A DNA stretch of 64,000 bases from Chloroflexota bacterium. GTDB lineage: Bacteria; Chloroflexota; UBA11872; VXOZ01. Of this stretch, positions 1 to 64,000 are shown in pieces. The translations under genes and the position numbers were made by a program. A model generated the notes under the pieces. That model did no database searches, had not been told where the DNA came from, and saw nothing but the letters and a program-made list of their open reading frames with translations. Position 1 is the stretch's first letter, and the number at the start of each line of letters is the position of its first letter. Location of the stretch: the NCBI GenBank assembly GCA_958295775.1, contig CATQHC010000002.1:717663-781662 (forward strand), in the 5' to 3' direction.

Positions 1-1074
1 AATCTGCTCTTGAACGCCAAGCGGCCGGTGATATGGTCGGGAAGGGGTGTGCTTTTCTCGGATGCAACCGGTGAGCTGAAGGAGCTGGCGGAGCTTACCC
101 AGATTCCGGTGTTTTGCACCATGCCCGGCAAGTCATCCTTTGATGAGCGCCATCCCCTTGCTCTCGGCTCAGGCGGCGCGACCACTACCCTGCCTGCCCG
201 GCGCTGGCTCGATGAGTCTGACGTCCTCTTTGCCGTCGGTTCAAGTTTGACCAGATCACACTACGGTCAGCCAATCCCCGACGGCAAGACCATCATCCAT
301 AACGTTGAAGGCATTGAAGACATCAACAAGGACTATACGGCATCCGTTGGACTCCCGGGAGACGCCAAGCTCACCCTGCAGTTGATGATCGAGGAAGTGA
401 AGGGATCGCTGGGCGAGACCGGCCGGCAGGGTCAGAATGAAGTTTCCGAGCCTATAGCTAAGATCAAGCAGCAATGGCTAGGCGAGTGGCAGCCGCTCCT
501 GGAATCCGACGAAGTGCCCATCAACACCTATCGGGTAATCGGCGAGATGGAAAAGACCCTTGACCGGGAAAACAGCATCGTTACCCATGATGCCGGCGCG
601 CCCCGGGACTCGATTTTGCCCTTTTACACCGCAACGGTACCCCACAGTTACATAGGCTGGGGCAAGACGACCCACCTTGGCTTTGGCATCCCGTTGATGA
701 TTGGCGCCAAACTCGCACAGCCCGACAAGTTCTGCATTAACCTCATGGGAGACGGTGCGTTCGGCATGTCGGGCCTCGACCTCGAGACCTCGGTACGGGC
801 GAATGCACCAATCACGACGGTTATCTTAAACAATGGCGGCATGGCCACCTATCCAGGGGGTTATCCAATATCGAGGGAACGGTTCGGTACCACTGAGGTA
901 ACCGGTGACTACGCCAAGATTGCCGAGGGACTCGGTGCAGTGGGCATTACCGTCACACACCCCTCTGAAATTGCACCTGCCCTCAAGCGGGCACGACAAC
1001 TGAACGCCGACGGCGCCACCGTGTTGCTGGACATCCATTCCAACATGGAAGGCCGCAGATCGCGCTTCGAGTAG
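1..1074 (+). CDS. Thiamine-diphosphate-dependent enzyme (acetolactate synthase-like), 5'-truncated by window edge
   Basis: The reading frame is open from base 1, so the N-terminal pyrimidine-binding domain lies outside the window. What remains is the central domain (start VIWSGRGV, GKSSF..HPLALG) and the C-terminal TPP-binding domain. That domain has the GDG..(N)N signature: MGDGAFGMSGLDLET, then VILNNGG about 30 residues later, which binds the Mg-diphosphate of ThDP. This layout is that of acetolactate synthase, benzoylformate decarboxylase and oxalyl-CoA decarboxylase relatives. Substrate cannot be read from this part. The next gene is convergent, so it gives no operon clue. Family call is sure; the exact reaction is open. 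Confidence 0.85.
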   Translation, partial: NLLLNAKRPVIWSGRGVLFSDATGELKELAELTQIPVFCTMPGKSSFDERHPLALGSGGATTTLPARRWLDESDVLFAVGSSLTRSHYGQPIPDGKTIIHNVEGIEDINKDYTASVGLPGDAKLTLQLMIEEVKGSLGETGRQGQNEVSEPIAKIKQQWLGEWQPLLESDEVPINTYRVIGEMEKTLDRENSIVTHDAGAPRDSILPFYTATVPHSYIGWGKTTHLGFGIPLMIGAKLAQPDKFCINLMGDGAFGMSGLDLETSVRANAPITTVILNNGGMATYPGGYPISRERFGTTEVTGDYAKIAEGLGAVGITVTHPSEIAPALKRARQLNADGATVLLDIHSNMEGRRSRFE

Positions 1075-1124
1075 AACTCATCTGAATCATACAAAGCTCT
1101 GCGCAGATCCCCCAACGCTGCCCC

Positions 1125-3173
1125 TCAGAGCAACTCCCTGGCAAATGACTCGACCCAACGGCGCTGATGATGCGGCAGCCCATTGACGCGGATGTCCAGC
1201 TCAATTGATACGTGAATGGCGTCCTGCGTGCTGCGGACGTTCGCGGACGTGTCTACATTGGTCACGCCGTCGGCGCGGGTGATGGTCCTGAAGTGTTGGC
1301 CGATGGCAGTAGTGTCCGCGGGATCGCGGTTGTTAGCCCATACCTCCAGTGTGGACTCCAGCTTGATTGTCATATCGGCGCTGGCCCTGCTCTCGTTCAC
1401 GAGATGTAGTTTGAGACCGGCGCGGTCTCTCAGCATGTCGTGCATAGTCTCCCAAGGCACCACCTGGGGCGACGCTTCCGGGTACTTGCGCGGCGCGTCG
1501 GCTGGCTCGTAGTCCAACTCATCCGGCGGCAGTTCTCCGGCGGGGGCGGACCGAGTGGGAACCACCGGCAGTTCCAAGTATGACTCGTGTTCCTCGTCGC
1601 GATACACGCGGTTGGTGCCGGGGTACGGGGTCGGCCACAGATTGGGAAAGTCCGCGCTGCTGATGGAAAGCCGGATTCTGTGCCCGCGCTCGAAGCGCCA
1701 GGCCGTGGCGTCCAAGTCCACATGGAGTTCGTAGACCTCTCCAGGCTGCATGGGCTCCGGGTCTGTAAGCGAGTTGCGGCGCGTCCCATTTAAGACGCCA
1801 ATCGTGACCTGCGCGCTGGCGCCGTCCGGCGCGACATCTGAAAGCCGGGCGACGAATGCCATGACGGGCGCGGTGGAACTAACCTGAATCACGGCCTTGC
1901 CCATGCCGATGAATTCCAGCGGTCTGCTCAGTGGTGGCGAGGTGTAGTTCGCCGCGTACATCTCGTCTACGCGCTGGTCGCCGGGCAGGCCGAAGGGCAC
2001 GCCCGCACTCCAGAGCCCGCCCGCTATTCCCACCGTGGGCCTGTACTCATATTCTTCGTAACCGTCGTGAGCTATGTCCGGGTTGTCCGGCGCAAGGTCG
2101 CTGCCGAGGGCAAGCCGGTGCGCGCGGCTGCCGGGAATGGGGAATGTAGACTCCGTGCGCCAGTAACCGGAAGTGCGGGTGCGGTAGGGGTCAGGTACAT
2201 CGAACGATTGGACGTACACGTTGATGTCAGGCTCGTCCATGATGCCGTTGTCTACTCCCTTGAGCCAGTAGTCGCACCACCGCACGGTGAGATGCTCGCG
2301 GGCCAGGGACGGGCCGGGCGTTTCGCAGTCCGGGCCGGAGTGATTCCACGGGCCGATGAGCACCTTGCTCGGCGCCGTCATGTGCTGTGACGTTCTGAGC
2401 GGCGCATTGCAGTAGCCGTCGCGCCAGCCGCCAATCAGCAATGCCGAGGCCTTGATTTCGTGAGAGCGGCCCCGAATACTGCCACGGCGCCAGTACTCTC
2501 CGTCCGACTGATTGGCGAGCCAAGTGAGCAAATAAGGGTTATTTTGCTCCAGGCGCTCCTCCCAAAGGTCGGCCCAACGCCGGCCGCTATATTCGGGGTA
2601 TGGGGGCATGGCGTTCATGCCTACCATAGAGCAACCGTATGAGCCAATGTCGTAGTAGCAGCGCCAGGCCCCGCCGCGGAAATGACAGTCGTCCGTGTAC
2701 CTATCGTCGGTAAAGTTCCAGGGAATGATGGTCACCAGATGAGGGGGCGCCAAAGCCGCGACCTGCACGCTGGTAAAGCCTCCGTATGAGCCGCCGGTCA
2801 TAGCGACTTTGCCGTTGCACCAGTCCTGCGCGGCAATCCACTCTACTGCGTCATAGCCGTCGCGCTGTTCTACGGGGCGGTACTCATCGTCATTCGCGCC
2901 TTCACTGGAGCCGGTGCCGCGGCAGTCAACGCGCGCGCCGACGTAGCCGTGCTGCGCCCAGTGGTGCTGCATCCCCGTCAGTGGCTTCTGGTCGTCTTTC
3001 CGGTAGGGAATGTACGTGAGGATCACGGGCCACGGGCCTTCACCTGCCGGGACGTGAATATCCAGCGCCAGCTTCGTGCCGTCACGGGTTGGCGCCATGA
3101 TGTTCTTAACAAATCTGATGCCTTCCAGGCTAGTTGCCAACGGCGGTACGCCTGAAAAGGACTTCTCAGCCAT
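1125..3173 (-). CDS. CocE/NonD family (S15-like) serine hydrolase
   Basis: 682 residues, the usual size for the CocE/NonD alpha-beta hydrolases (cocaine esterase, X-Pro dipeptidyl-peptidase relatives). The N-terminal hydrolase domain opens with FVKNIMAPTRDGTKLALDIHVP. It carries the DCRGTGSSEG oxyanion segment and the nucleophile elbow GGSYGG with Ser129. The C-terminal half (from about residue 430) is the jelly-roll domain typical of the family, including FERGHRIRLSISSADFPNLWP. Such enzymes cleave esters or amides; substrate is unknown here. No signal peptide is seen, so it is probably cytosolic. It converges with the ThDP enzyme upstream in coordinates, with about 50 bp between the two stops. 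Confidence 0.9.
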   Translation of the reverse strand: MAEKSFSGVPPLATSLEGIRFVKNIMAPTRDGTKLALDIHVPAGEGPWPVILTYIPYRKDDQKPLTGMQHHWAQHGYVGARVDCRGTGSSEGANDDEYRPVEQRDGYDAVEWIAAQDWCNGKVAMTGGSYGGFTSVQVAALAPPHLVTIIPWNFTDDRYTDDCHFRGGAWRCYYDIGSYGCSMVGMNAMPPYPEYSGRRWADLWEERLEQNNPYLLTWLANQSDGEYWRRGSIRGRSHEIKASALLIGGWRDGYCNAPLRTSQHMTAPSKVLIGPWNHSGPDCETPGPSLAREHLTVRWCDYWLKGVDNGIMDEPDINVYVQSFDVPDPYRTRTSGYWRTESTFPIPGSRAHRLALGSDLAPDNPDIAHDGYEEYEYRPTVGIAGGLWSAGVPFGLPGDQRVDEMYAANYTSPPLSRPLEFIGMGKAVIQVSSTAPVMAFVARLSDVAPDGASAQVTIGVLNGTRRNSLTDPEPMQPGEVYELHVDLDATAWRFERGHRIRLSISSADFPNLWPTPYPGTNRVYRDEEHESYLELPVVPTRSAPAGELPPDELDYEPADAPRKYPEASPQVVPWETMHDMLRDRAGLKLHLVNESRASADMTIKLESTLEVWANNRDPADTTAIGQHFRTITRADGVTNVDTSANVRSTQDAIHVSIELDIRVNGLPHHQRRWVESFARELL

Positions 3174-3708
3174 GAGCGTTTCTCCAGTCTCAGTCAGGGC
3201 CAGAACTATAGGCTCGAGGCCTGTCTAACGTGACCGGGAATACGAGGCTTTCGCGCTAACTGGATATCCAACTTCCGCTACGCCAGTTCCAATTGTAGGC
3301 CGTTCGTCTACATCTAATTCTCCGGCCTGGTTCGTGCAGCAGTTCGGGTGCTCAGTCCACAACCACTATTCTCCAACATATTTATACACTAATGCTCATT
3401 TGGCGCTGCTGTCTTGAAAAGCGCACCACTGGCACATCGTGGTGAAGTGGGGCTAAAATGGGGCAACGGGCATGGCGTAGGATCGGCGCCAACCTAACAA
3501 GGGACCTCGGTTTAGGGACGGCCGGTCTCCAGGGGGCCAGACACCCTACCCTAGACGCAAACTGGGAATTCAGCGAAGCAAAGTCCACAAACGATGGCAG
3601 GGCAACTGCGTAATTGGCCGCCGTGAGCCCTGCTCTATCCGACTCTCGCGGTCCCGCCACAACTGCTACCGCTCCGTTGCAAACGGTGAAGCAAAGAAGG
3701 TTCAGCCG
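3174..3708. other. Intergenic stretch, no gene recognised
   Basis: About 530 bp between a minus-strand hydrolase and a decayed plus-strand gene, so it should hold promoters for both directions. Short open frames here (for example 3382-3660 minus) show no recognisable domain or good ribosome binding site. I see no tRNA, riboswitch or clear terminator. Confidence 0.5.
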
Positions 3709-3990
3709 TTGCAGTTTCTTGGCTCACATGCGCGCGTTCTCGGCAGGAGCTTGCTGCTGACCGTTTGCTTTGGCCTGGTTGCGTTTGCCTTTCACAACAG
3801 CTCCGTCGTCTATGGTCAACAAGAAGCAACACCCACGCCACTTCCAGTGGTACGCCTGTCGAGCCCAGGGAATGGATCATCGGTGCGGCAAGCAAGGAGA
3901 GACGATATCGATCACTGTGAGTATCAGCCCATCTCTAGCTAGCAATTCCGAACAAGGCGGAGTGATAGTGGATGACTCGGCGGACAAGGA
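3709..3990 (+). pseudogene. Remnant of a secreted protein (signal peptide plus Pro/Thr linker), frameshifted and truncated
   Basis: The start encodes a plausible signal peptide (SLLLTVCFGLVAFAF) followed by a linker QQEATPTPLPVVRLSSPGNGSSVRQ, a style common for exported proteins here. The original frame then turns into unlikely sequence and stops. One frame over, the text continues sensibly as GETISITVSISPSLASNSEQGG and then VIVDDSADKDG, like the first strands of an Ig-like domain. This suggests a one-base frameshift near 3892-3900. After about 3990 the DNA belongs to the antisense of the truncated sensor gene, so the remainder of this gene is gone. It could also be a very short real secreted peptide. 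Confidence 0.4.
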
Positions 3991-4764
3991 TGGTCCCTCG
4001 TCGAAACTGCTCACCGCCTGCCCCAGTGACTCCGCGGATTCGATGCGGGCAACGGCGAGCAATCGTGCCACCGCGTTTTCAAGGACCGCGCTCGACGCGC
4101 CAAAACTTGCTGCCAAGTTCCTGACATTGGCTTGCAGAACCAGTTGTTGGCCGCGAACGAAGAATACGCCTTCACCCTCTCCCAGGTCCGCGACACTCCG
4201 ATCAATGCCGATCGAATAGAGGCGGACAAACTCATCCCACAGTCTCTGGAGTCCAACTTCACTCCCTGCATCCAGCGCCTGCCGCAATACCGCCAGCGCC
4301 GCCTCCGATTCACCAACGTCCGAGATGGTCGTGGCGAGGACCAATCGAAACTCGGCCGCGGTCTCGTTAACCCTCAAGAGTGCATTCTGGTTTAGGGCCA
4401 GATTGTCGATAACCTCGGCCACTTCATAGGCTGCATCGCTTACTTCCTGTGCATACGGCGAGAGCTCCGGTACGCCATGGACCTCATTCAGGACCGCGTC
4501 GAGCCGCTGTAGGGTACCGGCCACCGTGCCACCCGCCAGGCCTTGAAAACCGGTCTCAGGGGATATTGCCAACTCCAATCCCAGATTTCGCAAACGCCCC
4601 GCCTCGCGCGCGACCACCCACGACGCCTCCAGCGCCGGCACGGTCTCAGACCTGACCTGGAAATTCAGATCGCCGCTCTGCTCGAAGTAAAACACTGCTA
4701 CCGCGCCGGAGACTAGAGTCAGGATCACGGCAATGCCCAACGCCAAGTACAGCCGGGTAACCAA
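3877..4764 (-). pseudogene. Truncated sensor histidine kinase: TM plus TorS-like helical sensor domain only
   Basis: The 295-codon frame starts with a membrane segment (RLYLALGIAVILTLVSGAVAVFYF). A long helical region follows, rich in Leu/Ala/Glu heptads, with the look of the TorS-type four-helix-bundle periplasmic sensor. Features include EASWVVAREAGRLRNLGLELA and the repeated pattern LDAVLNEV..VAEVIDNLALNQNALL. A full sensor would continue with a second TM, HAMP and kinase domains. Here the frame instead runs through about 30 unrelated residues and stops, antisense to the neighbouring secreted-protein remnant. Both genes therefore end at the same junction near 3970-3990, as expected after a deletion or rearrangement. 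Probably non-functional. Confidence 0.5.
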
Positions 4765-5557
4765 TGCGTCGCCATTTTTCGAGGAGAAATCTCATCACAG
4801 CAACAACCACTGAATGTGCGACAATCCAGAAATCGCTTCCAAGAGGCCCTTTCGAGGGGTTCTTTCGGTACGTAGGATATCACAGCCAAGGCGCATTTGG
4901 GGTACTGATGGCTGTGCTAAAGGGGCGTCTGCCTTGTATTGCTTGTGACCGTGAGAACAGGTCGTCGGCATTGTCTCCCACCCTACTCATGCGCACCTGG
5001 AATTGAACTCTCTCTGGGATGGACTTTGACCGCAGCTACATATGTACCGCTTGCCGCAGAACCTTAAATGGAGACACACTCGATAGTCTTCTTGAAGTGT
5101 GACTTCGCCAAGCGTGGCGCACCCTGTCCGTGGGAGTTGTAACCTAGTACCGGAGAGGGATCAATTGTGGGAAGAAGAGGGGCCTGAGCTTTTGTTGCTC
5201 CCAAACCGCTAGTTGCACGATTTTGCGAAAGTTGCGCTCTGGGTTGGCGCTCAGGAAAACCAGGTGCGACGGCCCTCACAATCTAAAAGATGTGCCGAGA
5301 GAGCACTTGAGGGCTGATTTTGCGTCGTTGTCCCAGGTTGCGCCGCTCACGGCGCGCAGACTGTGCCTAGAGCACTGGCACAGCGGTTGCGCACGGCCCT
5401 GGAAATTTTCCTATCGTGAACCAAGAGTAGTGAAAGCCCGTAATGGCATGAGAGAAACCAGTGAATCTGCTAGTCAAGACTCCCGCTGGTACAATTGATG
5501 TAACATCGCTCTGGAGTCAAGACGTACTTCACGTGAACCGCAAAGGAGGGGCAATTG
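4765..5557. other. Long intergenic stretch without recognisable genes
   Basis: Nearly 800 bp. The open frames in it (for example 4764-5006 and 5223-5498) are short, have no domain signature and overlap on both strands. A clear Shine-Dalgarno (AAAGGAGGGG, about 5541-5550) at the right edge belongs to the next gene. Confidence 0.5.
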
Positions 5558-6196
5558 ATGGGGAGAGTTTCCGCAAACCGTCGGGGGATCGATTTTGCGG
5601 TCGCATCTGTATGCGTGGTCTTCGTCGCTCTTATGTTAAGTTTCTTCTGGTTCCTGGGAAGCGCGGGGCAGGTGTTTGCCTGTAAGTGTGCGCTGCCCGG
5701 CTCTCCAACTGAAGAGCTGGAGAAGTTCGAGGCAGTCTTCGCGGGCGACGTCTTCCTGGTCCAGCATTCTTATGACATTGATGCGAAGACTGTCACCCCT
5801 GAAGACCGCACCACGATTGGCATCAATGTCACTACCGTGTGGAAGGGCGCCGTCCATGAAGTTATGTACATCACCACCCCGCCAACCGGCGGCAGTTGCG
5901 GGTTCACGTTCGTGGAGGGCGAGGAGTACGTCGTCTATGCTTCCGACAGCCACTACGGCGACGACAGCTATACGGCGAGCATTTGCAGCAGAACCGCCCT
6001 ATTGAGCGCAGCGCAAGCCGACCTCGACGCGCTGGGAGCAGGTGAAGCGCCGGAAGCCGGTTCAAAGGGCCCTGCGCCACGAGACCTAGAGATCACGGCC
6101 AATGGCCTGTGGCTCGTCATCCTCGTGGCCGGCGTGGCAATGCTGACCTTGGGTGTGGTCGGGTTTGTGGCGTATGCAAGAGTGCGGCTCTCGTGA
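5558..6196 (+). CDS. Membrane-anchored NTR/TIMP-like domain protein, copy 1
   Basis: 212 residues starting at ATG 5558, eight bases after AAAGGAGGGG; the TTG three bases earlier is a worse start. The N-terminal signal segment (FVALMLSFFWFLGSAGQVFA) is followed directly by Cys in the mature start CKCALPGSPTEELEKFEAVFAGDV. This Cys-x-Cys opening is typical of netrin/TIMP-like (NTR) domains. Further conserved elements are VWKGAVHEVMYITTPPTGGSCGF, GEEYVVYA and a late SICSRT cysteine. A C-terminal TM helix (LVILVAGVAMLTLGVVGFVAYA) with a short basic tail anchors it, so the NTR domain should face outward. A near-identical paralog lies 840 bp downstream. Function in bacteria is unknown; a protease-inhibitor role is speculation. 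Confidence 0.8.
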   Translation: MGRVSANRRGIDFAVASVCVVFVALMLSFFWFLGSAGQVFACKCALPGSPTEELEKFEAVFAGDVFLVQHSYDIDAKTVTPEDRTTIGINVTTVWKGAVHEVMYITTPPTGGSCGFTFVEGEEYVVYASDSHYGDDSYTASICSRTALLSAAQADLDALGAGEAPEAGSKGPAPRDLEITANGLWLVILVAGVAMLTLGVVGFVAYARVRLS

Positions 6197-6351
6197 GCGG
6201 CAGATTGCGCTTATTCCTGCTCTCCGCACTCGCCCACTTGATGTGATTCGCGAGGAAAGCGAAGGTGTACGCATGAGCCCATTCGCGGGGTACGTCTCGG
6301 CGTCGCCGCAAGCGTGAACATCCTCGCTTGGCTAACGTGCTGTGCGAAACT

Positions 6352-6798
6352 CTAGGACTCGCTCCGACGCAGAGAAACGTAGGTGACAGCCGTCGACGTA
6401 ATCAGACTCAGCAGCCCGCCGATGAGAATATCTATCGGTACCAGAATCGAAGGCCAAGTGGACAAATTCAGAAAGATCGGCACGATGTAGGTGGCGTACG
6501 CCGCACAGCCGAGCACAAAACTGTTCTGCATCGCCTTTCGCAGGCTTCTCTCCTTCACGGCCGGCTCGATCGCCAGGTAACTATTGGCGAATGCGATCAG
6601 CAAGAGAAACACAAGCAAGGAAATGAACTCAGCGCCGCCCCACGTATCCGGCTGCTTGCCAAAACTGTCGAAGAGCGCAGTATTGCCGCTCTCCGCATAG
6701 AATCTATCATACATGCTCGTCGCGATGGGCGAGAGATTCCACCCCACGTCGATTACTGTGTATACCAAGAATGCCGCTATGAATCTGACGAAATGCAT
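6352..6798 (-). CDS. Small polytopic membrane protein (DUF2177-like)
   Basis: 148 residues from ATG 6798, preceded by an AAAGAGGT ribosome site; a GTG two codons earlier is possible. Four hydrophobic segments are visible: RFIAAFLVYTVIDVGWN; FISLLVFLLLIAFANSYLAI; FVLGCAAYATYIVPIFLNL; and ILVPIDILIGGLLSLITSTAV. The first helix carries the D-x-x-W motif seen in DUF2177 family inner-membrane proteins. It sits, in opposite orientation, between the two NTR-domain paralogs. No enzymatic residues are evident and the role is unknown. Confidence 0.6.
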   Translation of the reverse strand: MHFVRFIAAFLVYTVIDVGWNLSPIATSMYDRFYAESGNTALFDSFGKQPDTWGGAEFISLLVFLLLIAFANSYLAIEPAVKERSLRKAMQNSFVLGCAAYATYIVPIFLNLSTWPSILVPIDILIGGLLSLITSTAVTYVSLRRSES

Positions 6799-7034
6799 AT
6801 ACACCTCTTTTCCTGTCTCTGTTCAGCCACAATCCCCAAGTGTGTATACCATAATTGACGCTTAACCTACAAGTTCGATGACCTTGGCGCGGGCGCGAAA
6901 TACCTGAAATCACTAGGCACATGATGAGCGGCCGGCACACTTACGATTCACGTGTCTATGTAATATATTGAGCATTAGCAACGTATCCGATCGGCGCCGC
7001 ACCGCAGATTATTGGGAGAGTTCAGGAGGAATTA

Positions 7035-7673
7035 GTGCTGACTTCAATTGCCGGGCATGAGCGACTTAGCTTCAGATTTGCGCCCATTTATGTAGTGTTA
7101 TTGGCCTTTATGCTCAGTTTCGCTTGGTTTTTCGTTTTCACAGAGCAAGTGTACGCCTGCAGTTGTGCGGTACCCGGTCCGCCTATGGAAGAGTTGGCGA
7201 AGTTTGACGCGGTTTTCGTGGGCGAAGTCATCTTGGTGCAGCACTCCTACGACCCTGAAGGAAAGACTGTCACCCGGGAGGACCGCTCTACGATTGGCTT
7301 TGCGGTCAGCACGGTTTGGAAAGGCGCTGTCCACGAAGTCATGTACATCACGACGCCCCCGACCGGCGGCAGCTGCGGGTATACGTTTGTTGAAGGCGAG
7401 GAATACATCGTCTACGCATCAGACAGCCATTACGATGACGACAGCTATACGGCGAGCATTTGCAGCCGTACTGCACTCCTTAGCGAAGCGCAAACGGACA
7501 TCGACGCGCTGGGAGAGGGCAGTGCCCCCAATGCGGGGACAAAAGGGGCAGCGCCAGAGGACCCACAGAGCTCTGCAAACGCAGGGTGGATTCTGGCTTT
7601 GGTTATTGCCGTAGCATTCCTCCTGTTGGGAGTGGGCGGACTCGCGGCGTATGCCAAAACCAGTCGTCGCTAG
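7035..7673 (+). CDS. Membrane-anchored NTR/TIMP-like domain protein, copy 2
   Basis: 212 residues, the same length as the copy at 5558-6196 and collinear with it. It starts at GTG 7035, placed five bases after AGGAGGA. It has a signal segment (VVLLAFMLSFAWFFVFTEQVYA), the mature start CSCAVPGPPMEELAKFDAVFVGEV, VWKGAVHEVMYITTPPTGGSCGY, DSYTASICSRTALL, and a final TM helix (ILALVIAVAFLLLGVGGLAAYA). The mid-domain is almost unchanged between copies. Signal peptide, linker (EGSAPNAGTKGAAPED) and TM helix have diverged, as expected for a duplicate under selection on the NTR core. Each copy has its own ribosome site and spacer. Confidence 0.8.
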   Translation: MLTSIAGHERLSFRFAPIYVVLLAFMLSFAWFFVFTEQVYACSCAVPGPPMEELAKFDAVFVGEVILVQHSYDPEGKTVTREDRSTIGFAVSTVWKGAVHEVMYITTPPTGGSCGYTFVEGEEYIVYASDSHYDDDSYTASICSRTALLSEAQTDIDALGEGSAPNAGTKGAAPEDPQSSANAGWILALVIAVAFLLLGVGGLAAYAKTSRR

Positions 7674-7733
7674 ATTACGGGACAGGAACTTGGCATCAAT
7701 CGTTGGCGCCAATTGTAGTCTTGGAGAAATGAC

Positions 7734-8837
7734 ATGAGAATTCGCTCGCATGACCCGGAGTGGGAAGGCCCGCGTGCAGACCTGGAAGTGGCCGCGTCGG
7801 CACCCAAAGGCAATTACCGTGCTGCCGTCGTGGGTTGCGGCCGCATGGGCAGCACCATCGACGACGAGCACGTCGGCAAGCCCCATTACCCCTGGCCGTG
7901 GGCCCATGCTCCCGCAATTCAGGAAGCGCGCAACGTCGAACTCGTCGCCGGAGTCGACTTCGATCAGAGACGGCTGGCCTACTTTGGTGAGCGCTGGGGC
8001 GTGAAAGCCCTCTACACCGACTTGCGGGAGATGGTAGCCAAAGAGAAACCCGACATTGTCTGCGTTACTACAGGGCCTGTGGAACGCGCAGAAGCGGTCG
8101 TGGGTTTGGCAGAGGCCGGTGTCAAGGCCATCTATGCCACCAAGCCCATGTGTCGCACGCCCGCAGAGGCCGACGAAATGATCGAGGTTTGCCGCCGCAC
8201 CGGAACTATCCTCGCCATCGCCGCCCACCTCAATTGGTACGCCCCGTACACCAACGCCAAGGCCCTCATCGACAGTGGCGAGCTTGGGCAGCTACGCTCC
8301 ATGGTGTGCCAGAGTCCACTCCCGCTTTCCAACATCCACAGCCACACCCTCTGCCTCTTTAGTCTATTCGTCGGAGCTCCCGCAAAGTGGGTGCAAGGTC
8401 ACATGGACGATCCGGAAGCAGCCAAGACCAATGAAGACCAAAGCGGCTCCGGCATGATTGGCTACGAAAACGGCGTCCTGGGCTTCCTGAATTCCCACGT
8501 GCCCTGGCGGACTTGGACCATGGAATTCAACTGCGAGCGCGGCCGCGTCTTCACCCGCAACCACCACGCCTGGTTCGAGCTTTGGGGGCGCGGCGAACAA
8601 GAACTGGATGGTGAATTCCAGCGGCAGTTCCCATTCCCGTGGCGGCCCCGCAGTTCCATGACTGACGCCATCGAGGGCGTCGCCCGTTCCATCGAGGCCG
8701 GTGTGGAAGAATCGTGTCCCGGTGAGTTCGGACGCGAGGCCCTGGAGATAGGCATCGCTATCCGAGAGTCCTTCCACAGCGGCGCCCGCATGAATCTGCC
8801 CCTGCAAGACCGCAACCTCCGCCTCGGCGGCTACTAG
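7734..8837 (+). CDS. Gfo/Idh/MocA family oxidoreductase
   Basis: 367 residues. After a 25-residue leader, a Rossmann fold begins at YRAAVVGCGRMGSTID (GxGxxG NAD(P) site). The usual EKP catalytic-lysine motif appears as YATKPMCRTPAEADEM: the Lys-Pro is kept but Glu is replaced by Thr. The C-terminal substrate domain includes HLNWYAPYTNAKALIDSGELGQL and SNIHSHTLCLFSLFVGAP, where the His-containing helix normally faces the substrate. Family members oxidise sugars, inositols and related polyols; the substrate is not readable. A long spacer follows, so it is probably monocistronic. Confidence 0.85.
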   Translation: MRIRSHDPEWEGPRADLEVAASAPKGNYRAAVVGCGRMGSTIDDEHVGKPHYPWPWAHAPAIQEARNVELVAGVDFDQRRLAYFGERWGVKALYTDLREMVAKEKPDIVCVTTGPVERAEAVVGLAEAGVKAIYATKPMCRTPAEADEMIEVCRRTGTILAIAAHLNWYAPYTNAKALIDSGELGQLRSMVCQSPLPLSNIHSHTLCLFSLFVGAPAKWVQGHMDDPEAAKTNEDQSGSGMIGYENGVLGFLNSHVPWRTWTMEFNCERGRVFTRNHHAWFELWGRGEQELDGEFQRQFPFPWRPRSSMTDAIEGVARSIEAGVEESCPGEFGREALEIGIAIRESFHSGARMNLPLQDRNLRLGGY

Positions 8838-9258
8838 ACGACAATTCGCTACCGGAGTGCAGCGCGTGGCCTCCAACGCTATGCTACAATTTAACGAGGG
8901 TTGATTGGCACTCAGGACAGACCCTTCCAATCAAACTGGCCGATAGCAAGCGCAAGCCCGATTAGATTGGGCATGGTTCCTGGCAATTGGTTGAGTTTCA
9001 TTCAATTGCCCCACCCCGCATTCAGTCGCGGCTCAGAAGATTCAAGGCGAATATTCAATCGTTTCGGCCTTTCCTCTAAGACACAGAACGAATCGTTGTC
9101 TGCCATCCAAATGCGAGTGGACGGTTCATCGTTCTCGCGGGAGTGGCACAAGGCTATCGAACACGTGGATTTGCACGATCTTGTTGGGATAATTGAGATT
9201 GGGAGCGCCACCTCAGTTCAAGTGTGGCGCCGGCAAGCACTTATTTAAGGAGACACTG
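8838..9258. other. Intergenic stretch, no gene recognised
   Basis: About 420 bp upstream of the M16 protease. A 115-codon frame (8901-9248) has no domain, no good ribosome site and biased composition unlike its neighbours. The right end carries the TAAGGAGA ribosome site (about 9246-9253) of the next gene. Confidence 0.5.
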
Positions 9259-12216
9259 GTGTCTACGTATCTAAGACCGGCCCTCATTGGCATATTGCTT
9301 ACGTTGCTGGCAACGGTGCTGGTAGCGTGCAGCGTGCAGCCTCCTCCTGTAGTGGCCCCTGAGCCCACGGCACCGCCCGCGCCCACAGAAGTCCCCGCGC
9401 CTACGCCTGCTCCCGAGCCTGTAGCTCCCACGCCAATACCGGTCGCGGAGCTTACTCCCGATTCGGTATTGCCGCTTGATCCTGTGGTGACGCATGGCAC
9501 GCTGAGCAACGGCATGACGTACTACATCAGACACAACGAAGAGCCCAGGAACCGCGTGCAATTGATGATGGTCGTCCGGGCCGGTTCCGTCCTTGAGGAG
9601 GAGTCGGAGCGCGGGTTGGCGCACTTCGCTGAACACATGGCCTTCAACGGCACCGAACGCTTTGAAAAGCAGCAGATCGTAGAGTACCTCGAGTCACTCG
9701 GAGTCAACTTTGGGCCGGACCTCAATGCCTCAACCGGCTTTGACACCACCACCTACGAGCTTGAGGTACCCACAGAAGACCCCGTAGTCTTGGAAACCGC
9801 GTTCCAAATCCTCAGCGACTGGGCATACGCCATCTCCTTCGATCCGGAAGAAGTCGAGAAGGAACGTGGGGTAGTCATTGAAGAGTGGCGCACGAGGCTG
9901 GGCTACAGCGATCGCTTCCTCAACCATTGGATTCCCTTGGTGTTCGGCTCCTCGCGTTATACGGACCGCTTGCCCATCGGCCTCCTCGAAGTCTTGGAGA
10001 CCGCGACCGCTGAAGACCTACGGGGATTTTATGAGCGTTGGTATCGACCGAACCTGATGGCCGTAGTCGTCGTCGGCGATATTGACGTTGCCGAAATGGA
10101 AACGCTCGTGCGCCGCCACTTTGCGCCGCCTCCCGAAGGGGAAGCGCTGCAAGAGCGCGCCGCGGTGCAACCGCCGACGGAGCGGCCCCGCTTCGAGGTG
10201 CCGAGCCACGCAGAGCCCCGTGTAACGGTGTTTACCGATCCCGAGGCTACGGGCACGAGTACGTTCCTCGTGCGCACGATTCCTTCGGGTTATGGCGTTA
10301 CGCTGGCAGCTTACCGGGATATTCTGATCGAGCGGCTGTCATTCATGATGTTCAATGCGCGGCTATTCGAGCTTAGCCGCACGCCCAACCCTCCGTACCT
10401 TGGCGCGAGTGCGGGACGCGGGGGTCTATCGGACACCGCGGACATGTTCGTCTTCTCGCTTGCCATTGAAAAAGACGGTGTCGAAGCCGGACTTAACGCC
10501 ATGCTTGAGGAAATGCAGCGCGTGCGCCAGCATGGCTTTACCACTTCCGAACTGGATCGCGAAAAAGCCAATCTGCTCAGCTTCATGGAGAGTTACTACG
10601 AGAGGCGCGGCCAACTGGAATCCAGATCGCTCGCCGACGAGTACATAGAACACTTCTTGAGCAGCACGGTCGCACCGGGCGTCGAGATGGAGTGGGAATT
10701 GGTGCAGCTTCTCTTGCCGCAGATCACCCTGGACGAGGTCGACGCGTTTGGTCACTTCTGGAGCGAGCCCGGTAACACCGTCCTGCTGGTAACCGGCCCC
10801 GAAGACATCGGCCCGGGCACTAAGGACGAACTCAAAGAGGCAGTCACGCAGCAGCTTGTCGACGCACACGCGCTTGAAGTGGCGGGTTACGAAGATGAAG
10901 CCGCCGACCAAACTCTCTTGGCGACAATTCCAACCGCCGGCTCCATCACAGAAGAACAGGCAATTGAATCCATCGATGCCGTGCAATGGACGCTTTCCAA
11001 CGGCATCACCGTAGTCGCTAGGCAGACCAACTTCAACAACGACCAAGTGCTCTTCCGGTCATTCAGTCCGGGCGGGAATTCGCTCGTTGCGGACGAAGAC
11101 TATTTCTCGGCCACGCACGCCGCCTCACTCGTTGCCGGCAGCGGTGCCGGTCCGCATGACAGTGTTGCCTTGGATAAGCTCCTGGCCGGCAAGCGGGTTG
11201 CGGTTTCTCCGTACATTGGTTCGCAGTTCGAAGGCTTCAGCGGCAGCGCTTCGCCGCAGGACCTGGAGACGATGTTCCAACTGATCACCTTGTACGCCAC
11301 CGACCCGAATATTGACCCCGTTTACTTTGAGACCTACGTTACCAGGTTGCAGGACGCGGCCGAGAACCGCCTCATGGACCCGGATACACTGTTCTTCGAC
11401 GAAGTACGTAGAATTCTCTTCCAAGACCACTACCGGCGGCGCCCGCTCACTGTCGAGTTGCTCGATGAATTAGATATGGAGCGCACACTGGCAGTGTACA
11501 CGGACCGCTTTGCGGACGTGGGCGACTCGACGTTTGTGTTCGTAGGCGCATTCGATTGGGACGCGCTGCGCGCGTTGACCGAGACGTACTTGGCCAGTCT
11601 GCCGGTTTCCGGTCGTGCCGAGCAGTGGCAAGACCCCAATATCGATCCACCGTCCGGTCTCATTGACGAGGAAATCTATTTCGGCATCGAGCCGCGGAGC
11701 ACGACGATTTTGATATTCGCCGGGGACTTGGAGTGGGACCGGCAGGAAGCATTGATTATTGCGCTCATGGGCGAAATTCTCCAAATTCGCTTGCGAGAAG
11801 AGATTCGTGAGGAACTCGGCGGCACGTACGGCGTGAGCGTTAGCGCCTCGACCTCCTCAATCCCAGACTCCGAGTACCAAGTATACGCCTACTTTGGCAG
11901 CGATCCCGATCGCGTTGAGGAACTCTTTGCCGCAATCCAGCGAGAGTTGAATTGGCTGATTGATGGCGGCGAACAGAAGTATCTCGACACTTCCAAAGAG
12001 CTCTTCCGTTCCTCCAGAGAGGAGCAAGTCGAGGAGAATTCCTTCTGGCTGGGCCAAATCAGTTCTGTACTACAGCGCGGTGAGGACTTTGCCGTGATCA
12101 ATAGTTACTTAGACCGTTTGGATGCTGTGACCTTAGACCAAGTGTCGGCAGCAGCCGAACGCTACCTCACGCTCGACCGCTACATTCGCGTGGTGCTGTT
12201 CCCGAAAGAGGAGTAG
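9259..12216 (+). CDS. M16 family zinc metalloprotease, lipoprotein (PqqL-like, two-domain pair)
   Basis: 985 residues from GTG 9259, five bases after TAAGGAGA. The frame is open further up, but only this start places a lipoprotein signal (LIGILLTLLATVLVAC, lipid Cys24) at the N-terminus. A Pro/Ala/Thr linker (about 27-65) leads to the first M16 domain, with the inverted zinc motif HFAEH (His122, Glu125, His126). A downstream acidic stretch, EKERGVVIEEWR, supplies the third ligand. Half-way, VQWTLSNGITVVARQT opens the second M16 pair without the zinc motif, as in pitrilysin/PqqL proteins. The C-terminus has LREEIREELGGTYGVSV, also typical. It should be an outward-facing peptidase anchored to the membrane. 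Confidence 0.92.
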   Translation: MSTYLRPALIGILLTLLATVLVACSVQPPPVVAPEPTAPPAPTEVPAPTPAPEPVAPTPIPVAELTPDSVLPLDPVVTHGTLSNGMTYYIRHNEEPRNRVQLMMVVRAGSVLEEESERGLAHFAEHMAFNGTERFEKQQIVEYLESLGVNFGPDLNASTGFDTTTYELEVPTEDPVVLETAFQILSDWAYAISFDPEEVEKERGVVIEEWRTRLGYSDRFLNHWIPLVFGSSRYTDRLPIGLLEVLETATAEDLRGFYERWYRPNLMAVVVVGDIDVAEMETLVRRHFAPPPEGEALQERAAVQPPTERPRFEVPSHAEPRVTVFTDPEATGTSTFLVRTIPSGYGVTLAAYRDILIERLSFMMFNARLFELSRTPNPPYLGASAGRGGLSDTADMFVFSLAIEKDGVEAGLNAMLEEMQRVRQHGFTTSELDREKANLLSFMESYYERRGQLESRSLADEYIEHFLSSTVAPGVEMEWELVQLLLPQITLDEVDAFGHFWSEPGNTVLLVTGPEDIGPGTKDELKEAVTQQLVDAHALEVAGYEDEAADQTLLATIPTAGSITEEQAIESIDAVQWTLSNGITVVARQTNFNNDQVLFRSFSPGGNSLVADEDYFSATHAASLVAGSGAGPHDSVALDKLLAGKRVAVSPYIGSQFEGFSGSASPQDLETMFQLITLYATDPNIDPVYFETYVTRLQDAAENRLMDPDTLFFDEVRRILFQDHYRRRPLTVELLDELDMERTLAVYTDRFADVGDSTFVFVGAFDWDALRALTETYLASLPVSGRAEQWQDPNIDPPSGLIDEEIYFGIEPRSTTILIFAGDLEWDRQEALIIALMGEILQIRLREEIREELGGTYGVSVSASTSSIPDSEYQVYAYFGSDPDRVEELFAAIQRELNWLIDGGEQKYLDTSKELFRSSREEQVEENSFWLGQISSVLQRGEDFAVINSYLDRLDAVTLDQVSAAAERYLTLDRYIRVVLFPKEE

Positions 12217-12382
12217 CCCGGAGCAGAATGTCCAGGCTACCATCGTGGCGCAGCATTGGGTTTGAGCGGCGGACAGGCACAGGATGCGCTGTCCCTGTCC
12301 GCCACAGTGTTCTCTGCGCGTGAAAGCGGCCGCACTATGGTTTTTGCTGCTGGTGGCACAGCCCGCCGCCGGGGAGCGTCCC

Positions 12383-13501
12383 GTGAGCCAAGCTGAAATC
12401 GAGCAACGCATTCACCAGGTTCTCTCTGAGTTCCAGGCGCACAGCCCGTTCTTTGCGGGCTATCCGGTGAATCAGGATTTCGATTACTCCGCGCTCTACC
12501 CCCTGCTGAGCTACCCCGCGAATAACGTGGGCGACCCCTTCGGCTTTTCGCGCTATCTAACGAATACACACGAGACGGAGCGCGAAGTCGTGCGCGAGGT
12601 GGCGGAGTTGGCGCGCCTGCCGGCGGATGAGGCCTGGGGCTACGTCACGGCGGGCGGTACTGAAGGCAATATGTATGGCATCTACTTGGGCCGCGAGTTG
12701 CTGCGCGATCCCATCGCCTACTTCTCGCAGGACACGCACTATTCGGTGCTGAAGATTCTGCACGTCTTGAACGTGCGCAACATCATGATCCGCAGCCAAG
12801 AGAACGGCGAGATAGACTACGACGACCTGCGCGAGTCGATGCGCATCAACCGTGACGTGCCGGCGCTGATCGTGGCCAACATCGGCACCACGATGAAGGG
12901 CGCCGTAGACGATCTGGAGCGCATTCACGGCATTGCCGACGAACTCTCGCTGCCACGCTACTACATCCATGCCGATGCGGCCCTGAGCGGGATGATCCTG
13001 CCTTTCGTTGCTGATCCGCAGCCGTTCGGATTCGACAGCGGCATCGACAGCATCGCAATCTCGGGCCATAAGCTGATCGGGTCGCCGGTGCCGTGCGGTG
13101 TGGTCGTGACCAAGCGCGAGTACACGGCCCAGATTGGCCGCGCCATCGAGTACGTGGGCGCCCTGGACACGACGCTGCTTGGCTCGCGCAGCGCGCTCTC
13201 GCCCATGATCATCTGGTATGCCTTTGCCAAGCACGGGCGGGAGGGCTACCGCCGGATCGTGGCGCAGATGCTCGACACCGCTGAGTATGCGGTGCAGCAG
13301 TTCAACGCCAATGGGATCCCCGCCTGGCGCGCCAAGAATAGCGCCACGGTTGTCATCCCGCGGCCTTCGCCGTACGTCGTCTTCGAGTGGCAGCTTGCGC
13401 CGCTGCACGACATCGCTCACCTGATTACCATGCCGCACGTCACCCGGGAAATGGTCGATGCGGTTGTCGCCGATTGCCTGGAGTGGCCGGCGGAAACATG
13501 A
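12383..13501 (+). CDS. PLP-dependent group II decarboxylase, histidine decarboxylase-like
   Basis: 372 residues from GTG 12383, preceded by GGGGAG. The frame extends upstream through a hydrophobic stretch that looks like a signal peptide, but cytosolic relatives begin at this point. The sequence has the fold-type I PLP pattern: FFAGYPVNQDFDY near the start, TAGGTEGNMYGIYLGRE, QDTHYSVLKIL (His119 stacking on the ring), HADAALSG (Asp198 to pyridine N) and SGHKLIG with Schiff-base Lys230. This order and length fit bacterial PLP histidine decarboxylase better than longer glutamate decarboxylases. Product would be histamine if specificity holds. The stop overlaps the start of an ACT-domain gene, so the two are translationally coupled. 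Confidence 0.8.
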   Translation: MSQAEIEQRIHQVLSEFQAHSPFFAGYPVNQDFDYSALYPLLSYPANNVGDPFGFSRYLTNTHETEREVVREVAELARLPADEAWGYVTAGGTEGNMYGIYLGRELLRDPIAYFSQDTHYSVLKILHVLNVRNIMIRSQENGEIDYDDLRESMRINRDVPALIVANIGTTMKGAVDDLERIHGIADELSLPRYYIHADAALSGMILPFVADPQPFGFDSGIDSIAISGHKLIGSPVPCGVVVTKREYTAQIGRAIEYVGALDTTLLGSRSALSPMIIWYAFAKHGREGYRRIVAQMLDTAEYAVQQFNANGIPAWRAKNSATVVIPRPSPYVVFEWQLAPLHDIAHLITMPHVTREMVDAVVADCLEWPAET

Positions 13502-13725
13502 ACCAGCCCCTTAGCGACAACACTGCGCGCGCGCGCCGCATCATCGTGATTGTGCCCGATGAGCCGGGCTCGTTGGCGCGCGTAACGCAGGTGCTCGCGG
13601 AAGCGGAGATCAATATCGAGGAAATTGACGGACGCCTGGTCGGTGATCTTGGCGTGCTTACGCTCCGCACGAGTGACGACAACGACCTCGCGCGCTCCCT
13701 GCTTGATAGCGACTCTCTGCTTTAG
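13498..13725 (+). CDS. Small ACT-domain protein
   Basis: 75 residues. The ATG at 13498 overlaps the decarboxylase stop (ATGA). The protein is essentially one ACT domain: RRIIVIVPDEPGSLARVTQVL is the first strand, the Gly-containing ligand loop and the first helix, followed by INIEEIDGRLVGDLGVLTLRTSD. ACT domains bind amino acids and regulate enzymes of amino acid metabolism. Tight coupling to a PLP decarboxylase suggests it is a separate regulatory subunit, sensing the substrate or product amino acid. That role is inference. The C-terminal tail is only about 10 residues, so no second domain is present. Confidence 0.75.
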   Translation: MNQPLSDNTARARRIIVIVPDEPGSLARVTQVLAEAEINIEEIDGRLVGDLGVLTLRTSDDNDLARSLLDSDSLL

Positions 13726-13860
13726 CGGTCTATCGCCTTGTCTTGATGCGTAGAAAGATCAGCGTCCCAGCGTGTCATTCCTGTAAGTGTCAGGTTATTC
13801 GTTGACAGTTCCGGTTGAAATAGATGGTGGTTCCAGCTTCGTATGTCAACAGCAACTCAT

Positions 13861-13993
13861 GTCATTCCGAACGAAGCGTAGCGGAGAGAGGAATCTAGTG
13901 TGGTGAGGCGATGAACTGGGTGCAGCTTGGTCCCTAGATTCCGCGTCTTTGACGAAGTCAGCGAACCCTGTTCGACGCTGCGCTTGGAATGAC
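13861..13993. repeat. MITE-like element with nested inverted repeats
   Basis: The 133-bp unit begins GTCATTCC and ends GGAATGAC. An inner pair GGAATCTAG (13890-13898) and CTAGATTCC (13934-13942) is also inverted. The left arm contains CGAACGAAGCGTAGCGGAG, a text widespread as dispersed repeats in many bacterial genomes. The whole can fold as a long hairpin with an interrupted stem. It lies directly upstream of the tyrosine recombinase. Confidence 0.7.
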
Positions 13994-14068
13994 ACTCATA
14001 TACAACATACGAATGACAAACACAGAGACGCTATAAGCACCCGCTTTCCCCGTATGCAAGGAGCCCGT

Positions 14069-15019
14069 ATGGGTATATCTGATTCGCCTTCACTCTGGCA
14101 GGATTGCCGCCAATTCCTCGATTATTGCGGGTACCTCAACCGCTCGCCGCAGACGGTGTGCACGTATCGGCAGATGCTCACTGACCTCGTACGCTATTGC
14201 GAAAAGACTAAGCGGCAGGTGGCGCGTGTGGAAGATCTCACGCTGCCCGTGATTACGGCCTTTCTTGCGTGGAAACGCACCCACACGAGCGCATCGACAC
14301 TGGCAAAATATGCCTCATGTTTACGAAGTATGCTGCGCTATTTCAGCCTGCATGAGGACCGCGACGTTCTTGTCTACGACAAGGTGCAACTACCCAAGCT
14401 GCAGCGCCACGCGCCCCGCAATGTCCCAACCGCTGAAGACATCGTGCATCTCTTTCGGTCCATTCCACAGGATTCGCCGCAGGGCAAGCGCGACCGTGCG
14501 CTTGTGATGCTTTTCTTCTCCACAGGGCTACGTTTGGCGGAACTCTGCGCGCTCGACCGCGCCGATCTACCCATTGAGCGCCTGGGATCCGATCAACTCT
14601 TGCAGATCATCATCAGAGGCAAGGGCGACAAAGACCGGCCGGTCTTTCTGCAGCAGGGAGCGCAACTGGCAGTGCACGAGTACCTGGCCACCCGTGAAGA
14701 CGAGTTTCCTCCGCTGTTCATACGCTACCGTCCCGGCAAGTCCGCTGAGGATGACGCCGAGGATAAGGAAAAAAGACTCTCGCCGCGCATGGTGCGCAAG
14801 ATCATCACGCAGCATGCCCGGAGATCGGGCGTAGGACATCTGGCGCCGCATGCGCTGCGGCACGGCTTTGCCGTTGACTTGCTGCGCAACGACGTAAACC
14901 TGCGCGTAATTCAAGAGCTTCTCGGCCACTCTAGCCTGTCCACAACCCAAATCTACACCCACTTGGTAAACCGCGCCCTCGCGGATGCAGTCCGTCATCG
15001 GGCCGATCCCGCAGGGTAA
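14069..15019 (+). CDS. XerC/XerD-like tyrosine recombinase
   Basis: 316 residues from ATG 14069 after CAAGGAG; longer starts in the same frame lie in the repeat upstream. Residues 5-100 form the SAM-like core-binding domain (DCRQFLDYCGYLNRSPQTVCTYRQ). Residues 115-310 form the catalytic domain with the full set: Arg155 (STGLRLAELCAL), a Lys in the GKGDKDR beta-hairpin (185-188), His261 and Arg264 (HALRHGFA), His287 (LLGHSSLSTTQ) and Tyr296 nucleophile (IYTH). A plausible acidic insert at 224-236 (KSAEDDAEDKEK) precedes the His-Arg motif. It may serve chromosome dimer resolution or act as an orphan integrase. No paired Xer gene or attachment site is evident. Confidence 0.88.
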   Translation: MGISDSPSLWQDCRQFLDYCGYLNRSPQTVCTYRQMLTDLVRYCEKTKRQVARVEDLTLPVITAFLAWKRTHTSASTLAKYASCLRSMLRYFSLHEDRDVLVYDKVQLPKLQRHAPRNVPTAEDIVHLFRSIPQDSPQGKRDRALVMLFFSTGLRLAELCALDRADLPIERLGSDQLLQIIIRGKGDKDRPVFLQQGAQLAVHEYLATREDEFPPLFIRYRPGKSAEDDAEDKEKRLSPRMVRKIITQHARRSGVGHLAPHALRHGFAVDLLRNDVNLRVIQELLGHSSLSTTQIYTHLVNRALADAVRHRADPAG

Positions 15020-15137
15020 TCCGCCCTTGCGCATGAGCTACATCAGTCAATTGAGGCTCGTGCGCTCAGACTGCTCTTAGGTAAACGCGGTAGCGTGTCT
15101 AGCAATAAACGGTCTACTCATGCCCAGGAGGTTGGCA

Positions 15138-16145
15138 ATGAACGTGCGTGAACTAGCAAATGCAGGGAAGAATGGCGCCGGTCAGGATACCAGCCTGCGC
15201 GATTACATTCTCGAGGAGTTCATAGAAGACTATCAAGAGGGTGAGATCAATCGGCGGGACGCGCTCCAGCGCATCGCCGCGATCACGGGCAGCGCTGCTA
15301 TTGCCAGCGCCATCTTGGCTGCGTGCGCCGGGCCGGACGAGCCAGCAGCCTCGCAGGAGGACGCCAGCGAACCCTCCGCCCAACCGGCTTCGCCTACCGC
15401 CGGGGCGCAGTCTGCCACTGAAAGCACACCGGGAGTGACCGTGTCTCCTGAAGACCCTGACATCGTGGCGAACGAAGTCGAAGCGCCCGGAGAAGGCGTG
15501 GCGCTGATGGGCTACCTTGCCAGGCCAAGTGGTGACGGACAGTTCCCCGCAGTGTTGGTCTGTCACGAGAATCGCGGCTTGAATGAACACATCCGTGACG
15601 TTGCCCGGCGCTTGGCCAAGGCTGGGTACGTGGGATTGGCACTCGACATGCTATCCCGGCAAGGCGGCACCGATGCCGCGGGCGGCGCCTCCAGCGCCCC
15701 GGGCCTGCTCAGCAACACGCCGCCGCAGCAGTTCGTGGCTGACTTCAGGGCCGGACTGCACTTTCTTCAGTCCCAGGCATTTGTAACGCCGGACCGCATC
15801 GGCATGACGGGTTTCTGTTTTGGCGGCGGCGTGACCTGGCGCTGCGCTACGCAGATCCCGGAGCTAAAGGCAGCCGTGCCCTTCTACGGGCCAAATCCAC
15901 CTTTGGCCGACGTTTCGAAGATTGAGGCCGCCGTCCTTGCCATCTACGCGGAGCAAGACCGGCGCATCAATGCGGGCATAGACGCGATCGAGACTGCCAT
16001 GCAGGAGAACAATAAGACGTTCCAGAAAATTATCTACCCCAATGCCAACCACGCGTTTCACAACGATACGAGTTCGCGCTACGTCGAAGCAGCCGCGAAA
16101 GACGCCTGGCAGCAGACCTTGTCTTGGTTCGCAGCGCATCTATAG
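15138..16145 (+). CDS. Dienelactone hydrolase family lipoprotein
   Basis: 335 residues from ATG 15138 with AGGAGG upstream. An N-terminal amphipathic segment (LRDYILEEFIEDYQEGEINRRDAL) precedes a hydrophobic stretch and a lipobox ending LAAC with Cys63. The RR at 39-40 makes Tat export possible. A low-complexity linker (64-105) leads to the hydrolase domain. Its triad resembles dienelactone hydrolase: nucleophile Cys227 in GFCFGGG, Asp274 (AEQDRR), His305 (NANHAF), plus the Glu144 gate (CHENRG). It is therefore a cysteine hydrolase on the outer face of the membrane. A strong hairpin terminator lies just after the gene. Confidence 0.88.
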   Translation: MNVRELANAGKNGAGQDTSLRDYILEEFIEDYQEGEINRRDALQRIAAITGSAAIASAILAACAGPDEPAASQEDASEPSAQPASPTAGAQSATESTPGVTVSPEDPDIVANEVEAPGEGVALMGYLARPSGDGQFPAVLVCHENRGLNEHIRDVARRLAKAGYVGLALDMLSRQGGTDAAGGASSAPGLLSNTPPQQFVADFRAGLHFLQSQAFVTPDRIGMTGFCFGGGVTWRCATQIPELKAAVPFYGPNPPLADVSKIEAAVLAIYAEQDRRINAGIDAIETAMQENNKTFQKIIYPNANHAFHNDTSSRYVEAAAKDAWQQTLSWFAAHL

Positions 16146-16219
16146 CTCTAGTTGCTCGATAGTCACCAGGAAATTATCGTTGCTGCAGGTGCTGACTTGG
16201 CGTTGCCGCTAAAGCAAGA

Positions 16220-16246
16220 GGAGCCGCCCCAAATTGGGGCGGCTCC
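16220..16246. terminator. Bidirectional rho-independent terminator
   Basis: Perfect 11-bp GC-rich stem GGAGCCGCCCC / GGGGCGGCTCC with a 5-base loop AAATT. It sits between two convergent genes (stop at 16145 plus, stop at 16298 minus). The plus side is followed by TTCATTGT; the T run is weak but the stem is strong. Confidence 0.8.
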
Positions 16247-16297
16247 TTCATTGTCAGCCAGGTGCGAAATGCAAGGCCGGATGGGAAGAAACTGCGG

Positions 16298-17728
16298 CTA
16301 CTTCGCCGATTCTTCCGCCAAGATGTTCTCCAGAATTGGCTTGACATTCTTCAAGCCGTCGGCCGGGGCCACCGTACCGGCGATCATGTCGCCCCACAGC
16401 GGTCTGACCGCTTCCTCTAACATACGCGGCCACGCTGAAGTGACGAGCGCGGGGTCGCCGCCGTTGCCACCGAGGGGAAGCGAGTTGACAAAGGTATCAA
16501 CACGCACGCCAGGCCGTTCCTGATACAAGTCACGCAGGAACTTCTCCGCACCCTCGAGCCGTGCCGGGATATTGCTGGTAAGCAGCGCCCACCGGTCTTC
16601 CGGAATGTGGAATTTGACGAATTCCCAGGCTAGGTCAGTTGCCTTCGACTGGGTGCCAACACCATAGCCCCAAATCTTGAACTCAGGCAGAGAAACCGCG
16701 GCCTTCGGGAATGGCGTGAACGCCCAGTCGATGTCTGTCGTGTCACGGTACCCGCCAAGCTGCCATGACCCCATCTTGATCACGCCGGTCTGACCGAGCG
16801 TGAAGTGAGTGAAGCCCGCGCCGGGCTCACCCAGATTCTCATTGGCCTGATCGCGTGAGGGCCACGACCTATCCTGAAGTTGGAGAGCAATATAGGACTC
16901 ATAGGCCTCGATCACTTCCGGTGAATCACAGGTGATTGACTGGAAGTCATCCGAAATCCAGGCGCCCTCCCAGAGCATCGGCGTATTGGGATAGTAGTTG
17001 ATGCCGACCCGATCCAGGCCGTACTGGGTGTACTTGCCGCCGGACTCCTTCGTCAATTGGAGCATCGTGGCGCGGAACTCGTCCCACGTCCACGAGTTTT
17101 CCCAGTCTTCCGAGGGTTCATCGACGCCGGCGTCGGTAAAGAGCGTCCGGTTATAGAGCAGCGCGATCGCCTCACCGTGATGGTACGTGGTCAGACCGTA
17201 GACATTGCCTTCGAATGAGGAAAACGTCGTGCGGCCGTCCCTGGCGAACTGCGTCATGTCGTAGTTGTCGCGCTTGATGAGATCGTCAAGCGGCTGGACG
17301 AGGCCGTTGCGCACGTACAAGGGCGGCGCAAGACACATAAAGCAATCGACCAAGACACCACCGGCCAACATCGTCGTCAGCTCGATGCCCTGACCAACCA
17401 AGCTCCCTGGGGCGACAACGAGCTCAACGGTAGCGCCCGGGTTGGCTTCGGCAAACGGGTTCAGCATAACGCTTTCCACGTTGCCCAAGTCTCGTTCCGA
17501 GAACCAGGAGTAGTACTGAATCGTAACTTCCTCTGCCACAGGAGCCTCGTCCGCCGGTTTCTCTTCCGCCATCTCCTCTTTGGCTTCGGGCTCCGCCGCC
17601 ATAGGCGCCGTGGTAGCCGTGCCGCAGGCGGCCAAGATGGCGACACTCAGGCCGCCAACCCCAGCACTCGCCAGCACTCGCCGACGTGTCATTCCGGCAA
17701 AAATTCTCTCTTCGCGTTCAGTCTGCAT
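16298..17728 (-). CDS. ABC transporter solute-binding protein, family 1 (sugar-type), Tat lipoprotein
   Basis: 476 residues from ATG 17728, preceded by AAGGAGG; longer frames upstream lack a site. The leader has RRR at 15-17 and a lipobox ending AACG with Cys35, then an acidic linker (PEAKEEMAEEKPADE). The body follows the extracytoplasmic sugar-binding pattern: VTIQYYSWFSERDLGNVESVMLNPF near the start, FEGNVYGLTTYHHGEAIALLYNRTLF in the middle, and SKATDLAWEFVKF and WPRMLEEAVRPLWG near the end. No permease or ATPase gene is adjacent, so its transporter partners lie elsewhere. Ligand unknown, probably a sugar or oligosaccharide. Confidence 0.88.
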   Translation of the reverse strand: MQTEREERIFAGMTRRRVLASAGVGGLSVAILAACGTATTAPMAAEPEAKEEMAEEKPADEAPVAEEVTIQYYSWFSERDLGNVESVMLNPFAEANPGATVELVVAPGSLVGQGIELTTMLAGGVLVDCFMCLAPPLYVRNGLVQPLDDLIKRDNYDMTQFARDGRTTFSSFEGNVYGLTTYHHGEAIALLYNRTLFTDAGVDEPSEDWENSWTWDEFRATMLQLTKESGGKYTQYGLDRVGINYYPNTPMLWEGAWISDDFQSITCDSPEVIEAYESYIALQLQDRSWPSRDQANENLGEPGAGFTHFTLGQTGVIKMGSWQLGGYRDTTDIDWAFTPFPKAAVSLPEFKIWGYGVGTQSKATDLAWEFVKFHIPEDRWALLTSNIPARLEGAEKFLRDLYQERPGVRVDTFVNSLPLGGNGGDPALVTSAWPRMLEEAVRPLWGDMIAGTVAPADGLKNVKPILENILAEESAK

Positions 17729-18272
17729 TGCCACTGCCTCCTTAAAAGCAGATACTTTCCAATACACCACCAGAGCTACAATGGTAGCCTTAGTGTCATT
17801 CACTTTACTCTCTCCGCCCAGAACCGTCAAGTAGAATGACTCCGGCCGGTCCCCCTGACTGTATGCATGTTTTCTGATTGACAGTCTGGACGTGTAAGGT
17901 CTTAGCCCTTGTTGATCAGAGTGAGCCAGAGCAGCGCTCGCCTTGCACTCTGTGCACCAAATTCCGTAGGATTACATACGCGCGTTTACAAACCTAGATA
18001 TATCGCCGTGCTGTGCCCCTTATGCGGCTCGGCTTGAGCCTGTGCCTTTCCCACCGTTCACGCTGAGCCTGTCGAAGCGCAGAGAGTAGACTTCGCCCAA
18101 AAAGCAATCGAGAGAAGTGCAGGCTTTCGGACCGATATTCCAGCGCAAGCCGGAATTCAGATTCCGCAGGCTCCGCGTTCATGTAAAGAGGGGCGTCATG
18201 ACCTTAACGCAGAAGACGGCCGCCTAGCAGGAAAACCCATCGCAAGTGGGTCCGCAACCCGAACAAATCGCG
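17729..18272. other. Intergenic stretch with degenerate repeat fragments
   Basis: About 540 bp between two minus-strand genes. It contains a fragment CACGCTGAGCCTGTCGAAGC (about 18059-18078), a text frequent in dispersed bacterial repeats. An imperfect inverted repeat lies around 18136-18160 (ATTCCAGCG...CCGGAAT). No gene is supported. Confidence 0.5.
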
Positions 18273-19079
18273 CTAGCCGCCAGCTTCTCGCGAGGATTCC
18301 GCCACATGCTCGTGCATCGCAATCATCAACCCGGCAAGTGAGATTATGTCGAGGACATTATGGTGAAAGACTGCATCGAGGCTCGCCAGGTCGCCCGTCT
18401 CGAGATAGTCAATATAAAGGCCCGGGACTTCACTGGAAGGCACGTCGCCCTGACGCCTAAAGTCGAGAATGTGTTGTTCGAGGGTCTGAAGGCGGCAATT
18501 GGGCAACTCCCGCTGCCACAGACGCCGCGCGCCGTAGAGTAGGTCGCAATGCAGGACGTCTTGCACGTCGAGCTTGATGTCGTGGGCGCGCATACGAGAC
18601 CGCAGCAGCGGCAGATCGAAGCTGGCGCCATTGAAGGTGGTCATTGTCGGCCATTGGGGCAGGGCCGCGGCTAACTCTCGCAGCATAGCGGGCTCTTCAT
18701 CCGGACTGCGAATAAAGTGCTGTCGAACCACAAACGCGTCATCCTCAAAGTACCCCAACCCAACCAGAAAGACGTACGTGCCCGGCCCACCCAGCCCGGT
18801 CGTCTCCGTATCCCAAAAGACCATCCGGCGCACGTCTGGCGGACTGCTGTCACCGGTCTGACCGCGAGCACTTTGACTCTTCGAGGTGCCATCCTCAGGT
18901 GATTTTGTCTTGCCCCGACGATAGGACCGCGCCCTCCGCGCACCCGCGGTCCGCGCCACCTGCGCCGCATCCACCTCCAACACCTGTCCCAGGACGTACT
19001 TCCCATGCCGATAGTCAACTGGATGGGCAACAGAACGTACTAAGTGAATACCAGCGGAAGTTTCACGTTCTTGCCACAT
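18273..19079 (-). CDS. DEDD-family 3'-5' exonuclease domain protein (YprB-like)
   Basis: 268 residues. Residues 1-80 are a basic, low-complexity leader (ARRARSYRRGKTKSPEDG). From about 85 comes a ribonuclease H-like exonuclease fold: Exo I FWDTETTGLGG (acidic Asp and Glu), Exo II TFNGASFDLPLL, and Exo III HHNVLDIISLAGL with the last Asp. The segment CDLLYGARRLWQRELPNCRLQTLEQHIL matches the YprB group, in which this domain is paired with TPR repeats; here the TPR part is absent. It likely acts in nucleic acid processing in the cytosol. It stands alone on the minus strand. Confidence 0.82.
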   Translation of the reverse strand: MWQERETSAGIHLVRSVAHPVDYRHGKYVLGQVLEVDAAQVARTAGARRARSYRRGKTKSPEDGTSKSQSARGQTGDSSPPDVRRMVFWDTETTGLGGPGTYVFLVGLGYFEDDAFVVRQHFIRSPDEEPAMLRELAAALPQWPTMTTFNGASFDLPLLRSRMRAHDIKLDVQDVLHCDLLYGARRLWQRELPNCRLQTLEQHILDFRRQGDVPSSEVPGLYIDYLETGDLASLDAVFHHNVLDIISLAGLMIAMHEHVAESSREAGG

Positions 19080-19234
19080 TAGTCCAAGTTTCCTTGCAGA
19101 TTTGGCCCCTGGCGGCGCTTGGTCTGGTCCTTAGAATCCAACACAGAGAAGGCGAGTGTTTCCCAACAGGCATGCCTAGCGCAACAGTGAGGATCATGCC
19201 TCGACTGCAATGTGTGATTCCCACTCTCCCGCAA

Positions 19235-19441
19235 TTAGACCTCAACCAGCACGGTTGACGCTTCCGGCTCAGGGATTGGGATGCCTTCCTGCCGCATGCC
19301 CTCGAGGTGGAACGCAATCGCCCCCTGTATGTTGCGTGTGACTTCCTCTTCTGTCTCGCCTGTGGCCACGCACCCGGGCAGGTCCGGCACATATGCAGAG
19401 TAATTCTGCGGCGTCTTTTCAATTACCGCCGTGTACTTCAT
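19235..19441 (-). CDS. hicB: HicB family antitoxin
   Basis: 68 residues from ATG 19441; the longer frame reading back into hicA is not needed. The sequence MKYTAVIEKTPQNYSAYVPD, then LPGCVATGETEEEVTRNIQ, is the compact degenerate RNase H-like HicB fold, with the PDLPGC motif and the EEA-type helix. There is no extra C-terminal DNA-binding domain, so autoregulation would need another element or partner. The start overlaps the end of the hicA frame by four bases, the usual toxin-first HicAB order. Confidence 0.85.
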   Translation of the reverse strand: MKYTAVIEKTPQNYSAYVPDLPGCVATGETEEEVTRNIQGAIAFHLEGMRQEGIPIPEPEASTVLVEV

Positions 19442-19641
19442 CGTTCGCCTCGGCTTTTCAATCCTGCTTGTTTCAGGATACTGCTCCATGTCCCAGCCGC
19501 CAAGTCATCATTCAACCGTCCCGCGACTGTTACCAGCCCCTTCTTCTCAAGATGCCTGTATTGTCGGTGGCTTCCGCGGGTCCGCACCAATTCCCACCCA
19601 TCTCTCTCTATCGCTCTGATAGCATCGCGAACTTTAGGCAA
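19438..19641 (-). CDS. hicA: HicA family mRNA interferase toxin
   Basis: 67 residues. The double-stranded-RNA-binding-like HicA fold is recognisable: MPKVRDAIRAIERDGWELVR, then TRGSHRQYRH with the catalytic His in the GSH motif, and GTWSSILKQAGL near the end. HicA cleaves mRNA and is neutralised by HicB encoded immediately downstream. All key positions look intact, so the pair is probably functional. Confidence 0.85.
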   Translation of the reverse strand: MPKVRDAIRAIERDGWELVRTRGSHRQYRHLEKKGLVTVAGRLNDDLAAGTWSSILKQAGLKSRGER

Positions 19642-19691
19642 GCTTGCTCTCCAAGGCCACTCCGCTTGACTGCGGTAAGGGTATCAGACTC

Positions 19692-20183
19692 CTAGATCGC
19701 TTCGTATGTTTTGCGGCTGTTCTTGCCGACCGTGCGCACTCGCCGCTGTCTGACAAGGGAGTCTACGGCTGCCCGTACGGCGGGTTCGCCGTGGCGGCGG
19801 AACTTGCCGGTAATCTTGCTGAGCGTACGGGGGCGTTCGCAGTAGGTCCAAATCTCTCCTGCGAGCAATTCATGGGCCACCGGAAGGGGTGCGATCGGCC
19901 GCACCACCGTGTGGCCGGGATTGGCGTCCACATACTCTCCGGGGGTGAATTCCAAGCGTCCTTGCAGCGCCTGCTCATCCAGGAAATTGCGCAACCGTTT
20001 GCGCAGTACGCCGCCGGTCCCGCTCGAGCCGTAACCGTGGATGACGTCAATGGCAGCGGCCGGGCCGACGCCGGCGCCTCTAAGCCAGTCGTTGTAGAAG
20101 TCTATGAAGATTTGTTGGGCTTCAAGCCAGGTCTGCTCGTGGAGGTCCAACTCATGGGCAGACCCAGTTTCTTGGAAAATCAT
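19692..20183 (-). CDS. Smr-domain protein
   Basis: 163 residues. Residues 10-70 form an Smr (MutS2-related) domain: HELDLHEQTWLEAQQIFIDF carries the LDLH motif and DVIHGYGSSGTGGVLRKRLRNFL the HGxG loop. These domains nick or bind nucleic acids. The canonical LDLHG Gly is Glu here. The C-terminal 60 residues (WTYCERPRTLSKITGKFRRHG) resemble a small winged-helix-like segment, which I cannot name. The gene begins about 60 bp after the 5S rRNA on the same strand, so read-through from the rRNA promoter is possible. Start codon support is weak. Confidence 0.7.
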   Translation of the reverse strand: MIFQETGSAHELDLHEQTWLEAQQIFIDFYNDWLRGAGVGPAAAIDVIHGYGSSGTGGVLRKRLRNFLDEQALQGRLEFTPGEYVDANPGHTVVRPIAPLPVAHELLAGEIWTYCERPRTLSKITGKFRRHGEPAVRAAVDSLVRQRRVRTVGKNSRKTYEAI

Positions 20184-20246
20184 TGGAGATCACGCACTCA
20201 TCTAAGGGTTCAGGGGTACGCCCCCTCTATCCGAGAATACAAAAAT

Positions 20247-20365
20247 CCTTGGGCAACGGCCTATTTTCCCACACAGTCGCCCGTGCAGTATCGTCGGTGC
20301 TGAGGGGCTTAACTACCGTGTTCGGGATGGGAACGGGTGTACCCCCCTCGCCTTGTCACCCAAGG
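20247..20365 (-). rRNA. rrf: 5S ribosomal RNA
   Basis: About 119 nt. The terminal stem CCTTGGG...CCCAAGG closes the molecule. The conserved core CCCATCCCGAACACGG and the loop text AAGCCCCTCAGC are present on the minus strand. It follows the 23S gene by roughly 220 bp in the same transcription unit. Ends are set from the stem and may be off by a few bases. Confidence 0.92.
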
Positions 20366-20560
20366 AATTCTGACAGAATTGAGAGTGCGCCGCTCGCGGC
20401 CTGCCGGCAGTGGCCGGGGGCATGAAACGCTGAAACGACGCCTTATGTCAATGTGCAGTGGTGAATTATGCGCAGGCTATGTGCCGGGGCCAAGCGGCAT
20501 ACCACAAGCGGTTGCCGCAAGCGATCTCATGCATTTGTGCACGAGGCTTGCCCGGTCTTT

Positions 20561-20589
20561 GCAGAACTGCAATTTTGCCAACTAGAAGC
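20561..20589 (-). other. 23S processing stem, 3' strand
   Basis: On the plus strand this is GCAGAACTGCAATTTTGCCA plus ACTAGAAGC. It is nearly the perfect complement of 24382-24410 across the 23S gene, with about four mismatches. The pair would form the long RNase III processing stem of pre-23S rRNA. Confidence 0.75.
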
Positions 20590-20730
20590 GCGGTTAAGTC
20601 CTCGACCATTAGTACCGCTCGGCTGAACGCGTTACCGCGCTTACACCTGCGGCCTATCAACCAGATAATCTCTCTGGGGTCTTACCTCTCGCCGCAATGC
20701 AGCGAGAGTGGGGAACCTAATCTTGAGGCT

Positions 20731-20763
<33 letters not shown>

Positions 20764-20821
20764 ATTCCGCACGTAGCTACCCAGCAATGCCTCTGGCGAG
20801 ACAACTGGTACACCAGCGGTG

Positions 20822-20853
<32 letters not shown>

Positions 20854-20881
20854 CTCCTCGCAAGTTCCCTGCGCCTGCGGA

Positions 20882-20928
<47 letters not shown>

Positions 20929-20931
20929 GCG

Positions 20932-20966
<35 letters not shown>

Positions 20967-21042
20967 GCTCCAGCCCCAGGATGCGCTGAGCCGACATCGA
21001 GGTGCCAAGCCTCCCCGTCGCTATGAACGCTTGGGGGAGATA

Positions 21043-21073
<31 letters not shown>

Positions 21074-21235
21074 ATAATCCACGGCCCTTCCACTCGGAAC
21101 CGTAGGGTCACTAAGCCCGACTTTCGTCCCTGCTCGACGTGTATGTCTCGCAGTCAAGCTCCCTTGTGCCTTTACACGCTTAGGCTGATTTCCATCCAGC
21201 CTGAGGGAACCTTTGGGCGCCTCCGTTATCTTTTG

Positions 21236-21271
<36 letters not shown>

Positions 21272-21529
21272 ATGTCCCCCTCCCGGATCACGGCAAGGGG
21301 TTAGAATAAGGATCGCAGAAGGGTGGTATTTCACCATTGCCTCCCCATCCCCCAAAAGGAATGGTTCACAGGCTCCCACCTATCCTACGCATCGACGGCC
21401 CCGATCCAATGCCAAGGTGCAGTAAAGCTCCACGGGGTCTTTTTGTCCTTCCGCAGGTAACCAGCATCTTCACTGGTACTTCAATTTCGCCGGGTCCCCT
21501 GCTGAGACAGTGCCCAACTCGTTACGCCA

Positions 21530-21568
<39 letters not shown>

Positions 21569-22268
21569 CGGTCCATCGCGGCGTCATTGCCGCAACTTAT
21601 CCCACTCTGTTTCCAGAGGGGCCGGACTTTCTCTTCACTCGTCCTATGTTCCTTTGCTCGGCGATGGCGCGGATCTCTGCAATACCCTCCGTTGTGAGGT
21701 GTGACCCTCGCTCCATGAGCAGCAATATACGTCGAAACTTGATGAAGTCCACACGCTTCTTGGAGCGCAGTTCGTGCTTCTCAAAGAACGGTAAGATCCG
21801 CTCCCTGAGGTGCTCTACACTGCGCACCCGATAGCACATGCGGTCCCCATGGTCCTGCCGTACAACTCCGCACCCGAAGAATTGCTTCAGTGCGTAAAGT
21901 AGTTGCACGTCACGTTCATGCTGTACCACAGTGAATTCAGGCAGTACCTGAAATCCAGAGGTCATCTCTTGATGCGGACTGATGCCGACGAAGAAGTAAC
22001 CTTCTCCATCCACAAATCCGCAGATCCATTGCGCCGTCAACCGTTGGGACGAGGCCGGACGTAAAGTCTCTGAGGGTTCTCTCGTTGTAGTCATGTGAGA
22101 GTCTTCCCTGCGGATTGTCCCCATGTCCATCCGGCTTTTTACTGCCTGCGACAGTGCACATGTGCACTGCATGCCGTGCCAACGAGCACGGTCGCAGACG
22201 AGTACCTGATGGCTGTGCGAGGAGTTTCCCGCATATGGTCCAGTTTTACTAAGGCTCGCGAATATTGA
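21569..22268 (-). other. Group I self-splicing intron in 23S rRNA (site equivalent to E. coli 1931)
   Basis: Exactly 700 nt separate 5' exon ...CCUAAGGU and 3' exon AGCGAAAUUCC. The 5' exon ends in U and the intron ends in G, as group I splicing requires. The internal guide GCCUUAG (22249-22255) pairs with exon CUAAGGU and places a G-U wobble exactly at the 5' splice site (P1). A Q-like element (CAATCCGCAGGGAAG) and an R-like element (CTCAGAGACTTTACG) are visible. P7 forms from GACUUU (22063-22068) and AAAGUC (21625-21630). The endonuclease gene lies between R and S, in P8. Site 1931 is a known hotspot for bacterial and organellar 23S introns. Confidence 0.9.
21597..22094 (-). CDS. Intron-encoded LAGLIDADG homing endonuclease
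   Basis: 165 residues from ATG 22094 (AGGGAAG eight bases upstream). The frame is open to 22172, but that extension overlaps the intron core. The single motif QWICGFVDGEGYFFVGI is a LAGLIDADG helix with its acidic catalytic residue. VVQHERDVQLLYALKQFFG and CYRVRSVEHLRERILPFFEKH follow, then KRVDFIKFRRIL, in the order of the LAGLIDADG_1 family. With one motif it should act as a homodimer, cutting intronless 23S genes near helix 69. The C-terminus (KRKSGPSGNRVG) overlaps the P7 3' strand, a sign of long co-adaptation with the intron. The frame is intact. Confidence 0.88.
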   Translation of the reverse strand: MTTTREPSETLRPASSQRLTAQWICGFVDGEGYFFVGISPHQEMTSGFQVLPEFTVVQHERDVQLLYALKQFFGCGVVRQDHGDRMCYRVRSVEHLRERILPFFEKHELRSKKRVDFIKFRRILLLMERGSHLTTEGIAEIRAIAEQRNIGRVKRKSGPSGNRVG

Positions 22269-23816
22269 ACCTTAGGACGGTTATAGTTACCGCCGCCGTT
22301 CACCGGGGCTTCCCGTCAGGGCGTGAACCCATCTAGTTAACCTTCCGGCACCGGGCAGGCGTCAGCCCCCATACATCAGCTTTCGCTTTCGCGGAGACCT
22401 GTGTTTTTGTTAAACAGTCGGTTGGGCCTCTTCAGTGCCACCGCGGCTCGCTTCCCGGCGCAAGGCCGGTGCACGCGTCGCGGTACCCCTTCTCCCGAAG
22501 TTACGGGGTTAATTTGCCGAGTTCCTTAGCAGAGGGTCTCCCGCTCACCTTGGGACTTTTACCCCCGCCCACCAGTGTCGGTTTGCGGTACGGGCGCCCA
22601 TATTCTGGCTAGAGGCTTTTCTTGCAGGCTGGGCTCAAAGGAATCGCCGTTGACTTTCGTCGCGGACTCTCCATCGCTTCTCGGCGTTTGGAATAGAGCA
22701 ACGGATTTACCTATCGCTCCCGCCTACCAGCTTGGACGTGTATAGCCAAGAACACGCTCCTCCTACCCTGCCCGGTCCCCCCTTCGCTCATAACGAACCT
22801 GGGCGGTTCCGGAATATCAACCGGATGTCCATCGCCTACGCCATATTGGCCTCGGCTTAGGCCCGACTAACCCTCAGTGGACGAACCTTCCTGAGGAAAC
22901 CTTGGGCTTACGGTGAGCCGGATTCTCACCGGCTAACGCTACTCATGCCGACATTCTCACTTCCCTGCGCTCCACCCGTCCTTACGGTCGAGCTTCTCCG
23001 CACAGGGAACGCTCCCCTACCCAGCGGCCGCTCCACATGAGAGCGCCACTGCCCTAGCTTCGGTACCAGACTTGAGCCCCGTTAAATTTTCGGCGCCAGA
23101 CGGCTTGACCAGTGAGCTGTTACGCACTCTTTAAAGGATGGCTGCTTCCAAGCCAACCTCCTGGCTGTCCGGGCTATCCGACATCCTTTCCCACTTAGTC
23201 TGAATTTAGGGACCTTAGCTGAGGGTCTGGGTTGTTTCCCTCTTGACGATGAAGATTATCCCCCACCGTCCCACTCCCAGGTAACATGTATACGGCATTC
23301 GGAGTTTGGTTGGGTTTGGTAACCGTTTTGGCCCCTAGCCCATCCAGTGCTCTACCTCCGCAACACTCTAACCTGAGGCTGCACCGCAATGCATTTCGGG
23401 GAGAACCAGCTATATCTGAGTTCGATTGGCATTTCACCTCTAGCCACAGCTCATCCCCCAGTTTTGTAACACTGGTGGGTTCGGGCTTCCACGAGATATT
23501 ACTCTCTCTTCACCCTGGCCATGGCTAGCTCACTCAGTTTCGGGTCTACTCCACGCGACTTAGTCGCCCTGTTAGGACTCGCTTTCGCTACGGCTCCGGC
23601 CCTCCGACCTTAGCCTTGCCACGCATAGTAACTCGTCGGCTCATTCTCCAAAAGGCACGCCATCAGGCATTCCGTCCTATAATGCGGGCTTAGCGTGCAT
23701 GCGCGCCGCACTCTCCGAAGAGAGTACCTTGCACAGGCACGCCGTCCCAGCAAGACGGCATAGCCCTCTGACTGCTTGTAAGCGTACGATTTCAGGTTCT
23801 ATTTCACTCCCCTCCC

Positions 23817-23847
<31 letters not shown>

Positions 23848-24381
23848 CGTTCACTATCGGTCGCCAAAGGTGTTTAGCCTTGGGAAGTGGGCTCCCCAGT
23901 TTCCCACAGGGTTACACGTGTCCCGTGGTACTCAGGCACAGCAACGAGAGAGCTCTGGTTTTCGTGTACGGGGCTGTCACCCTCTCTGGCGGGCCTTTCC
24001 AGGACCTTCTACTAACCACAGCTTTTCTCCAACTCTCCGAACCCCTTGCAGGGGGCTCTGTTGCGGCCTCCAACCCTCACGTTGCAACGGCTGCAACCTA
24101 TCACACAACGTGAGTTTGGGCTGTTCCCCTTTCGCTCGCCACTACTCAGGGAATAATCTCTTTTCCTCGCCTTACTAAGATGATTCAGTTCAGGCGGTTC
24201 CCTCCACATGCCTATGAATTCAGCATGCGGTGACGAGGCATCACCCTCGCCGGGTTTCCCCATTCGGGTACCTGCGGATCAAAATCTGCTGACGACTCCC
24301 CGCAGCTTTTCGCAGTCAACCGCGCCCTTCTTCGGCCTTTGGCACCAAGGCATCCGTCGTACGCCCTTAGTAACTTAGCCT

Positions 24382-24410
24382 GCTTCTAATCGGCAAAATT
24401 GAAGTTCTGC
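24382..24410 (-). other. 23S processing stem, 5' strand
   Basis: Plus-strand text GCTTCTAATCGGCAAAATTG plus AAGTTCTGC, complementary to 20561-20589. Its position just outside the 5' end of 23S fits the leader half of the processing stem. Confidence 0.75.
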
Positions 24411-24462
24411 TTGCGCATATTCACCTGTTAATGTACCGCCCCATCTCTAGGGCGCATCCACT

Positions 24463-24492
24463 AATGTACCAAACAACGTGGCACGATGTCAA
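24463..24492 (-). promoter_or_regulatory. Candidate rRNA promoter (-35 TTGACA, -10 TACATT)
   Basis: On the minus strand, a perfect -35 TTGACA (24487-24492) is followed 18 bases later by TACATT (24463-24468), then about 80 bp to the 23S 5' end. A second TACATT occurs in the leader (about 24430). A 23S gene not preceded by 16S needs its own promoter, and this is the best candidate. Transcription start is not shown. Confidence 0.5.
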
Positions 24493-25037
24493 GGAAGCTC
24501 GGTGCAAGTTTCCTGGAGGTCCTTGCATCGAGGCCCAATGAGCCTTCCGGTCGGGCCGAACGCTATAACGCAAGCATGGAATGGCACAAGGAGACAATAT
24601 CCTACTCGCTTGGGGGCCTCGCTTGGCCGAAATCTATCAAACTCCAGCAGACTGCGGCGGCGTGGATTGGCCGTACTCATCCTGCCCCAGCAGACAGGCG
24701 TGCCGTCTGCCCGTATGGCACATTTATGCAGATCGCCGCTGTTGATGGCAATGAAACCGCCACCTGCCAAGACGGCAGGTGGCGACATGGGCATTCACGT
24801 ACTTGCCAGCAGCGGCGCCGCCGTGGCCGTGGGAAATGGAATCGATGTTGCCGCTTGCTCGGCACGAGGTGTTGGGGCATCGGTTGCGAGCGGCGAGCAG
24901 GTCGGTTCCAGCCGGTCGGCGGCACACGCCGTCAACAAAGCCACAGCCAGAATACAAAACAACCCATACCACGTAGGCCGGCGTACAGGATTCAGCGGGG
25001 CATGCACGGCGCTATCTGCGATTCGCACTGCAAACAT
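24490..25037 (-). pseudogene. Decayed RCC1-repeat lipoprotein
   Basis: The 5' part reads as a lipoprotein leader (WYGLFCILAVALLTACA) plus a Thr/Pro linker (SPLATDAPTPRAEQAATSIP). It runs into TAAPLLAST and a TGA stop at 24795-24797. In the same frame beyond the stop comes an RCC1-type repeat: GGGFIAINSGDLHKCAIRAD then GTPVCWG. Right after CWG the sense continues one frame over as QDEYGQSTPPQSAGV and then a stop, so there is also a one-base frameshift. RCC1 proteins normally have about seven repeats forming a propeller; only one and a half remain. This is a broken gene upstream of the rRNA promoter. Confidence 0.65.
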
Positions 25038-25152
25038 CTTATGCTCTCGTACCGAGAGCTTCCTGCCTCCAATCGCAATGCTAACACACCCTTCTACGCA
25101 TCAGACGTACTCTTCCTGCCGCCGTCACGCGAGTTGCAGTAGCAATTGCTAG

Positions 25153-25192
25153 CACCCCCTGGACGCCGGTTTCTGCCGACGTCCAGGGGGTG
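25153..25192. terminator. Strong hairpin after the VWA gene, possible terminator
   Basis: A 13-bp stem CACCCCCTGGACG / CGTCCAGGGGGTG with a 14-base loop, 50 bp past the stop of the minus-strand VWA gene. No T run follows on either strand, so it may stall or protect RNA rather than terminate in the classic way. Confidence 0.5.
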
Positions 25193-25243
25193 ATTCTAAA
25201 TGCTTTACCTATGTGCAAGCGACTCTGGAATACTAAGCGCGGC

Positions 25244-26926
25244 CTAGCGGCTGTAACCGGATGAAGGCCGCTCCTTCTGGGCAGTCTGGGTCAGGTATTC
25301 CAGCAAGAAGCTGAAGTCCTTGTACGACGTGAGATCGCCCAACTGGCGGTCCAGCGACCACAGCTCATCCAGCAGGAGTGCCAGGTCACGGTCCACCGGC
25401 GATTCGGCAAAGTCGAGATTGCTGTAGCGATCCGCTGCCAGCGCCACAATCGAGCCGAACCGCAGGAAAGCCGCATCCCGGGCGTTATCCAGCGCATCGC
25501 TCTTGCTGAGCAGCGTCGCGTGCTGGCGGTTCGACTCGCCCGTCGCCGGCGTTACCCAGCGTATCTCCACCTCGCCGAGCCGGGCGGTGTCGCGCCGTCC
25601 CGCGTCCGTGAGCTGAAGCTCAAAGAAGACCGTGGTGGCCGCTCCCGCCGGTATCTCGGCGAACTCCTTGCGCGCTTCGGTGAAAGACTCATCGGAGGTT
25701 GCGCGGTTCTCGTAGCCCACAATGCGCCACACCGAGACCATGTCCGGGTCCCAGGTCACCTGGGCGCGGGTCTGGTCGGCAAAGGGTATGGACAGCGCGA
25801 GCCAGTTGTCGCGGCTAAAGGTCGCCCTAGCCTGCTCCACCGTGCTGAGATAGCGGTACCAACCGTTGCCGTGCTGCGCCAACTGCTCCAGCAGGTAGTC
25901 GTTGTAATTCTCGATTCCGACACCGATAGTGATCAGGCGCAGCGGATTAGTGTCGTCGCGGTCGTCCGCCGATTCCAGGATCGAGAACGGGTCGGTGGCA
26001 TCCACATTCGCCACACCGTCCGACATGAGGATGATGTAGTTGTAGGCATCAGGACGCTCACGCCGGATGCGGTCGGCCAGCCGTACGCCGAGATCGAGAC
26101 CGGCTTGCACGTTCGTCGACCCGTGCGGCGCCAATTGATCAATCGACCAGCTTACGTTGCGGTCGTCCGGATCGCGATGATCGACCGTGTATTCATTGAT
26201 GACATGGGTGGTAAAGTGGACCACGGCAATGCGGTCCTGGCCGCGCAAGCTGCGCCGGATGCTCTCGGCAGCCTCCCGCGCAATGTCCACGCGATCGCCC
26301 TCGCGCATCGAACCGGAAGCGTCGAGCACCAGTGTTACATTGAGCGGCGTGTCGTCATACGCCACATCGGCAGCTTGGAAGGCAACGCGCGCGAGATGCA
26401 GACCGCTATCCAGTGGATGCCGGATTACGTCGGTAGCAATGGAAAAACTGTCGTCGCGCAGCGGCAGCGTGTAGTCATAGTTGAACGCGTTGATCCACTC
26501 TTCGGCGCGCACGGAATCCGGCTCCACCCGATACGCCGTGCGCGCCCAATTCAGCGCCAGGTGGAACGACGTGCGGTCGGTATCCAAACTAAAGGTAGCA
26601 ACCGCGTCGCGGACCGTATTAACAAACGTGGCGCGTGGATAGTCTTTAAACGTGGTCGCGCCCGCGGTCTGCTGTGGCGGTTGCACTGCCGGCTGGCTTG
26701 ACGTTGATTGAGACGATTGGCTTCTGGATGCTGGAGCCTCAGCCTTGGCCGCAGGTGCACGCTCGGCAGTAGGAGCTTCTTTAGCCTCAACTTGAGGCGC
26801 AGCCTGCCTCTCTTCTGCCTGAGACTCTTCCATTGCCGCTGATGGCGCCATAGCCGCCCCTCCGCACGCAGCAAGCAAGAGCACACCCGCAAGCAACACC
26901 ACAAACGTCTTCAGAAATCTCTTCAT
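25244..26926 (-). CDS. YfbK-like von Willebrand factor A lipoprotein
   Basis: 560 residues from ATG 26926, after GAGGAGAA; the longer frame upstream is dismissed because this start gives a lipoprotein signal (VVLLAGVLLLAAC, lipid Cys21). A Glu/Ala/Ser-rich linker covers 25-90. Then comes the VWA N-terminal domain (FSLDTDRTSFHLALNWARTA, EEWINAFNYDY). The VWA domain has a complete MIDAS start DASGSM (202-207), with MSDGVANVDATDP further on. The C-terminal region (LGEVEIRWVTPATGE, LRFGSIVALAADR, LLDELWSLD) matches the DUF3520 part of YfbK proteins. It should bind metal and partner proteins at the membrane exterior. Role unknown. Confidence 0.88.
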   Translation of the reverse strand: MKRFLKTFVVLLAGVLLLAACGGAAMAPSAAMEESQAEERQAAPQVEAKEAPTAERAPAAKAEAPASRSQSSQSTSSQPAVQPPQQTAGATTFKDYPRATFVNTVRDAVATFSLDTDRTSFHLALNWARTAYRVEPDSVRAEEWINAFNYDYTLPLRDDSFSIATDVIRHPLDSGLHLARVAFQAADVAYDDTPLNVTLVLDASGSMREGDRVDIAREAAESIRRSLRGQDRIAVVHFTTHVINEYTVDHRDPDDRNVSWSIDQLAPHGSTNVQAGLDLGVRLADRIRRERPDAYNYIILMSDGVANVDATDPFSILESADDRDDTNPLRLITIGVGIENYNDYLLEQLAQHGNGWYRYLSTVEQARATFSRDNWLALSIPFADQTRAQVTWDPDMVSVWRIVGYENRATSDESFTEARKEFAEIPAGAATTVFFELQLTDAGRRDTARLGEVEIRWVTPATGESNRQHATLLSKSDALDNARDAAFLRFGSIVALAADRYSNLDFAESPVDRDLALLLDELWSLDRQLGDLTSYKDFSFLLEYLTQTAQKERPSSGYSR

Positions 26927-27525
26927 CACAGTTTCTCCTCGTTGTCTTTCACCACAGAACTGTACTGCCAATTCGTATAGAAAAAGGCGTAGCTGGGGAC
27001 AATCTGCGGTGATAAGTATCAGCACGAACGGTTCCTGCGAGAGGTGACTAGAGAGGAAGCTTAACACCAGCAAAGCCGGACACAGCCAGCTTTCCACGAG
27101 TTAAGCAATCAAGAACGGAGGGCAGCGCCACCCAGTTCCCAGACTACCTTGAGTTTGTCGGCATTCAGACTAGAGGGACAAATTAACGTTCTATAGACTT
27201 GCGGAACCTGAAATCGTGCTTTAGGTAATAATTACGCGGATATCTCTTCCGTTCAGGGCTCTAGGCCCTCCTCCTTCCAAGCGTTGCATGGACACCATAC
27301 GCGAGCACCACCCATGGCTCGCACGCGACCACCACTTGCCTTTCAGGTACAATCTAACCCCAACAGAAATTCGTTACTGATGGGAGTATACTAATCGACT
27401 GATTAAACATTTAGGGGCAAATAGTAATCATTTAGGGGCAGATAGTAAACATGGTAAGCGAATTGCCGAGACTTGTCTAGACCTTTAGGGCCTTAGAATG
27501 TCTTGCATTGCCCTGAGTTGGGAGT
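26927..27525. other. Intergenic stretch, about 600 bp, AT-richer
   Basis: No gene recognised. It is richer in A and T than the surroundings and holds a 21-bp tandem repeat at 27408-27449. It lies between two minus-strand genes, so it should carry the promoter of the VWA gene near its left end. Confidence 0.5.
27408..27449. repeat. Two tandem copies of a 21-bp unit
   Basis: The unit CATTTAGGGGCAAATAGTAA+T occurs at 27408-27428 and again, with two changes, at 27429-27449. The spacing of two helical turns would suit a protein-binding site, but nothing else identifies it. Confidence 0.7.
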
Positions 27526-28569
27526 TCAGAAGGCTGCATGGTCGCCACCCAGCCAGCGGTAAGGGCGAGGGTAGAGTGTCAGTGAGCGGTCCTCCAGCGG
27601 CAGCGAGAGAGAAATCGAGCCCCATAGGGCCGAGTACTTAGCAGCGATGGCGGCTTCAAGGGACTGGCGCAGGTCGTGGCCTGATATCGCCATCTCAGTG
27701 CCGTGCTCTACGGCCGAGATGAACGACAGGATGGAGCTTGCGAGATAGCCGTACTGCGGCCAGGCGCACGGCGTGAACGCCCGGTCAAACTTGACGCGCA
27801 CGCCGTTGCCATCAAAGCCCTTGTAGATGTCCATGACATCGTCCCAGTCCCAGCGCAGGAGCGAGTCCTCCGTCCAGACGTCGACGCCACGACAGGGAGT
27901 ATCTTCACCAAAGACGGGCACCTCGATGCCGGTGCTCATCGTGAAGCGTCCGTTGATGATAAGGCCGGTGTCCTCGTCCGCTTCCAAGGCTTCGCGGGGT
28001 TTGCCCCATGCGATCACCTCGGTGATCTCGGCCTGGGCAAGGAGCCTGAGGACGGCGATATGCTGGCAACCGCCACCGGATATCTCGCCGCCCCACGCAT
28101 GCACCGTTGCGCCCTGCACCGTGCCAAAGTCGCCGCGTCGGAGCCAGCTCGCGGCTTCCTGCACGTCAGCGCGGGCCCGCTGCAGATTACCGCCGTGAAA
28201 AACGACATTTCGCTCCTCACACACGTCAATCATTTCGTCCACGTCGGCGAGTCGGGCCCCAATGGGCTTATCGGTGGATACGCCCCGCACACCCGCCTGG
28301 GCCGACGCAATCACCGCGTCCTTGATAAACTTGCCGGGAAGGACAACGACGGCGAGATCGGGGATCTCATCCAGTCGCTGGTACATTTCAGCAGCGTCCT
28401 TGTACAGCGCCCTGACGCCAAAGCGCTCGCCGACGACCTTCCGCCGCTCGTCATTGTATTCGGCAATAGCAACGATCTCAGTAGTGTCGAGCAAACTATA
28501 GAACTTAGCGTACTCTTGGCCCATCCGACCACAGCCAATGAGCACTACTCTCAACTTTTCGTCAGTCAT
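27526..28569 (-). CDS. Gfo/Idh/MocA family oxidoreductase (intact copy of a duplicated pair)
   Basis: 347 residues from ATG 28569, after AGAGGGA. The Rossmann segment is EKLRVVLIGCGRMGQEYAKF. The catalytic Lys-Pro is kept as STDKPIGARLADVDEM, with Asp for Glu in EKP. The substrate domain includes VFHGGNLQRARADVQEAASWL, GGCQHIAVLRLLA and the late ALEAAIAAKYSALWGSISLSLPL. About 2.5 kb away (31031-31336) lies a truncated copy of its first 95 codons with very similar DNA. NAD(P)-dependent oxidation of a sugar or polyol is expected; the substrate is unknown. Confidence 0.85.
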   Translation of the reverse strand: MTDEKLRVVLIGCGRMGQEYAKFYSLLDTTEIVAIAEYNDERRKVVGERFGVRALYKDAAEMYQRLDEIPDLAVVVLPGKFIKDAVIASAQAGVRGVSTDKPIGARLADVDEMIDVCEERNVVFHGGNLQRARADVQEAASWLRRGDFGTVQGATVHAWGGEISGGGCQHIAVLRLLAQAEITEVIAWGKPREALEADEDTGLIINGRFTMSTGIEVPVFGEDTPCRGVDVWTEDSLLRWDWDDVMDIYKGFDGNGVRVKFDRAFTPCAWPQYGYLASSILSFISAVEHGTEMAISGHDLRQSLEAAIAAKYSALWGSISLSLPLEDRSLTLYPRPYRWLGGDHAAF

Positions 28570-28613
28570 GTTCCCTCTGAGTGTGTAGGGTTTGTTCACA
28601 ACTCCGAACATTG

Positions 28614-30503
28614 CTAGGGAGCGTCGCCTTCATCTCCAGATTCGTCGTCTGGGTCGTACATTTCGCCGGTGACATTACTGAAGTCTACACGCCACCTCTC
28701 CTTAGCCCATCCAAGCAACATGGCGCGTCGTTCATCTATGGTTGTCACGGTCCAGTCATCCCACTTCGCAGCGATTTCACGCTCTTCAAGCAAAAGCGAC
28801 TTCTCAAAACAATAGCTGCGGTAACTCTTGTCCCCCTTCTTTTCTGGGTATGGCTTATTGCTTAAGGAGGGGTTTCCTTTGGTCAGCGTCAAGTTCCCGA
28901 GGTCGTGCACGTATAGTTCATGGGAGTCCGCGTCGAAACGTGCCTGCCAATAGGGTCGATCCCCTATGTACTGAGGAAGGATGTGTTCAATAGAGTCCGC
29001 TCCGTCCGTTTCCAACCAATCGACTTTAGGTGTACCGCCTTGGCCCAAAGCTAGATGGCTCTCATATTCAAACAGGAAATATCTGATCCCCGTCCATCCA
29101 TACCGACTCGTGGGAGAGTCTGGGTTTGTAAATTCGTCGAATGCTTCCCTTGATTGCCTGCTGCCGTAATTGCTTTTGATGTCACTAACGACCTCGGCGA
29201 AATCCATCTGCCCGTGAGCCACCCTATACGCTAGACGCAGCATCGCGGGTTGCCTGTAACTGGCGTAGTACCTCGCGACCCGGTACACCCTGAAGGCAAA
29301 TGTCTCACAGAGTTTGAGGACTTCAAGGTACTTCTCCGCCTTGGTAGGCCAGTTCTTGCGCATGGCCATAAGCAGCGGAAGGAACGTCGCGGTAGTCCCG
29401 ATCCTCGTCAACTTTTCACTCCAAAGAGTGACTTCACCGTGTGCAGTTTTAGAGTACGAGCTAAAAGCACCGTCTCTATGCGGTCTACGTGCGTCACAAA
29501 AGGAGACGCAGGAATTTCGCAGTCCCCGAACATAATCATGCAGTGCTTCTAAAAGATCGGCGTGATCCCACGTTCGCAAGTCGAATTTACCTCTGATGCT
29601 CTTGCTTCCTTGCCACTTCCTGGGTTGCCAGTCGTACTCCATCAACCAGTGGGCACGAAGCAACTGGTCCTCATCCGCCGGTGAGCCAAGTTCTGCAGCC
29701 ATGAGTTGCTTGAGGATGTCAGCCCAAGCCTGATTCACCGAATCGGTCAGCTTCACCTTGTTCTCTGGCGTAACCCTAAGCGCCGATGCCGCATAGAGCA
29801 AATAGTTCTTGACTTTCTCCAAATCGGTCAGTTGTTTGCCTCGGTCATTCATCACTTCGAAGATGACCCCTACTTCAGCTTCCTCTTCAACTTCATACAA
29901 ACTGAATTGGAGCCGATTAGTGACCTTGCCGCGCAACTGACCCAACCACTTTTCTCGGTCTGCGCGGCCCCCTTCGGCTTCATTCAGGTAGTCGGAGATT
30001 TGCTTCTTGGCATCCAGAAGTCGCTGCCCCGACGCAACTGAAGGTCCCGCTAGCTCTTGCGGGGCTCTTGGCAGGACGTTGGACTTAAATAAAGTGTCAG
30101 TGTCTTCGTTGAGCGACAACTTGTGCAACGGTTGGCCGTCAATGTCGGTGACTTCGACGTATCTCTTCCTGATTCCTTGGGCGAGGCTGCTGCTTTCCGG
30201 ATACTCCGTCAATGCGTGGGAAATCTCACTAAGGAGTAGTACGATCGTGGTGAGTCGTTGCTGGCCATCTACAACATCGGCCTCTACGTAGTGGGCTCCC
30301 TCGTTGTCTTCTATCTTCCTGGCATGTGTTGGTTGGTAGAGGACAATTGTGCCAGTGTAGTGGTGGCGCGAGGAATCAAGTAGCGCCAGGTCATCCAAGA
30401 ATTCCTCGACCTGTCGCTTTTCCCATGCGTATCCTCTTTGGTAGTTAGGAACGCGGAATACCCGGTCATGGAAAAGATCTTGAAGGGAAAGTGTATCTTT
30501 CAT
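28614..30503 (-). CDS. DUF262/DUF1524 protein (GmrSD-type restriction or defence family)
   Basis: 629 residues from ATG 30503 (a TTG 11 codons earlier is possible). The N-terminal DUF262 domain has VPNYQRGYAWEKRQVEEFLDDL, HYTGTIVL and the nucleotide-binding signature VVDGQQRLTTIVLLL. Then FEVMNDRGKQLTDLEKVKNYL follows, typical of the family. The C-terminal DUF1524 domain carries an HNH-like nuclease site: SIEHILPQ and, 30 residues on, HDLGNLTLTKGN. This is the fused GmrS-GmrD layout, in which an NTP-dependent domain drives a nuclease against modified DNA. The gene is composition-shifted (fewer G and C) relative to neighbours and lies between duplicated oxidoreductase sequences, so it was probably acquired. 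Confidence 0.85.
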   Translation of the reverse strand: MKDTLSLQDLFHDRVFRVPNYQRGYAWEKRQVEEFLDDLALLDSSRHHYTGTIVLYQPTHARKIEDNEGAHYVEADVVDGQQRLTTIVLLLSEISHALTEYPESSSLAQGIRKRYVEVTDIDGQPLHKLSLNEDTDTLFKSNVLPRAPQELAGPSVASGQRLLDAKKQISDYLNEAEGGRADREKWLGQLRGKVTNRLQFSLYEVEEEAEVGVIFEVMNDRGKQLTDLEKVKNYLLYAASALRVTPENKVKLTDSVNQAWADILKQLMAAELGSPADEDQLLRAHWLMEYDWQPRKWQGSKSIRGKFDLRTWDHADLLEALHDYVRGLRNSCVSFCDARRPHRDGAFSSYSKTAHGEVTLWSEKLTRIGTTATFLPLLMAMRKNWPTKAEKYLEVLKLCETFAFRVYRVARYYASYRQPAMLRLAYRVAHGQMDFAEVVSDIKSNYGSRQSREAFDEFTNPDSPTSRYGWTGIRYFLFEYESHLALGQGGTPKVDWLETDGADSIEHILPQYIGDRPYWQARFDADSHELYVHDLGNLTLTKGNPSLSNKPYPEKKGDKSYRSYCFEKSLLLEEREIAAKWDDWTVTTIDERRAMLLGWAKERWRVDFSNVTGEMYDPDDESGDEGDAP

Positions 30504-30633
30504 GGCATTGAAACTCCAGGAGATATCTGATTTCAAGCGGAATGGGAACGGCGACGACCTGTCTTCGTGCCTAAGGTGTCAGTGCGCCACGCAGTAGAAC
30601 TGTTGGCGAACTCCCGAGGCATGGCGGTATTCC

Positions 30634-31017
30634 TCAGGAAACAGTGCCCGAGCTCGGGTGAACTGGGCCGGTAGGATAATCCTCCGGCTTGCCGGTGTCA
30701 CCGGGCTGGATTACAAAGTCCCGGCGGTCCCGGTAGAGGCGAGCGCGGTTCAGGACGTAGTCCACCCCGGGTTTCAGGTCATCCCAATGGGTCATCAACC
30801 AATATTTGTGGTCGCCGATGAACAGATAGGTGTTATTCATGTTAAAGAAGCGGCATGCCACGCCCTCTCCGGCGCGGAACCGCTCGGATACCGCATCCAG
30901 CAACTCCTGCTGACTGTCCGTCTCGGACAGAACGTACTCGTGGGGCCACGTATCGCGATAGGTAACCGCCTCCCGCCAGAGTGCGCGGGCAATCAACTCC
31001 GTTAGCGTTGGTGTCAT
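30634..31017 (-). CDS. Conserved-looking small protein of unknown function
   Basis: 127 residues. No family recognised. The sequence has a helical first half (LTELIARALWREAVTYRDTWPHEYV, QQELLDAVSERF) and a compact aromatic-rich second half (VACRFFNMNNTYLFIGDHKY, then WLMTHW). No signal peptide or TM segment is seen. It is read in the same direction as the DUF262 gene, 130 bp upstream of it, and starts 13 bp after the truncated oxidoreductase. The aromatic composition and clean frame suggest a real protein; whether it works with the DUF262 gene is unknown. Confidence 0.6.
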   Translation of the reverse strand: MTPTLTELIARALWREAVTYRDTWPHEYVLSETDSQQELLDAVSERFRAGEGVACRFFNMNNTYLFIGDHKYWLMTHWDDLKPGVDYVLNRARLYRDRRDFVIQPGDTGKPEDYPTGPVHPSSGTVS

Positions 31018-31030
31018 TTCTATTGACCCC

Positions 31031-31336
31031 TTAGTCCCTCATGGATACGCCGCGCACGCCCGCCTGGGCCGATGCAATTACCGCGTCCTTGATATGCTTG
31101 CCGGGGAGAACGACGACGGCGAGATCGGGGATCTCGTCCAACCGTTGGTATATTTCAACAGCGTCCTTGTACAGGGCCTTGACGCCGAAGAACTCACCAA
31201 CAATGCGCCGCCTGTCGTCATTGAATTCGGCGATGGCGACGATCTCAGTAGTGTCGAGCAAGCGATAGAACTTCGCGTACTCTTGGCCCATGCGGCCGCA
31301 GCCAATTATCGCCGCCTTCAGTTTTCCACTCGCCAT
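31031..31336 (-). pseudogene. Truncated duplicate of the Gfo/Idh/MocA oxidoreductase
   Basis: 101 codons covering only the NAD-binding half: LKAAIIGCGRMGQEYAKFYR through KDAVIASAQAGVRGVS, closely matching the intact gene at 27526-28569. The match stops at 31040/28274 within the codons before the catalytic Lys-Pro, and the frame ends MRD-stop. The catalytic lysine and the whole substrate domain are missing, so it cannot be an active enzyme. The sharp break with the DUF262 cassette beyond it suggests duplication and insertion. Confidence 0.8.
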
Positions 31337-31383
31337 GGGTCCTTCAATTCATCCTGTCTCATTCGTTCGCAAGAATGTGCCAT

Positions 31384-32484
31384 CTATCCCGTCGCGCAGT
31401 TTGGATAATTGGCGCGTTCGGGCAGAGTGGTGGTGGGAAACGGGTCGCCAATGGCGATGCGCTCAAAGAACTCTTCATCCGCAGCCGTCACGTCGCACCA
31501 ATAGAAGTTCAACGCCTGGAAAGTCGGCCAGTCCGGGATGTGCCGCCACTTTAGCAGGCTCGCATCATAGGCATAGATGCGCTCTTCGCCTTCATCGAAG
31601 CGGCGGGCCAATTGGTTCGGTTCGGGGAAGCGATGGTCCAGAGGTATTGCACTCACCACCTCGACCGGCACGGAGAAACGCGTATTCACAATCGCCCAAG
31701 GGATGGAGTAGACCAGTTCACTATGGGGCGCTATCCAACGGCGCACAATCTTGCCGGTATCTTCGTACCGGACGATGTTATAGGTCTGACCGCGCGTTTC
31801 GTCGCGTATGAAGCCAACCACAATCTGGCCCGAACCATCTTTTGCAATCCAGCCTACGCCGATCTCGAATGCGGTGCCGGCCTGGTCGTGGCGCGTTATT
31901 ATGAGGCGGTCGCCCGCTACCTCGGTGGCCGTGGCCGCATTTGTTCGCCCTATCACCCGCGGCAAGGTAGAATCGTCGGACTCAGTAGTGGTTTCTCCGG
32001 ATTGGACCGCCCCCGGTATTAGCCGGACGGTGGTTTCCTCCGAGAAGGGGCCAGCCCCAAGGCGGTTTGCCGCAGAAACTCTGAAGGAGTAAGTTGACTC
32101 AGCCTGCAATCCGCTTATTCGAATTGGTCTTGAATCTTCCTCACTAATGATTTTCGAAATGCTAAAGTCTTCACCCGCCCTACGGTATTCGAGCAGATAG
32201 CGCAGGATTTCTTCGCCACCATCCGCAGGTTTATTCCAATTGACCTCGATGGTGTCAAGCGCGACCACGCGCGACGATGGCGCGCCGGGTTTATCTGGAA
32301 CCGTGGGGTCTGCCGCACTTGCCGTGCCGGTTAGCAGCACGCTCAACATGAAGACTAGCGCCGCAGGCCCAATGGCTTGCATGCCAAGGCGCCGAATAGA
32401 ACCGACTATCGCGCTCAGCGATGAGGAAAGCGCCGCCTCCGCTGCCTGCCTCGGCCGGATACTCGTGCTCGATTTACCGATCAT
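31384..32484 (-). CDS. Secreted protein with a fibronectin type III domain
   Basis: 366 residues. A long leader ends in a hydrophobic core (IGPAALVFMLSVLLTGTASA), with likely cleavage near residue 57. Residues 63-155 are one FN3 domain: PDKPGAPSSRVVALDTIEVNW, GEEILRYLLEYR, and LQAESTYSFRVSAANRLGAGPFS, the hallmark end of FN3. The rest (170-366) has beta-rich segments (DRLIITRHDQAGTAFEIGVG, WIAPHSELVYSIPWAIVNT) that I do not recognise, ending with cysteines at DVTAADEEFF and NYPNCATG. Probably a cell-surface or extracellular protein. Stands alone. Confidence 0.75.
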   Translation of the reverse strand: MIGKSSTSIRPRQAAEAALSSSLSAIVGSIRRLGMQAIGPAALVFMLSVLLTGTASAADPTVPDKPGAPSSRVVALDTIEVNWNKPADGGEEILRYLLEYRRAGEDFSISKIISEEDSRPIRISGLQAESTYSFRVSAANRLGAGPFSEETTVRLIPGAVQSGETTTESDDSTLPRVIGRTNAATATEVAGDRLIITRHDQAGTAFEIGVGWIAKDGSGQIVVGFIRDETRGQTYNIVRYEDTGKIVRRWIAPHSELVYSIPWAIVNTRFSVPVEVVSAIPLDHRFPEPNQLARRFDEGEERIYAYDASLLKWRHIPDWPTFQALNFYWCDVTAADEEFFERIAIGDPFPTTTLPERANYPNCATG

Positions 32485-32892
32485 GGGACCTCATCTTTCC
32501 AAAGTGCTAACCAAAGGCTAGCATGCTACATTAGTAAGCCTACGTCAGTTAGTTGTCGCATCAATTCCATAGAGAGAATAGCGATTAAGACTTCAATGAG
32601 CGAGACTAGGCTAGAAACGTAGAGGGGACTGCAAATAGAGCGTGGCTTTGATGTACGACACTGTCAGGAACACAAGCGGTGCGCGTGCGAACAGAGAAGC
32701 TCGATCGGACTATCCAAGAAATCCACTTGAGTATTCCTGCGGAATCTGATGCCCGGCATTGCTGCTGTGCGTTCCAAGGAAAAAACTACCGGCTTCGCGC
32801 CGCTGGCAATAGACGTCCAAAGCGATCTATGAAGGAGTTCCAGGTAACTTGGGGTTGCCTCAAACTGCGCTGCGTGCAGCCGTACAACATTA
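32485..32892. other. Intergenic stretch, no gene recognised
   Basis: About 400 bp between the FN3 gene start and the tRNA 3' end, both on the minus strand. Small open frames have no domain. It should contain the FN3 gene promoter; no clear motif chosen. Confidence 0.45.
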
Positions 32893-32968
32893 TGGTGGAC
32901 CCGATCGGGGTCGAACCGACGACCTCGTGAATGCCATTCACGCGCTCTCCCAACTGAGCTACGGGCCC
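32893..32968 (-). tRNA. tRNA-Ala (anticodon GGC)
   Basis: Minus strand, 76 nt with encoded CCA. Acceptor GGGCCCG pairs with CGGGTCC with one G-T pair. The D arm is GCTC...GAGC, the anticodon stem CGTGA/TCACG with loop ATGGCAT, and the T arm CGG-TTCGACC-CCG. Anticodon GGC reads GCC alanine codons. Confidence 0.95.
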
Positions 32969-33054
32969 GCATTCGCCTATAATTGTAGCATCGAATCAGG
33001 AGTCGCGTAAACGCACCCTTAGCAAGCCGCAAGGCGCATAAGCAAAGGAGTCCT

Positions 33055-34110
33055 ATGATGGCTACCTACCGTGTTGGTATCGTTGGCTGCACCGGCATTG
33101 CCAGTCAGCCGGCGCGAGCGTCGTCGCATCCCATTCTCGGCACTGTTGCGCCGCATTCGCACGCGGCGGGCTATGCTTGCGTCCCGGCGGCGGAAGTCGT
33201 TGCGGTGTGCGACCTGGCGCCGGAGCGCACCCAGGACTTCGTCTCCACCTGGCAGCACAGATGGCCTGCAATAACGCAGTATCAGGACTATCGCGAGATG
33301 CTGGCGCGTGAAAACTTGGACATGGTGAGCGTGGTGACTTCCGATCACCGCCACGCCGACATTACCGTTGCCGTCGCGGCAGCGGGGGCGCGCGCCATCT
33401 TTTGCGAAAAACCGCTGGCCACCACGCTCGCCGACGCGGACCGCATGATCGCGGCCATCGAAACTCACGGCGTCTTTCTTTCCGTAGATCACAGCCGTCG
33501 CTGGCAACCCCAGTGGTATGAAGCGCGCGCAGCGATCCGCAACGGCGCCATCGGACCGGTGCGCGCCGTCATCGGCAAACTCGGCGGCGCGCGCGCCATG
33601 CTCTTTCGCAACGGCACGCACATGATGGATGCAATTTGCTTCCTGGCTGACGGGGAGCCGGAGTGGCTGACGGCACGATACGACGACCGTTTTGCAGGCT
33701 ACGGACCGCGCTATGCCGGCGATGGCGGACACGATCCCGCTACTGATCCCGGCGTCTGCTCCTTCTTTCTCTTTTCGAATGGCGTGCGCGCGCTTTATAG
33801 CGGCGGGCAAGACGTCTTTCCGCGCTTCGAATTAGAAGTCATGGGAGAAACAGGGCGAATACGCCTGGGCAATTCCGGTCCCGACGAGATTGAAACCGAA
33901 GACGGCATACAAGCGCTGCCGGCGGCTTCGGCAACGGTCTCCGGCAGCGCCGCCGCCATTGAAGAACTTATCGCATTGGTAGAAGGACGGGGGGCCTTGC
34001 CCCAGATCTCAGGACCCTACGACGGCCGGAGAGTTGTTGAAGTGCTCGTCGCCACGGTGCAATCGGCCTCCCAGAACGGCGCGCCGATCACGTTCCCGGT
34101 CAAAGAGTAG
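33055..34110 (+). CDS. Gfo/Idh/MocA family oxidoreductase
   Basis: 351 residues. It starts at ATG 33055 (or the next ATG, 33058) after AAAGGAG. The N-terminal segment YRVGIVGCTGIASQPARASS is a Rossmann opening with an altered glycine loop. The catalytic motif is canonical here: AIFCEKPLATTLADADRMI. LSVDHSRRWQPQWYEARAAI and NGTHMMDAICFLADGEPEW supply the substrate domain with its conserved His. It is divergent in sequence from the other oxidoreductases in the window. Likely an NAD(P)-dependent polyol or sugar dehydrogenase acting on an unknown compound. Confidence 0.87.
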   Translation: MMATYRVGIVGCTGIASQPARASSHPILGTVAPHSHAAGYACVPAAEVVAVCDLAPERTQDFVSTWQHRWPAITQYQDYREMLARENLDMVSVVTSDHRHADITVAVAAAGARAIFCEKPLATTLADADRMIAAIETHGVFLSVDHSRRWQPQWYEARAAIRNGAIGPVRAVIGKLGGARAMLFRNGTHMMDAICFLADGEPEWLTARYDDRFAGYGPRYAGDGGHDPATDPGVCSFFLFSNGVRALYSGGQDVFPRFELEVMGETGRIRLGNSGPDEIETEDGIQALPAASATVSGSAAAIEELIALVEGRGALPQISGPYDGRRVVEVLVATVQSASQNGAPITFPVKE

Positions 34111-34303
34111 GGACTCACTGTTCCCAACTTTGTCGCTTAGACCCACACGCCCACATTCGCCTCGGGGGTAGGCGCGGCTGTCCCCACTTGGAATCGGAAG
34201 ACTCCAACAAGACGTCTGTGGGTCACGTAGAGCGGGAAAGCAAGTTCCTCGCTGTTGACGGCACGCGCGAGGCGCGCTGCGGATGGATTCTCGCGTGCGC
34301 TAG

Positions 34304-34335
34304 CGTGAAGGAGAGAGTTTCTGCTCTCCTATTTC
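34304..34335. terminator. Weak hairpin between convergent genes
   Basis: GTGAAGGAGAG ... CTCTCCTATTTCAC forms a 6-bp GGAGAG/CTCTCC inner stem (34310-34315 with 34324-34329), extended by GTGAA/TTCAC. It lies between stops at 34110 (plus) and 34393 (minus). Confidence 0.4.
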
Positions 34336-34392
34336 ACTTAGACCGCTTCACTCACCAGGAGGCCGTAGTCCCCAGTCCGCCGCCAAGTCCGC

Positions 34393-36837
34393 TTATGTTC
34401 GCACTCGTTGCTTCAGCCAAAAGTAGATTCGGAAAGGCAGCATTTGGTGGTAGCGCTGTAGCGTAGCCTCCAGACCGTTGATCGTCTCGTCTTTTGCCTG
34501 CACAACTTCGCGGATGTACTGGTCCTTCTGCATCACGGAATCTTCCATGAATTGCAGCCGGCCTTCCAAGGCTTCATGCTGCTCCAGGAGATCGCTCACC
34601 CAGCCGTGCATCCATTCCTCAAAGCGGCCGGCGTCCTGGCTACCGTCCGCTGCAAGTGGAGGCCGTTCCGCATCGGCCTCCCGCAGTGCATCCTCCACAC
34701 CCTGTACAAAGGCGTGGCGCAGTACCGTTGCATAGTACTGTTCTCTGAGTTGCGGGTTAGCGATTTCGTTTACGCCAATCTCGTCCGCCAAATGAGGGTG
34801 CTTGCCCATCATACGCACGGCCGACTTGCCAGCGGCGCGCTGGCGTTTTAGGAATTGCTCCAAGTCTACGGGCTCGGCATGGTAGGCAATGGCGCGTTCG
34901 TTGAACACCAGACGCATGCCCCGCTGCTGCAAGCGATAGGCAATATCGGCATCTTCGTAGAAGCGCAGCGACTCGTCGAATCCTCCGATGGAGAGAAAGT
35001 CTTCCCGCCACAGCGAGCAATTTGCCGTGTAGAAGCACGTGAACGACAGGTTCTCAGGATCTGTAATGCGATTGAATGCAAAGAGCACGCCCCGCAATGC
35101 CATCTCCATGAAGGGAGAGACTTCCAAGTCCGGATGCCAAGGGGTATACCCGGCAACCGCGAAGCCCGCGCCTCTGCTGAGGTGCGTCTGCACGTGCTCT
35201 TCGATGAAGCGCGCGTGCGGAACGCAATCGTCGTCAAAGAACACCAGCAGGTCGCCGGTCGCCGCGCCAACCGCCAAGTTACGCGCTGCCGCGGGACCTG
35301 CGTTTTCCTGTCGAATCATGCGCCAACTCTCACGTTCGCCGCAGATGGCCCCAAGTATAGAGGGCGTATCGTCGTCTGAGCCATCATCCACAAAGAGCAC
35401 CTCGCGAGGTGGACAGCTCTGGGCCGCGAGGCCCTCCGCCAGTCGCGGCAAGAGATGCGCGCGATTGTAGGTGGGAATGATCACGCTAACACTGGGGGCC
35501 GTCTCCGGCGGAATCGCCGCCGCAGATTCCTGGTGTGACAATACTCCTGCTCGTGGCGGCGGCATTCTCCCGGGGGAAGCTGTCGCGGCGGCGGCCCGGC
35601 CTTCCTGTTGTTCCTTTGCCATCTCATCCATCTCTGATTCCAATCCCAGCGCCCGCACGATTATCGGAAAGAGGTCCTGCATTGTTAGTGTAGCGTGGCC
35701 TGGCACCCAATCGATAGTGTGCGTAATGTAGCGGCTCCAATTGTCCATCGCATCAGGCAAGTAGCCGTGCATGCCCCGCACTGCTTCCGTTTGGAAGAAG
35801 TTGGGGCAAATCAGGACACCAGCTTCCGTCGCATACATTATTTCGCCATAGGGGCTGCTGTCGGCATACGCAATTCCAAGCTCCCTTTGTTCAATCTCAG
35901 TAAGCCGTCGGATGCCGTTAAGCCCAGCCAGGGCCTGGCAGAGCGCGGTCCTTGCCGCTTTGTGCTCCGGCCACAGCCGGACGCCGGTGGAATCGAGAAA
36001 GTACACGTAGTCTTCCGGCACTGAGAGGCCGGTCTGGGCCAGCGCCGCCTGCACGTCAACCGTTCGCTCCACGGCAACCATGCCATGATCGCCAAACACC
36101 AGAGTGGCCGTGCTTCCATGCATTTCCTGCATCGAGGCGCATATCCGCTCCACCGCGTGGTCAATGCCGCGCAAGGCGCTGAGCACTTGGCGACTGCCGG
36201 GACCATGCTCGTGCCCAAGCCAGTCCAGTTCGCCGAAGTGCACGTACACCAGCCTGTGTTCCGGCCTCACGGCCGCATAGAACTGCGCCAAGAGGTTCTC
36301 TGTCCGTTGGTCGTCGCGGGGATGACCGAGGGCGAGCCAGGATCTGCCGGCGCGACGCAGAAGATCGTACACACTTGGTACACCGAGCGCGCCAGACTCC
36401 TGAGAATCGCGCTCCCAACCAAACGCGAACTGCGGCAACAGCGCCGGAGGAATGCGCGCGGTCATGCCGTAACAAGCGGAGGCGCTGTGTCCATTCTCGT
36501 TTTCGATCCTGTGCGTCTTGCGATCCCAGAGTGGACGCAGCACCTTCTCTAATTGTGGATGCTTATCTAGAACGTCCTCCGAAGGGATATCAATCTCTTG
36601 GAAAGGTGAGGCGGCGGGGTCGCGCACAAACATCGTGTGGCCGATTGCAGTCTCATTGGGTAAGCAGCCCGTCAGGAAGCCGGGATGCTCTTGAAAGCCA
36701 TACGTTGAAATTAGCGGGCCGGACTTCCCCTCTTGCATGAGCCTGTAGAGAAACGGCGCACTCCGCGGTGTCACGTAGTCGTGACGCAGCGCGTCGATCA
36801 AGAGCAGGGTGAGAGGCGGGTGAATAAGAGTTGACAT
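34393..36837 (-). CDS. Fusion protein: alkaline-phosphatase-superfamily phosphodiesterase plus family 2 glycosyltransferase
   Basis: 814 residues from ATG 36837, one base after the stop of the nucleotidyltransferase gene. Residues 1-400 are a type I phosphodiesterase/AlkP-superfamily domain: LLLIDALRHDYV (first metal Asp), VYVHFGELDWLGHEHGPGS (Asp and His ligands) and VFGDHGM. A 40-residue linker (EMAKEQQEGRAAAATA) leads to a GT-A domain at about 435-680: VSVIIPTYNRAHLLPRLAEG, VLFVDDGSDDDTPSIL, and FFDDDCVPHARF with the DxD motif; CSLWREDFLSIGGFDESLRFYEDADIAYRLQ is also typical. The last 80 residues are helical, likely coiled coil. No TM segment is seen. It may build and trim a surface polymer; substrate unknown. 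Confidence 0.85.
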   Translation of the reverse strand: MSTLIHPPLTLLLIDALRHDYVTPRSAPFLYRLMQEGKSGPLISTYGFQEHPGFLTGCLPNETAIGHTMFVRDPAASPFQEIDIPSEDVLDKHPQLEKVLRPLWDRKTHRIENENGHSASACYGMTARIPPALLPQFAFGWERDSQESGALGVPSVYDLLRRAGRSWLALGHPRDDQRTENLLAQFYAAVRPEHRLVYVHFGELDWLGHEHGPGSRQVLSALRGIDHAVERICASMQEMHGSTATLVFGDHGMVAVERTVDVQAALAQTGLSVPEDYVYFLDSTGVRLWPEHKAARTALCQALAGLNGIRRLTEIEQRELGIAYADSSPYGEIMYATEAGVLICPNFFQTEAVRGMHGYLPDAMDNWSRYITHTIDWVPGHATLTMQDLFPIIVRALGLESEMDEMAKEQQEGRAAAATASPGRMPPPRAGVLSHQESAAAIPPETAPSVSVIIPTYNRAHLLPRLAEGLAAQSCPPREVLFVDDGSDDDTPSILGAICGERESWRMIRQENAGPAAARNLAVGAATGDLLVFFDDDCVPHARFIEEHVQTHLSRGAGFAVAGYTPWHPDLEVSPFMEMALRGVLFAFNRITDPENLSFTCFYTANCSLWREDFLSIGGFDESLRFYEDADIAYRLQQRGMRLVFNERAIAYHAEPVDLEQFLKRQRAAGKSAVRMMGKHPHLADEIGVNEIANPQLREQYYATVLRHAFVQGVEDALREADAERPPLAADGSQDAGRFEEWMHGWVSDLLEQHEALEGRLQFMEDSVMQKDQYIREVVQAKDETINGLEATLQRYHQMLPFRIYFWLKQRVRT

Positions 36838-36838
36838 C

Positions 36839-37897
36839 TCAGTGACAGTGGTGAAACCACGCTGCAACAACCGTGCGGCGCATGAGCGGCCACGTTGTAT
36901 CAGGGCACGCAATACCTGCCTTCTCCAATAGGTCCCGGGCCAATTCCAGCAGTTCCCTGTCCGGTCGGGATTCGTCCCAAGCGGCAAGCGTCAAGTACTG
37001 TACCGCTTCAATCGCCCCGCGTATCGGGTTACCTGAAGCGTAGTTGGCGACAAAGTGCGCAAGGTCATGCGGAGTCGTAAAAGGTCGGTCGCGTGCATAC
37101 ATCCAGTTCATTAGTTGGGTGAACGTCGGCAGGAGAGCCGCGCGGGTTCGCCGCCAAAACGTTTCAGGCGGCATACCGAGACTTGCCGGATCGAGCCCCT
37201 GCCGCAAGCGCCATGCGGCCTCCACGAGCGTAACGCTCTCGCTGGCGGCAGGAACCAGCGAACTCAGTAGATCGCGTTTGCCCTCGTACCGAATGGCGTA
37301 CAACTCGTGTAGCAGCGCAACGGCATCCGCAATCGCGAATGCCGCTTTACTGGATTGGTATGCGAGAAAGATGCCGGCTTCTTCATCGTCTTGCAACGAT
37401 TCCGGCCCGTCTTCAACGCACTCCAGCAAACAGATCATCCGGTTGAGCAGCAAGACCTGTGCTTCGATGAGAGGGATGTCTGACGGCTGCCAGTCCGGCA
37501 GAGTGTCCAGGAGTTTCGCATCGCCATGGAACACGTAGCCCGCGTGCCGCAGGTCAAAGTTGAAGATGCTTGGCGGTAACCATGCAAAGCGATGGAGACC
37601 GACACCGAGCAGGTCTACGCCGCGCACTCCGAGCATGCGCGCGGCCTGATCCGCGCGATCTTTGAGAAACCGGGGGTCGGGCTCAGTCTTGGCAACCACC
37701 ACCACATCATAGTCATTGAACGGCTGCATGCCCCGGGGAGACGCCCGAAACGCACCCTCACCGTGGGCGAAACTGCCGGTTAGAATGAGCGTCTCAACGT
37801 CGGGTAGGCTACGACAGACCGCCTGCCGGAGGCGTTCGATGTCCTGCGCGGCGCGAGAGTGGATGCGCATGTCTGTTTCCGCCACCATATGCTCCAT
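36839..37897 (-). CDS. Nucleotidyltransferase-fold protein
   Basis: 352 residues. The N-terminal domain has the pol-beta-type signature LILTGSFAHGEGAF...FNDYDVVVV, with GS helix and D-x-D metal site about 20 residues on. The insert between (RASPRGMQP) is longer than in minimal MNT proteins. The rest is all-helical (LIEAQVLLLNRMICLLECVED, AAFAIADAVALLHELYA), as in proteins of this group that modify larger substrates. The stop is one base from the start of the phosphatase-glycosyltransferase fusion, so both are probably made together. The transferred nucleotide and acceptor are unknown. Confidence 0.75.
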   Translation of the reverse strand: MEHMVAETDMRIHSRAAQDIERLRQAVCRSLPDVETLILTGSFAHGEGAFRASPRGMQPFNDYDVVVVAKTEPDPRFLKDRADQAARMLGVRGVDLLGVGLHRFAWLPPSIFNFDLRHAGYVFHGDAKLLDTLPDWQPSDIPLIEAQVLLLNRMICLLECVEDGPESLQDDEEAGIFLAYQSSKAAFAIADAVALLHELYAIRYEGKRDLLSSLVPAASESVTLVEAAWRLRQGLDPASLGMPPETFWRRTRAALLPTFTQLMNWMYARDRPFTTPHDLAHFVANYASGNPIRGAIEAVQYLTLAAWDESRPDRELLELARDLLEKAGIACPDTTWPLMRRTVVAAWFHHCH

Positions 37898-38041
37898 TAT
37901 ATTGGGACTCGCGGCAGGTTGCGCAGGACGAAATGTGTCGCGCTCTTTGACCTGATGCCGGTGTCACCGTACAATGCAGAACGAGTATTCACGCTAAGGT
38001 ACAGCCAACCACGCACGGTATGGTTGAAGGAGAAGCAAACT

Positions 38042-38512
38042 ATGACGCCGGAAGAGAAACTCAAAGAACTTGGTTTTGAAATTCAGACGCCGAACGCACC
38101 AATCGCAAATTACGTGCCCTGGGTGCGCACTGGGAACCTCGTTTACTTGTCAGGCCAGGGCCCCAATCGCGCCGGCGACCCCGACTCCCCAAACTACGAC
38201 GGCAAGTTGGGCGAGACCTACAGTATTGAGGAAGGCTACAAGGCCGCGCAGCTCACCGCCTTCAACCTTCTCTGCGCCCTCAAGGATGCCACTGGTGATC
38301 TCAGCAAGGTTAGCCGCATTGTGAAAGTGCTGGGCATGGTCAACGGCACACCAGACTTTGCCGACCAACCCAAGGTTATGAATGGCTGCTCCGATCTCTT
38401 GGTGGAGGTCTTTGGCGACAAGGGCAAGCATGCCCGTTCAGCAGTCGGCATGGGTGCGCTGCCAAATAACATCCCGGTCGAGATTGAGATAATTGTCGAA
38501 GTTGAAGACTAG
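38042..38512 (+). CDS. RidA (YjgF/YER057c) family protein
   Basis: 156 residues from ATG 38042 with AAGGAGAAG upstream. The family core is clear: VRTGNLVYLSGQGPN near the front, TAFNLLCALKDATGDLSKVSRIVKV in the middle. The C-terminal HARSAVGMGALPNNIPVEIEII holds the conserved Arg that contacts the imine substrate. It is about 30 residues longer than E. coli RidA, due to an N-terminal extension and an insert at NRAGDPDSPNYDGKLGETY; this fits the YjgF subgroup next to metabolic genes. It likely hydrolyses reactive enamines or imines in the cytosol. Confidence 0.88.
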   Translation: MTPEEKLKELGFEIQTPNAPIANYVPWVRTGNLVYLSGQGPNRAGDPDSPNYDGKLGETYSIEEGYKAAQLTAFNLLCALKDATGDLSKVSRIVKVLGMVNGTPDFADQPKVMNGCSDLLVEVFGDKGKHARSAVGMGALPNNIPVEIEIIVEVED

Positions 38513-38925
38513 CGACGCCGGTAATCGATTCGACTTCCTCACGAGAACGCGCGTCGAGCGCAAGGTGAGCGTGACCTTGATGGTGTAGCAGAGGGCCGCG
38601 TTAGCCTGGGCTCGGCGGGGGCTGTCCGCGCACGTCCTTGGAACCTGTCTTGGCATCCGCGTTACCGGTGTACTCAGGCGTTTTGTGGCGCAGATTTCCC
38701 ACGTCGTAGTCCCACCACAATGACATATTGCTCGGTAGCGCAGGTTTGCAACCTGCGCCACTAGGGGGGTTCATTCTGTTCAACTTCAATAATCTCCGCA
38801 GCACTGAGGGATGCGGCCCATCTGCAAATGGCTAATGCGAAATGTCGTCCTCAATGCGTCCCCAGGGCACATGCCAGTCTCGGCACGAAACCCTCTAGAG
38901 TCATTGTGAGCGTCTAGGCTTCAGC
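38513..38925. other. Intergenic stretch with a palindromic repeat
   Basis: About 410 bp. The only clear structure is the 21-bp REP-like palindrome at 38738-38758. No gene is supported. Confidence 0.5.
38738..38758. repeat. REP-like palindrome, copy 1
   Basis: GCGCAGGTT TGC AACCTGCGC, a perfect 9-bp stem with a 3-base loop, preceded by GGTA. Closely related copies are at 44441-44461 and 60925-60945. Confidence 0.8.
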
Positions 38926-39678
38926 ATGGCCGGATTACAAGAGCACGGCGCAACAAAGATAAGACTCGACCGGCTGCTCGTTACGCGCAACTATTGCGCG
39001 AGCCGCGAAAAGGCCGCCTTTTCCATACGTGCCGGCGGGGTGCAGGTAAACGGCAAGACGATTACCAAACCGGCCGCCCAGGTTGACCCTGACGCGCAGA
39101 TTTCCGTCGACGGGCAGGGCGCGCTGCGCATTGGTCGCGGCGAACGCAAGCTGGCGGGGGTGCTAGAGGGCTTTGGCATCGACTGCACTGGCAAGGTGGC
39201 CCTCGACGTCGGCAGCGGCGCTGGCGGCTTCACCTGGCGCTTGCTCCAACATGGCGTACGGCGAGTATTCGCCGTAGACGTAGGGAGCGATCAACTGAGT
39301 GAGGAACTGAGAGTAGACCCAAGAGTCGCGGTCTATGAACAGACCGACGTGCGCGACCTCACCTCACTGCCCGACCCGCCGCACATCGCGTTGGTTGATG
39401 TTTCCTTCATCTCATTGCGGGCTGTCTTGCCACATGTGTGCACACTGACACGAGCTGATGCAGACCTCGTTGTACTACTAAAGCCACAGTTTGAATTGGG
39501 CTCGGTCGCCCTGCAGAAAGGCGAGACGGTGCGCAATGTCCACACGCAAGGCCGAATTCGCGATTCATTCATTGCGTGGTGTTCGGCACACAATCTTGCG
39601 GTAAGGGGCGTCGTTAAGTGTCCGCTGCCCGGCAAGCACGGCGATCGCGAGTTGTTCCTCCACCTCAAGCCCATGTAG
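38926..39678 (+). CDS. tlyA: TlyA-type rRNA 2'-O-methyltransferase (S4 domain plus FtsJ-like domain)
   Basis: 250 residues. Residues 11-70 form an S4 RNA-binding domain: IRLDRLLVTRNYCASREKAA and IRAGGVQVNGKTITKPAAQV. From residue 85 comes the Rossmann methyltransferase: VALDVGSGAGGFTWRLLQHG (SAM site), VFAVDVG, the D-x-x-D region and LVVLLKPQFELG with the catalytic Lys. PGKHGDRELFLHLKP ends the domain. The family methylates the ribose of 16S and/or 23S rRNA cytidines; mycobacterial members affect capreomycin susceptibility. Length (about 250-270) is normal. Start chosen because no other in-frame codon precedes the S4 domain sensibly. Confidence 0.9.
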   Translation: MAGLQEHGATKIRLDRLLVTRNYCASREKAAFSIRAGGVQVNGKTITKPAAQVDPDAQISVDGQGALRIGRGERKLAGVLEGFGIDCTGKVALDVGSGAGGFTWRLLQHGVRRVFAVDVGSDQLSEELRVDPRVAVYEQTDVRDLTSLPDPPHIALVDVSFISLRAVLPHVCTLTRADADLVVLLKPQFELGSVALQKGETVRNVHTQGRIRDSFIAWCSAHNLAVRGVVKCPLPGKHGDRELFLHLKPM

Positions 39679-39926
39679 AGAAGCAGCCGCACTCCCTATG
39701 GAAACCCTTGCGAAACCCCTTTCGCCTTGCCGGTGAATGATCGGGCCGGGGGGTAAAGAACGGCTTCACGGCTAGCGATCCCTAGCTACCCACACCCCTC
39801 TCTGGATTCCGACTTTCGCCGGAAAGACGGAGTTAGGCAATGGTCTTCGGAAGTGAGCAAAGGGCGGAGAATCCTAGCGGCCCTAACCAATGGGACGAGC
39901 AACCCGCAGCGCCCCGCGCATCGGGT

Positions 39927-41501
39927 TCAAGTTGCCGGCGAACTTGATGGCGCGGGGTCTTGCACCCCGGAGCCCGACATCAGCGCGCTAAAGGGATGTA
40001 GCTTGTGGACACAGTGATTGCCGGTATCCGCCACGTACACGTGTTCGCGCTCGTCCACGGCAATCCCACATGGGTCTGAAAACAGTCCCTGCTTACCGGC
40101 AGCCATTGGGCCCCACTCGAAGAGCGGTTCGCCGGCAGCGGACAACTCCTGTACGCGGTTGTTCCACGTGTCCACCACATAGATTCTGCCGCTCCGGTCC
40201 AGGGCAATGCCGCTGGGATTGCGAAATTGGCCCGGTTCGGAGCCTTCCTCGCCCCATTGCTGCGTTGGCTCACCCTCCGCCGAGAGTTTCTGCACACGGT
40301 GATTCCCCGAATCCGTCACGTAGATCCAGCCCTCGTGATCAACAGCGATGCCGGTCGGCGCGCGAAATTCACCCGGCTCACCGCCGGAGGATCCCCAGAT
40401 ATTCAGCAATTCACCGTTCGCAGACAGCTTCTGGATGCGGTGATTGCCGGTGTCCGCGACAAAAATCTCACCGTCGGAATTCACCGCGACCCCACCGGGC
40501 GAACGGAATTGTCCAGGCTTGGAGCCCTGCTCACCCCACTGGCGCAGTGGTTGGCCTTCAGCGGACAGCTTCTGAATGCGGTGATTGAGTGTGTCCGACA
40601 CAAACATCTGGCCTTCCCCGTCAATCGTCAAGCCGCGGGGGGAGCGAAACTCGCCCGGCTTCTGTCCGGTGTTTCCCCACTGCGCAGTCGCTTCCCCATC
40701 AGTAGAAAGCTTCTGAACACGGTTGTTGAGTGTGTCGGCTAGATACATATTTCCCTGTGGGTCCAGCGCGACGTCGTGCGGAGAACTGAACTGCCCATCT
40801 CTTGAACCAAGCTCTCCCCAGATCGAGATGCTGCGGCGCCGCTGACTGGACTTTACGCGGCGAATTATCCTCACCGCCCAGACAATCATAACGATAAGCG
40901 CAGCCAATGAGAGCGGCAGCAACCACAGCACGCCGAGCAACAATGGGAAGTCGTACAGAATGTGGAGCACCACCGGAATCACCCAAGCCAAACGTAGGGA
41001 CCGTCCGCGGTTCGCTTCATTGAACGTGCCCTGCGCAATGTAGTACCCCATGATGGCGCCGAGCGCGGCATGCGCGGGGACCGAGGTAAGGACTCGTATG
41101 CCCGCTCCCAGCACGTCCCCCTCTATGACAAAGGCGATGCTCTCCAAAGTAGCAAATCCGAGGGAAGCGACGACACCGTAGACTACCCCATCGAACGGCT
41201 CAGCCAGCCGTTTGCGCTGGCACGAGTATCCTGCGAGTATCCAATACTTGAATGACTCCTCGAGAATTGCTACGCCAAGAATTGTTCTTGCCAATGCAAC
41301 ATAGAAGTAGCTGGGCATGAGGACATAGATTGGCGATATGGGAAATCCCAAAATGATCACCGGAATCGTGACGAGGACGCCAAGTCCAAACGTTGCCCAA
41401 AGGATTGTGCGCGGCTGTGGATACTGCGGACGGGTGTGCAGGAACCACATGAGAGCGAGGCCCGGCACCACCGCGGAAGAAAACAAGACTAATGGTTGCA
41501 A
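39927..41501 (-). CDS. PrsW-like intramembrane protease fused to six NHL repeats
   Basis: 524 residues. Residues 1-215 are a membrane domain with about seven hydrophobic segments and PrsW motifs: LEESFKYW (Glu81, Glu82, Lys85), GFATLES (Glu120), VPAHAALGAIMGY (His144) and VVLHILYDFPLLL (His180). These match the metal-binding EExxK/FxxxE/H set of PrsW glutamic/metallo proteases. A basic segment (RIIRRVKSSQRRR) then leads to six NHL repeats from about 228 to 505, each with the pattern G-x-F-x-x-P-x-G-[IV]-A-[VL]-D and ending NHR[IV]QKLS, enough for a closed six-bladed propeller. The propeller side relative to the membrane is uncertain. I know of PrsW alone in signalling proteolysis; this fusion looks unusual. 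Confidence 0.82.
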   Translation of the reverse strand: MQPLVLFSSAVVPGLALMWFLHTRPQYPQPRTILWATFGLGVLVTIPVIILGFPISPIYVLMPSYFYVALARTILGVAILEESFKYWILAGYSCQRKRLAEPFDGVVYGVVASLGFATLESIAFVIEGDVLGAGIRVLTSVPAHAALGAIMGYYIAQGTFNEANRGRSLRLAWVIPVVLHILYDFPLLLGVLWLLPLSLAALIVMIVWAVRIIRRVKSSQRRRSISIWGELGSRDGQFSSPHDVALDPQGNMYLADTLNNRVQKLSTDGEATAQWGNTGQKPGEFRSPRGLTIDGEGQMFVSDTLNHRIQKLSAEGQPLRQWGEQGSKPGQFRSPGGVAVNSDGEIFVADTGNHRIQKLSANGELLNIWGSSGGEPGEFRAPTGIAVDHEGWIYVTDSGNHRVQKLSAEGEPTQQWGEEGSEPGQFRNPSGIALDRSGRIYVVDTWNNRVQELSAAGEPLFEWGPMAAGKQGLFSDPCGIAVDEREHVYVADTGNHCVHKLHPFSALMSGSGVQDPAPSSSPAT

Positions 41502-41843
41502 CGCAGCCTCCCTGCTACACCCATCGCTATCGCTAAACTCATATGCAGTTGAACGTTCTTAGACTCGCGCATTTTGCCTGAACTTCCCCAGCGCTCCGAC
41601 TATTCGGTGAGCATGTCTAGGTCTGACTCTCGGCGAGTTGACCCTATGCCCGAGTATTTGCGTGGAGAAACGGCCCCAATCTAAGGGGGGTAAACCTTGG
41701 AATCGAGGGCTGACCGCGGCGGAGGACGTTCCTCTCCCCGCTAAGCGTGACACGAAGCGGACTCAGTGTGCAAGCCCGACAAATATCAATTGGTATAGGT
41801 AGAACTCGTTCTAGAGTGAATGGACGGCAGGGCACATTGCCAA
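41502..41843. other. Intergenic stretch, no gene recognised
   Basis: About 340 bp between two minus-strand genes. No hairpin or motif stands out. Confidence 0.45.
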
Positions 41844-44204
41844 CTATGGGACAAAATCAATCCACGTGGGACTCGACCATGCTCGCGGCCCCCAGGCTGG
41901 GGCAACATTGGAAAGGTGGTTGCGCCAGGCCATTGATTGTTCAACCCAAATGTAGTAAAAGTGCGGTCCGGGTGACGCATCTGCATCGGTATAGACGCCC
42001 GATGCATGCTCGTCAGCAGTCTCCCAGGCTGTAATCACCCTGCCGTCACGCACCAGCTTGACGGTCGCCGGTTGATTTCGCAACTGCACCTTCCAACTAA
42101 CTTCCGGCGGCGTCTCCGTCCTGCCCTCGCCCCCCATGAAGACCCCGGAAACCCAGACTTGCACCGCGATACGGGAACCGTCGGTCGCGAAACAACGATG
42201 CTGCCGCAGCGCATCGAGAATTGCTGGACGCGTCAGCTCCTCGGCATATATCCCCGTCAGCCCGCCGCCGGTACCCGCCGTGCGGCGATGGCCGTCGCTG
42301 CAACCGATGAAGCCCAGCTTGCGGCCACTCTTGAGCACATCGTGAATCTTCTGCCGATACTCCCGGTCGAGCATGTGCACACGCCAGCCGGAGCAAACCT
42401 CCATGTTCGTCTCCGTATCAGAGTCGGACAAGAATTGCCAGTGTTCGTGGTGTGGATGCAGGATCGCGCCATGCTGCTCGGCGTGCGCGGCAAGTGCGGC
42501 GAGCGGCGCTCCTTCCACTTCGGTATAGCGCAGGAGCGGCAGGTCTTTATCTCCGGCAATCACTGTGCGGTGATTTGAAGTCCTGGCGCCGGTTGCGCGA
42601 CTCATCTGCGACCATTCGTACGCGGGGAGTAATACTAGGTCGTCCAAGTGCTGAAAGTGACGCGCAAAGTGGTAGTCCTGGTCGTATTCCGACGTCGTGA
42701 GGCTCAGGAGGTGCTTGTCGTTATCGGAAATAGCCATGCAATCCAAATGGGCCTTGTCACGCGCATACGCGATCAGTTCGTCAACGTACCCCTCCGCATC
42801 GGCGGAGTGCGTCGAATGCACATGCAGGTCAGCCCAAAAGAGCGAAAGCTCAGTTTCTCTCTTCTCATTCGTTTCCGCTCTTGCAGCATTCTCCTGAATT
42901 TGCACACGCGGCCTGGGCTCGAGCCGGGGCTCATCCACCGTTACGGGAAAGCATCCGTGCCAAGCTCCCTCATCGCGAAAGACCGGCAAGTCAGCCACGC
43001 CATACGCTGCCACACAAACATCTTCCACTGAAATTTCCGGCGCAACCCGCGCGGTTAGCCAAAGGCCTTTCTGCCCCGCGGCGTTCGCGACCGGCGTGTA
43101 GTAGCGGGGTCCGTCGGCAATGAAGCGGGTGTCGTGGACGTTGGGCAGAGCTTGGTTGGCAGTAGTTTCGAGGCGCCGCCCGCAGAGCACGCCCGGCGTA
43201 ATGGTCGTGCTGCCGTTCGCTTGCTTCTTGCGTTCCCAGAGCAACCAGACGCCGCCATCAGAGTCCGGAACCACCAGCGGTTTGCGCCGCCTGCCGAGAT
43301 AGCCCCATACTCCCAAGCCCTGCCATTCCAGCATGCCCCAGGCCAAGACTCCCAGGTCCGGCGAACCGCTGGCGTCACGCACCAGCTCCCAGCGGCCCCC
43401 AACGCGCCGAGCGACCCGGGCTACGGGCCACTGGTCGAGCACGTTTGTATCGCTCACGACTTCCTGGCGGCAGAGCCATGCAATCCAGGGATTGCCCGCG
43501 CTGTCAACAGTGAGTGACGGCACAAGTTGCCACGCTGCCGACGAAACCATGGGCGTCTCAACTGCGCTGTCAGCTACAGACTCTCTGAGTGTCACAGCGC
43601 CATTGTTGTCCACAAAGGCAGCCTGAATGCCATACGTGCTGCCATCATAGGCATCCCAAGCCACCCAACAGCCGTCCGGCGTCACAGCCACTTCCGGGCG
43701 TTGCACCCATCCGGCCGCGGGCGTAACGTCTATTGGTTCCGACCAGCCCGCACCTTCATTGACAACGAGCCTGATGACATATTCGCCCGGCGACGCAGCC
43801 TCGCACCACACTGCCGCCATGCGTTCATCCGTTGAGTCAGCGTGCAGGGAAACCACGAAACCCCTGCTGCCCAGGGGTTTGGGAGATTCCCAGCCGGATT
43901 CAGAACGCGTGGACCCAACGGCAGCATACGATTGGCTTGATTCTTGGCTAATCCAGGCGCAGACCGGCACACCCCGGACAAGCCCAACGCAGGGCGAGTG
44001 GTTCCTGCCTCCTACAGGGGTTAGAGTCTCAATTTGCGCAGGATCATCACCGTGCAGCGCTCGTGCGTAGATTTTCTCGTCGTCCCGCTGATAACCCTGC
44101 CACACGGCCCAGAGCGTGTCGCCACTGCACACCGCATGCGGCGTGTGGCATTCGATTCCCTGCAATTCCGCCGATAGAACCGCATGCTTGATTGTATCCG
44201 TCAT
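41844..44204 (-). CDS. PHP-domain (DUF3604-like) metal-dependent hydrolase with N-terminal propeller-like half
   Basis: 786 residues. The first 420 residues hold repeated segments with Trp-rich strands (PHAVCSGDTLWAVWQGY; RPEVAVTPDGCWVAWDAYDG; VPSLTVDSAGNPWIAWLC; DSDGGVWLLWERK), spaced like blades of a sialidase-type propeller. At about 455 the PHP domain begins: FWADLHVHSTHSADAEGYVDEL (two metal His), MAISDND, ILHPHHEHW and LGFIGCSDGHRR, all metal-site positions. The end is a beta-rich domain (RNQPATVKLVRDGRVITAW, ASPGPHFYYIWVEQ) as in DUF3604 proteins. No signal peptide is seen. It probably hydrolyses a phosphate or related ester; substrate unknown. Confidence 0.75.
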   Translation of the reverse strand: MTDTIKHAVLSAELQGIECHTPHAVCSGDTLWAVWQGYQRDDEKIYARALHGDDPAQIETLTPVGGRNHSPCVGLVRGVPVCAWISQESSQSYAAVGSTRSESGWESPKPLGSRGFVVSLHADSTDERMAAVWCEAASPGEYVIRLVVNEGAGWSEPIDVTPAAGWVQRPEVAVTPDGCWVAWDAYDGSTYGIQAAFVDNNGAVTLRESVADSAVETPMVSSAAWQLVPSLTVDSAGNPWIAWLCRQEVVSDTNVLDQWPVARVARRVGGRWELVRDASGSPDLGVLAWGMLEWQGLGVWGYLGRRRKPLVVPDSDGGVWLLWERKKQANGSTTITPGVLCGRRLETTANQALPNVHDTRFIADGPRYYTPVANAAGQKGLWLTARVAPEISVEDVCVAAYGVADLPVFRDEGAWHGCFPVTVDEPRLEPRPRVQIQENAARAETNEKRETELSLFWADLHVHSTHSADAEGYVDELIAYARDKAHLDCMAISDNDKHLLSLTTSEYDQDYHFARHFQHLDDLVLLPAYEWSQMSRATGARTSNHRTVIAGDKDLPLLRYTEVEGAPLAALAAHAEQHGAILHPHHEHWQFLSDSDTETNMEVCSGWRVHMLDREYRQKIHDVLKSGRKLGFIGCSDGHRRTAGTGGGLTGIYAEELTRPAILDALRQHRCFATDGSRIAVQVWVSGVFMGGEGRTETPPEVSWKVQLRNQPATVKLVRDGRVITAWETADEHASGVYTDADASPGPHFYYIWVEQSMAWRNHLSNVAPAWGPRAWSSPTWIDFVP

Positions 44205-44529
44205 AGTCGGCTACACCTCCACCATTCTCCTACGTAATGCTGTAACTGTATTTGCTTCTTGGGTAAACAGGGGTCAGTCAGCCAGAAAGCCGCCAATGCG
44301 GACTTGCGCGAGAGGTGAAGACGCTAAGCGACAACTGCTTCAAGGGGCTTGATTCCCGCCTTCAAACTCTCACCGCTGCTCTGAAGTCCGCAGTTTAGGC
44401 GGCAACCGAAATCATCGCTCTGCCTGTCCGAGAAACAGTAGCGCAGGTTAGAAACCTGCGCCTGCTGCCCGACACCACAATCGATGTCCTGGCTGCCACT
44501 GCTTAAGTGATCAACTCTCGCGCATATTC
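44205..44529. other. Intergenic stretch with a palindromic repeat
   Basis: About 325 bp between the start of the PHP gene and the stop of the oxidoreductase gene. The REP-like copy at 44441-44461 is the only recognised structure. Confidence 0.5.
44441..44461. repeat. REP-like palindrome, copy 2
   Basis: GCGCAGGTT AGA AACCTGCGC: same perfect 9-bp stem as copy 1, loop AGA instead of TGC, preceded by AGTA. Confidence 0.8.
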
Positions 44530-46068
44530 TCAAGCTTGGCCGAGATCCTTCAAAATCTCGTGGGCGGCATTGTGGCCGGGAACGCCACTAATCTCACCAC
44601 CCGGATGCTGGCCCGCACCGCAAAGATAGAGCCCTTTCAAGGGAGCCCGGTAGTGCGAAATCTCCGGCAGCGGACGGTTCCACACGAGGTGTTCGCCAAT
44701 GTGTTGGATATGCCAGATACAGCCGTCGGTCAACCCATTCTCGCGCTCTAAGTCGAGCGGCGTGCGCAGCTTGTAGTCGCGAATTGAGCGGCGGAAGTTC
44801 GGCGCGTGTTCGGTAATCTGATCGATAAGGCCCTCCGCCACCTGCTCCCGCACGTCGTCCCAAGTTCCGTTGCGCAGCTTCCCGGGCGCCGCATAGATCC
44901 AGATGGACGCAGTGTGGTACCCAGGCTGGGTCAGGCTATCATCAACCGCGGAAGGAATTGAATAGCTCACCAGAGGTTTGCGCGGCGGAAGCCCAGCCTC
45001 CAAGTCGTCGTAGCACGCGGACATTTCTGCTCGATTGAGGCTAATTACCACTGCGCCTTTACTCGGCACATCCGGGTCGCCGTCCCAGGCGGTCCATTGC
45101 GGCAACTCCGAAATCACTGCCAGGAATTTGTAGCAACTGACGTGAGTGACAAGTCCCTCAATACGCTTGCGAAAGCCGCTATCCAAGTGTGCCTCGGGCA
45201 TGAGGCGCAGGAACGTCCGCTTGGGATCGAGATTGGACGCCACCACGCGGCTACGCACTTCTCCGCCGTTTGCGAGCCGGATGCCGGTCACGTTGCCGCC
45301 CTCAACCAAGAATTCCTGAACTTCATGGTCGGTGTGAATCGTGACACCGGCCTCTTCCGCCGATTCCCTAAAGAGGCGGCTAATCACGCCAACGCCGCCG
45401 CGCACGTAGCCGTTCGGCGGCTTGATGCCCGTTGCTTCATCAACCGCGTTCAAGGAGGCGTAGGCAAATTGAAATGCCAGCGGATTCCTGCCTGCGGCGC
45501 CCGCCTCATATGCCAAGCGGTCCTTGAGCGGCCCATCCGGCAGAAACTCATCCTGGAGGTCGTATATCCGTGTGGTCAGCGCTTTCTCAAGCACAGCGGC
45601 CGCCGGTGTCCCGGCGATTTTCGCGCGCACCTCAGCGAGCGAGGGCGGCGGCTGCAGCCGGTACGGTGAAATCGCTCCCTGCAACGTGTTCTTGAACTCC
45701 CCATAGCGGCGCTGTCCTTCCCGCTCTTCCTGTGTCAAGTGCAGGGCGCGATTGCGGGGCGAATCATGGGTTTTCGGCCCAAAGTACGTCCCATCCGGCA
45801 GCACCTGAATCCCTTGCCGTGGGATAACCTCCATCCCTCTTTCGAGTAGGCGAAAGTCGCGATAGATCTTCGGTTGAATGCCGTGAACCATGTGGGCGCA
45901 GGTCGAGAACTTGAAGCCCGGCCACAATTCTTCCGTAATCGCCGCCCCACCCGTGAAAGGGCGGCGTTCAAAGACATGCACTGAGAGTCCGGCGCGCGCC
46001 AAGTAAGTCGCAGCCACCAGACCGTTATGGCCGCCGCCGACAATTGCTACGTCAATGTCACCCGCCAC
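44530..46068 (-). CDS. FAD-dependent oxidoreductase, phytoene-desaturase/PYROXD2-like
   Basis: 512 residues from GTG 46068, six bases after AAGGAG; a GTG five codons earlier sits on the ribosome site itself. It opens with the dinucleotide-binding motif VAIVGGGHNGLVAATYLARAG and the ERRPFTGGAA segment. Mid-protein elements include YVRGGVGVISRLFRESAEEAG and VVASNLDPKRTFL. The C-terminal FAD signature GLYLCGAGQHPGGEISGVPGHNAA is that of the carotenoid isomerase/desaturase group called PYROXD2. No carotenoid genes are nearby, so the substrate is open. Long for a monooxygenase, right for this family. Confidence 0.85.
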   Translation of the reverse strand: MAGDIDVAIVGGGHNGLVAATYLARAGLSVHVFERRPFTGGAAITEELWPGFKFSTCAHMVHGIQPKIYRDFRLLERGMEVIPRQGIQVLPDGTYFGPKTHDSPRNRALHLTQEEREGQRRYGEFKNTLQGAISPYRLQPPPSLAEVRAKIAGTPAAAVLEKALTTRIYDLQDEFLPDGPLKDRLAYEAGAAGRNPLAFQFAYASLNAVDEATGIKPPNGYVRGGVGVISRLFRESAEEAGVTIHTDHEVQEFLVEGGNVTGIRLANGGEVRSRVVASNLDPKRTFLRLMPEAHLDSGFRKRIEGLVTHVSCYKFLAVISELPQWTAWDGDPDVPSKGAVVISLNRAEMSACYDDLEAGLPPRKPLVSYSIPSAVDDSLTQPGYHTASIWIYAAPGKLRNGTWDDVREQVAEGLIDQITEHAPNFRRSIRDYKLRTPLDLERENGLTDGCIWHIQHIGEHLVWNRPLPEISHYRAPLKGLYLCGAGQHPGGEISGVPGHNAAHEILKDLGQA

Positions 46069-46193
46069 AAAGCGCTCCTTCACGTTTGCCTTAGAAAAGT
46101 TTCCGTAGAACTGCTCATTGTTCTGTTCTTAGTCTCCTGCCAGTCAGATCCATTTGCACAGGGGAACTACACACCCACAGGCACCGCCCAGAA

Positions 46194-46242
46194 CGAAGCG
46201 AGGATTCAATGGAGTCTTGTGAGAGACCCCTGCCTCGCTTCG
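46194..46242. terminator. Hairpin in the gap downstream of the solute-binding protein gene
   Basis: CGAAGCGAGG (46194-46203) pairs perfectly with CCTCGCTTCG (46233-46242). The loop is long (29 nt) and no T run follows, so its terminator role is doubtful. Confidence 0.3.
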
Positions 46243-46313
46243 CTCTCAACGTGTCCCGGCCGGTCAACCAACTTCGGCATTGGCCTTACGCAAGGCCAAC
46301 CAAAGCCAGCCGC

Positions 46314-47735
46314 CTAGATCCCAAGCTCTTTGCGCCAGTCCTCAGCGATTATGTTCATCTGATCTTCGGCCGTGGCGAGCGCTTCCTGAATGCCCACCTC
46401 GCCGTTCCAGATTGAGCCAACCCATCCACCAGTGAGAACTTCTATGCGCATCTGGTCGGAGCCAGGCACACCAAAGCCAAGGGTTGAGGTGCGATGCTGC
46501 ATGTTCTCCGACATGTGGAGAACAAACGGATCGTTCTCATGAAATTCTTCCGACAGCGTCGCCGACTTACGCACCGGCACACGGTCGAAGGTCTTGGTGA
46601 ATGCCAGGGTGTTCTCTGGCCGCGCCAGGTACTCCAGCCACGCAAAGGACTCTTCCGCGACTTCCGTCCATCCGGAAACCATGTGGATCCAGGCGCCGCC
46701 AAGGCTCACCTGACGCGCAGGATTGGCGGGCAAGGGGAATCCGGTATATCCAAACTCGAAGTCCGGGTCAATCGGACGTATCTGTTGCTTGCGTTCAGCA
46801 TACGTCATGTAGATGCTGGCGCACTTCGCGTTGATGAGCGCTGCTCCCCGGTCTCCGCCGGAAGGCCGCGCTGATTCTTGGAACTCTTTGACGGCGGCGA
46901 ATCCATCCTGCAAGTCCCACAACCGCTTGACGAAGGTAAAGGCCTCAATACCCTCAGGCGTATTAAAGGTCATCTTAGTGCGGTCGTCGTTTGTTCGGCT
47001 GCCGCCAAGCTGCAACAGTGGGAGCATGAACAGCCACGTGCCGTTTGAGCCCCAGTCCGGGGGAAAACCCGCAACCGTGAGCTTGCCCGCGGCGTCCTTC
47101 TGCGTCGTTTTTTGGATGGCTTCCTCAAGCTCGTCCCAAGTCTGCGGCCCAACCGCCGGGTCCAGACCTCCCTTAATGTAGAGATCTATGTTTAGGTAGA
47201 GCACGCGCATGTCCGGGCCGTAGGGCATGCCAAAAAGGCGTCCGTCCCGCCACACGACAGGCTCCAACAGGCCTTCCCACACGTCGTCCATATCCAAGCC
47301 CGTAGCCTTGGCATAGTCATTCAGGTGCAATACCGTGCCCTGCAAGCCCCGGTCGATTGGCGTACCTTCGCCGCCGGTCACCACATCGTAGGGAATGTTT
47401 CCGGCAGCGGCGGCGGCAAAGGCTTCGTTGCGATTACCCGTGTACGGTTCCACGAGCAGGTTTATATTGGGAAATTCTTCGCCGAAGGCCTCAACGAGGC
47501 CATTTGACACGTGGCCTTCTTCATGAAATCTGAAGGCGGGATTGGGCACGAAGACTACGTCCACGGGCTCAGCCGCTTGCGGCGCCGCTTCAGCCTTCTG
47601 CTCCGCGGGCTCTTCAGCGGCCATCTCGGGTTGTACCGTAGCCGTGCCGCAGGCCGCCAACGCGGCTCCAAGCGGGATACTGCTCATTCCAATCAACAGT
47701 TGTCGCCGGCTCAGACTAGCTCTGCTGCTTGCCAT
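46314..47735 (-). CDS. ABC transporter solute-binding protein, family 1, Tat lipoprotein
   Basis: 473 residues. The leader has RR at 10-11 (SLSRRQLLIGMSS) and a lipobox ending LAAC with Cys29, then an acidic linker (AAEEPAEQKAEAA). The mature part shows the extracellular-binding-protein pattern: YDVVTGGEGTPIDRGLQGTV, LFGMPYGPDMRVLYLNIDLY, GPQTWDELEEAIQKTT, and AEESFAWLEYLARPENTLAF. It differs strongly from the one at 16298-17728. No permease or ATPase gene is linked. It should deliver a sugar or similar solute to a transporter encoded elsewhere. Confidence 0.88.
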   Translation of the reverse strand: MASSRASLSRRQLLIGMSSIPLGAALAACGTATVQPEMAAEEPAEQKAEAAPQAAEPVDVVFVPNPAFRFHEEGHVSNGLVEAFGEEFPNINLLVEPYTGNRNEAFAAAAAGNIPYDVVTGGEGTPIDRGLQGTVLHLNDYAKATGLDMDDVWEGLLEPVVWRDGRLFGMPYGPDMRVLYLNIDLYIKGGLDPAVGPQTWDELEEAIQKTTQKDAAGKLTVAGFPPDWGSNGTWLFMLPLLQLGGSRTNDDRTKMTFNTPEGIEAFTFVKRLWDLQDGFAAVKEFQESARPSGGDRGAALINAKCASIYMTYAERKQQIRPIDPDFEFGYTGFPLPANPARQVSLGGAWIHMVSGWTEVAEESFAWLEYLARPENTLAFTKTFDRVPVRKSATLSEEFHENDPFVLHMSENMQHRTSTLGFGVPGSDQMRIEVLTGGWVGSIWNGEVGIQEALATAEDQMNIIAEDWRKELGI

Positions 47736-47916
47736 GTCTTACTCCTTAGACTCACTAACTCCATCAAATCGACGAACTCTAGATCCCCTTGCCTCCTCTC
47801 TAACGAACACCAGTATGCCTCTCTTGCCAACAGAAAGGTCTCTCCGCAGAAAAGATTACTACCATACAGTGCTCCTGTAAAGCCGATAGAGTTTGTCGCT
47901 GCAGTAACCTCGTTGC

Positions 47917-48747
47917 TTATCGCTTTCGCGCCGAGGAAATCACTGCCGCCATGGGCAATCGAATTCGTCCCGCCTCCGCAAACGCCATCACGCCGTCTCG
48001 AACTGCCCAGCGAATATCAGCGAGCGCTTGCGGCGTCTGGGCTTGCAGCAGCGCGCCGGTACGCACCGCTCCGTGCAAGAACGTCTCAAACAACGCGTCC
48101 TCGTGGGGCAACTCCCACGCGATACGGATTTCCTCCACCGAAGGCGCGATGAATCCGGCATCGGTCAAGGCGCGCGTGCTCTCGGCAGGGTCGCTGAAGC
48201 GAAAGAAAGCCGGGCCATCGGGCAGCGGAATCGCCATATTCCCGTGCTCGGCAATGGCATCGAGAATGATCTTGAAACCCACCCCTACCTGAGGATCGCT
48301 CCACACGGAAAAGGCAACCCGACCGCCGGCAGATAACACGCGGCACGCTTCCGCGAGGGCCACTTCCGGCTGGGCCAAATGCAATAGACCGAAGTTCATG
48401 ACCACCGCAGCGAATTGAGAGTCCGGAAATGGCAGCTCTTCAGCGCTGCCGGTTTGAAACAAGATACCGGGGTACTGGCGCCGCGCTACTGCCACCGCAG
48501 CCTCTGCGAAGTCGATGCCGACTACGTCAGCCCCCCGCTGCGCCGCTGCCGCCGCAACGTACCCGGGTCCCGACGCCACGTCGAGGACACGCTGCCCTGC
48601 CTTCACATTGGCTGCGTCAAGGAGCGGGTCGATGAAACGCGTGGTGAGATTGGCAAAGAAGCGATGATAGTCTGCGGCGACCCTTTCCCACCCCGCTCTT
48701 TCGAATTCATGGAATGCGTTGTCTCTATCTTCATTGGAAGTCGTCAT
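47917..48747 (-). CDS. Class I SAM-dependent methyltransferase
   Basis: 276 residues. SAM-binding motif I is VLDVASGPGYVAAAAAQRG, followed by VVGIDFAEAAVAVARR, GSAEELPFPDSQFAAVVMNFGLLHL (motif II region) and EACRVLSAGGRVAFSVWSDP. This is the UbiE/Coq5-type order with the GlLHL post-motif. The C-terminal part (FIAPSVEEIRIAWELPHEDALFE) is the variable substrate cap. Start at 48747 has AGACTTGC upstream, a weak site. Substrate unknown. Confidence 0.82.
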   Translation of the reverse strand: MTTSNEDRDNAFHEFERAGWERVAADYHRFFANLTTRFIDPLLDAANVKAGQRVLDVASGPGYVAAAAAQRGADVVGIDFAEAAVAVARRQYPGILFQTGSAEELPFPDSQFAAVVMNFGLLHLAQPEVALAEACRVLSAGGRVAFSVWSDPQVGVGFKIILDAIAEHGNMAIPLPDGPAFFRFSDPAESTRALTDAGFIAPSVEEIRIAWELPHEDALFETFLHGAVRTGALLQAQTPQALADIRWAVRDGVMAFAEAGRIRLPMAAVISSARKR

Positions 48748-49138
48748 GCAAGTCTCCCCAAGAGTGGCTACGTTCTCGCCCTATTGTACTGGGAGAGCCG
48801 GTGTGCGGCTCGCGGGGAGACCTAAGATCGGACAGGTTAATTTTCCCTCCAGGCCGCCTGCACTATTCGGGCAACCAAATCCGGGGCTTGCAGCTCTTGA
48901 AAGTGATGATTTCCGCGCCATACAGGCCCTGAATTCCAGATGGGTAGTGCCGCGGGATCCGCCGCCGGTGCGACCGGCTGCGTGCGTGTACGGCCCACCA
49001 CTAAGAATGCTATAGTATGGGATGGCCTCTCTTGGTTAGGGACACAGGCAGAATAATCGCCAGAATCGCCATGATATTTTGCCCAGGAGTCCCCATGGTC
49101 GTCTAGTAGATTCATGTACAACAGGCAAGGAACGTCGC

Positions 49139-50047
49139 ATGTGCGGCATTATCGGTTTTCTCGATAAGACGAGTGACACGGCCCCGGTTGGAGAGACAGT
49201 GTTGACAATGCTCAATGCTCTCGCGTGTCGGGGTCCCGACTCTGCCGGTGTCGCGCTCTTTACGGGCCCTGGCAACGATCGGACTGTCCTGCGCATCAAG
49301 CTGGGCGAGAAGGGCGTCTTTGCCGAGCGTCAAGCAAACATCACCAAGCGCGTCCAGACTCTTGGGAGAGTCCTTGCTGCAGAAACAAGCGAAGAATACC
49401 TGCGTCTTGAAGTCGACTATCAGGGCGACCCGCAACAACTCAGCGCCCTCATCGAGTCAGAGGCAGACAACGTTGAAGTGGTAAGCATGGGCAATGCCCT
49501 GGAAATCGTCAAGCAGGTAGGTTCTCCGGAAAACCTCGAGCAGAGCCACGGGGTCTCCCGCATCACCGGCACCCATGGCATCGGTCATACGCGCCTCTCG
49601 ACAGAATCCAAGGTGGACCTGAGCCATTCGCAGCCATTCTGGGCACACGGCAGGCCGGACCTTGCCGTTGTGCACAACGGGCACATTACGAATTATCACA
49701 ATCTCCGCCGCCGTTACGAGCAGCACGGGGTCAGGTTTTATACTGACAATGACTCTGAGGTGATAGGCGTCTATCTTGCAGACCGGCTTTCTCAAGGCAT
49801 GACCCTGACAGAAGCACTCACCGCTTCCTTGTACGACTTGGACGGCTCCTTTAGCTACTTGGCAGCTACTCAGAATGAGTTGGGCTTTGCCAAAGACCGT
49901 TTTGCCCTCAAGCCGCTCCTCTTCACCGAGACTGACTCCGAGGTGGTTGTTGCAACGGAGGAGATTGCCATTGAGAATGCGTTTCCGGGAATTGGCGGTG
50001 TGCGTGAGGCACAAGCGAAGGAAGTGCAGGTATGGCAACTGAACTAG
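49139..50047 (+). CDS. mgsA: N-methylglutamate synthase subunit A (class II glutamine amidotransferase)
   Basis: 302 residues from ATG 49139 after AAGGAA. The N-terminal nucleophile fold is unmistakable: MCGIIGFLD with Cys2 exposed after Met removal. ACRGPDSAGVAL follows, then GIGHTRLSTESKVDLSHSQPF, VVHNGHITNY and FYTDNDSEVIGVYL. A stretch between residues 70 and 135 is extra relative to glutamine-PRPP transferase. In the N-methylglutamate synthase complex this subunit is the glutaminase-like domain of glutamate synthase split off as its own protein, handling gamma-glutamylmethylamide or glutamine. The next gene overlaps it by 16 bases. The alternative, a stand-alone amidotransferase, is unlikely given the neighbours. 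Confidence 0.8.
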   Translation: MCGIIGFLDKTSDTAPVGETVLTMLNALACRGPDSAGVALFTGPGNDRTVLRIKLGEKGVFAERQANITKRVQTLGRVLAAETSEEYLRLEVDYQGDPQQLSALIESEADNVEVVSMGNALEIVKQVGSPENLEQSHGVSRITGTHGIGHTRLSTESKVDLSHSQPFWAHGRPDLAVVHNGHITNYHNLRRRYEQHGVRFYTDNDSEVIGVYLADRLSQGMTLTEALTASLYDLDGSFSYLAATQNELGFAKDRFALKPLLFTETDSEVVVATEEIAIENAFPGIGGVREAQAKEVQVWQLN

Positions 50048-50745
50048 ATTGCAGCGGCAAGACCATCCGCGAAATCAACACGGCCATAAGGGAACACATC
50101 GCTCGCGGCGAAGACGCAGTCGTCGTTCGCAATCCGGGCGCGCGGCACAATCTCGGCGTAGCCTTGCTGCAACCCTCTACGGTGAAATTTGACGGCAGTG
50201 TGGGCTACTTCTGTGGCGGCTTGATGGACGGCGCCACTGTGGAAGTCAACGGCAGCACCGGCTGGGGTCTCGCGGAATCGATGCTCTCGGGCACGGTAAT
50301 CGTTCGTGGCAGCGCCGGCAACGGCGCGGCAGCCACCATTCGCGGGGGCACGGTGGTCATCCATAGGCACGCAGCGGCGCGGGCCGGCGTGGCAATGAAG
50401 GGCGGCCTTCTGCTCATCGGTGGGAACTGCGGCTACATGGCCGGCTTCATGGGTCAGCGGGGTACGATCGTCGTCTGCGGTGACGTGGGCGAAGCATTTG
50501 CAGATTCTATGTATGAGACCGTCTGCTACGTGGGCGGCGAGGTCGGTGAATTGGGTAACGATGCAGTCATTGAAGAGCTCACCGCTGAAGATCTCGCATT
50601 TCTTGAGGCGACGTTCACGGAGCACCTGCCGGAGCGTTTGGCTGAGTTGAAACCAAGAATTGCCGGCTTCAAGAAAATCGTGTCGGGCCGCCGCTTGTGG
50701 AATTTCGATAAGACCGATTGGGACGTTTGGCAGCAGGTGGTATAG
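50032..50745 (+). CDS. mgsB: N-methylglutamate synthase subunit B (GXGXG domain)
   Basis: 237 residues starting inside the end of mgsA, so translation is coupled. It is a right-handed beta-helix of GXG repeats like the C-terminal domain of glutamate synthase large subunit: VGYFCGGLMDGATVEVNGST, WGLAESMLSGTVIVRGSAGN, IRGGTVVIHRHAAARAG, MKGGLLLIGGNCGYMAGFMG and RGTIVVCGDVGEAFADSMYE. No catalytic centre is expected; in the parent enzyme this domain holds the others together and shapes the ammonia tunnel. A helical tail (LAFLEATFTEHLPERLAELK) follows the helix. Length matches stand-alone MgsB or GlxC. Confidence 0.82.
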   Translation: MATELDCSGKTIREINTAIREHIARGEDAVVVRNPGARHNLGVALLQPSTVKFDGSVGYFCGGLMDGATVEVNGSTGWGLAESMLSGTVIVRGSAGNGAAATIRGGTVVIHRHAAARAGVAMKGGLLLIGGNCGYMAGFMGQRGTIVVCGDVGEAFADSMYETVCYVGGEVGELGNDAVIEELTAEDLAFLEATFTEHLPERLAELKPRIAGFKKIVSGRRLWNFDKTDWDVWQQVV

Positions 50746-51025
50746 CAGAAGTGAGATTCAGGGAGCGCTCGCGAGTTCTCCCCGGGATTGGCCCCGCCGT
50801 TTAGAGTGCCACAAGCAAAGGTTAACCACAGTCCACTCCCATCAATTGACTAAACTTCACAACGGGGCTTTATTGTTCTGCGCTGCAGCGCAGCAATCAA
50901 ATTCCAAACGAAGAGCGCAGACAAGAGAATTGTTTTTTGCTGGAGCGGTGAGGTTGAACCGGACCATATATCTCACCGCTGTCCCAACTGCAGTCAAGTA
51001 AAACTTGTAGGAGGAGCAAGGGAAT
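50746..51025. other. Gap inside the methylamine gene cluster
   Basis: 280 bp between mgsB and mgsC, unusually long for one operon. It contains TTGACT (about 50846-50851) with TTATTG 18 bases on as a weak promoter candidate, then the palindrome at 50878-50893. The mgsC ribosome site GTAGGAGGAGC is at the right edge. Confidence 0.5.
50878..50893. promoter_or_regulatory. 16-bp perfect palindrome upstream of mgsC, possible operator
   Basis: CTGCGCTGCAGCGCAG reads the same on both strands. It lies about 130 bp before mgsC, just after a weak promoter-like pair. It could be an operator for a dimeric regulator or a short attenuator stem. Confidence 0.4.
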
Positions 51026-52375
51026 ATGTCGGACGGCGAGAACGGCCGCCTGCGACCGAGCGGGACGTACACCCCCGAAGTGATTGCCGAAATCCAAGAG
51101 AAGGCCCAACTGGGGCGCTACCTCATGCGCGGATTCGGCACGCTGCGGGAACGGAATTGGGCGACGTTCGACGACCTTACCTTTCTCCCGTGCACCTTGA
51201 CCCGGATTCCGCTGGAGGGCTATCGCGAGCACTGCTCTACGAAAACCGTCATCGGCAGGCGCTATGCGGAGCAGCCGATTGAGTTGGACATTCCCATCAT
51301 GATCACGGGCATGAGTTGGGGTGCGCTCTCCTACAACGCGAAAGTTGCGCTGGCCCAGGGCGCGGCCGCGGTGGGCTCGTCAAACACGACCGGCGACGGC
51401 GGCATGCTGCAGGCCGAACGCGAACACAGCAAAACTCTCGTTTACGAGGTGTTGCCGTCGCGTTACGGTATTAGCATCCACGACGCGCGCGCCGCCGACG
51501 CCATTGAGTTGACCATCGGTCAGGGAGCTAAACCGGGCACCGGCGGTCTGCTGCTCGGCTCCAAGGTCTCAGAGGTCATTGCCGAGCAACGAGATCTCCC
51601 AATTGGCGTCGACCAACGCAGTCCCGCCCGTCATCCGGACTTTCTCGGTCCCGATGACATGATCATCAAGGTCGAAGAACTGCGTGAAGCCACCGACTGG
51701 AAAGTGCCAATCTTCATCAAGATGGGAGCCACACGCGTCTTCGACGATGTACGGCTGGCGGCAAAAGCGGGCGCCGACGCGGTGGTGGTGGACGGCATGG
51801 AGGGCGGCACCGGCGCCTCACCGGAGATGCTGCAAGAACACACGGGTATTCCTACCCTCGCCGCCGTGTGCGAGGCGCGCGCGGCCCTGGAGGACTTGGG
51901 CCTGTATGGCGAGGTGCAACTCATCATCGCCGGCGGCATTCGGCACGGCGTGGATGCGGCGAAAGCACTCGCGCTCGGCGCTGATGCGGTCTACATCGGC
52001 ACCTCGGCCCTGATTGCGCTCAATTGCAACAAATCTCTCTACGTAGAAGATTACGAAGAGTTGGGCACGAAACCGGGCTTCTGCCACCACTGCCACACGG
52101 GACGCTGTCCCGTGGGCATTACGACCCAAGACCCTGATCTTATGAAGCGCCTGCCAATTGACGAGGCCGCCGAACGCGTTTCCAGTTACCTGCGCTCCAT
52201 GGTCTCAGAAATGCAGATGCTGGCCCGCGCCTGCGGCAAGGCCGACGTGCACGACCTCGACCCCGACGATCTCCGCGCCCTGACCAGCGAAGCTTCGATG
52301 ATTTGCGGTATCCCCTTGGTGGGCACCAACCGCATCGTCGGCGGCGGCCCCGGTTGGGAAGATCGGGGTCACTAA
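51026..52375 (+). CDS. mgsC: N-methylglutamate synthase subunit C (FMN-binding glutamate synthase domain)
   Basis: 449 residues from ATG 51026 after GTAGGAGGAGC. It equals the central and FMN domains of glutamate synthase: ITGMSWGALSYNAKVALAQG, TTGDGGMLQAERE, IGQGAKPGTGGLLLGSKV, VVVDGMEGGTGASPEMLQEH, LIIAGGIRHGVDAAKALALG and ADAVYIGTSALIALNC. A cysteine-rich stretch CHHCHTGRCPVGITTQDP gives the conserved 3Fe-4S ligands. It would transfer the methylamino group to 2-oxoglutarate, forming N-methylglutamate. A plain FMN glutamate synthase is the alternative, but the separate A and B subunits and the downstream genes argue for the methylamine pathway. Confidence 0.82.
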   Translation: MSDGENGRLRPSGTYTPEVIAEIQEKAQLGRYLMRGFGTLRERNWATFDDLTFLPCTLTRIPLEGYREHCSTKTVIGRRYAEQPIELDIPIMITGMSWGALSYNAKVALAQGAAAVGSSNTTGDGGMLQAEREHSKTLVYEVLPSRYGISIHDARAADAIELTIGQGAKPGTGGLLLGSKVSEVIAEQRDLPIGVDQRSPARHPDFLGPDDMIIKVEELREATDWKVPIFIKMGATRVFDDVRLAAKAGADAVVVDGMEGGTGASPEMLQEHTGIPTLAAVCEARAALEDLGLYGEVQLIIAGGIRHGVDAAKALALGADAVYIGTSALIALNCNKSLYVEDYEELGTKPGFCHHCHTGRCPVGITTQDPDLMKRLPIDEAAERVSSYLRSMVSEMQMLARACGKADVHDLDPDDLRALTSEASMICGIPLVGTNRIVGGGPGWEDRGH

Positions 52376-52612
52376 GACGCGAGCTTTGCAGAAGGCGTTG
52401 GAAAACGGCGTTGAGCCGCTTGACCTTCGTCCGCACATTTCAAGTGAACGATCGTTTCGCATGCTGTCCGAGTGAACGGGTCTAGCCGCTTGCTTTGCAA
52501 AATCCACCCTCAGGTGATATAAGCGTAGCGAACGATTCGCCCGCAGTTTGTCCGTGCACGGTGTAGAAGGCCATCAAAGCACAGTTGAAGCGTGCTTCTC
52601 AATGGAGTTGGC

Positions 52613-52873
52613 ATGTCGTTTTTGATCCCCTGTCCCAATTGCGGCAAGCGCAGCGTCTACGAGTTTCGCTTTGGCGGTGAGGTGAAATCACGGCCGGAGG
52701 CAGGCGCGAGCGACGGGGCGTGGCTGGGCTACTGCTATGCCACTGCCAATCGCGAGCGGGCTCAGAAGGAGTGGTGGTTTCACACGTATGGTTGCCGCCA
52801 GTGGCTCTATGCAGTGCGCGATACTATGACCAATGAGGTCGCCGAGACAAGCCTCCCCGAGGACACGCCGTGA
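52613..52873 (+). CDS. mgdB: N-methylglutamate dehydrogenase small zinc subunit (sarcosine oxidase delta-like)
   Basis: 86 residues from ATG 52613 after GGAG. The zinc site of SoxD proteins is present: LIPCPNCGKR near the start and WFHTYGCRQWLYAVRDT at the end (three Cys and a His). RERAQKEWW and the middle GYCYATANR are also typical. It binds one zinc and supports assembly of the heterotetramer. Its stop overlaps the GTG start of the alpha-subunit gene, so the two are translationally coupled. Confidence 0.85.
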   Translation: MSFLIPCPNCGKRSVYEFRFGGEVKSRPEAGASDGAWLGYCYATANRERAQKEWWFHTYGCRQWLYAVRDTMTNEVAETSLPEDTP

Positions 52874-55644
52874 GTAGCGATTCCGGCCTCCGTCATTCCC
52901 GCGAAAGCGGGAATCCATCTTCCGCAAACGGTACGACCGACGGGCAATCCGCAGTCACCTTCTATTTCAATGGCAATCCCGTCGATGCCCAGGCCAGCGA
53001 CACGGTGGCCTCCGCGCTCTATCGGACGGGGCGGCGCGTTTTCAGCCGCAGCTTCAAGTATCATCGGCCCCGCGGCCTGCTCTGTGTCGCGGGACGCTGC
53101 CCCAACTGTCTGATGAACGTGGACGGCACGCCCAACGTGCGCGCTTGCACCCAGCCCGTTCAAGACGGTATGCAAGTCACCCACCAGAACGCCAAACCGT
53201 CGCTGGAAACCGACTTTCTCGCCGTCGCCGAACGGTTCTCATGGGCCATGCCGGTGGGATTCTACTACAAGACCTTTACGCATCCGTGGATGTGGCACAT
53301 TGCCGAGCCCTTCATCCGCCGCGCCGCCGGCTTGGGCAAGATTGACCGCGCGCCGGACCCGGCTGCCGACCATCCCTACGAGCACGTATTTCTGTACACC
53401 GCCACGGCTGTTGTCGGCGGCGGACCCCACGGCATGCGGGCCGCTCTCGATGCGGCGGCACAGGGCGGCGGAGTGGTCTTGATTGACGATCAGCCCGAAC
53501 TGGGCGGGCACTTGCGCTACTCGAGCTCCGACACCGAGGCTTCGCGCACAAGTCCGGGCTCAAACAGAGGGTCCAACGGAGAAGAGTCAGAAAACCTCGA
53601 TGACCTCGTTCAGCGCATTCACGAAACTTCCAGCATTACTGTCTTTACAAGCGCCACCTGCTTCGGACTCTACGAGGGCAGTCTCCTGGGCATCATGCAT
53701 CGGAGTCCTGAGTCTCCCGTAGCCCAACGCCTCACGCAACTGCGTACCGAGCGTATCGTCGTTGCCACCGGCGCGCATGAAGTCCCGCTGCTGTTCGAAA
53801 ACAACGACATTCCCGGCGTTATGTTAAGCAGCGGCGTGATGCGCCTCATCGGTCTCCATGGCGTCAGGCCCGGGGAACGGGCCGTAGTCGTGGGCAACGG
53901 AGAGCCCGCGGCGTCCACTGCGAAAGAATTAGAAAATGCCGGTATTACGGTCGCAGGCATTGTTCCGCCCGCTCAGGTCGTCAAAGCCATGGGACGCAAG
54001 CATGTTTCAGGCCTCCAGACCCGTGAGCAACGCTTTGCCTGCGATCTGGTGGTCATGTGCGGCGACTGGGTGCCGGATGCGGGGCTCGTTGCGCAAGCGG
54101 GAGGCAGCGTGGAGTGGGACGCAGAGCGCGCTGTGTTCGCCACCGGCAATCTACCTGACGGAGTCTCAGCAGTTGGCGCGGTTACCGGGGAGTCGCTGCC
54201 CCCGGCCGTTGGGCTCGCGCTCAGCACTGATTCAAACCCAAAGAAGGTAATCGTCTGCCCCTGCGAAGACGTAACCCTGCATGACTTGCGCACGGCCGTC
54301 GACGAGGGTTTCGACCATATCGAAACGCTGAAGCGCTACACCACCACCACGATGGGCCCCTGCCAGGGCAAGATGTGCCAGCAGGCGGCGATCGATATTT
54401 GTGCCCGGCAAACGGGGCGCACGCTGCAGGAGACCGGCAGAACTACCTCACGGCCTCCCACTTCACCGGTGCCGTTGGGGGCGCTTGCCGGGCAGCATCT
54501 GCATCCGACCAAGCGCACGCCCATGCACGCCAAGCACGACGAAATCGGCTGTGTCTGGATGGATATGGGCGAGTGGAAACGACCGCTCTACTACGGCACG
54601 CCGGACAGCAAGAAGGAGTCGGTGGAGCAAGAATACTGGGCGGTGCGGCAGCGTGTGGGCGTCATTGACCTGAGCACCCTCGGCAAGCTCGACGTCAGGG
54701 GACGGGACGCAACGAAACTTCTGGATAAAGTTTACACCAATCGCTTTTCCGATTTGCGCGTGGGCCGCGCGCGCTACGGCGTCATCTGCGACGAGGCCGG
54801 CATCATTCTGGACGACGGCACCGTTTCCCGCATTAGCGAAGACCACTATTTCATCACCACCACCACCGGCAACATCGAATTCGTGCAGGAGTGGCTGGAG
54901 TGGTGGCTCGCCGGTTCCGGCTGGTGTGTGCACATCACCAATGTCACCGGAGGCATGGGCGCAGTTAACGTCGCCGGACCCAAGGCCCGCGCTACGCTTG
55001 CTAAACTCACGAAGCGGGATCTCGGTAACAAACGCTTTGGCTATATGCGTTGCCGTCAGGCGGACGTGGCGGGTGTGCCCTCTCTCATGTTGCGCATCGG
55101 CTTTGTTGGCGAAACCGGCTGGGAACTTCACTTTCCGTCGGAATACGGCGAGCACGTATGGGATGCCATCATGGATGCCGGCAGTGAATTCGACATCAGG
55201 CCCTTTGGCGTTGAAACGCAACGGGTGCTCCGTCTGGAAAAGAAACACGTCATCGTCAGTGTGGACACCGACGCAACCAGCAACCCCATCGAAGCCGACA
55301 TGGCTTGGGTGGCAAAGCTCGACAAGGAAGACTTCATCGGCAAGGCCGCCATCAGCCGCGCCCAAAACCGCGCTCCCCGTGAAAAACTGGTGGGGTTCGT
55401 AATGGATGAAGATGTCTTGCCGCCGGACGGCGCCGTGATCATTGCCGACGACCAACCGGCAGGAAGGGTAACGAGTGTGCGTCATTCACCGGTGAATGAG
55501 AAGGTCATCGGCCTCGCCTGGGTCGCGGCCGAGCTTGCTGAGGCCGGTCAAGCCATAGCGATGAATGCCGACGGCCGCCGTGTGACCGCCCGTATCGTTG
55601 AAGAACCCTTCTATGACCCCGCGCAGAAACGACTGCGCCAATAA
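52870..55644 (+). CDS. mgdC: N-methylglutamate dehydrogenase large subunit (sarcosine oxidase alpha-like)
   Basis: 924 residues from GTG 52870. Residues 27-105 are a ferredoxin-like domain with Cys72-x4-Cys77-x2-Cys80-x12-Cys93, a good plant-type 2Fe-2S set. Next is an FAD/NAD domain (AVVGGGPHGMRAALDAA; VVATGAHEVPLLF; RAVVVGNGEPAAS). A CPC...GPCQGKMC segment at about 460-500 follows. The C-terminal 400 residues are a GcvT-type tetrahydrofolate domain (GRDATKLLDKVYTNRFSDL, VFGVET-like PFGVETQRVLRLEK). It would oxidise N-methylglutamate and pass the methyl carbon to a folate. Residues 8-17 (RHSRESGNPS) are encoded by a dispersed palindromic repeat, an insertion at the extreme N-terminus. Confidence 0.85.
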   Translation: MSSDSGLRHSRESGNPSSANGTTDGQSAVTFYFNGNPVDAQASDTVASALYRTGRRVFSRSFKYHRPRGLLCVAGRCPNCLMNVDGTPNVRACTQPVQDGMQVTHQNAKPSLETDFLAVAERFSWAMPVGFYYKTFTHPWMWHIAEPFIRRAAGLGKIDRAPDPAADHPYEHVFLYTATAVVGGGPHGMRAALDAAAQGGGVVLIDDQPELGGHLRYSSSDTEASRTSPGSNRGSNGEESENLDDLVQRIHETSSITVFTSATCFGLYEGSLLGIMHRSPESPVAQRLTQLRTERIVVATGAHEVPLLFENNDIPGVMLSSGVMRLIGLHGVRPGERAVVVGNGEPAASTAKELENAGITVAGIVPPAQVVKAMGRKHVSGLQTREQRFACDLVVMCGDWVPDAGLVAQAGGSVEWDAERAVFATGNLPDGVSAVGAVTGESLPPAVGLALSTDSNPKKVIVCPCEDVTLHDLRTAVDEGFDHIETLKRYTTTTMGPCQGKMCQQAAIDICARQTGRTLQETGRTTSRPPTSPVPLGALAGQHLHPTKRTPMHAKHDEIGCVWMDMGEWKRPLYYGTPDSKKESVEQEYWAVRQRVGVIDLSTLGKLDVRGRDATKLLDKVYTNRFSDLRVGRARYGVICDEAGIILDDGTVSRISEDHYFITTTTGNIEFVQEWLEWWLAGSGWCVHITNVTGGMGAVNVAGPKARATLAKLTKRDLGNKRFGYMRCRQADVAGVPSLMLRIGFVGETGWELHFPSEYGEHVWDAIMDAGSEFDIRPFGVETQRVLRLEKKHVIVSVDTDATSNPIEADMAWVAKLDKEDFIGKAAISRAQNRAPREKLVGFVMDEDVLPPDGAVIIADDQPAGRVTSVRHSPVNEKVIGLAWVAAELAEAGQAIAMNADGRRVTARIVEEPFYDPAQKRLRQ
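52895..52914. repeat. Palindromic repeat inside the mgdC coding start
   Basis: ATTCCCGC GAAA GCGGGAAT: perfect 8-bp stem with a GAAA tetraloop, flanked by CGTC and CCAT. It belongs to a very widespread intergenic repeat type. Here it is translated. Confidence 0.8.
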
Positions 55645-55649
55645 GAACT

Positions 55650-56438
55650 ATGGAGACACCGCTCAAGCAATCGCCGCTCTACCACGTGTCCCTTGAACTG
55701 GGGGCGTCGTTTGGCGACTACCACGGCTGGAACTTGGTGTCGCACTTCGCCACGCCGGAAGCTGAAGCGGAGGCGCTCAGAACCAGCGTGGGCCTATGCG
55801 ATGCAAGCTGGCTGGGCAAGCTGGAACTCCAAGGCCGACAAGAGGAACTGGATTCCCTCGCAATCAGAGAAGGCAGAACTTGGAAGCTTGCCCGGGGACA
55901 TTACCTCGTCCTGTGTGACCCGGCGCGCAATGAGGAACTTGCGCGGTCGATCAAGCGGCAGACTGCAAGATCTGAGGGCGACAGTCTTGATGGCGCCAAC
56001 TCCAGCATTCGTCCAGGGCCTGTAGAAGGGCCGACCGTTCGTGGTCCGATGGGCTCTCCAATGCCGGATGATTCTGCAGACTCCGGCTGTCAAGCAACTC
56101 TGATGAATGAAGGTTGCCTTCATGTGGTAGATGTCACCTCCACCTATGCAGGGCTGCTTCTCGCAGGTCCCCAGAGTCGGAAAGTGCTACAGCGGCTCAC
56201 GGCTCCTGACGTTTCCGATACCGCATTGCCAAACGGAAATTGCCTCAGTGCCAAGGTTGCGGGACTACACACGCGTGTCGTTCGCGACGATCTTGACGAG
56301 ACGCTTGCCTACTGGCTCCTCCTGGGTACCGAGTACGCCGTATACGCCTGGGAAGCGATCATGCACGCTGGTCGTCAGTTCGGCATCGTGCCGGTAGGCC
56401 AGGAAGCGGCGCGACAGATGCGGAGGAGTGGGGAATGA
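55650..56438 (+). CDS. mgdD: N-methylglutamate dehydrogenase gamma subunit (sarcosine oxidase gamma-like, GcvT fold)
   Basis: 262 residues, five bases after the mgdC stop. The opening SPLYHVSLELGASFGDYHGW, then SVGLCDASWLGKLELQG, resembles SoxG/GcvT-like subunits. Later elements HVVDVTSTYAGLLLAGPQSRKVLQRLT and TEYAVYAWEAIMHAGRQFGI end the domain. Typical gamma subunits have about 190-210 residues; the surplus is a loop at about 113-148 (SLDGANSSIRPGPVEGPTVR) of odd composition, which may come from an inserted repeat. Its stop overlaps the next start (ATGA). This is the least conserved subunit of the complex, so the family call depends partly on context. Confidence 0.78.
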   Translation: METPLKQSPLYHVSLELGASFGDYHGWNLVSHFATPEAEAEALRTSVGLCDASWLGKLELQGRQEELDSLAIREGRTWKLARGHYLVLCDPARNEELARSIKRQTARSEGDSLDGANSSIRPGPVEGPTVRGPMGSPMPDDSADSGCQATLMNEGCLHVVDVTSTYAGLLLAGPQSRKVLQRLTAPDVSDTALPNGNCLSAKVAGLHTRVVRDDLDETLAYWLLLGTEYAVYAWEAIMHAGRQFGIVPVGQEAARQMRRSGE

Positions 56439-57700
56439 TCCAGTTGTTTCGCAAGGAGCGCATGTGGCGCACCCATGAACTTAAACGCAGCTACGACGTC
56501 GTCATCATCGGGGCCGGCGTTCACGGTCTGGCCACGGCCTATTACCTGGGCAAGGACCACGGCATCACCAACGTGGCGGTGCTGGAGAAACGCTACCTCG
56601 GTTCCGGCAACTCGGGACGCAATACGGCCATCATCCGCGCAAATTACCGCACACCCGAAGGCGTGCCCTTCTTTGCCCGCTCGTTGGGACTATACGAAGA
56701 CCTGTCGCGGGAGCTCGAGTGGAATCTACTCTTCAATCAATGCGGTCACTTGACGTTGGCGCATACGGATTCTTCAGTTGACGGCCTGCGCGTGCGGGCG
56801 GAGACCAACCAGATAATGGGTGTGGACAGCCGCGTCATCTATCCGGAAGAAATCCAGAAACTCGTGCCCGCGCTCGACATGAGCGACCGCCCTCGCTTGC
56901 CTGTCATGGCGGCGCTCTATCACCCGCCGGGTGGGATTATCCGCCACGACGCCGTGGTATGGGGATATGCCCGCGCCTGCGACCGCATGGGAGTTGAGAT
57001 TCATCCCCACACGGAAGCAACCGCAATCGGCATCAACGGCTCGACGGCATACGATTACTCTGATGCGCCGCAGGGAATCGACCACCCTGACGGCACAATT
57101 ACCAGCGTAGAGACTACTGCCGGCAGCATCGCCACCGGCACAGTGGTGAACTGTGCGGCAGGTTGGGCAACGGCGGTCTCACGCATGGCCGGTGTTTCCC
57201 TGCCTATAGTCACACAGCCCCTGCAGGCCTGTGTATCGGAGCCGTTGAAGCCTTTCCTCGACAAGGTAATAGTCTCAGCTAACCTGCACGTTTACATTAG
57301 TCAAACTGACCGGGGCGACTGCGTAATGGGCGCGGAAGTCGACCCACTCCAGTCCTACAGCCAGTTGGGCACGCTGCCGACCCTGGAACAAATGGCCACC
57401 TACACCTTGGAGCTATTTCCGCAATTGCACAACGTTAATGTCCTGCGGCAGTGGGCAGGCATTTGCGATATGACCCCTGACTTCTCACCTATCATCGGGG
57501 GAGTGGAAGGCTTAGAGGGCTATCACCTGGACGTGGGTTGGGGAACTTACGGCTTTAAGGCGGGTCCGGTTGCAGGAAAATACTTGGCAGAGTTGATAGC
57601 GACCGGGGAAACCCCAACACTGTTGGAGCCTTTCAGGCTGTCACGTTTCCGTGAAGAAGCGCTTGTGGGCGAAAAAGCAGCAGCAGCAGTGTCACATTAG
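56435..57700 (+). CDS. mgdA: N-methylglutamate dehydrogenase beta subunit (sarcosine oxidase beta-like flavoprotein)
   Basis: 421 residues; ATG 56435 overlaps the mgdD stop. DAO-fold flavoenzyme: YDVVIIGAGVHGLATAYYLGK (GxGxxG), LEKRYLGSGNSGRNTAIIRAN, and a C-terminal FAD segment GYHLDVGWGTYGFKAGPVAG. The segment GGIIRHDAVVWGYARACDRMG corresponds to the region of SoxB in which a His is bound covalently to FMN. This subunit carries the amine-oxidation site. In the cluster it comes last of the four subunits (order mgdB-C-D-A). Confidence 0.85.
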   Translation: MIQLFRKERMWRTHELKRSYDVVIIGAGVHGLATAYYLGKDHGITNVAVLEKRYLGSGNSGRNTAIIRANYRTPEGVPFFARSLGLYEDLSRELEWNLLFNQCGHLTLAHTDSSVDGLRVRAETNQIMGVDSRVIYPEEIQKLVPALDMSDRPRLPVMAALYHPPGGIIRHDAVVWGYARACDRMGVEIHPHTEATAIGINGSTAYDYSDAPQGIDHPDGTITSVETTAGSIATGTVVNCAAGWATAVSRMAGVSLPIVTQPLQACVSEPLKPFLDKVIVSANLHVYISQTDRGDCVMGAEVDPLQSYSQLGTLPTLEQMATYTLELFPQLHNVNVLRQWAGICDMTPDFSPIIGGVEGLEGYHLDVGWGTYGFKAGPVAGKYLAELIATGETPTLLEPFRLSRFREEALVGEKAAAAVSH

Positions 57701-57753
57701 TCCGCTCTCCACTTGTGTATGATGTATACGGTCAGCATTAACCTCAGTCCGTC

Positions 57754-57773
57754 ATTCCAGTTTGCGCCGGAAT
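57754..57773. repeat. Degenerate palindromic repeat between mgdA and gmaS
   Basis: ATTCCAGTTTGCGCCGGAAT, preceded by CCGTC. The outer ATTCC/GGAAT pair and flanks link it to the repeat in mgdC at 52895-52914. It lies about 80 bp before the gmaS ribosome site. Confidence 0.55.
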
Positions 57774-57852
57774 TCACTAGTGGCTGAGGAGAGGCTGCAA
57801 GACGGCAAAAGCAGCGCGTGGATTCGGTAACTGCACGTAAGGAGGAACACTC

Positions 57853-59187
57853 ATGACACTCGACGAAGTAAAAGCACTGGTTGCAGAGCGCGGCATCAAG
57901 TTCTTTCTCTGTTCCTACGTAGAAATGAGCGGCGCGCCCAAGGCAAAGTTGATACCCGCAACGCACGTGGAGGACATGGCGGACGGCAGCGCCGGCTTTG
58001 CCGGTTTTGCCGCCGGCGACATGGGCCAGAGCCCGCACGATCCCGACATGCTGTGCCACCCAGACTTCGATTCGCTCCTCATCCTGCCGTGGCGGCAGGA
58101 CATTGCCTGGGTGTCGGGCAACATTCACGTAAACAACGTACCGTGGCACTACGGCCCGCGGTCAATCCTAGAGCAGCAATTGGCGAAGGCGGAGCAGGCG
58201 GGCTATCGCATGAACGTGGGCACGGAAGCCGAGTTCATGCTGCTCAAGCAAGACGAGCATGGCGGCTATGCCCCGTGGGACGCGCTCGACACCCTCGACA
58301 AGCCCTGCTACGACGTGCGCGCGCTGTACCGGAATCTTGACGTGATTACGACGCTGGTGAGCTACATGCAAGAATTGGGCTGGGAGCCCTATGCGTCCGA
58401 TCACGAGGACGCCACCTGCCAGTTTGAACTCAACTGGCTCTATTCGGACGGCCTTACGACCGCGGATCGGCACACCTTCTTCCGCTGGATGGTTAAGACC
58501 GTCGCCGAGGAGAACGGGCTCACTGCCACATTTATGCCGAAGCCCTTCCAAAACCTCACTGGCAACGGCGCGCACTGCCACGTGAGCCTGTGGGACCCCA
58601 GCAACACAACCAACCTCTTCCTCGATGAGGACGACGAGAACGGTCTTTCACAGCTCGCGTATTGGTTCACTGGCGGCGTCCTGCATCACGCCCGCGCGCT
58701 CACGGCGGTGACGTGCCCGATTGTGAACAGCTACAAACGCTTGATCCGGGGGCAGCCGCGTTCCGGGGCTTCTTGGGCGCCGGTCTACGGTACCTACGGC
58801 GGTTCCAACCGTACCCAGATGATTCGCATCCCGGATCCGGGACGTATCGAAAACCGCATCGTGGACGGCGCGACCAATCCCTATCTTGCGTATACCGTAT
58901 TGCTTGCCGCCGGCCTCGACGGCATTGCCAACAAGATTGATCCCGGCGTGCGCAACGACGACAATCTCTACGAGCTCTCGGAAGAGGAATTGCACCGCCG
59001 CGGCATCACGTTCCTGCCCACCAGCCTCCCCGAGGCGCTGGACGAACTCGACAGGGACGACGTGATCAAAGAGGCGCTGGGCCGCGAGTACGCCGATTAC
59101 TTCATCGCGGTCAAACGCGACGAATGGAACCGCTACCACCTGAGCGTAAGCCAGTGGGAGTTGGATAACTACATCGGGGTGTTTTAG
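57853..59187 (+). CDS. gmaS: Type III glutamine synthetase-like ligase, probable gamma-glutamylmethylamide synthetase
   Basis: 444 residues from ATG 57853 after AAGGAGGAACAC. Glutamine-synthetase fold: an N-terminal beta-grasp part (IKFFLCSYVEMSGAPKAKLIP). The catalytic domain has GTEAEFML (metal Glu), ATCQFELNW, MPKPFQNLTGNGAHCHVSLWD (ATP and glutamate site), ALTAVTCPIVNSYKRLIRG and NRTQMIRIPDPGRIENRIVDGATNPYLAYT. Length and motifs match the GlnT/GmaS group, not the longer GlnA. Placed directly after mgs and mgd genes, it most likely joins methylamine to glutamate using ATP, the entry step of the pathway. Ordinary ammonia ligase activity cannot be excluded. Confidence 0.82.
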   Translation: MTLDEVKALVAERGIKFFLCSYVEMSGAPKAKLIPATHVEDMADGSAGFAGFAAGDMGQSPHDPDMLCHPDFDSLLILPWRQDIAWVSGNIHVNNVPWHYGPRSILEQQLAKAEQAGYRMNVGTEAEFMLLKQDEHGGYAPWDALDTLDKPCYDVRALYRNLDVITTLVSYMQELGWEPYASDHEDATCQFELNWLYSDGLTTADRHTFFRWMVKTVAEENGLTATFMPKPFQNLTGNGAHCHVSLWDPSNTTNLFLDEDDENGLSQLAYWFTGGVLHHARALTAVTCPIVNSYKRLIRGQPRSGASWAPVYGTYGGSNRTQMIRIPDPGRIENRIVDGATNPYLAYTVLLAAGLDGIANKIDPGVRNDDNLYELSEEELHRRGITFLPTSLPEALDELDRDDVIKEALGREYADYFIAVKRDEWNRYHLSVSQWELDNYIGVF

Positions 59188-59381
59188 CAGGGCACAGCTT
59201 CCCCGCAGCAGTCACCTGTGGCCACGAGCAGGTCGCGCTCGACAACGAGCATTGCGAGGGTCTACCTGATGGTCACTCCGGCGAATGAAGGAGTCCAGCC
59301 GGCTATGGTCATCCTTGGTGAGTAGCGAGCAATGAAGTGCGGCGATTTGCCCCATGCACTCGGTTCTAAGGTGCATGGAAA

Positions 59382-59409
59382 CTGGATTCCGGCCTTCGCT
59401 GGATTGACG
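59382..59409. repeat. Degenerate copy of the CTGGATTCC-type dispersed repeat
   Basis: CTGGATTCCGGCCTTCGCTG+GATTGACG resembles the reverse complement of the palindrome in mgdC, with an imperfect stem. It lies in the 280-bp gap between gmaS and the GIY-YIG-like gene. Confidence 0.6.
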
Positions 59410-59470
59410 CCAGGAGAGAGGCATTTCTCTAGCAATGCTAGCGCGGGGCAGGAAAAGGTAAGATCTCAAA

Positions 59471-60178
59471 ATGGCGTCACAATCGAGACTATCCGATCTT
59501 CAACGGTTCTACGAGATTCTTGATAACTTAGAACACAAAGTCGGGGGCACACGAAAACTTTCCGACTGTGAGAAGAAGACGGGCTGGCCTGACCGGGGCA
59601 TCTACTTCTTCCAAGAACCAAGTGAAGAGCGCACTCAGACTGGTGATGGCTTGCGGATCGTGCGCGTAGGAAGTCACGCGCTTCAGGCTGGTCAAAACAG
59701 CACTCTATGGAGTCGTCTGTACGCACACAAGGGCTCAAGTCGCGATTCTGGCGGCAAACATCGCGGCTCTGTTTTTCGAAAACACATTGGCAAGTCCCTG
59801 ATTTGTCGTGACCACTTAGAATATCCTCATTGGGGCAAAGGCAGTTCTGCTCCGCGTTTGATAACTAGAGCCGAAAGACCATTAGAGCAAGAGGTCAGCA
59901 AAATTCTTGGTTCGATGCCGTTTCTCTGGCTTGCAATTGAGGACGAGCCAGGGCCCAAGAGCATGAGAGCTTACATCGAACGAAATTCCATCGCGCTCCT
60001 AAGCAACTATTTCAAGCCGCCGCTCGACCCACCCTCGCGTGATTGGCTCGGCAGGTGGTGCGACAGGGAAAACATAAGGAAGTCCGGCTTGTGGAATAGC
60101 GATCACGTTGAAAAGCACTACAATCTGGAGTTCCTAGATATTCTGGAGTCCAGCGTCAACGCGATGCGCGCGAGTTGA
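59471..60178 (+). CDS. GIY-YIG-like nuclease family protein
   Basis: 235 residues. The segment DRGIYFFQEPSEERTQTGDG, then LRIVRVGSHAL, gives the two strands of a GIY-YIG-type fold (GIYFF and VRVG). STLWSRLYAHKGS follows, with the Arg/His-bearing helix, and HRGSVFRKHIG. The C-terminal part includes PFLWLAIEDEPGPKSMRAYIERNSIALLS, where the last Glu/Asn helix is typical. The family occurs sporadically and is often seen near mobile or defence genes. The gene is followed after 37 bp by a second gene of similar composition; the two look like one unit. Base composition is lower in GC than the methylamine cluster. Confidence 0.65.
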   Translation: MASQSRLSDLQRFYEILDNLEHKVGGTRKLSDCEKKTGWPDRGIYFFQEPSEERTQTGDGLRIVRVGSHALQAGQNSTLWSRLYAHKGSSRDSGGKHRGSVFRKHIGKSLICRDHLEYPHWGKGSSAPRLITRAERPLEQEVSKILGSMPFLWLAIEDEPGPKSMRAYIERNSIALLSNYFKPPLDPPSRDWLGRWCDRENIRKSGLWNSDHVEKHYNLEFLDILESSVNAMRAS

Positions 60179-60215
60179 TGAATCTGCTCCAGAAGTCTGC
60201 ACATGGAGGAATATC

Positions 60216-60917
60216 GTGAATAGCGCCGACTTTGATGGAATCGTCGTTATCCAATGTGCGGGCAGCAAGAGAGACGGTGCCGGTACCCTTAAGCAGGCGA
60301 ACGGTGCACCGGTGAAGTTCGTAGCTAATCCCAAGAGGGCAATGCATGACGAAAAGACCGGACAATGGTACGTCTATGCGCGTCCGGACAATGTGTCTGA
60401 TAACGGGGAATCTTGGAGAGAGCGGTTGTTGGAATACAACGCTCGCTACAGAAAAAGCGGGGAGAACCCCTTCTGCCTGCTACCAGCATGGGAACTCTAC
60501 TCAAATCCTATCTATAGAAAATTGGTCGAAACATACGGAGTCGAGTACGTACATCTTCATTCCGCCGGCTGGGGGTTGATCAGATCCGATTTTCTCATGC
60601 CCAAATACAACATCACTTTCTCAACAGACTCCAAGTATCCCGTATGGAGCCAACGTGCTAAGCGTGACTGCTATGCCGACTTCTGTCATCTTCCTTCAAA
60701 ATCCAAGAGTCCCATAGTTTTCTTCGGTGGCAAAGATTATGTTCCTCTATTTAGTAAACTGACCCAGGAATTCGAGCGTCGGAAGATCGTATTCTATAAT
60801 TCTAAGACCCCTCCAGCAGCGCCCGGCTGCGAACTCAAACGATATCATACTAAGAGAAGGCAAAACTGGCACTACGAATGCGCCAAAGCCTTCATTGACG
60901 GCAGGGCTACGCTTTAG
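60216..60917 (+). CDS. YaaA/DUF6884-like protein
   Basis: 233 residues from GTG 60216 after GGAGGA. The N-terminus GIVVIQCAGSKRDGAGTLK has the Cys and Gly-Ser-Lys pattern of YaaA/DUF6884 proteins. Central elements PAWELYSNPIYRKLVETYGV and VHLHSAGWGLIRSDFLMPKYNITFS match the LY-S...SA-GLI motifs. The C-terminal KRRQNWHYECAKAFIDGRA is basic. In better-known families this fold binds DNA or nucleotide-like ligands. It is co-directional with and 37 bp from the GIY-YIG-like gene, suggesting a two-gene cassette. Family placement is tentative. Confidence 0.5.
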   Translation: MNSADFDGIVVIQCAGSKRDGAGTLKQANGAPVKFVANPKRAMHDEKTGQWYVYARPDNVSDNGESWRERLLEYNARYRKSGENPFCLLPAWELYSNPIYRKLVETYGVEYVHLHSAGWGLIRSDFLMPKYNITFSTDSKYPVWSQRAKRDCYADFCHLPSKSKSPIVFFGGKDYVPLFSKLTQEFERRKIVFYNSKTPPAAPGCELKRYHTKRRQNWHYECAKAFIDGRATL

Positions 60918-60924
60918 ACCGGTA

Positions 60925-60945
60925 GCGCAGGTTTGCAGCCTGCGC
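60925..60945. repeat. REP-like palindrome, copy 3
   Basis: GCGCAGGTT TGC AGCCTGCGC: the same unit as at 38738-38758 with one change in the stem, and the same GGTA lead-in. It begins 8 bp after the stop at 60917. Confidence 0.8.
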
Positions 60946-61032
60946 AAATCTGGCGGGTTCCAGTGTGAGACAGGGCTTTTTACTGATCAAGGTCTCTTCA
61001 ATGGTAGTAGTAGTTGACAGACGGAGGACATG

Positions 61033-62193
61033 ATGGCTCAATTTCACGACGCAGAATCCGGCATTACGCTGGACAACGAGTTCGAGTGTGCCAGCGCACG
61101 GGAGTTTCGCAAGATCGGCCACGGGCACTATGAAGTGCAGTTGCTCATCGAGAACTATAGCCCAGACTACCCGGTAGTTTGGGAGTACATGTTCTGCTTC
61201 CGGGTGCGGTCGCAATCTGAGCAGACGCAATCGGTGACGTTTCGCGTCATGAAGGGGCGCGGCGGCATCAGCTATCTGGATGGGCCGCACTTTGCCAAGC
61301 GCAACGGCAAGTGGGACCTCGTGCCCCGTTCCCAAACGCACATGACGCAGGATTTCGTCGAGGTCACCCTAGACGTTGCTGCAGGCGACGAATTCTTACT
61401 CGGCAACCATCCCTTTCCTACACCGGCAGAAGTGGAATCCGCGATGCATGCCACCGCCGCCGCGCTAGACGATTTCTCCGTACGCGAATTCGGACGGACG
61501 CCGGAAGGCCGTCCGCTCTTGGCGCTGGAATCCCAGCCCCGCGACAAGACCGTGATTGTCTTCGACACGATGCAACCGGCCGAACCGGGCGACGTGCCGA
61601 TTCTTTTCCTCGCCCACTGGCTGAGCAGTCGCTCCGCCGAGGCGGAAAGGCTCTTGGAGGAATACCAGTTTTGCCTCATGCCCTTGACGAACCCGGACGG
61701 CACGGCCCACGGTCACTCGGTAACCAATGCTGCCGGCGAGGTGCCGCGCTGCCACTTCGAGGACGCAAAATTGGGCAAACCGGTCCCCGCTGAGGCCGCC
61801 ACGACTTGGGAATACTTAGCGGAAAAGAAACCCACGGCGTTTATCGAATTCCACATCCATTACCTCGTACACGCCCCGCACAAGCTGGTAGGCGTCACCG
61901 TCAATGAACCCTCGGATGAACGCGGCGTGGTAGCCTTGCCTGCGGCCACGGTGCTCTGGGGCGAGCTTCTTAAGCTCAACAGCAACTGGCGGGCGCGCCT
62001 TATTGAAGCTGAGAGCGAGACTTTTCGCAATGCCCTGGATGGCACGTTGGCGCGAGACTTCGGCACTTTGGCTTATGTCTACCAAATCTACGCTCCCACC
62101 GTCGAGGCTGCCTGCGCCCACGCCGTGGACGTGGTGCGCGCGACAGTCAACGGAGTACAGGCCGCCGCCGCACTCAACCTTCGCAACGCCTGA
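61033..62193 (+). CDS. M14-like zinc carboxypeptidase family protein, altered metal motif
   Basis: 386 residues from the second of two tandem ATGs (61033), spaced well from GGAGG; 61030 is the alternative. Residues 1-130 form a beta-sandwich like the N-terminal domain of cytosolic carboxypeptidases (HYEVQLLIENYSPDYPVVWEYMF, GKWDLVPRS). The peptidase half has the expected order: FGRTPEGRPLLALES, FDTMQPAEPGD, then LMPLTNPDGTAHGHSVTNAAG and AFIEFHIHY. The usual zinc motif H-P-x-E is here Q-P-A-E (MQPAEPGD), so the first His ligand is replaced. The later His and the NPDG motif remain. It could be a non-peptidase relative or use a different metal geometry. Confidence 0.7.
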   Translation: MAQFHDAESGITLDNEFECASAREFRKIGHGHYEVQLLIENYSPDYPVVWEYMFCFRVRSQSEQTQSVTFRVMKGRGGISYLDGPHFAKRNGKWDLVPRSQTHMTQDFVEVTLDVAAGDEFLLGNHPFPTPAEVESAMHATAAALDDFSVREFGRTPEGRPLLALESQPRDKTVIVFDTMQPAEPGDVPILFLAHWLSSRSAEAERLLEEYQFCLMPLTNPDGTAHGHSVTNAAGEVPRCHFEDAKLGKPVPAEAATTWEYLAEKKPTAFIEFHIHYLVHAPHKLVGVTVNEPSDERGVVALPAATVLWGELLKLNSNWRARLIEAESETFRNALDGTLARDFGTLAYVYQIYAPTVEAACAHAVDVVRATVNGVQAAAALNLRNA

Positions 62194-62245
62194 ACCGGCG
62201 TCCCAAGTAAACTCACAGTATTCGGTTGCATTTCAGCGGACTGCC

Positions 62246-62743
62246 ATGATGAATCTGCTCATGGGTCAGTCCGGCCGTTGGGGCGGCCCCGATCCGGAGA
62301 GCTTGCCGGTTGTAGCCGTGAAGTTTCTGAACGGTCCGCAAAACGATAAGGTGCCCAGCGGGGGCCGCGTCATGGAGCATTGGGGCAGCACGCAGCAACC
62401 CGATGAGGCCTGGGACCTGATGCGCTTCTTCTTGACTGATCTGGAGGTGAATATCGCGACATTCACCATTCTCAAGTCCGGCCTGCCGCCCAACACCACC
62501 TATTGGGACGACGAACGCCTTTACGTCAAGTCCGGTCGCCCGCCGCGCGAAATCGAAGCCTACATGGCCACGTTGCGCGAAGGCAAGGGCTACTACTGGC
62601 AGGTGAACGGCGTGTGGAGCGCCTGGATCGGCGCCTACCGCACCGGCCAGCGCGCGATCTGGGCCGGGGAAGCTACGGTAGAGGAGGCAATGCAGCAAGC
62701 CAGCAAGGAAGCACAGGCAGCGCTGGACGAGTATTACGGCTAG
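62246..62743 (+). pseudogene. C-terminal fragment of an ABC solute-binding protein
   Basis: 165 codons starting near ATG 62246 match only the last third of a family 1 solute-binding protein: GGRVMEHWGSTQQPDEAWDLMRFFLTDLE, FTILKSGLPPNTTYWDDERLYVKSGRPP, and GYYWQVNGVWSAWIGAYRTG. There is no signal peptide, lipobox or first lobe. The frame stays open to its natural end (EAQAALDEYYG), so the 5' two thirds were lost by a deletion just upstream, between the M14-like gene and this point. Not expected to work. Confidence 0.75.
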
Positions 62744-62902
62744 CGAGGCTAATGTCTCTTGCTCCTTGTCTAGAGAAACGCAGGATGCCGAACGCGCCGC
62801 TTCTCGCAATGAGTAGCGGCGCGTATGTTTCAATGTTCCCTCTTGCCAGCGCAGAAGCTCTCCAAATGAAGGCTGTGGCCATCACTCTTTCCCTCTGTTA
62901 AT

Positions 62903-64000
62903 CTAAACCGGCATTTTCAGTGCCAATGCCCCCAATCGTACATCCGCCTGCAAGTAGAGCCTACCCTCTTGCCGCTGCCGCTCAGAGAGTTGGCCCCGAG
63001 GATCGCAGACGACCACCAGGCTGTCCTTACCTTCCGGTATTCGGAAGGGCACCTCACACACCGCTTCCTCGCGTCCGATTACTGTCGGCACTAGTGCATG
63101 TCCCAGTTGCATGCCGCCGCCCTCGTCAATCGGCCCATCAAAGACCATCAGTGCCACGTCGTGTGCGTCAATCACCCCTCTGTTCGCCACACTTACCTGT
63201 ACACGACCGATCTCTCGATTTAACTCAGCTACCTCCACCGCTGCGATTTCCAGGTCGCATTCCACGCGGTCGACTGACACAGCCGCATGGGCATCGATAA
63301 GGCCGTGGCCCATAAACGGATTCCAGCCGCTGCCACCGGCCGGCTGCTTCGCGGTGTTGCGTATTACCATCCTGACCTGCTCGGCCGTAAGGCCGGGATG
63401 TCGCGACCATACGAGCCCCGCGAGGCCGGAGACATGTCCTATTGCCATGCAGCCGCCCGACCACTCCACGTAACCGCCGTGCTCACCGGTAATCGTACTA
63501 AGAACGCCGTATTCCGCTTGGGGATGAGCACCCAGCGCGGCTGCCATAACGTCTCCTTCCGCCAGCGGCAGAATGCGCCGCGAGGGATCATTCGCAAGGT
63601 CGTAGTCACGCCAGCCGGACGGCGCCGCGACCTCCGTGAGGTCGCCGTAGTCGCTAAAATCGGCCATGCGGCCGCTCTTGTCCGCCGAAGCCACATTGAC
63701 CACCCCCGGGCAGAGCGCGGGATACTTGGCGACATTGTGGGCCTGATTGCCGCCGGTGGCATTGATTATGAGCACATTGTGCTGCAGGGCGTACCGGCAG
63801 GCCTCCAGCAGTTCCTCCGAATGCGGCGGAGTCCAGGCGCTGTAGATCGTAGGCAGGCCGTGCTTGGTAGTGTACATGTAGCCCACGTCGCTCAGATTGA
63901 TGACCCGCGCGCCGTTGTCCACGGCAAATCGGATCCCGCGCGCGAGCTCGCCATCGTGGTAGGTATTGACCCGCACGGGAAGAATACGGCACTCCGGCGC
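62903..64000 (-). CDS. Subtilisin-family (S8) protein with Cys at the nucleophile position, 5' part outside the window
   Basis: The frame is open to the last base, so the Asp and first His regions lie beyond the window. Visible parts are S8-like: ILPVRVNTYHDGELARGIRF and VDNGARVINLS, VLIINATGGNQAHNVAKYPA with the oxyanion Asn region, PGVVNVASADKSGRMADFSDYG, and GGCMAIGHVSGLAGLVWSRH. That last block normally reads GTSMA-PHVAG; here the catalytic Ser is Cys (codon TGC). The C-terminal 130 residues are a beta-sandwich (IAAVEVAELNREIGRVQVSV). It is either an inactive homolog or an unusual cysteine variant. Confidence 0.78.
   Translation of the reverse strand, partial: APECRILPVRVNTYHDGELARGIRFAVDNGARVINLSDVGYMYTTKHGLPTIYSAWTPPHSEELLEACRYALQHNVLIINATGGNQAHNVAKYPALCPGVVNVASADKSGRMADFSDYGDLTEVAAPSGWRDYDLANDPSRRILPLAEGDVMAAALGAHPQAEYGVLSTITGEHGGYVEWSGGCMAIGHVSGLAGLVWSRHPGLTAEQVRMVIRNTAKQPAGGSGWNPFMGHGLIDAHAAVSVDRVECDLEIAAVEVAELNREIGRVQVSVANRGVIDAHDVALMVFDGPIDEGGGMQLGHALVPTVIGREEAVCEVPFRIPEGKDSLVVVCDPRGQLSERQRQEGRLYLQADVRLGALALKMPV

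Follow-up and report, generated by a model that had tools for sequence, protein, structure and literature searches.

The locus at positions 39,927 to 41,501 of the window (the whole 64,000-nucleotide stretch of Chloroflexota DNA that was analysed) raises two questions: what a PrsW-type intramembrane protease does with an NHL propeller at its C-terminus, and whether such a protein still cuts. PrsW-fold proteins are widespread, and few have known substrates or signals. The initial annotation described the gene as a PrsW-type protease fused to a six-bladed NHL propeller, an observation that is confirmed by Pfam, the sequence motifs, the structure model and the orthologues. The features of the gene are as follows.

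39927..41501, minus strand: PrsW-NHL fusion protein, 524 aa, TTG start (from the ORF, Pfam and full-length orthologues in the genus)
41507..41512, minus strand: ribosome-binding site GGGAGG, 5 nt 5' of the TTG (invariant in six genus genomes)
40866..41501, minus strand: PrsW membrane domain, residues 1-212, with about seven predicted TM helices (PF13367, NF033739, hydropathy and charge pattern)
41247..41261, minus strand: motif 1, E81E82xxK85 (sequence comparison; the first Glu is Gln in 4/6 genus members)
41142..41156, minus strand: motif 2, F116xxxE120 (sequence comparison; the Glu is Ala in genome G213)
41070..41072, minus strand: motif 3, H144 (sequence comparison; invariant in the genus)
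40950..40964, minus strand: motif 4, H180xxxD184 (sequence comparison; His invariant in the genus)
40824..40877, minus strand: conserved juxtamembrane basic segment RIIRRVKSSQRRRS, residues 209-226 (by charge, a putative topology signal for a cytosolic C-terminus)
39993..40826, minus strand: six-bladed NHL propeller, residues 226-503 (PF01436, AlphaFold2 blades, Foldseek and blade starts)

A gene-model error joining two proteins can be ruled out. This is a single gene, with the same fusion and the same TTG start in all six genus genomes, and the GGGAGG is identical in 6/6, within an intergenic region that is mostly poorly conserved. The five further genomes carry the fusion at 67-72% identity, one copy ending at a contig edge; public members of the genus are the Chloroflexi MAGs Plut_88905 and SB0662_bin_44. 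In the window genome it is the sole PrsW gene found by the PF13367 search. An RNA element upstream of the gene was also considered and ruled out, since Rfam gave no match and upstream conservation is poor.

Profile searches place the N-terminal half in PrsW, as had been proposed. PF13367 (PrsW-protease; MEROPS M82) matches residues 29-208 with E 5.4e-27, scoring 95 bits where the cut-off is 23.5, over profile positions 1-193 of 196, and NF033739 ('glutamic-type intramembrane protease PrsW') matches with E 1.5e-34 over positions 2-203 of 210. The score against NF033739 is 119.5 bits, under the equivalog cut-off of 225, and the fusion protein is outside the RsiW-cleaving PrsW equivalog by NCBI's cut-off. 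All the PrsW motifs (EExxK, FxxxE, H and HxxxD) are present in the membrane half of the window copy, as first annotated; the term 'metal-site' that was applied to them is the one weak point of that annotation, NCBI classing the family as glutamic-type. Hydropathy and charge identify seven hydrophobic segments in this half, for which the AlphaFold2 models are of low confidence (block-mean pLDDT 34-57, and a mean of 51.6 in a second run on the membrane half). A scan of viral contigs for PrsW sequences that might deepen the alignment found nothing. Pairwise dN/dS between the genus orthologues is mostly 0.1-0.25 in the PrsW half and, as judged from the sequences, purifying selection is acting on both the PrsW half and the NHL half.

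The C-terminal half matches PF01436 (NHL) with E 3.1e-53. It contains six NHL units, starting at residues 241, 288, 335, 382, 429 and 477, and their number and spacing are identical across the full-length genus orthologues. The expectation that six repeats are enough for a full propeller is borne out by the model, in which they are predicted to form a closed propeller, with high confidence for the blades. In the AlphaFold2 model, residues 231-460 and 481-500 have block-mean pLDDT values close to 90 or higher (the blades being mostly above 90). Residues 461-470 form a weak stretch, and a strand modelled at 226-228, ahead of the first blade, probably closes the ring. Foldseek superposes the propeller on those of TRIM-NHL proteins (target TM-scores 0.93-0.96), and the closest solved propellers, by sequence (TRIM71, E 4.8e-73) as well as by fold, are the NHL domains of TRIM71 and Thin. 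The structural neighbours include both protein- and RNA-binding NHL domains, and the Mycobacterium tuberculosis PknD propeller is also among them. The TRIM71 NHL domain has RNA-bound structures, whereas acidic residues prevail in the propeller of the fusion protein (37 D+E, 23 K+R), a composition that makes RNA binding less likely. Blade identity is higher between orthologues (69-80%) than among the blades of one propeller (~50%), and recent amplification of blades is not supported by this comparison.

The location of the propeller bears directly on what it could sense. Site-1 signals are usually sensed outside the cell, and a one-protein sensor built on a site-1-type protease was what the initial annotation envisaged. 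Because AlphaFold2 modelled the membrane half poorly, the topology was taken from the charges alone, using loop boundaries set by hand from hydropathy. With these boundaries the loops of the window protein have 15 K/R inside and 1 outside, and those of six orthologues have 12-15 inside and 1-2 outside (binomial p 0.003-0.037). The positive side takes in the conserved segment just after the last helix, which has a charge of +7/-0 in the window protein and +5 to +6/-0 in the orthologues, and the propeller is therefore predicted to be cytosolic. The charges thus speak against sensing on the outside, and the orientation is probably N-out/C-in. An N-out arrangement has also been proposed for Bacillus subtilis PrsW and for a Leptospira PrsW-PilZ protein, in which the PilZ domain is modelled as cytosolic (PMC12943098). 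PknD likewise joins a six-bladed NHL propeller to the C-terminus of an enzyme that signals at the membrane; in PknD, however, the enzyme is a kinase rather than a protease and the propeller is extracellular, while that of the fusion protein is predicted to be cytosolic. It counts against a cytosolic placement that, in other members of the class, several of the NHL propellers that match better come after a hydrophobic N-terminal segment and appear to be exported.

The architecture had also been taken to be undescribed. A search of the open literature for 'PrsW' together with 'NHL' gave no paper, subscription papers and database entries being outside its scope. Among the 35 other genomes of the class, matches are confined to the NHL part. 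Across 301 genomes of the phylum, the PF13367 search found PrsW in 186; from these, 113 non-genus loci were sampled, representing 112 distinct domains rather than all of the PrsW matches, and NHL was found in none of the 112, so that this sample provides no case for a wider spread of the fusion. Among 25 of these non-genus PrsW proteins scanned with Pfam, 14 have FHA and one has a Zn-ribbon. Fusions of PrsW to intracellular PilZ, cyclic-nucleotide-binding, FHA and Zn-ribbon domains were described by Zhang et al. 2012, who propose signalling peptidases tied to those sensor domains (PMC3482391). The claim of novelty therefore survives for the pairing with NHL and not for the class of sensor-fused PrsW proteins: the NHL version appears to be new, and the fusion of PrsW to an intracellular sensor is itself already published.

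A different combination of a polytopic membrane region with NHL repeats is seen in other genera of the class, where four loci (L065, L066, L067 and L068) have large ORFs with several N-terminal hydrophobic segments followed by NHL repeats.

The best reading of the fusion protein, and one that we consider to have about an even chance of being correct, is a signalling PrsW whose cytosolic propeller would either bring a substrate to the enzyme or act as its gate. The cytosolic C-terminus of a signalling-type PrsW would have gained a six-bladed NHL propeller, which would act as an intracellular module that recognises or senses a cytosolic protein or ligand, or else binds the substrate by its cytosolic part. 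A short, conserved linker of basic charge would couple the propeller to the membrane-embedded Glu/His site, by substrate recruitment or by gating, and this site would then cleave a putative membrane protein. We prefer this reading because of the PrsW matches and the motifs of the window copy, the predicted propeller, the N-out/C-in charges and the published sensor-fused PrsW proteins; it is further supported by the FHA or Zn-ribbon domains in the sampled PrsW proteins of the phylum and by the low dN/dS (~0.1-0.25) of the PrsW half. The sensor-fused proteins (PMC3482391; Leptospira LIC_20173, PMC12943098) similarly have a PrsW domain with a cytosolic soluble domain that is thought to sense or bind; the fusion protein differs from them in carrying a six-bladed NHL propeller as its appended domain and in having often lost, within the genus, the first Glu of motif 1. 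The initial proposal of a one-protein sensor is thus upheld as to its domains and its idea of sensing or binding, for which there are published precedents, and is not supported as to sensing on the outside and a target of the RsiW anti-sigma type.

The loss of the first Glu provides clues as to whether the membrane half is proteolytic. The window genome and G149 have Glu at this position, and G077, G304, G033 and G213 have Gln (CAA or CAG); in G213 the FxxxE Glu is also replaced by Ala, and the HxxxD Asp by Glu. In related Rce1 proteases the first Glu is the catalytic residue. With Gln in 4/6 genus copies and the FxxxE Glu also gone from one of these, it is unsafe to take activity for granted across the lineage, and cutting may not be what has been conserved, a point against the favoured reading. 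In some copies, and perhaps in most of the genus, the membrane half may no longer be proteolytic. The main rival reading is that the protein is a PrsW-fold pseudoprotease, in which the membrane domain, its fold and conserved His residues retained, would serve as a binding or scaffold unit and the propeller as an interaction arm. The window copy would then be an allele that is intact or ancestral, most of the lineage having lost catalysis. We regard this as a serious possibility, though on balance a somewhat improbable one. In its favour, where the other five tested motif residues are intact, the first Glu is kept in 101/102 non-genus PrsW domains, and the stem of the genus PrsW clade is very long, at 3.2 substitutions per site. 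There is also a precedent in Abx1 of group B Streptococcus, a member of the CPBP/Abi family in a related intramembrane protease-like superfamily, which regulates a histidine kinase without needing its conserved Glu/His residues (PMC3578759); Abx1 offers a model for function free of catalysis, but it is from a different family and has no propeller. Against this reading, E82, K85, H144 and H180 do not vary within the genus, and the window copy and G149 retain every motif Glu and His. The remaining 1/102 case (L094) has Gln in an otherwise intact domain, and Gln may therefore be tolerated. For B. subtilis PrsW, H175A and the E75A/E76A pair of changes are described as functionally important; the Glu pair appears in that source as the double mutant only, which does not separate the first Glu from the second (PMC12943098).

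The history of the two halves is also relevant here. G077 and G149 are close kin by their NHL halves (dS 0.61) and by both of the flanking genes tested, yet their PrsW cores (L047/L055 and L057, respectively) are synonymously saturated, with pS 0.77. This suggests that the PrsW segment has been exchanged. It is not put forward as a firm claim, as an AU test on the PrsW core alone did not reject a common history (p-AU 0.15). More speculatively, and in our judgement doubtfully, the genus may have caught a propeller-bearing protease in the course of turning into a non-proteolytic membrane scaffold, with EE versions and QE or FxxxE-loss versions coexisting between species and apparently swapped independently of the propeller. 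The propeller-bearing copy and its close relatives with altered catalytic residues form a natural test of cutting against binding, and the same set tests whether the first Glu of EExxK is truly essential.

A model along the lines of the initial annotation, with a propeller outside the cell that would respond to a ligand by setting off the site-1 cleavage of an anti-sigma factor, we consider very unlikely. It draws on the site-1 cleavage of RsiW by B. subtilis PrsW (YpdC), which belongs to the same family and shares the four motifs and the inferred seven-helix N-out arrangement, on the extracellular PknD propeller among the structural matches, and on matches to the M50 (site-2-protease) family in four ORFs of the window genome. 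The B. subtilis protein differs, however, in having no appended domain. The charge bias puts the C-terminus inside, and the score falls below the PrsW equivalog cut-off. The search for an anti-sigma partner, which used the zf-HC2 domain (PF13490, RsiW-type) only, also told against this model, finding the domain in 0/6 genus genomes at E <= 0.001. Matches to region 4 of sigma factors are few: there are four in the window genome, one of them below cut-off. Separately, a 580-aa ORF at L176:1183-2922 (plus strand) has an ECF-like start and a region-4 match; it is long for an ECF sigma factor, and a fused C-terminal domain is possible.

PrsW-linked polymorphic toxins, in which PrsW is proposed to cut off and export the C-terminal domain, share the layout of a C-terminal domain on a short linker after PrsW (PMC3482391), but a release of this type is highly improbable here, given that the fusion protein ends in a slowly evolving binding propeller, which matches no toxin family in Pfam or NCBIfam and whose blades are more alike between orthologues than among themselves.

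The neighbourhood was also considered as a source of partners. A DUF3604/CehA-McbA-type gene (41844-44204, minus strand) lies upstream and adjoins the fusion gene in the genus genomes examined, and within the class the full-length form of its protein (loci L181-L185) is confined to the genus. Each genus genome has 16-23 DUF3604/CehA-McbA-related matches. Gene order is conserved over ~20 kb around the fusion and, because this whole region is syntenic throughout, adjacency is weak evidence and a partnership between the two genes cannot be claimed. No partner gene emerged, which weighs against the signalling reading. Elsewhere in the window, a 352-aa ORF at 36839-37897 (minus strand) has no Pfam match at E <= 0.001. 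By eye it is nucleotidyltransferase-like (GSFAHGEG, NDYDVVVV), and it adjoins a phosphodiesterase-glycosyltransferase fusion at 34393-36987.
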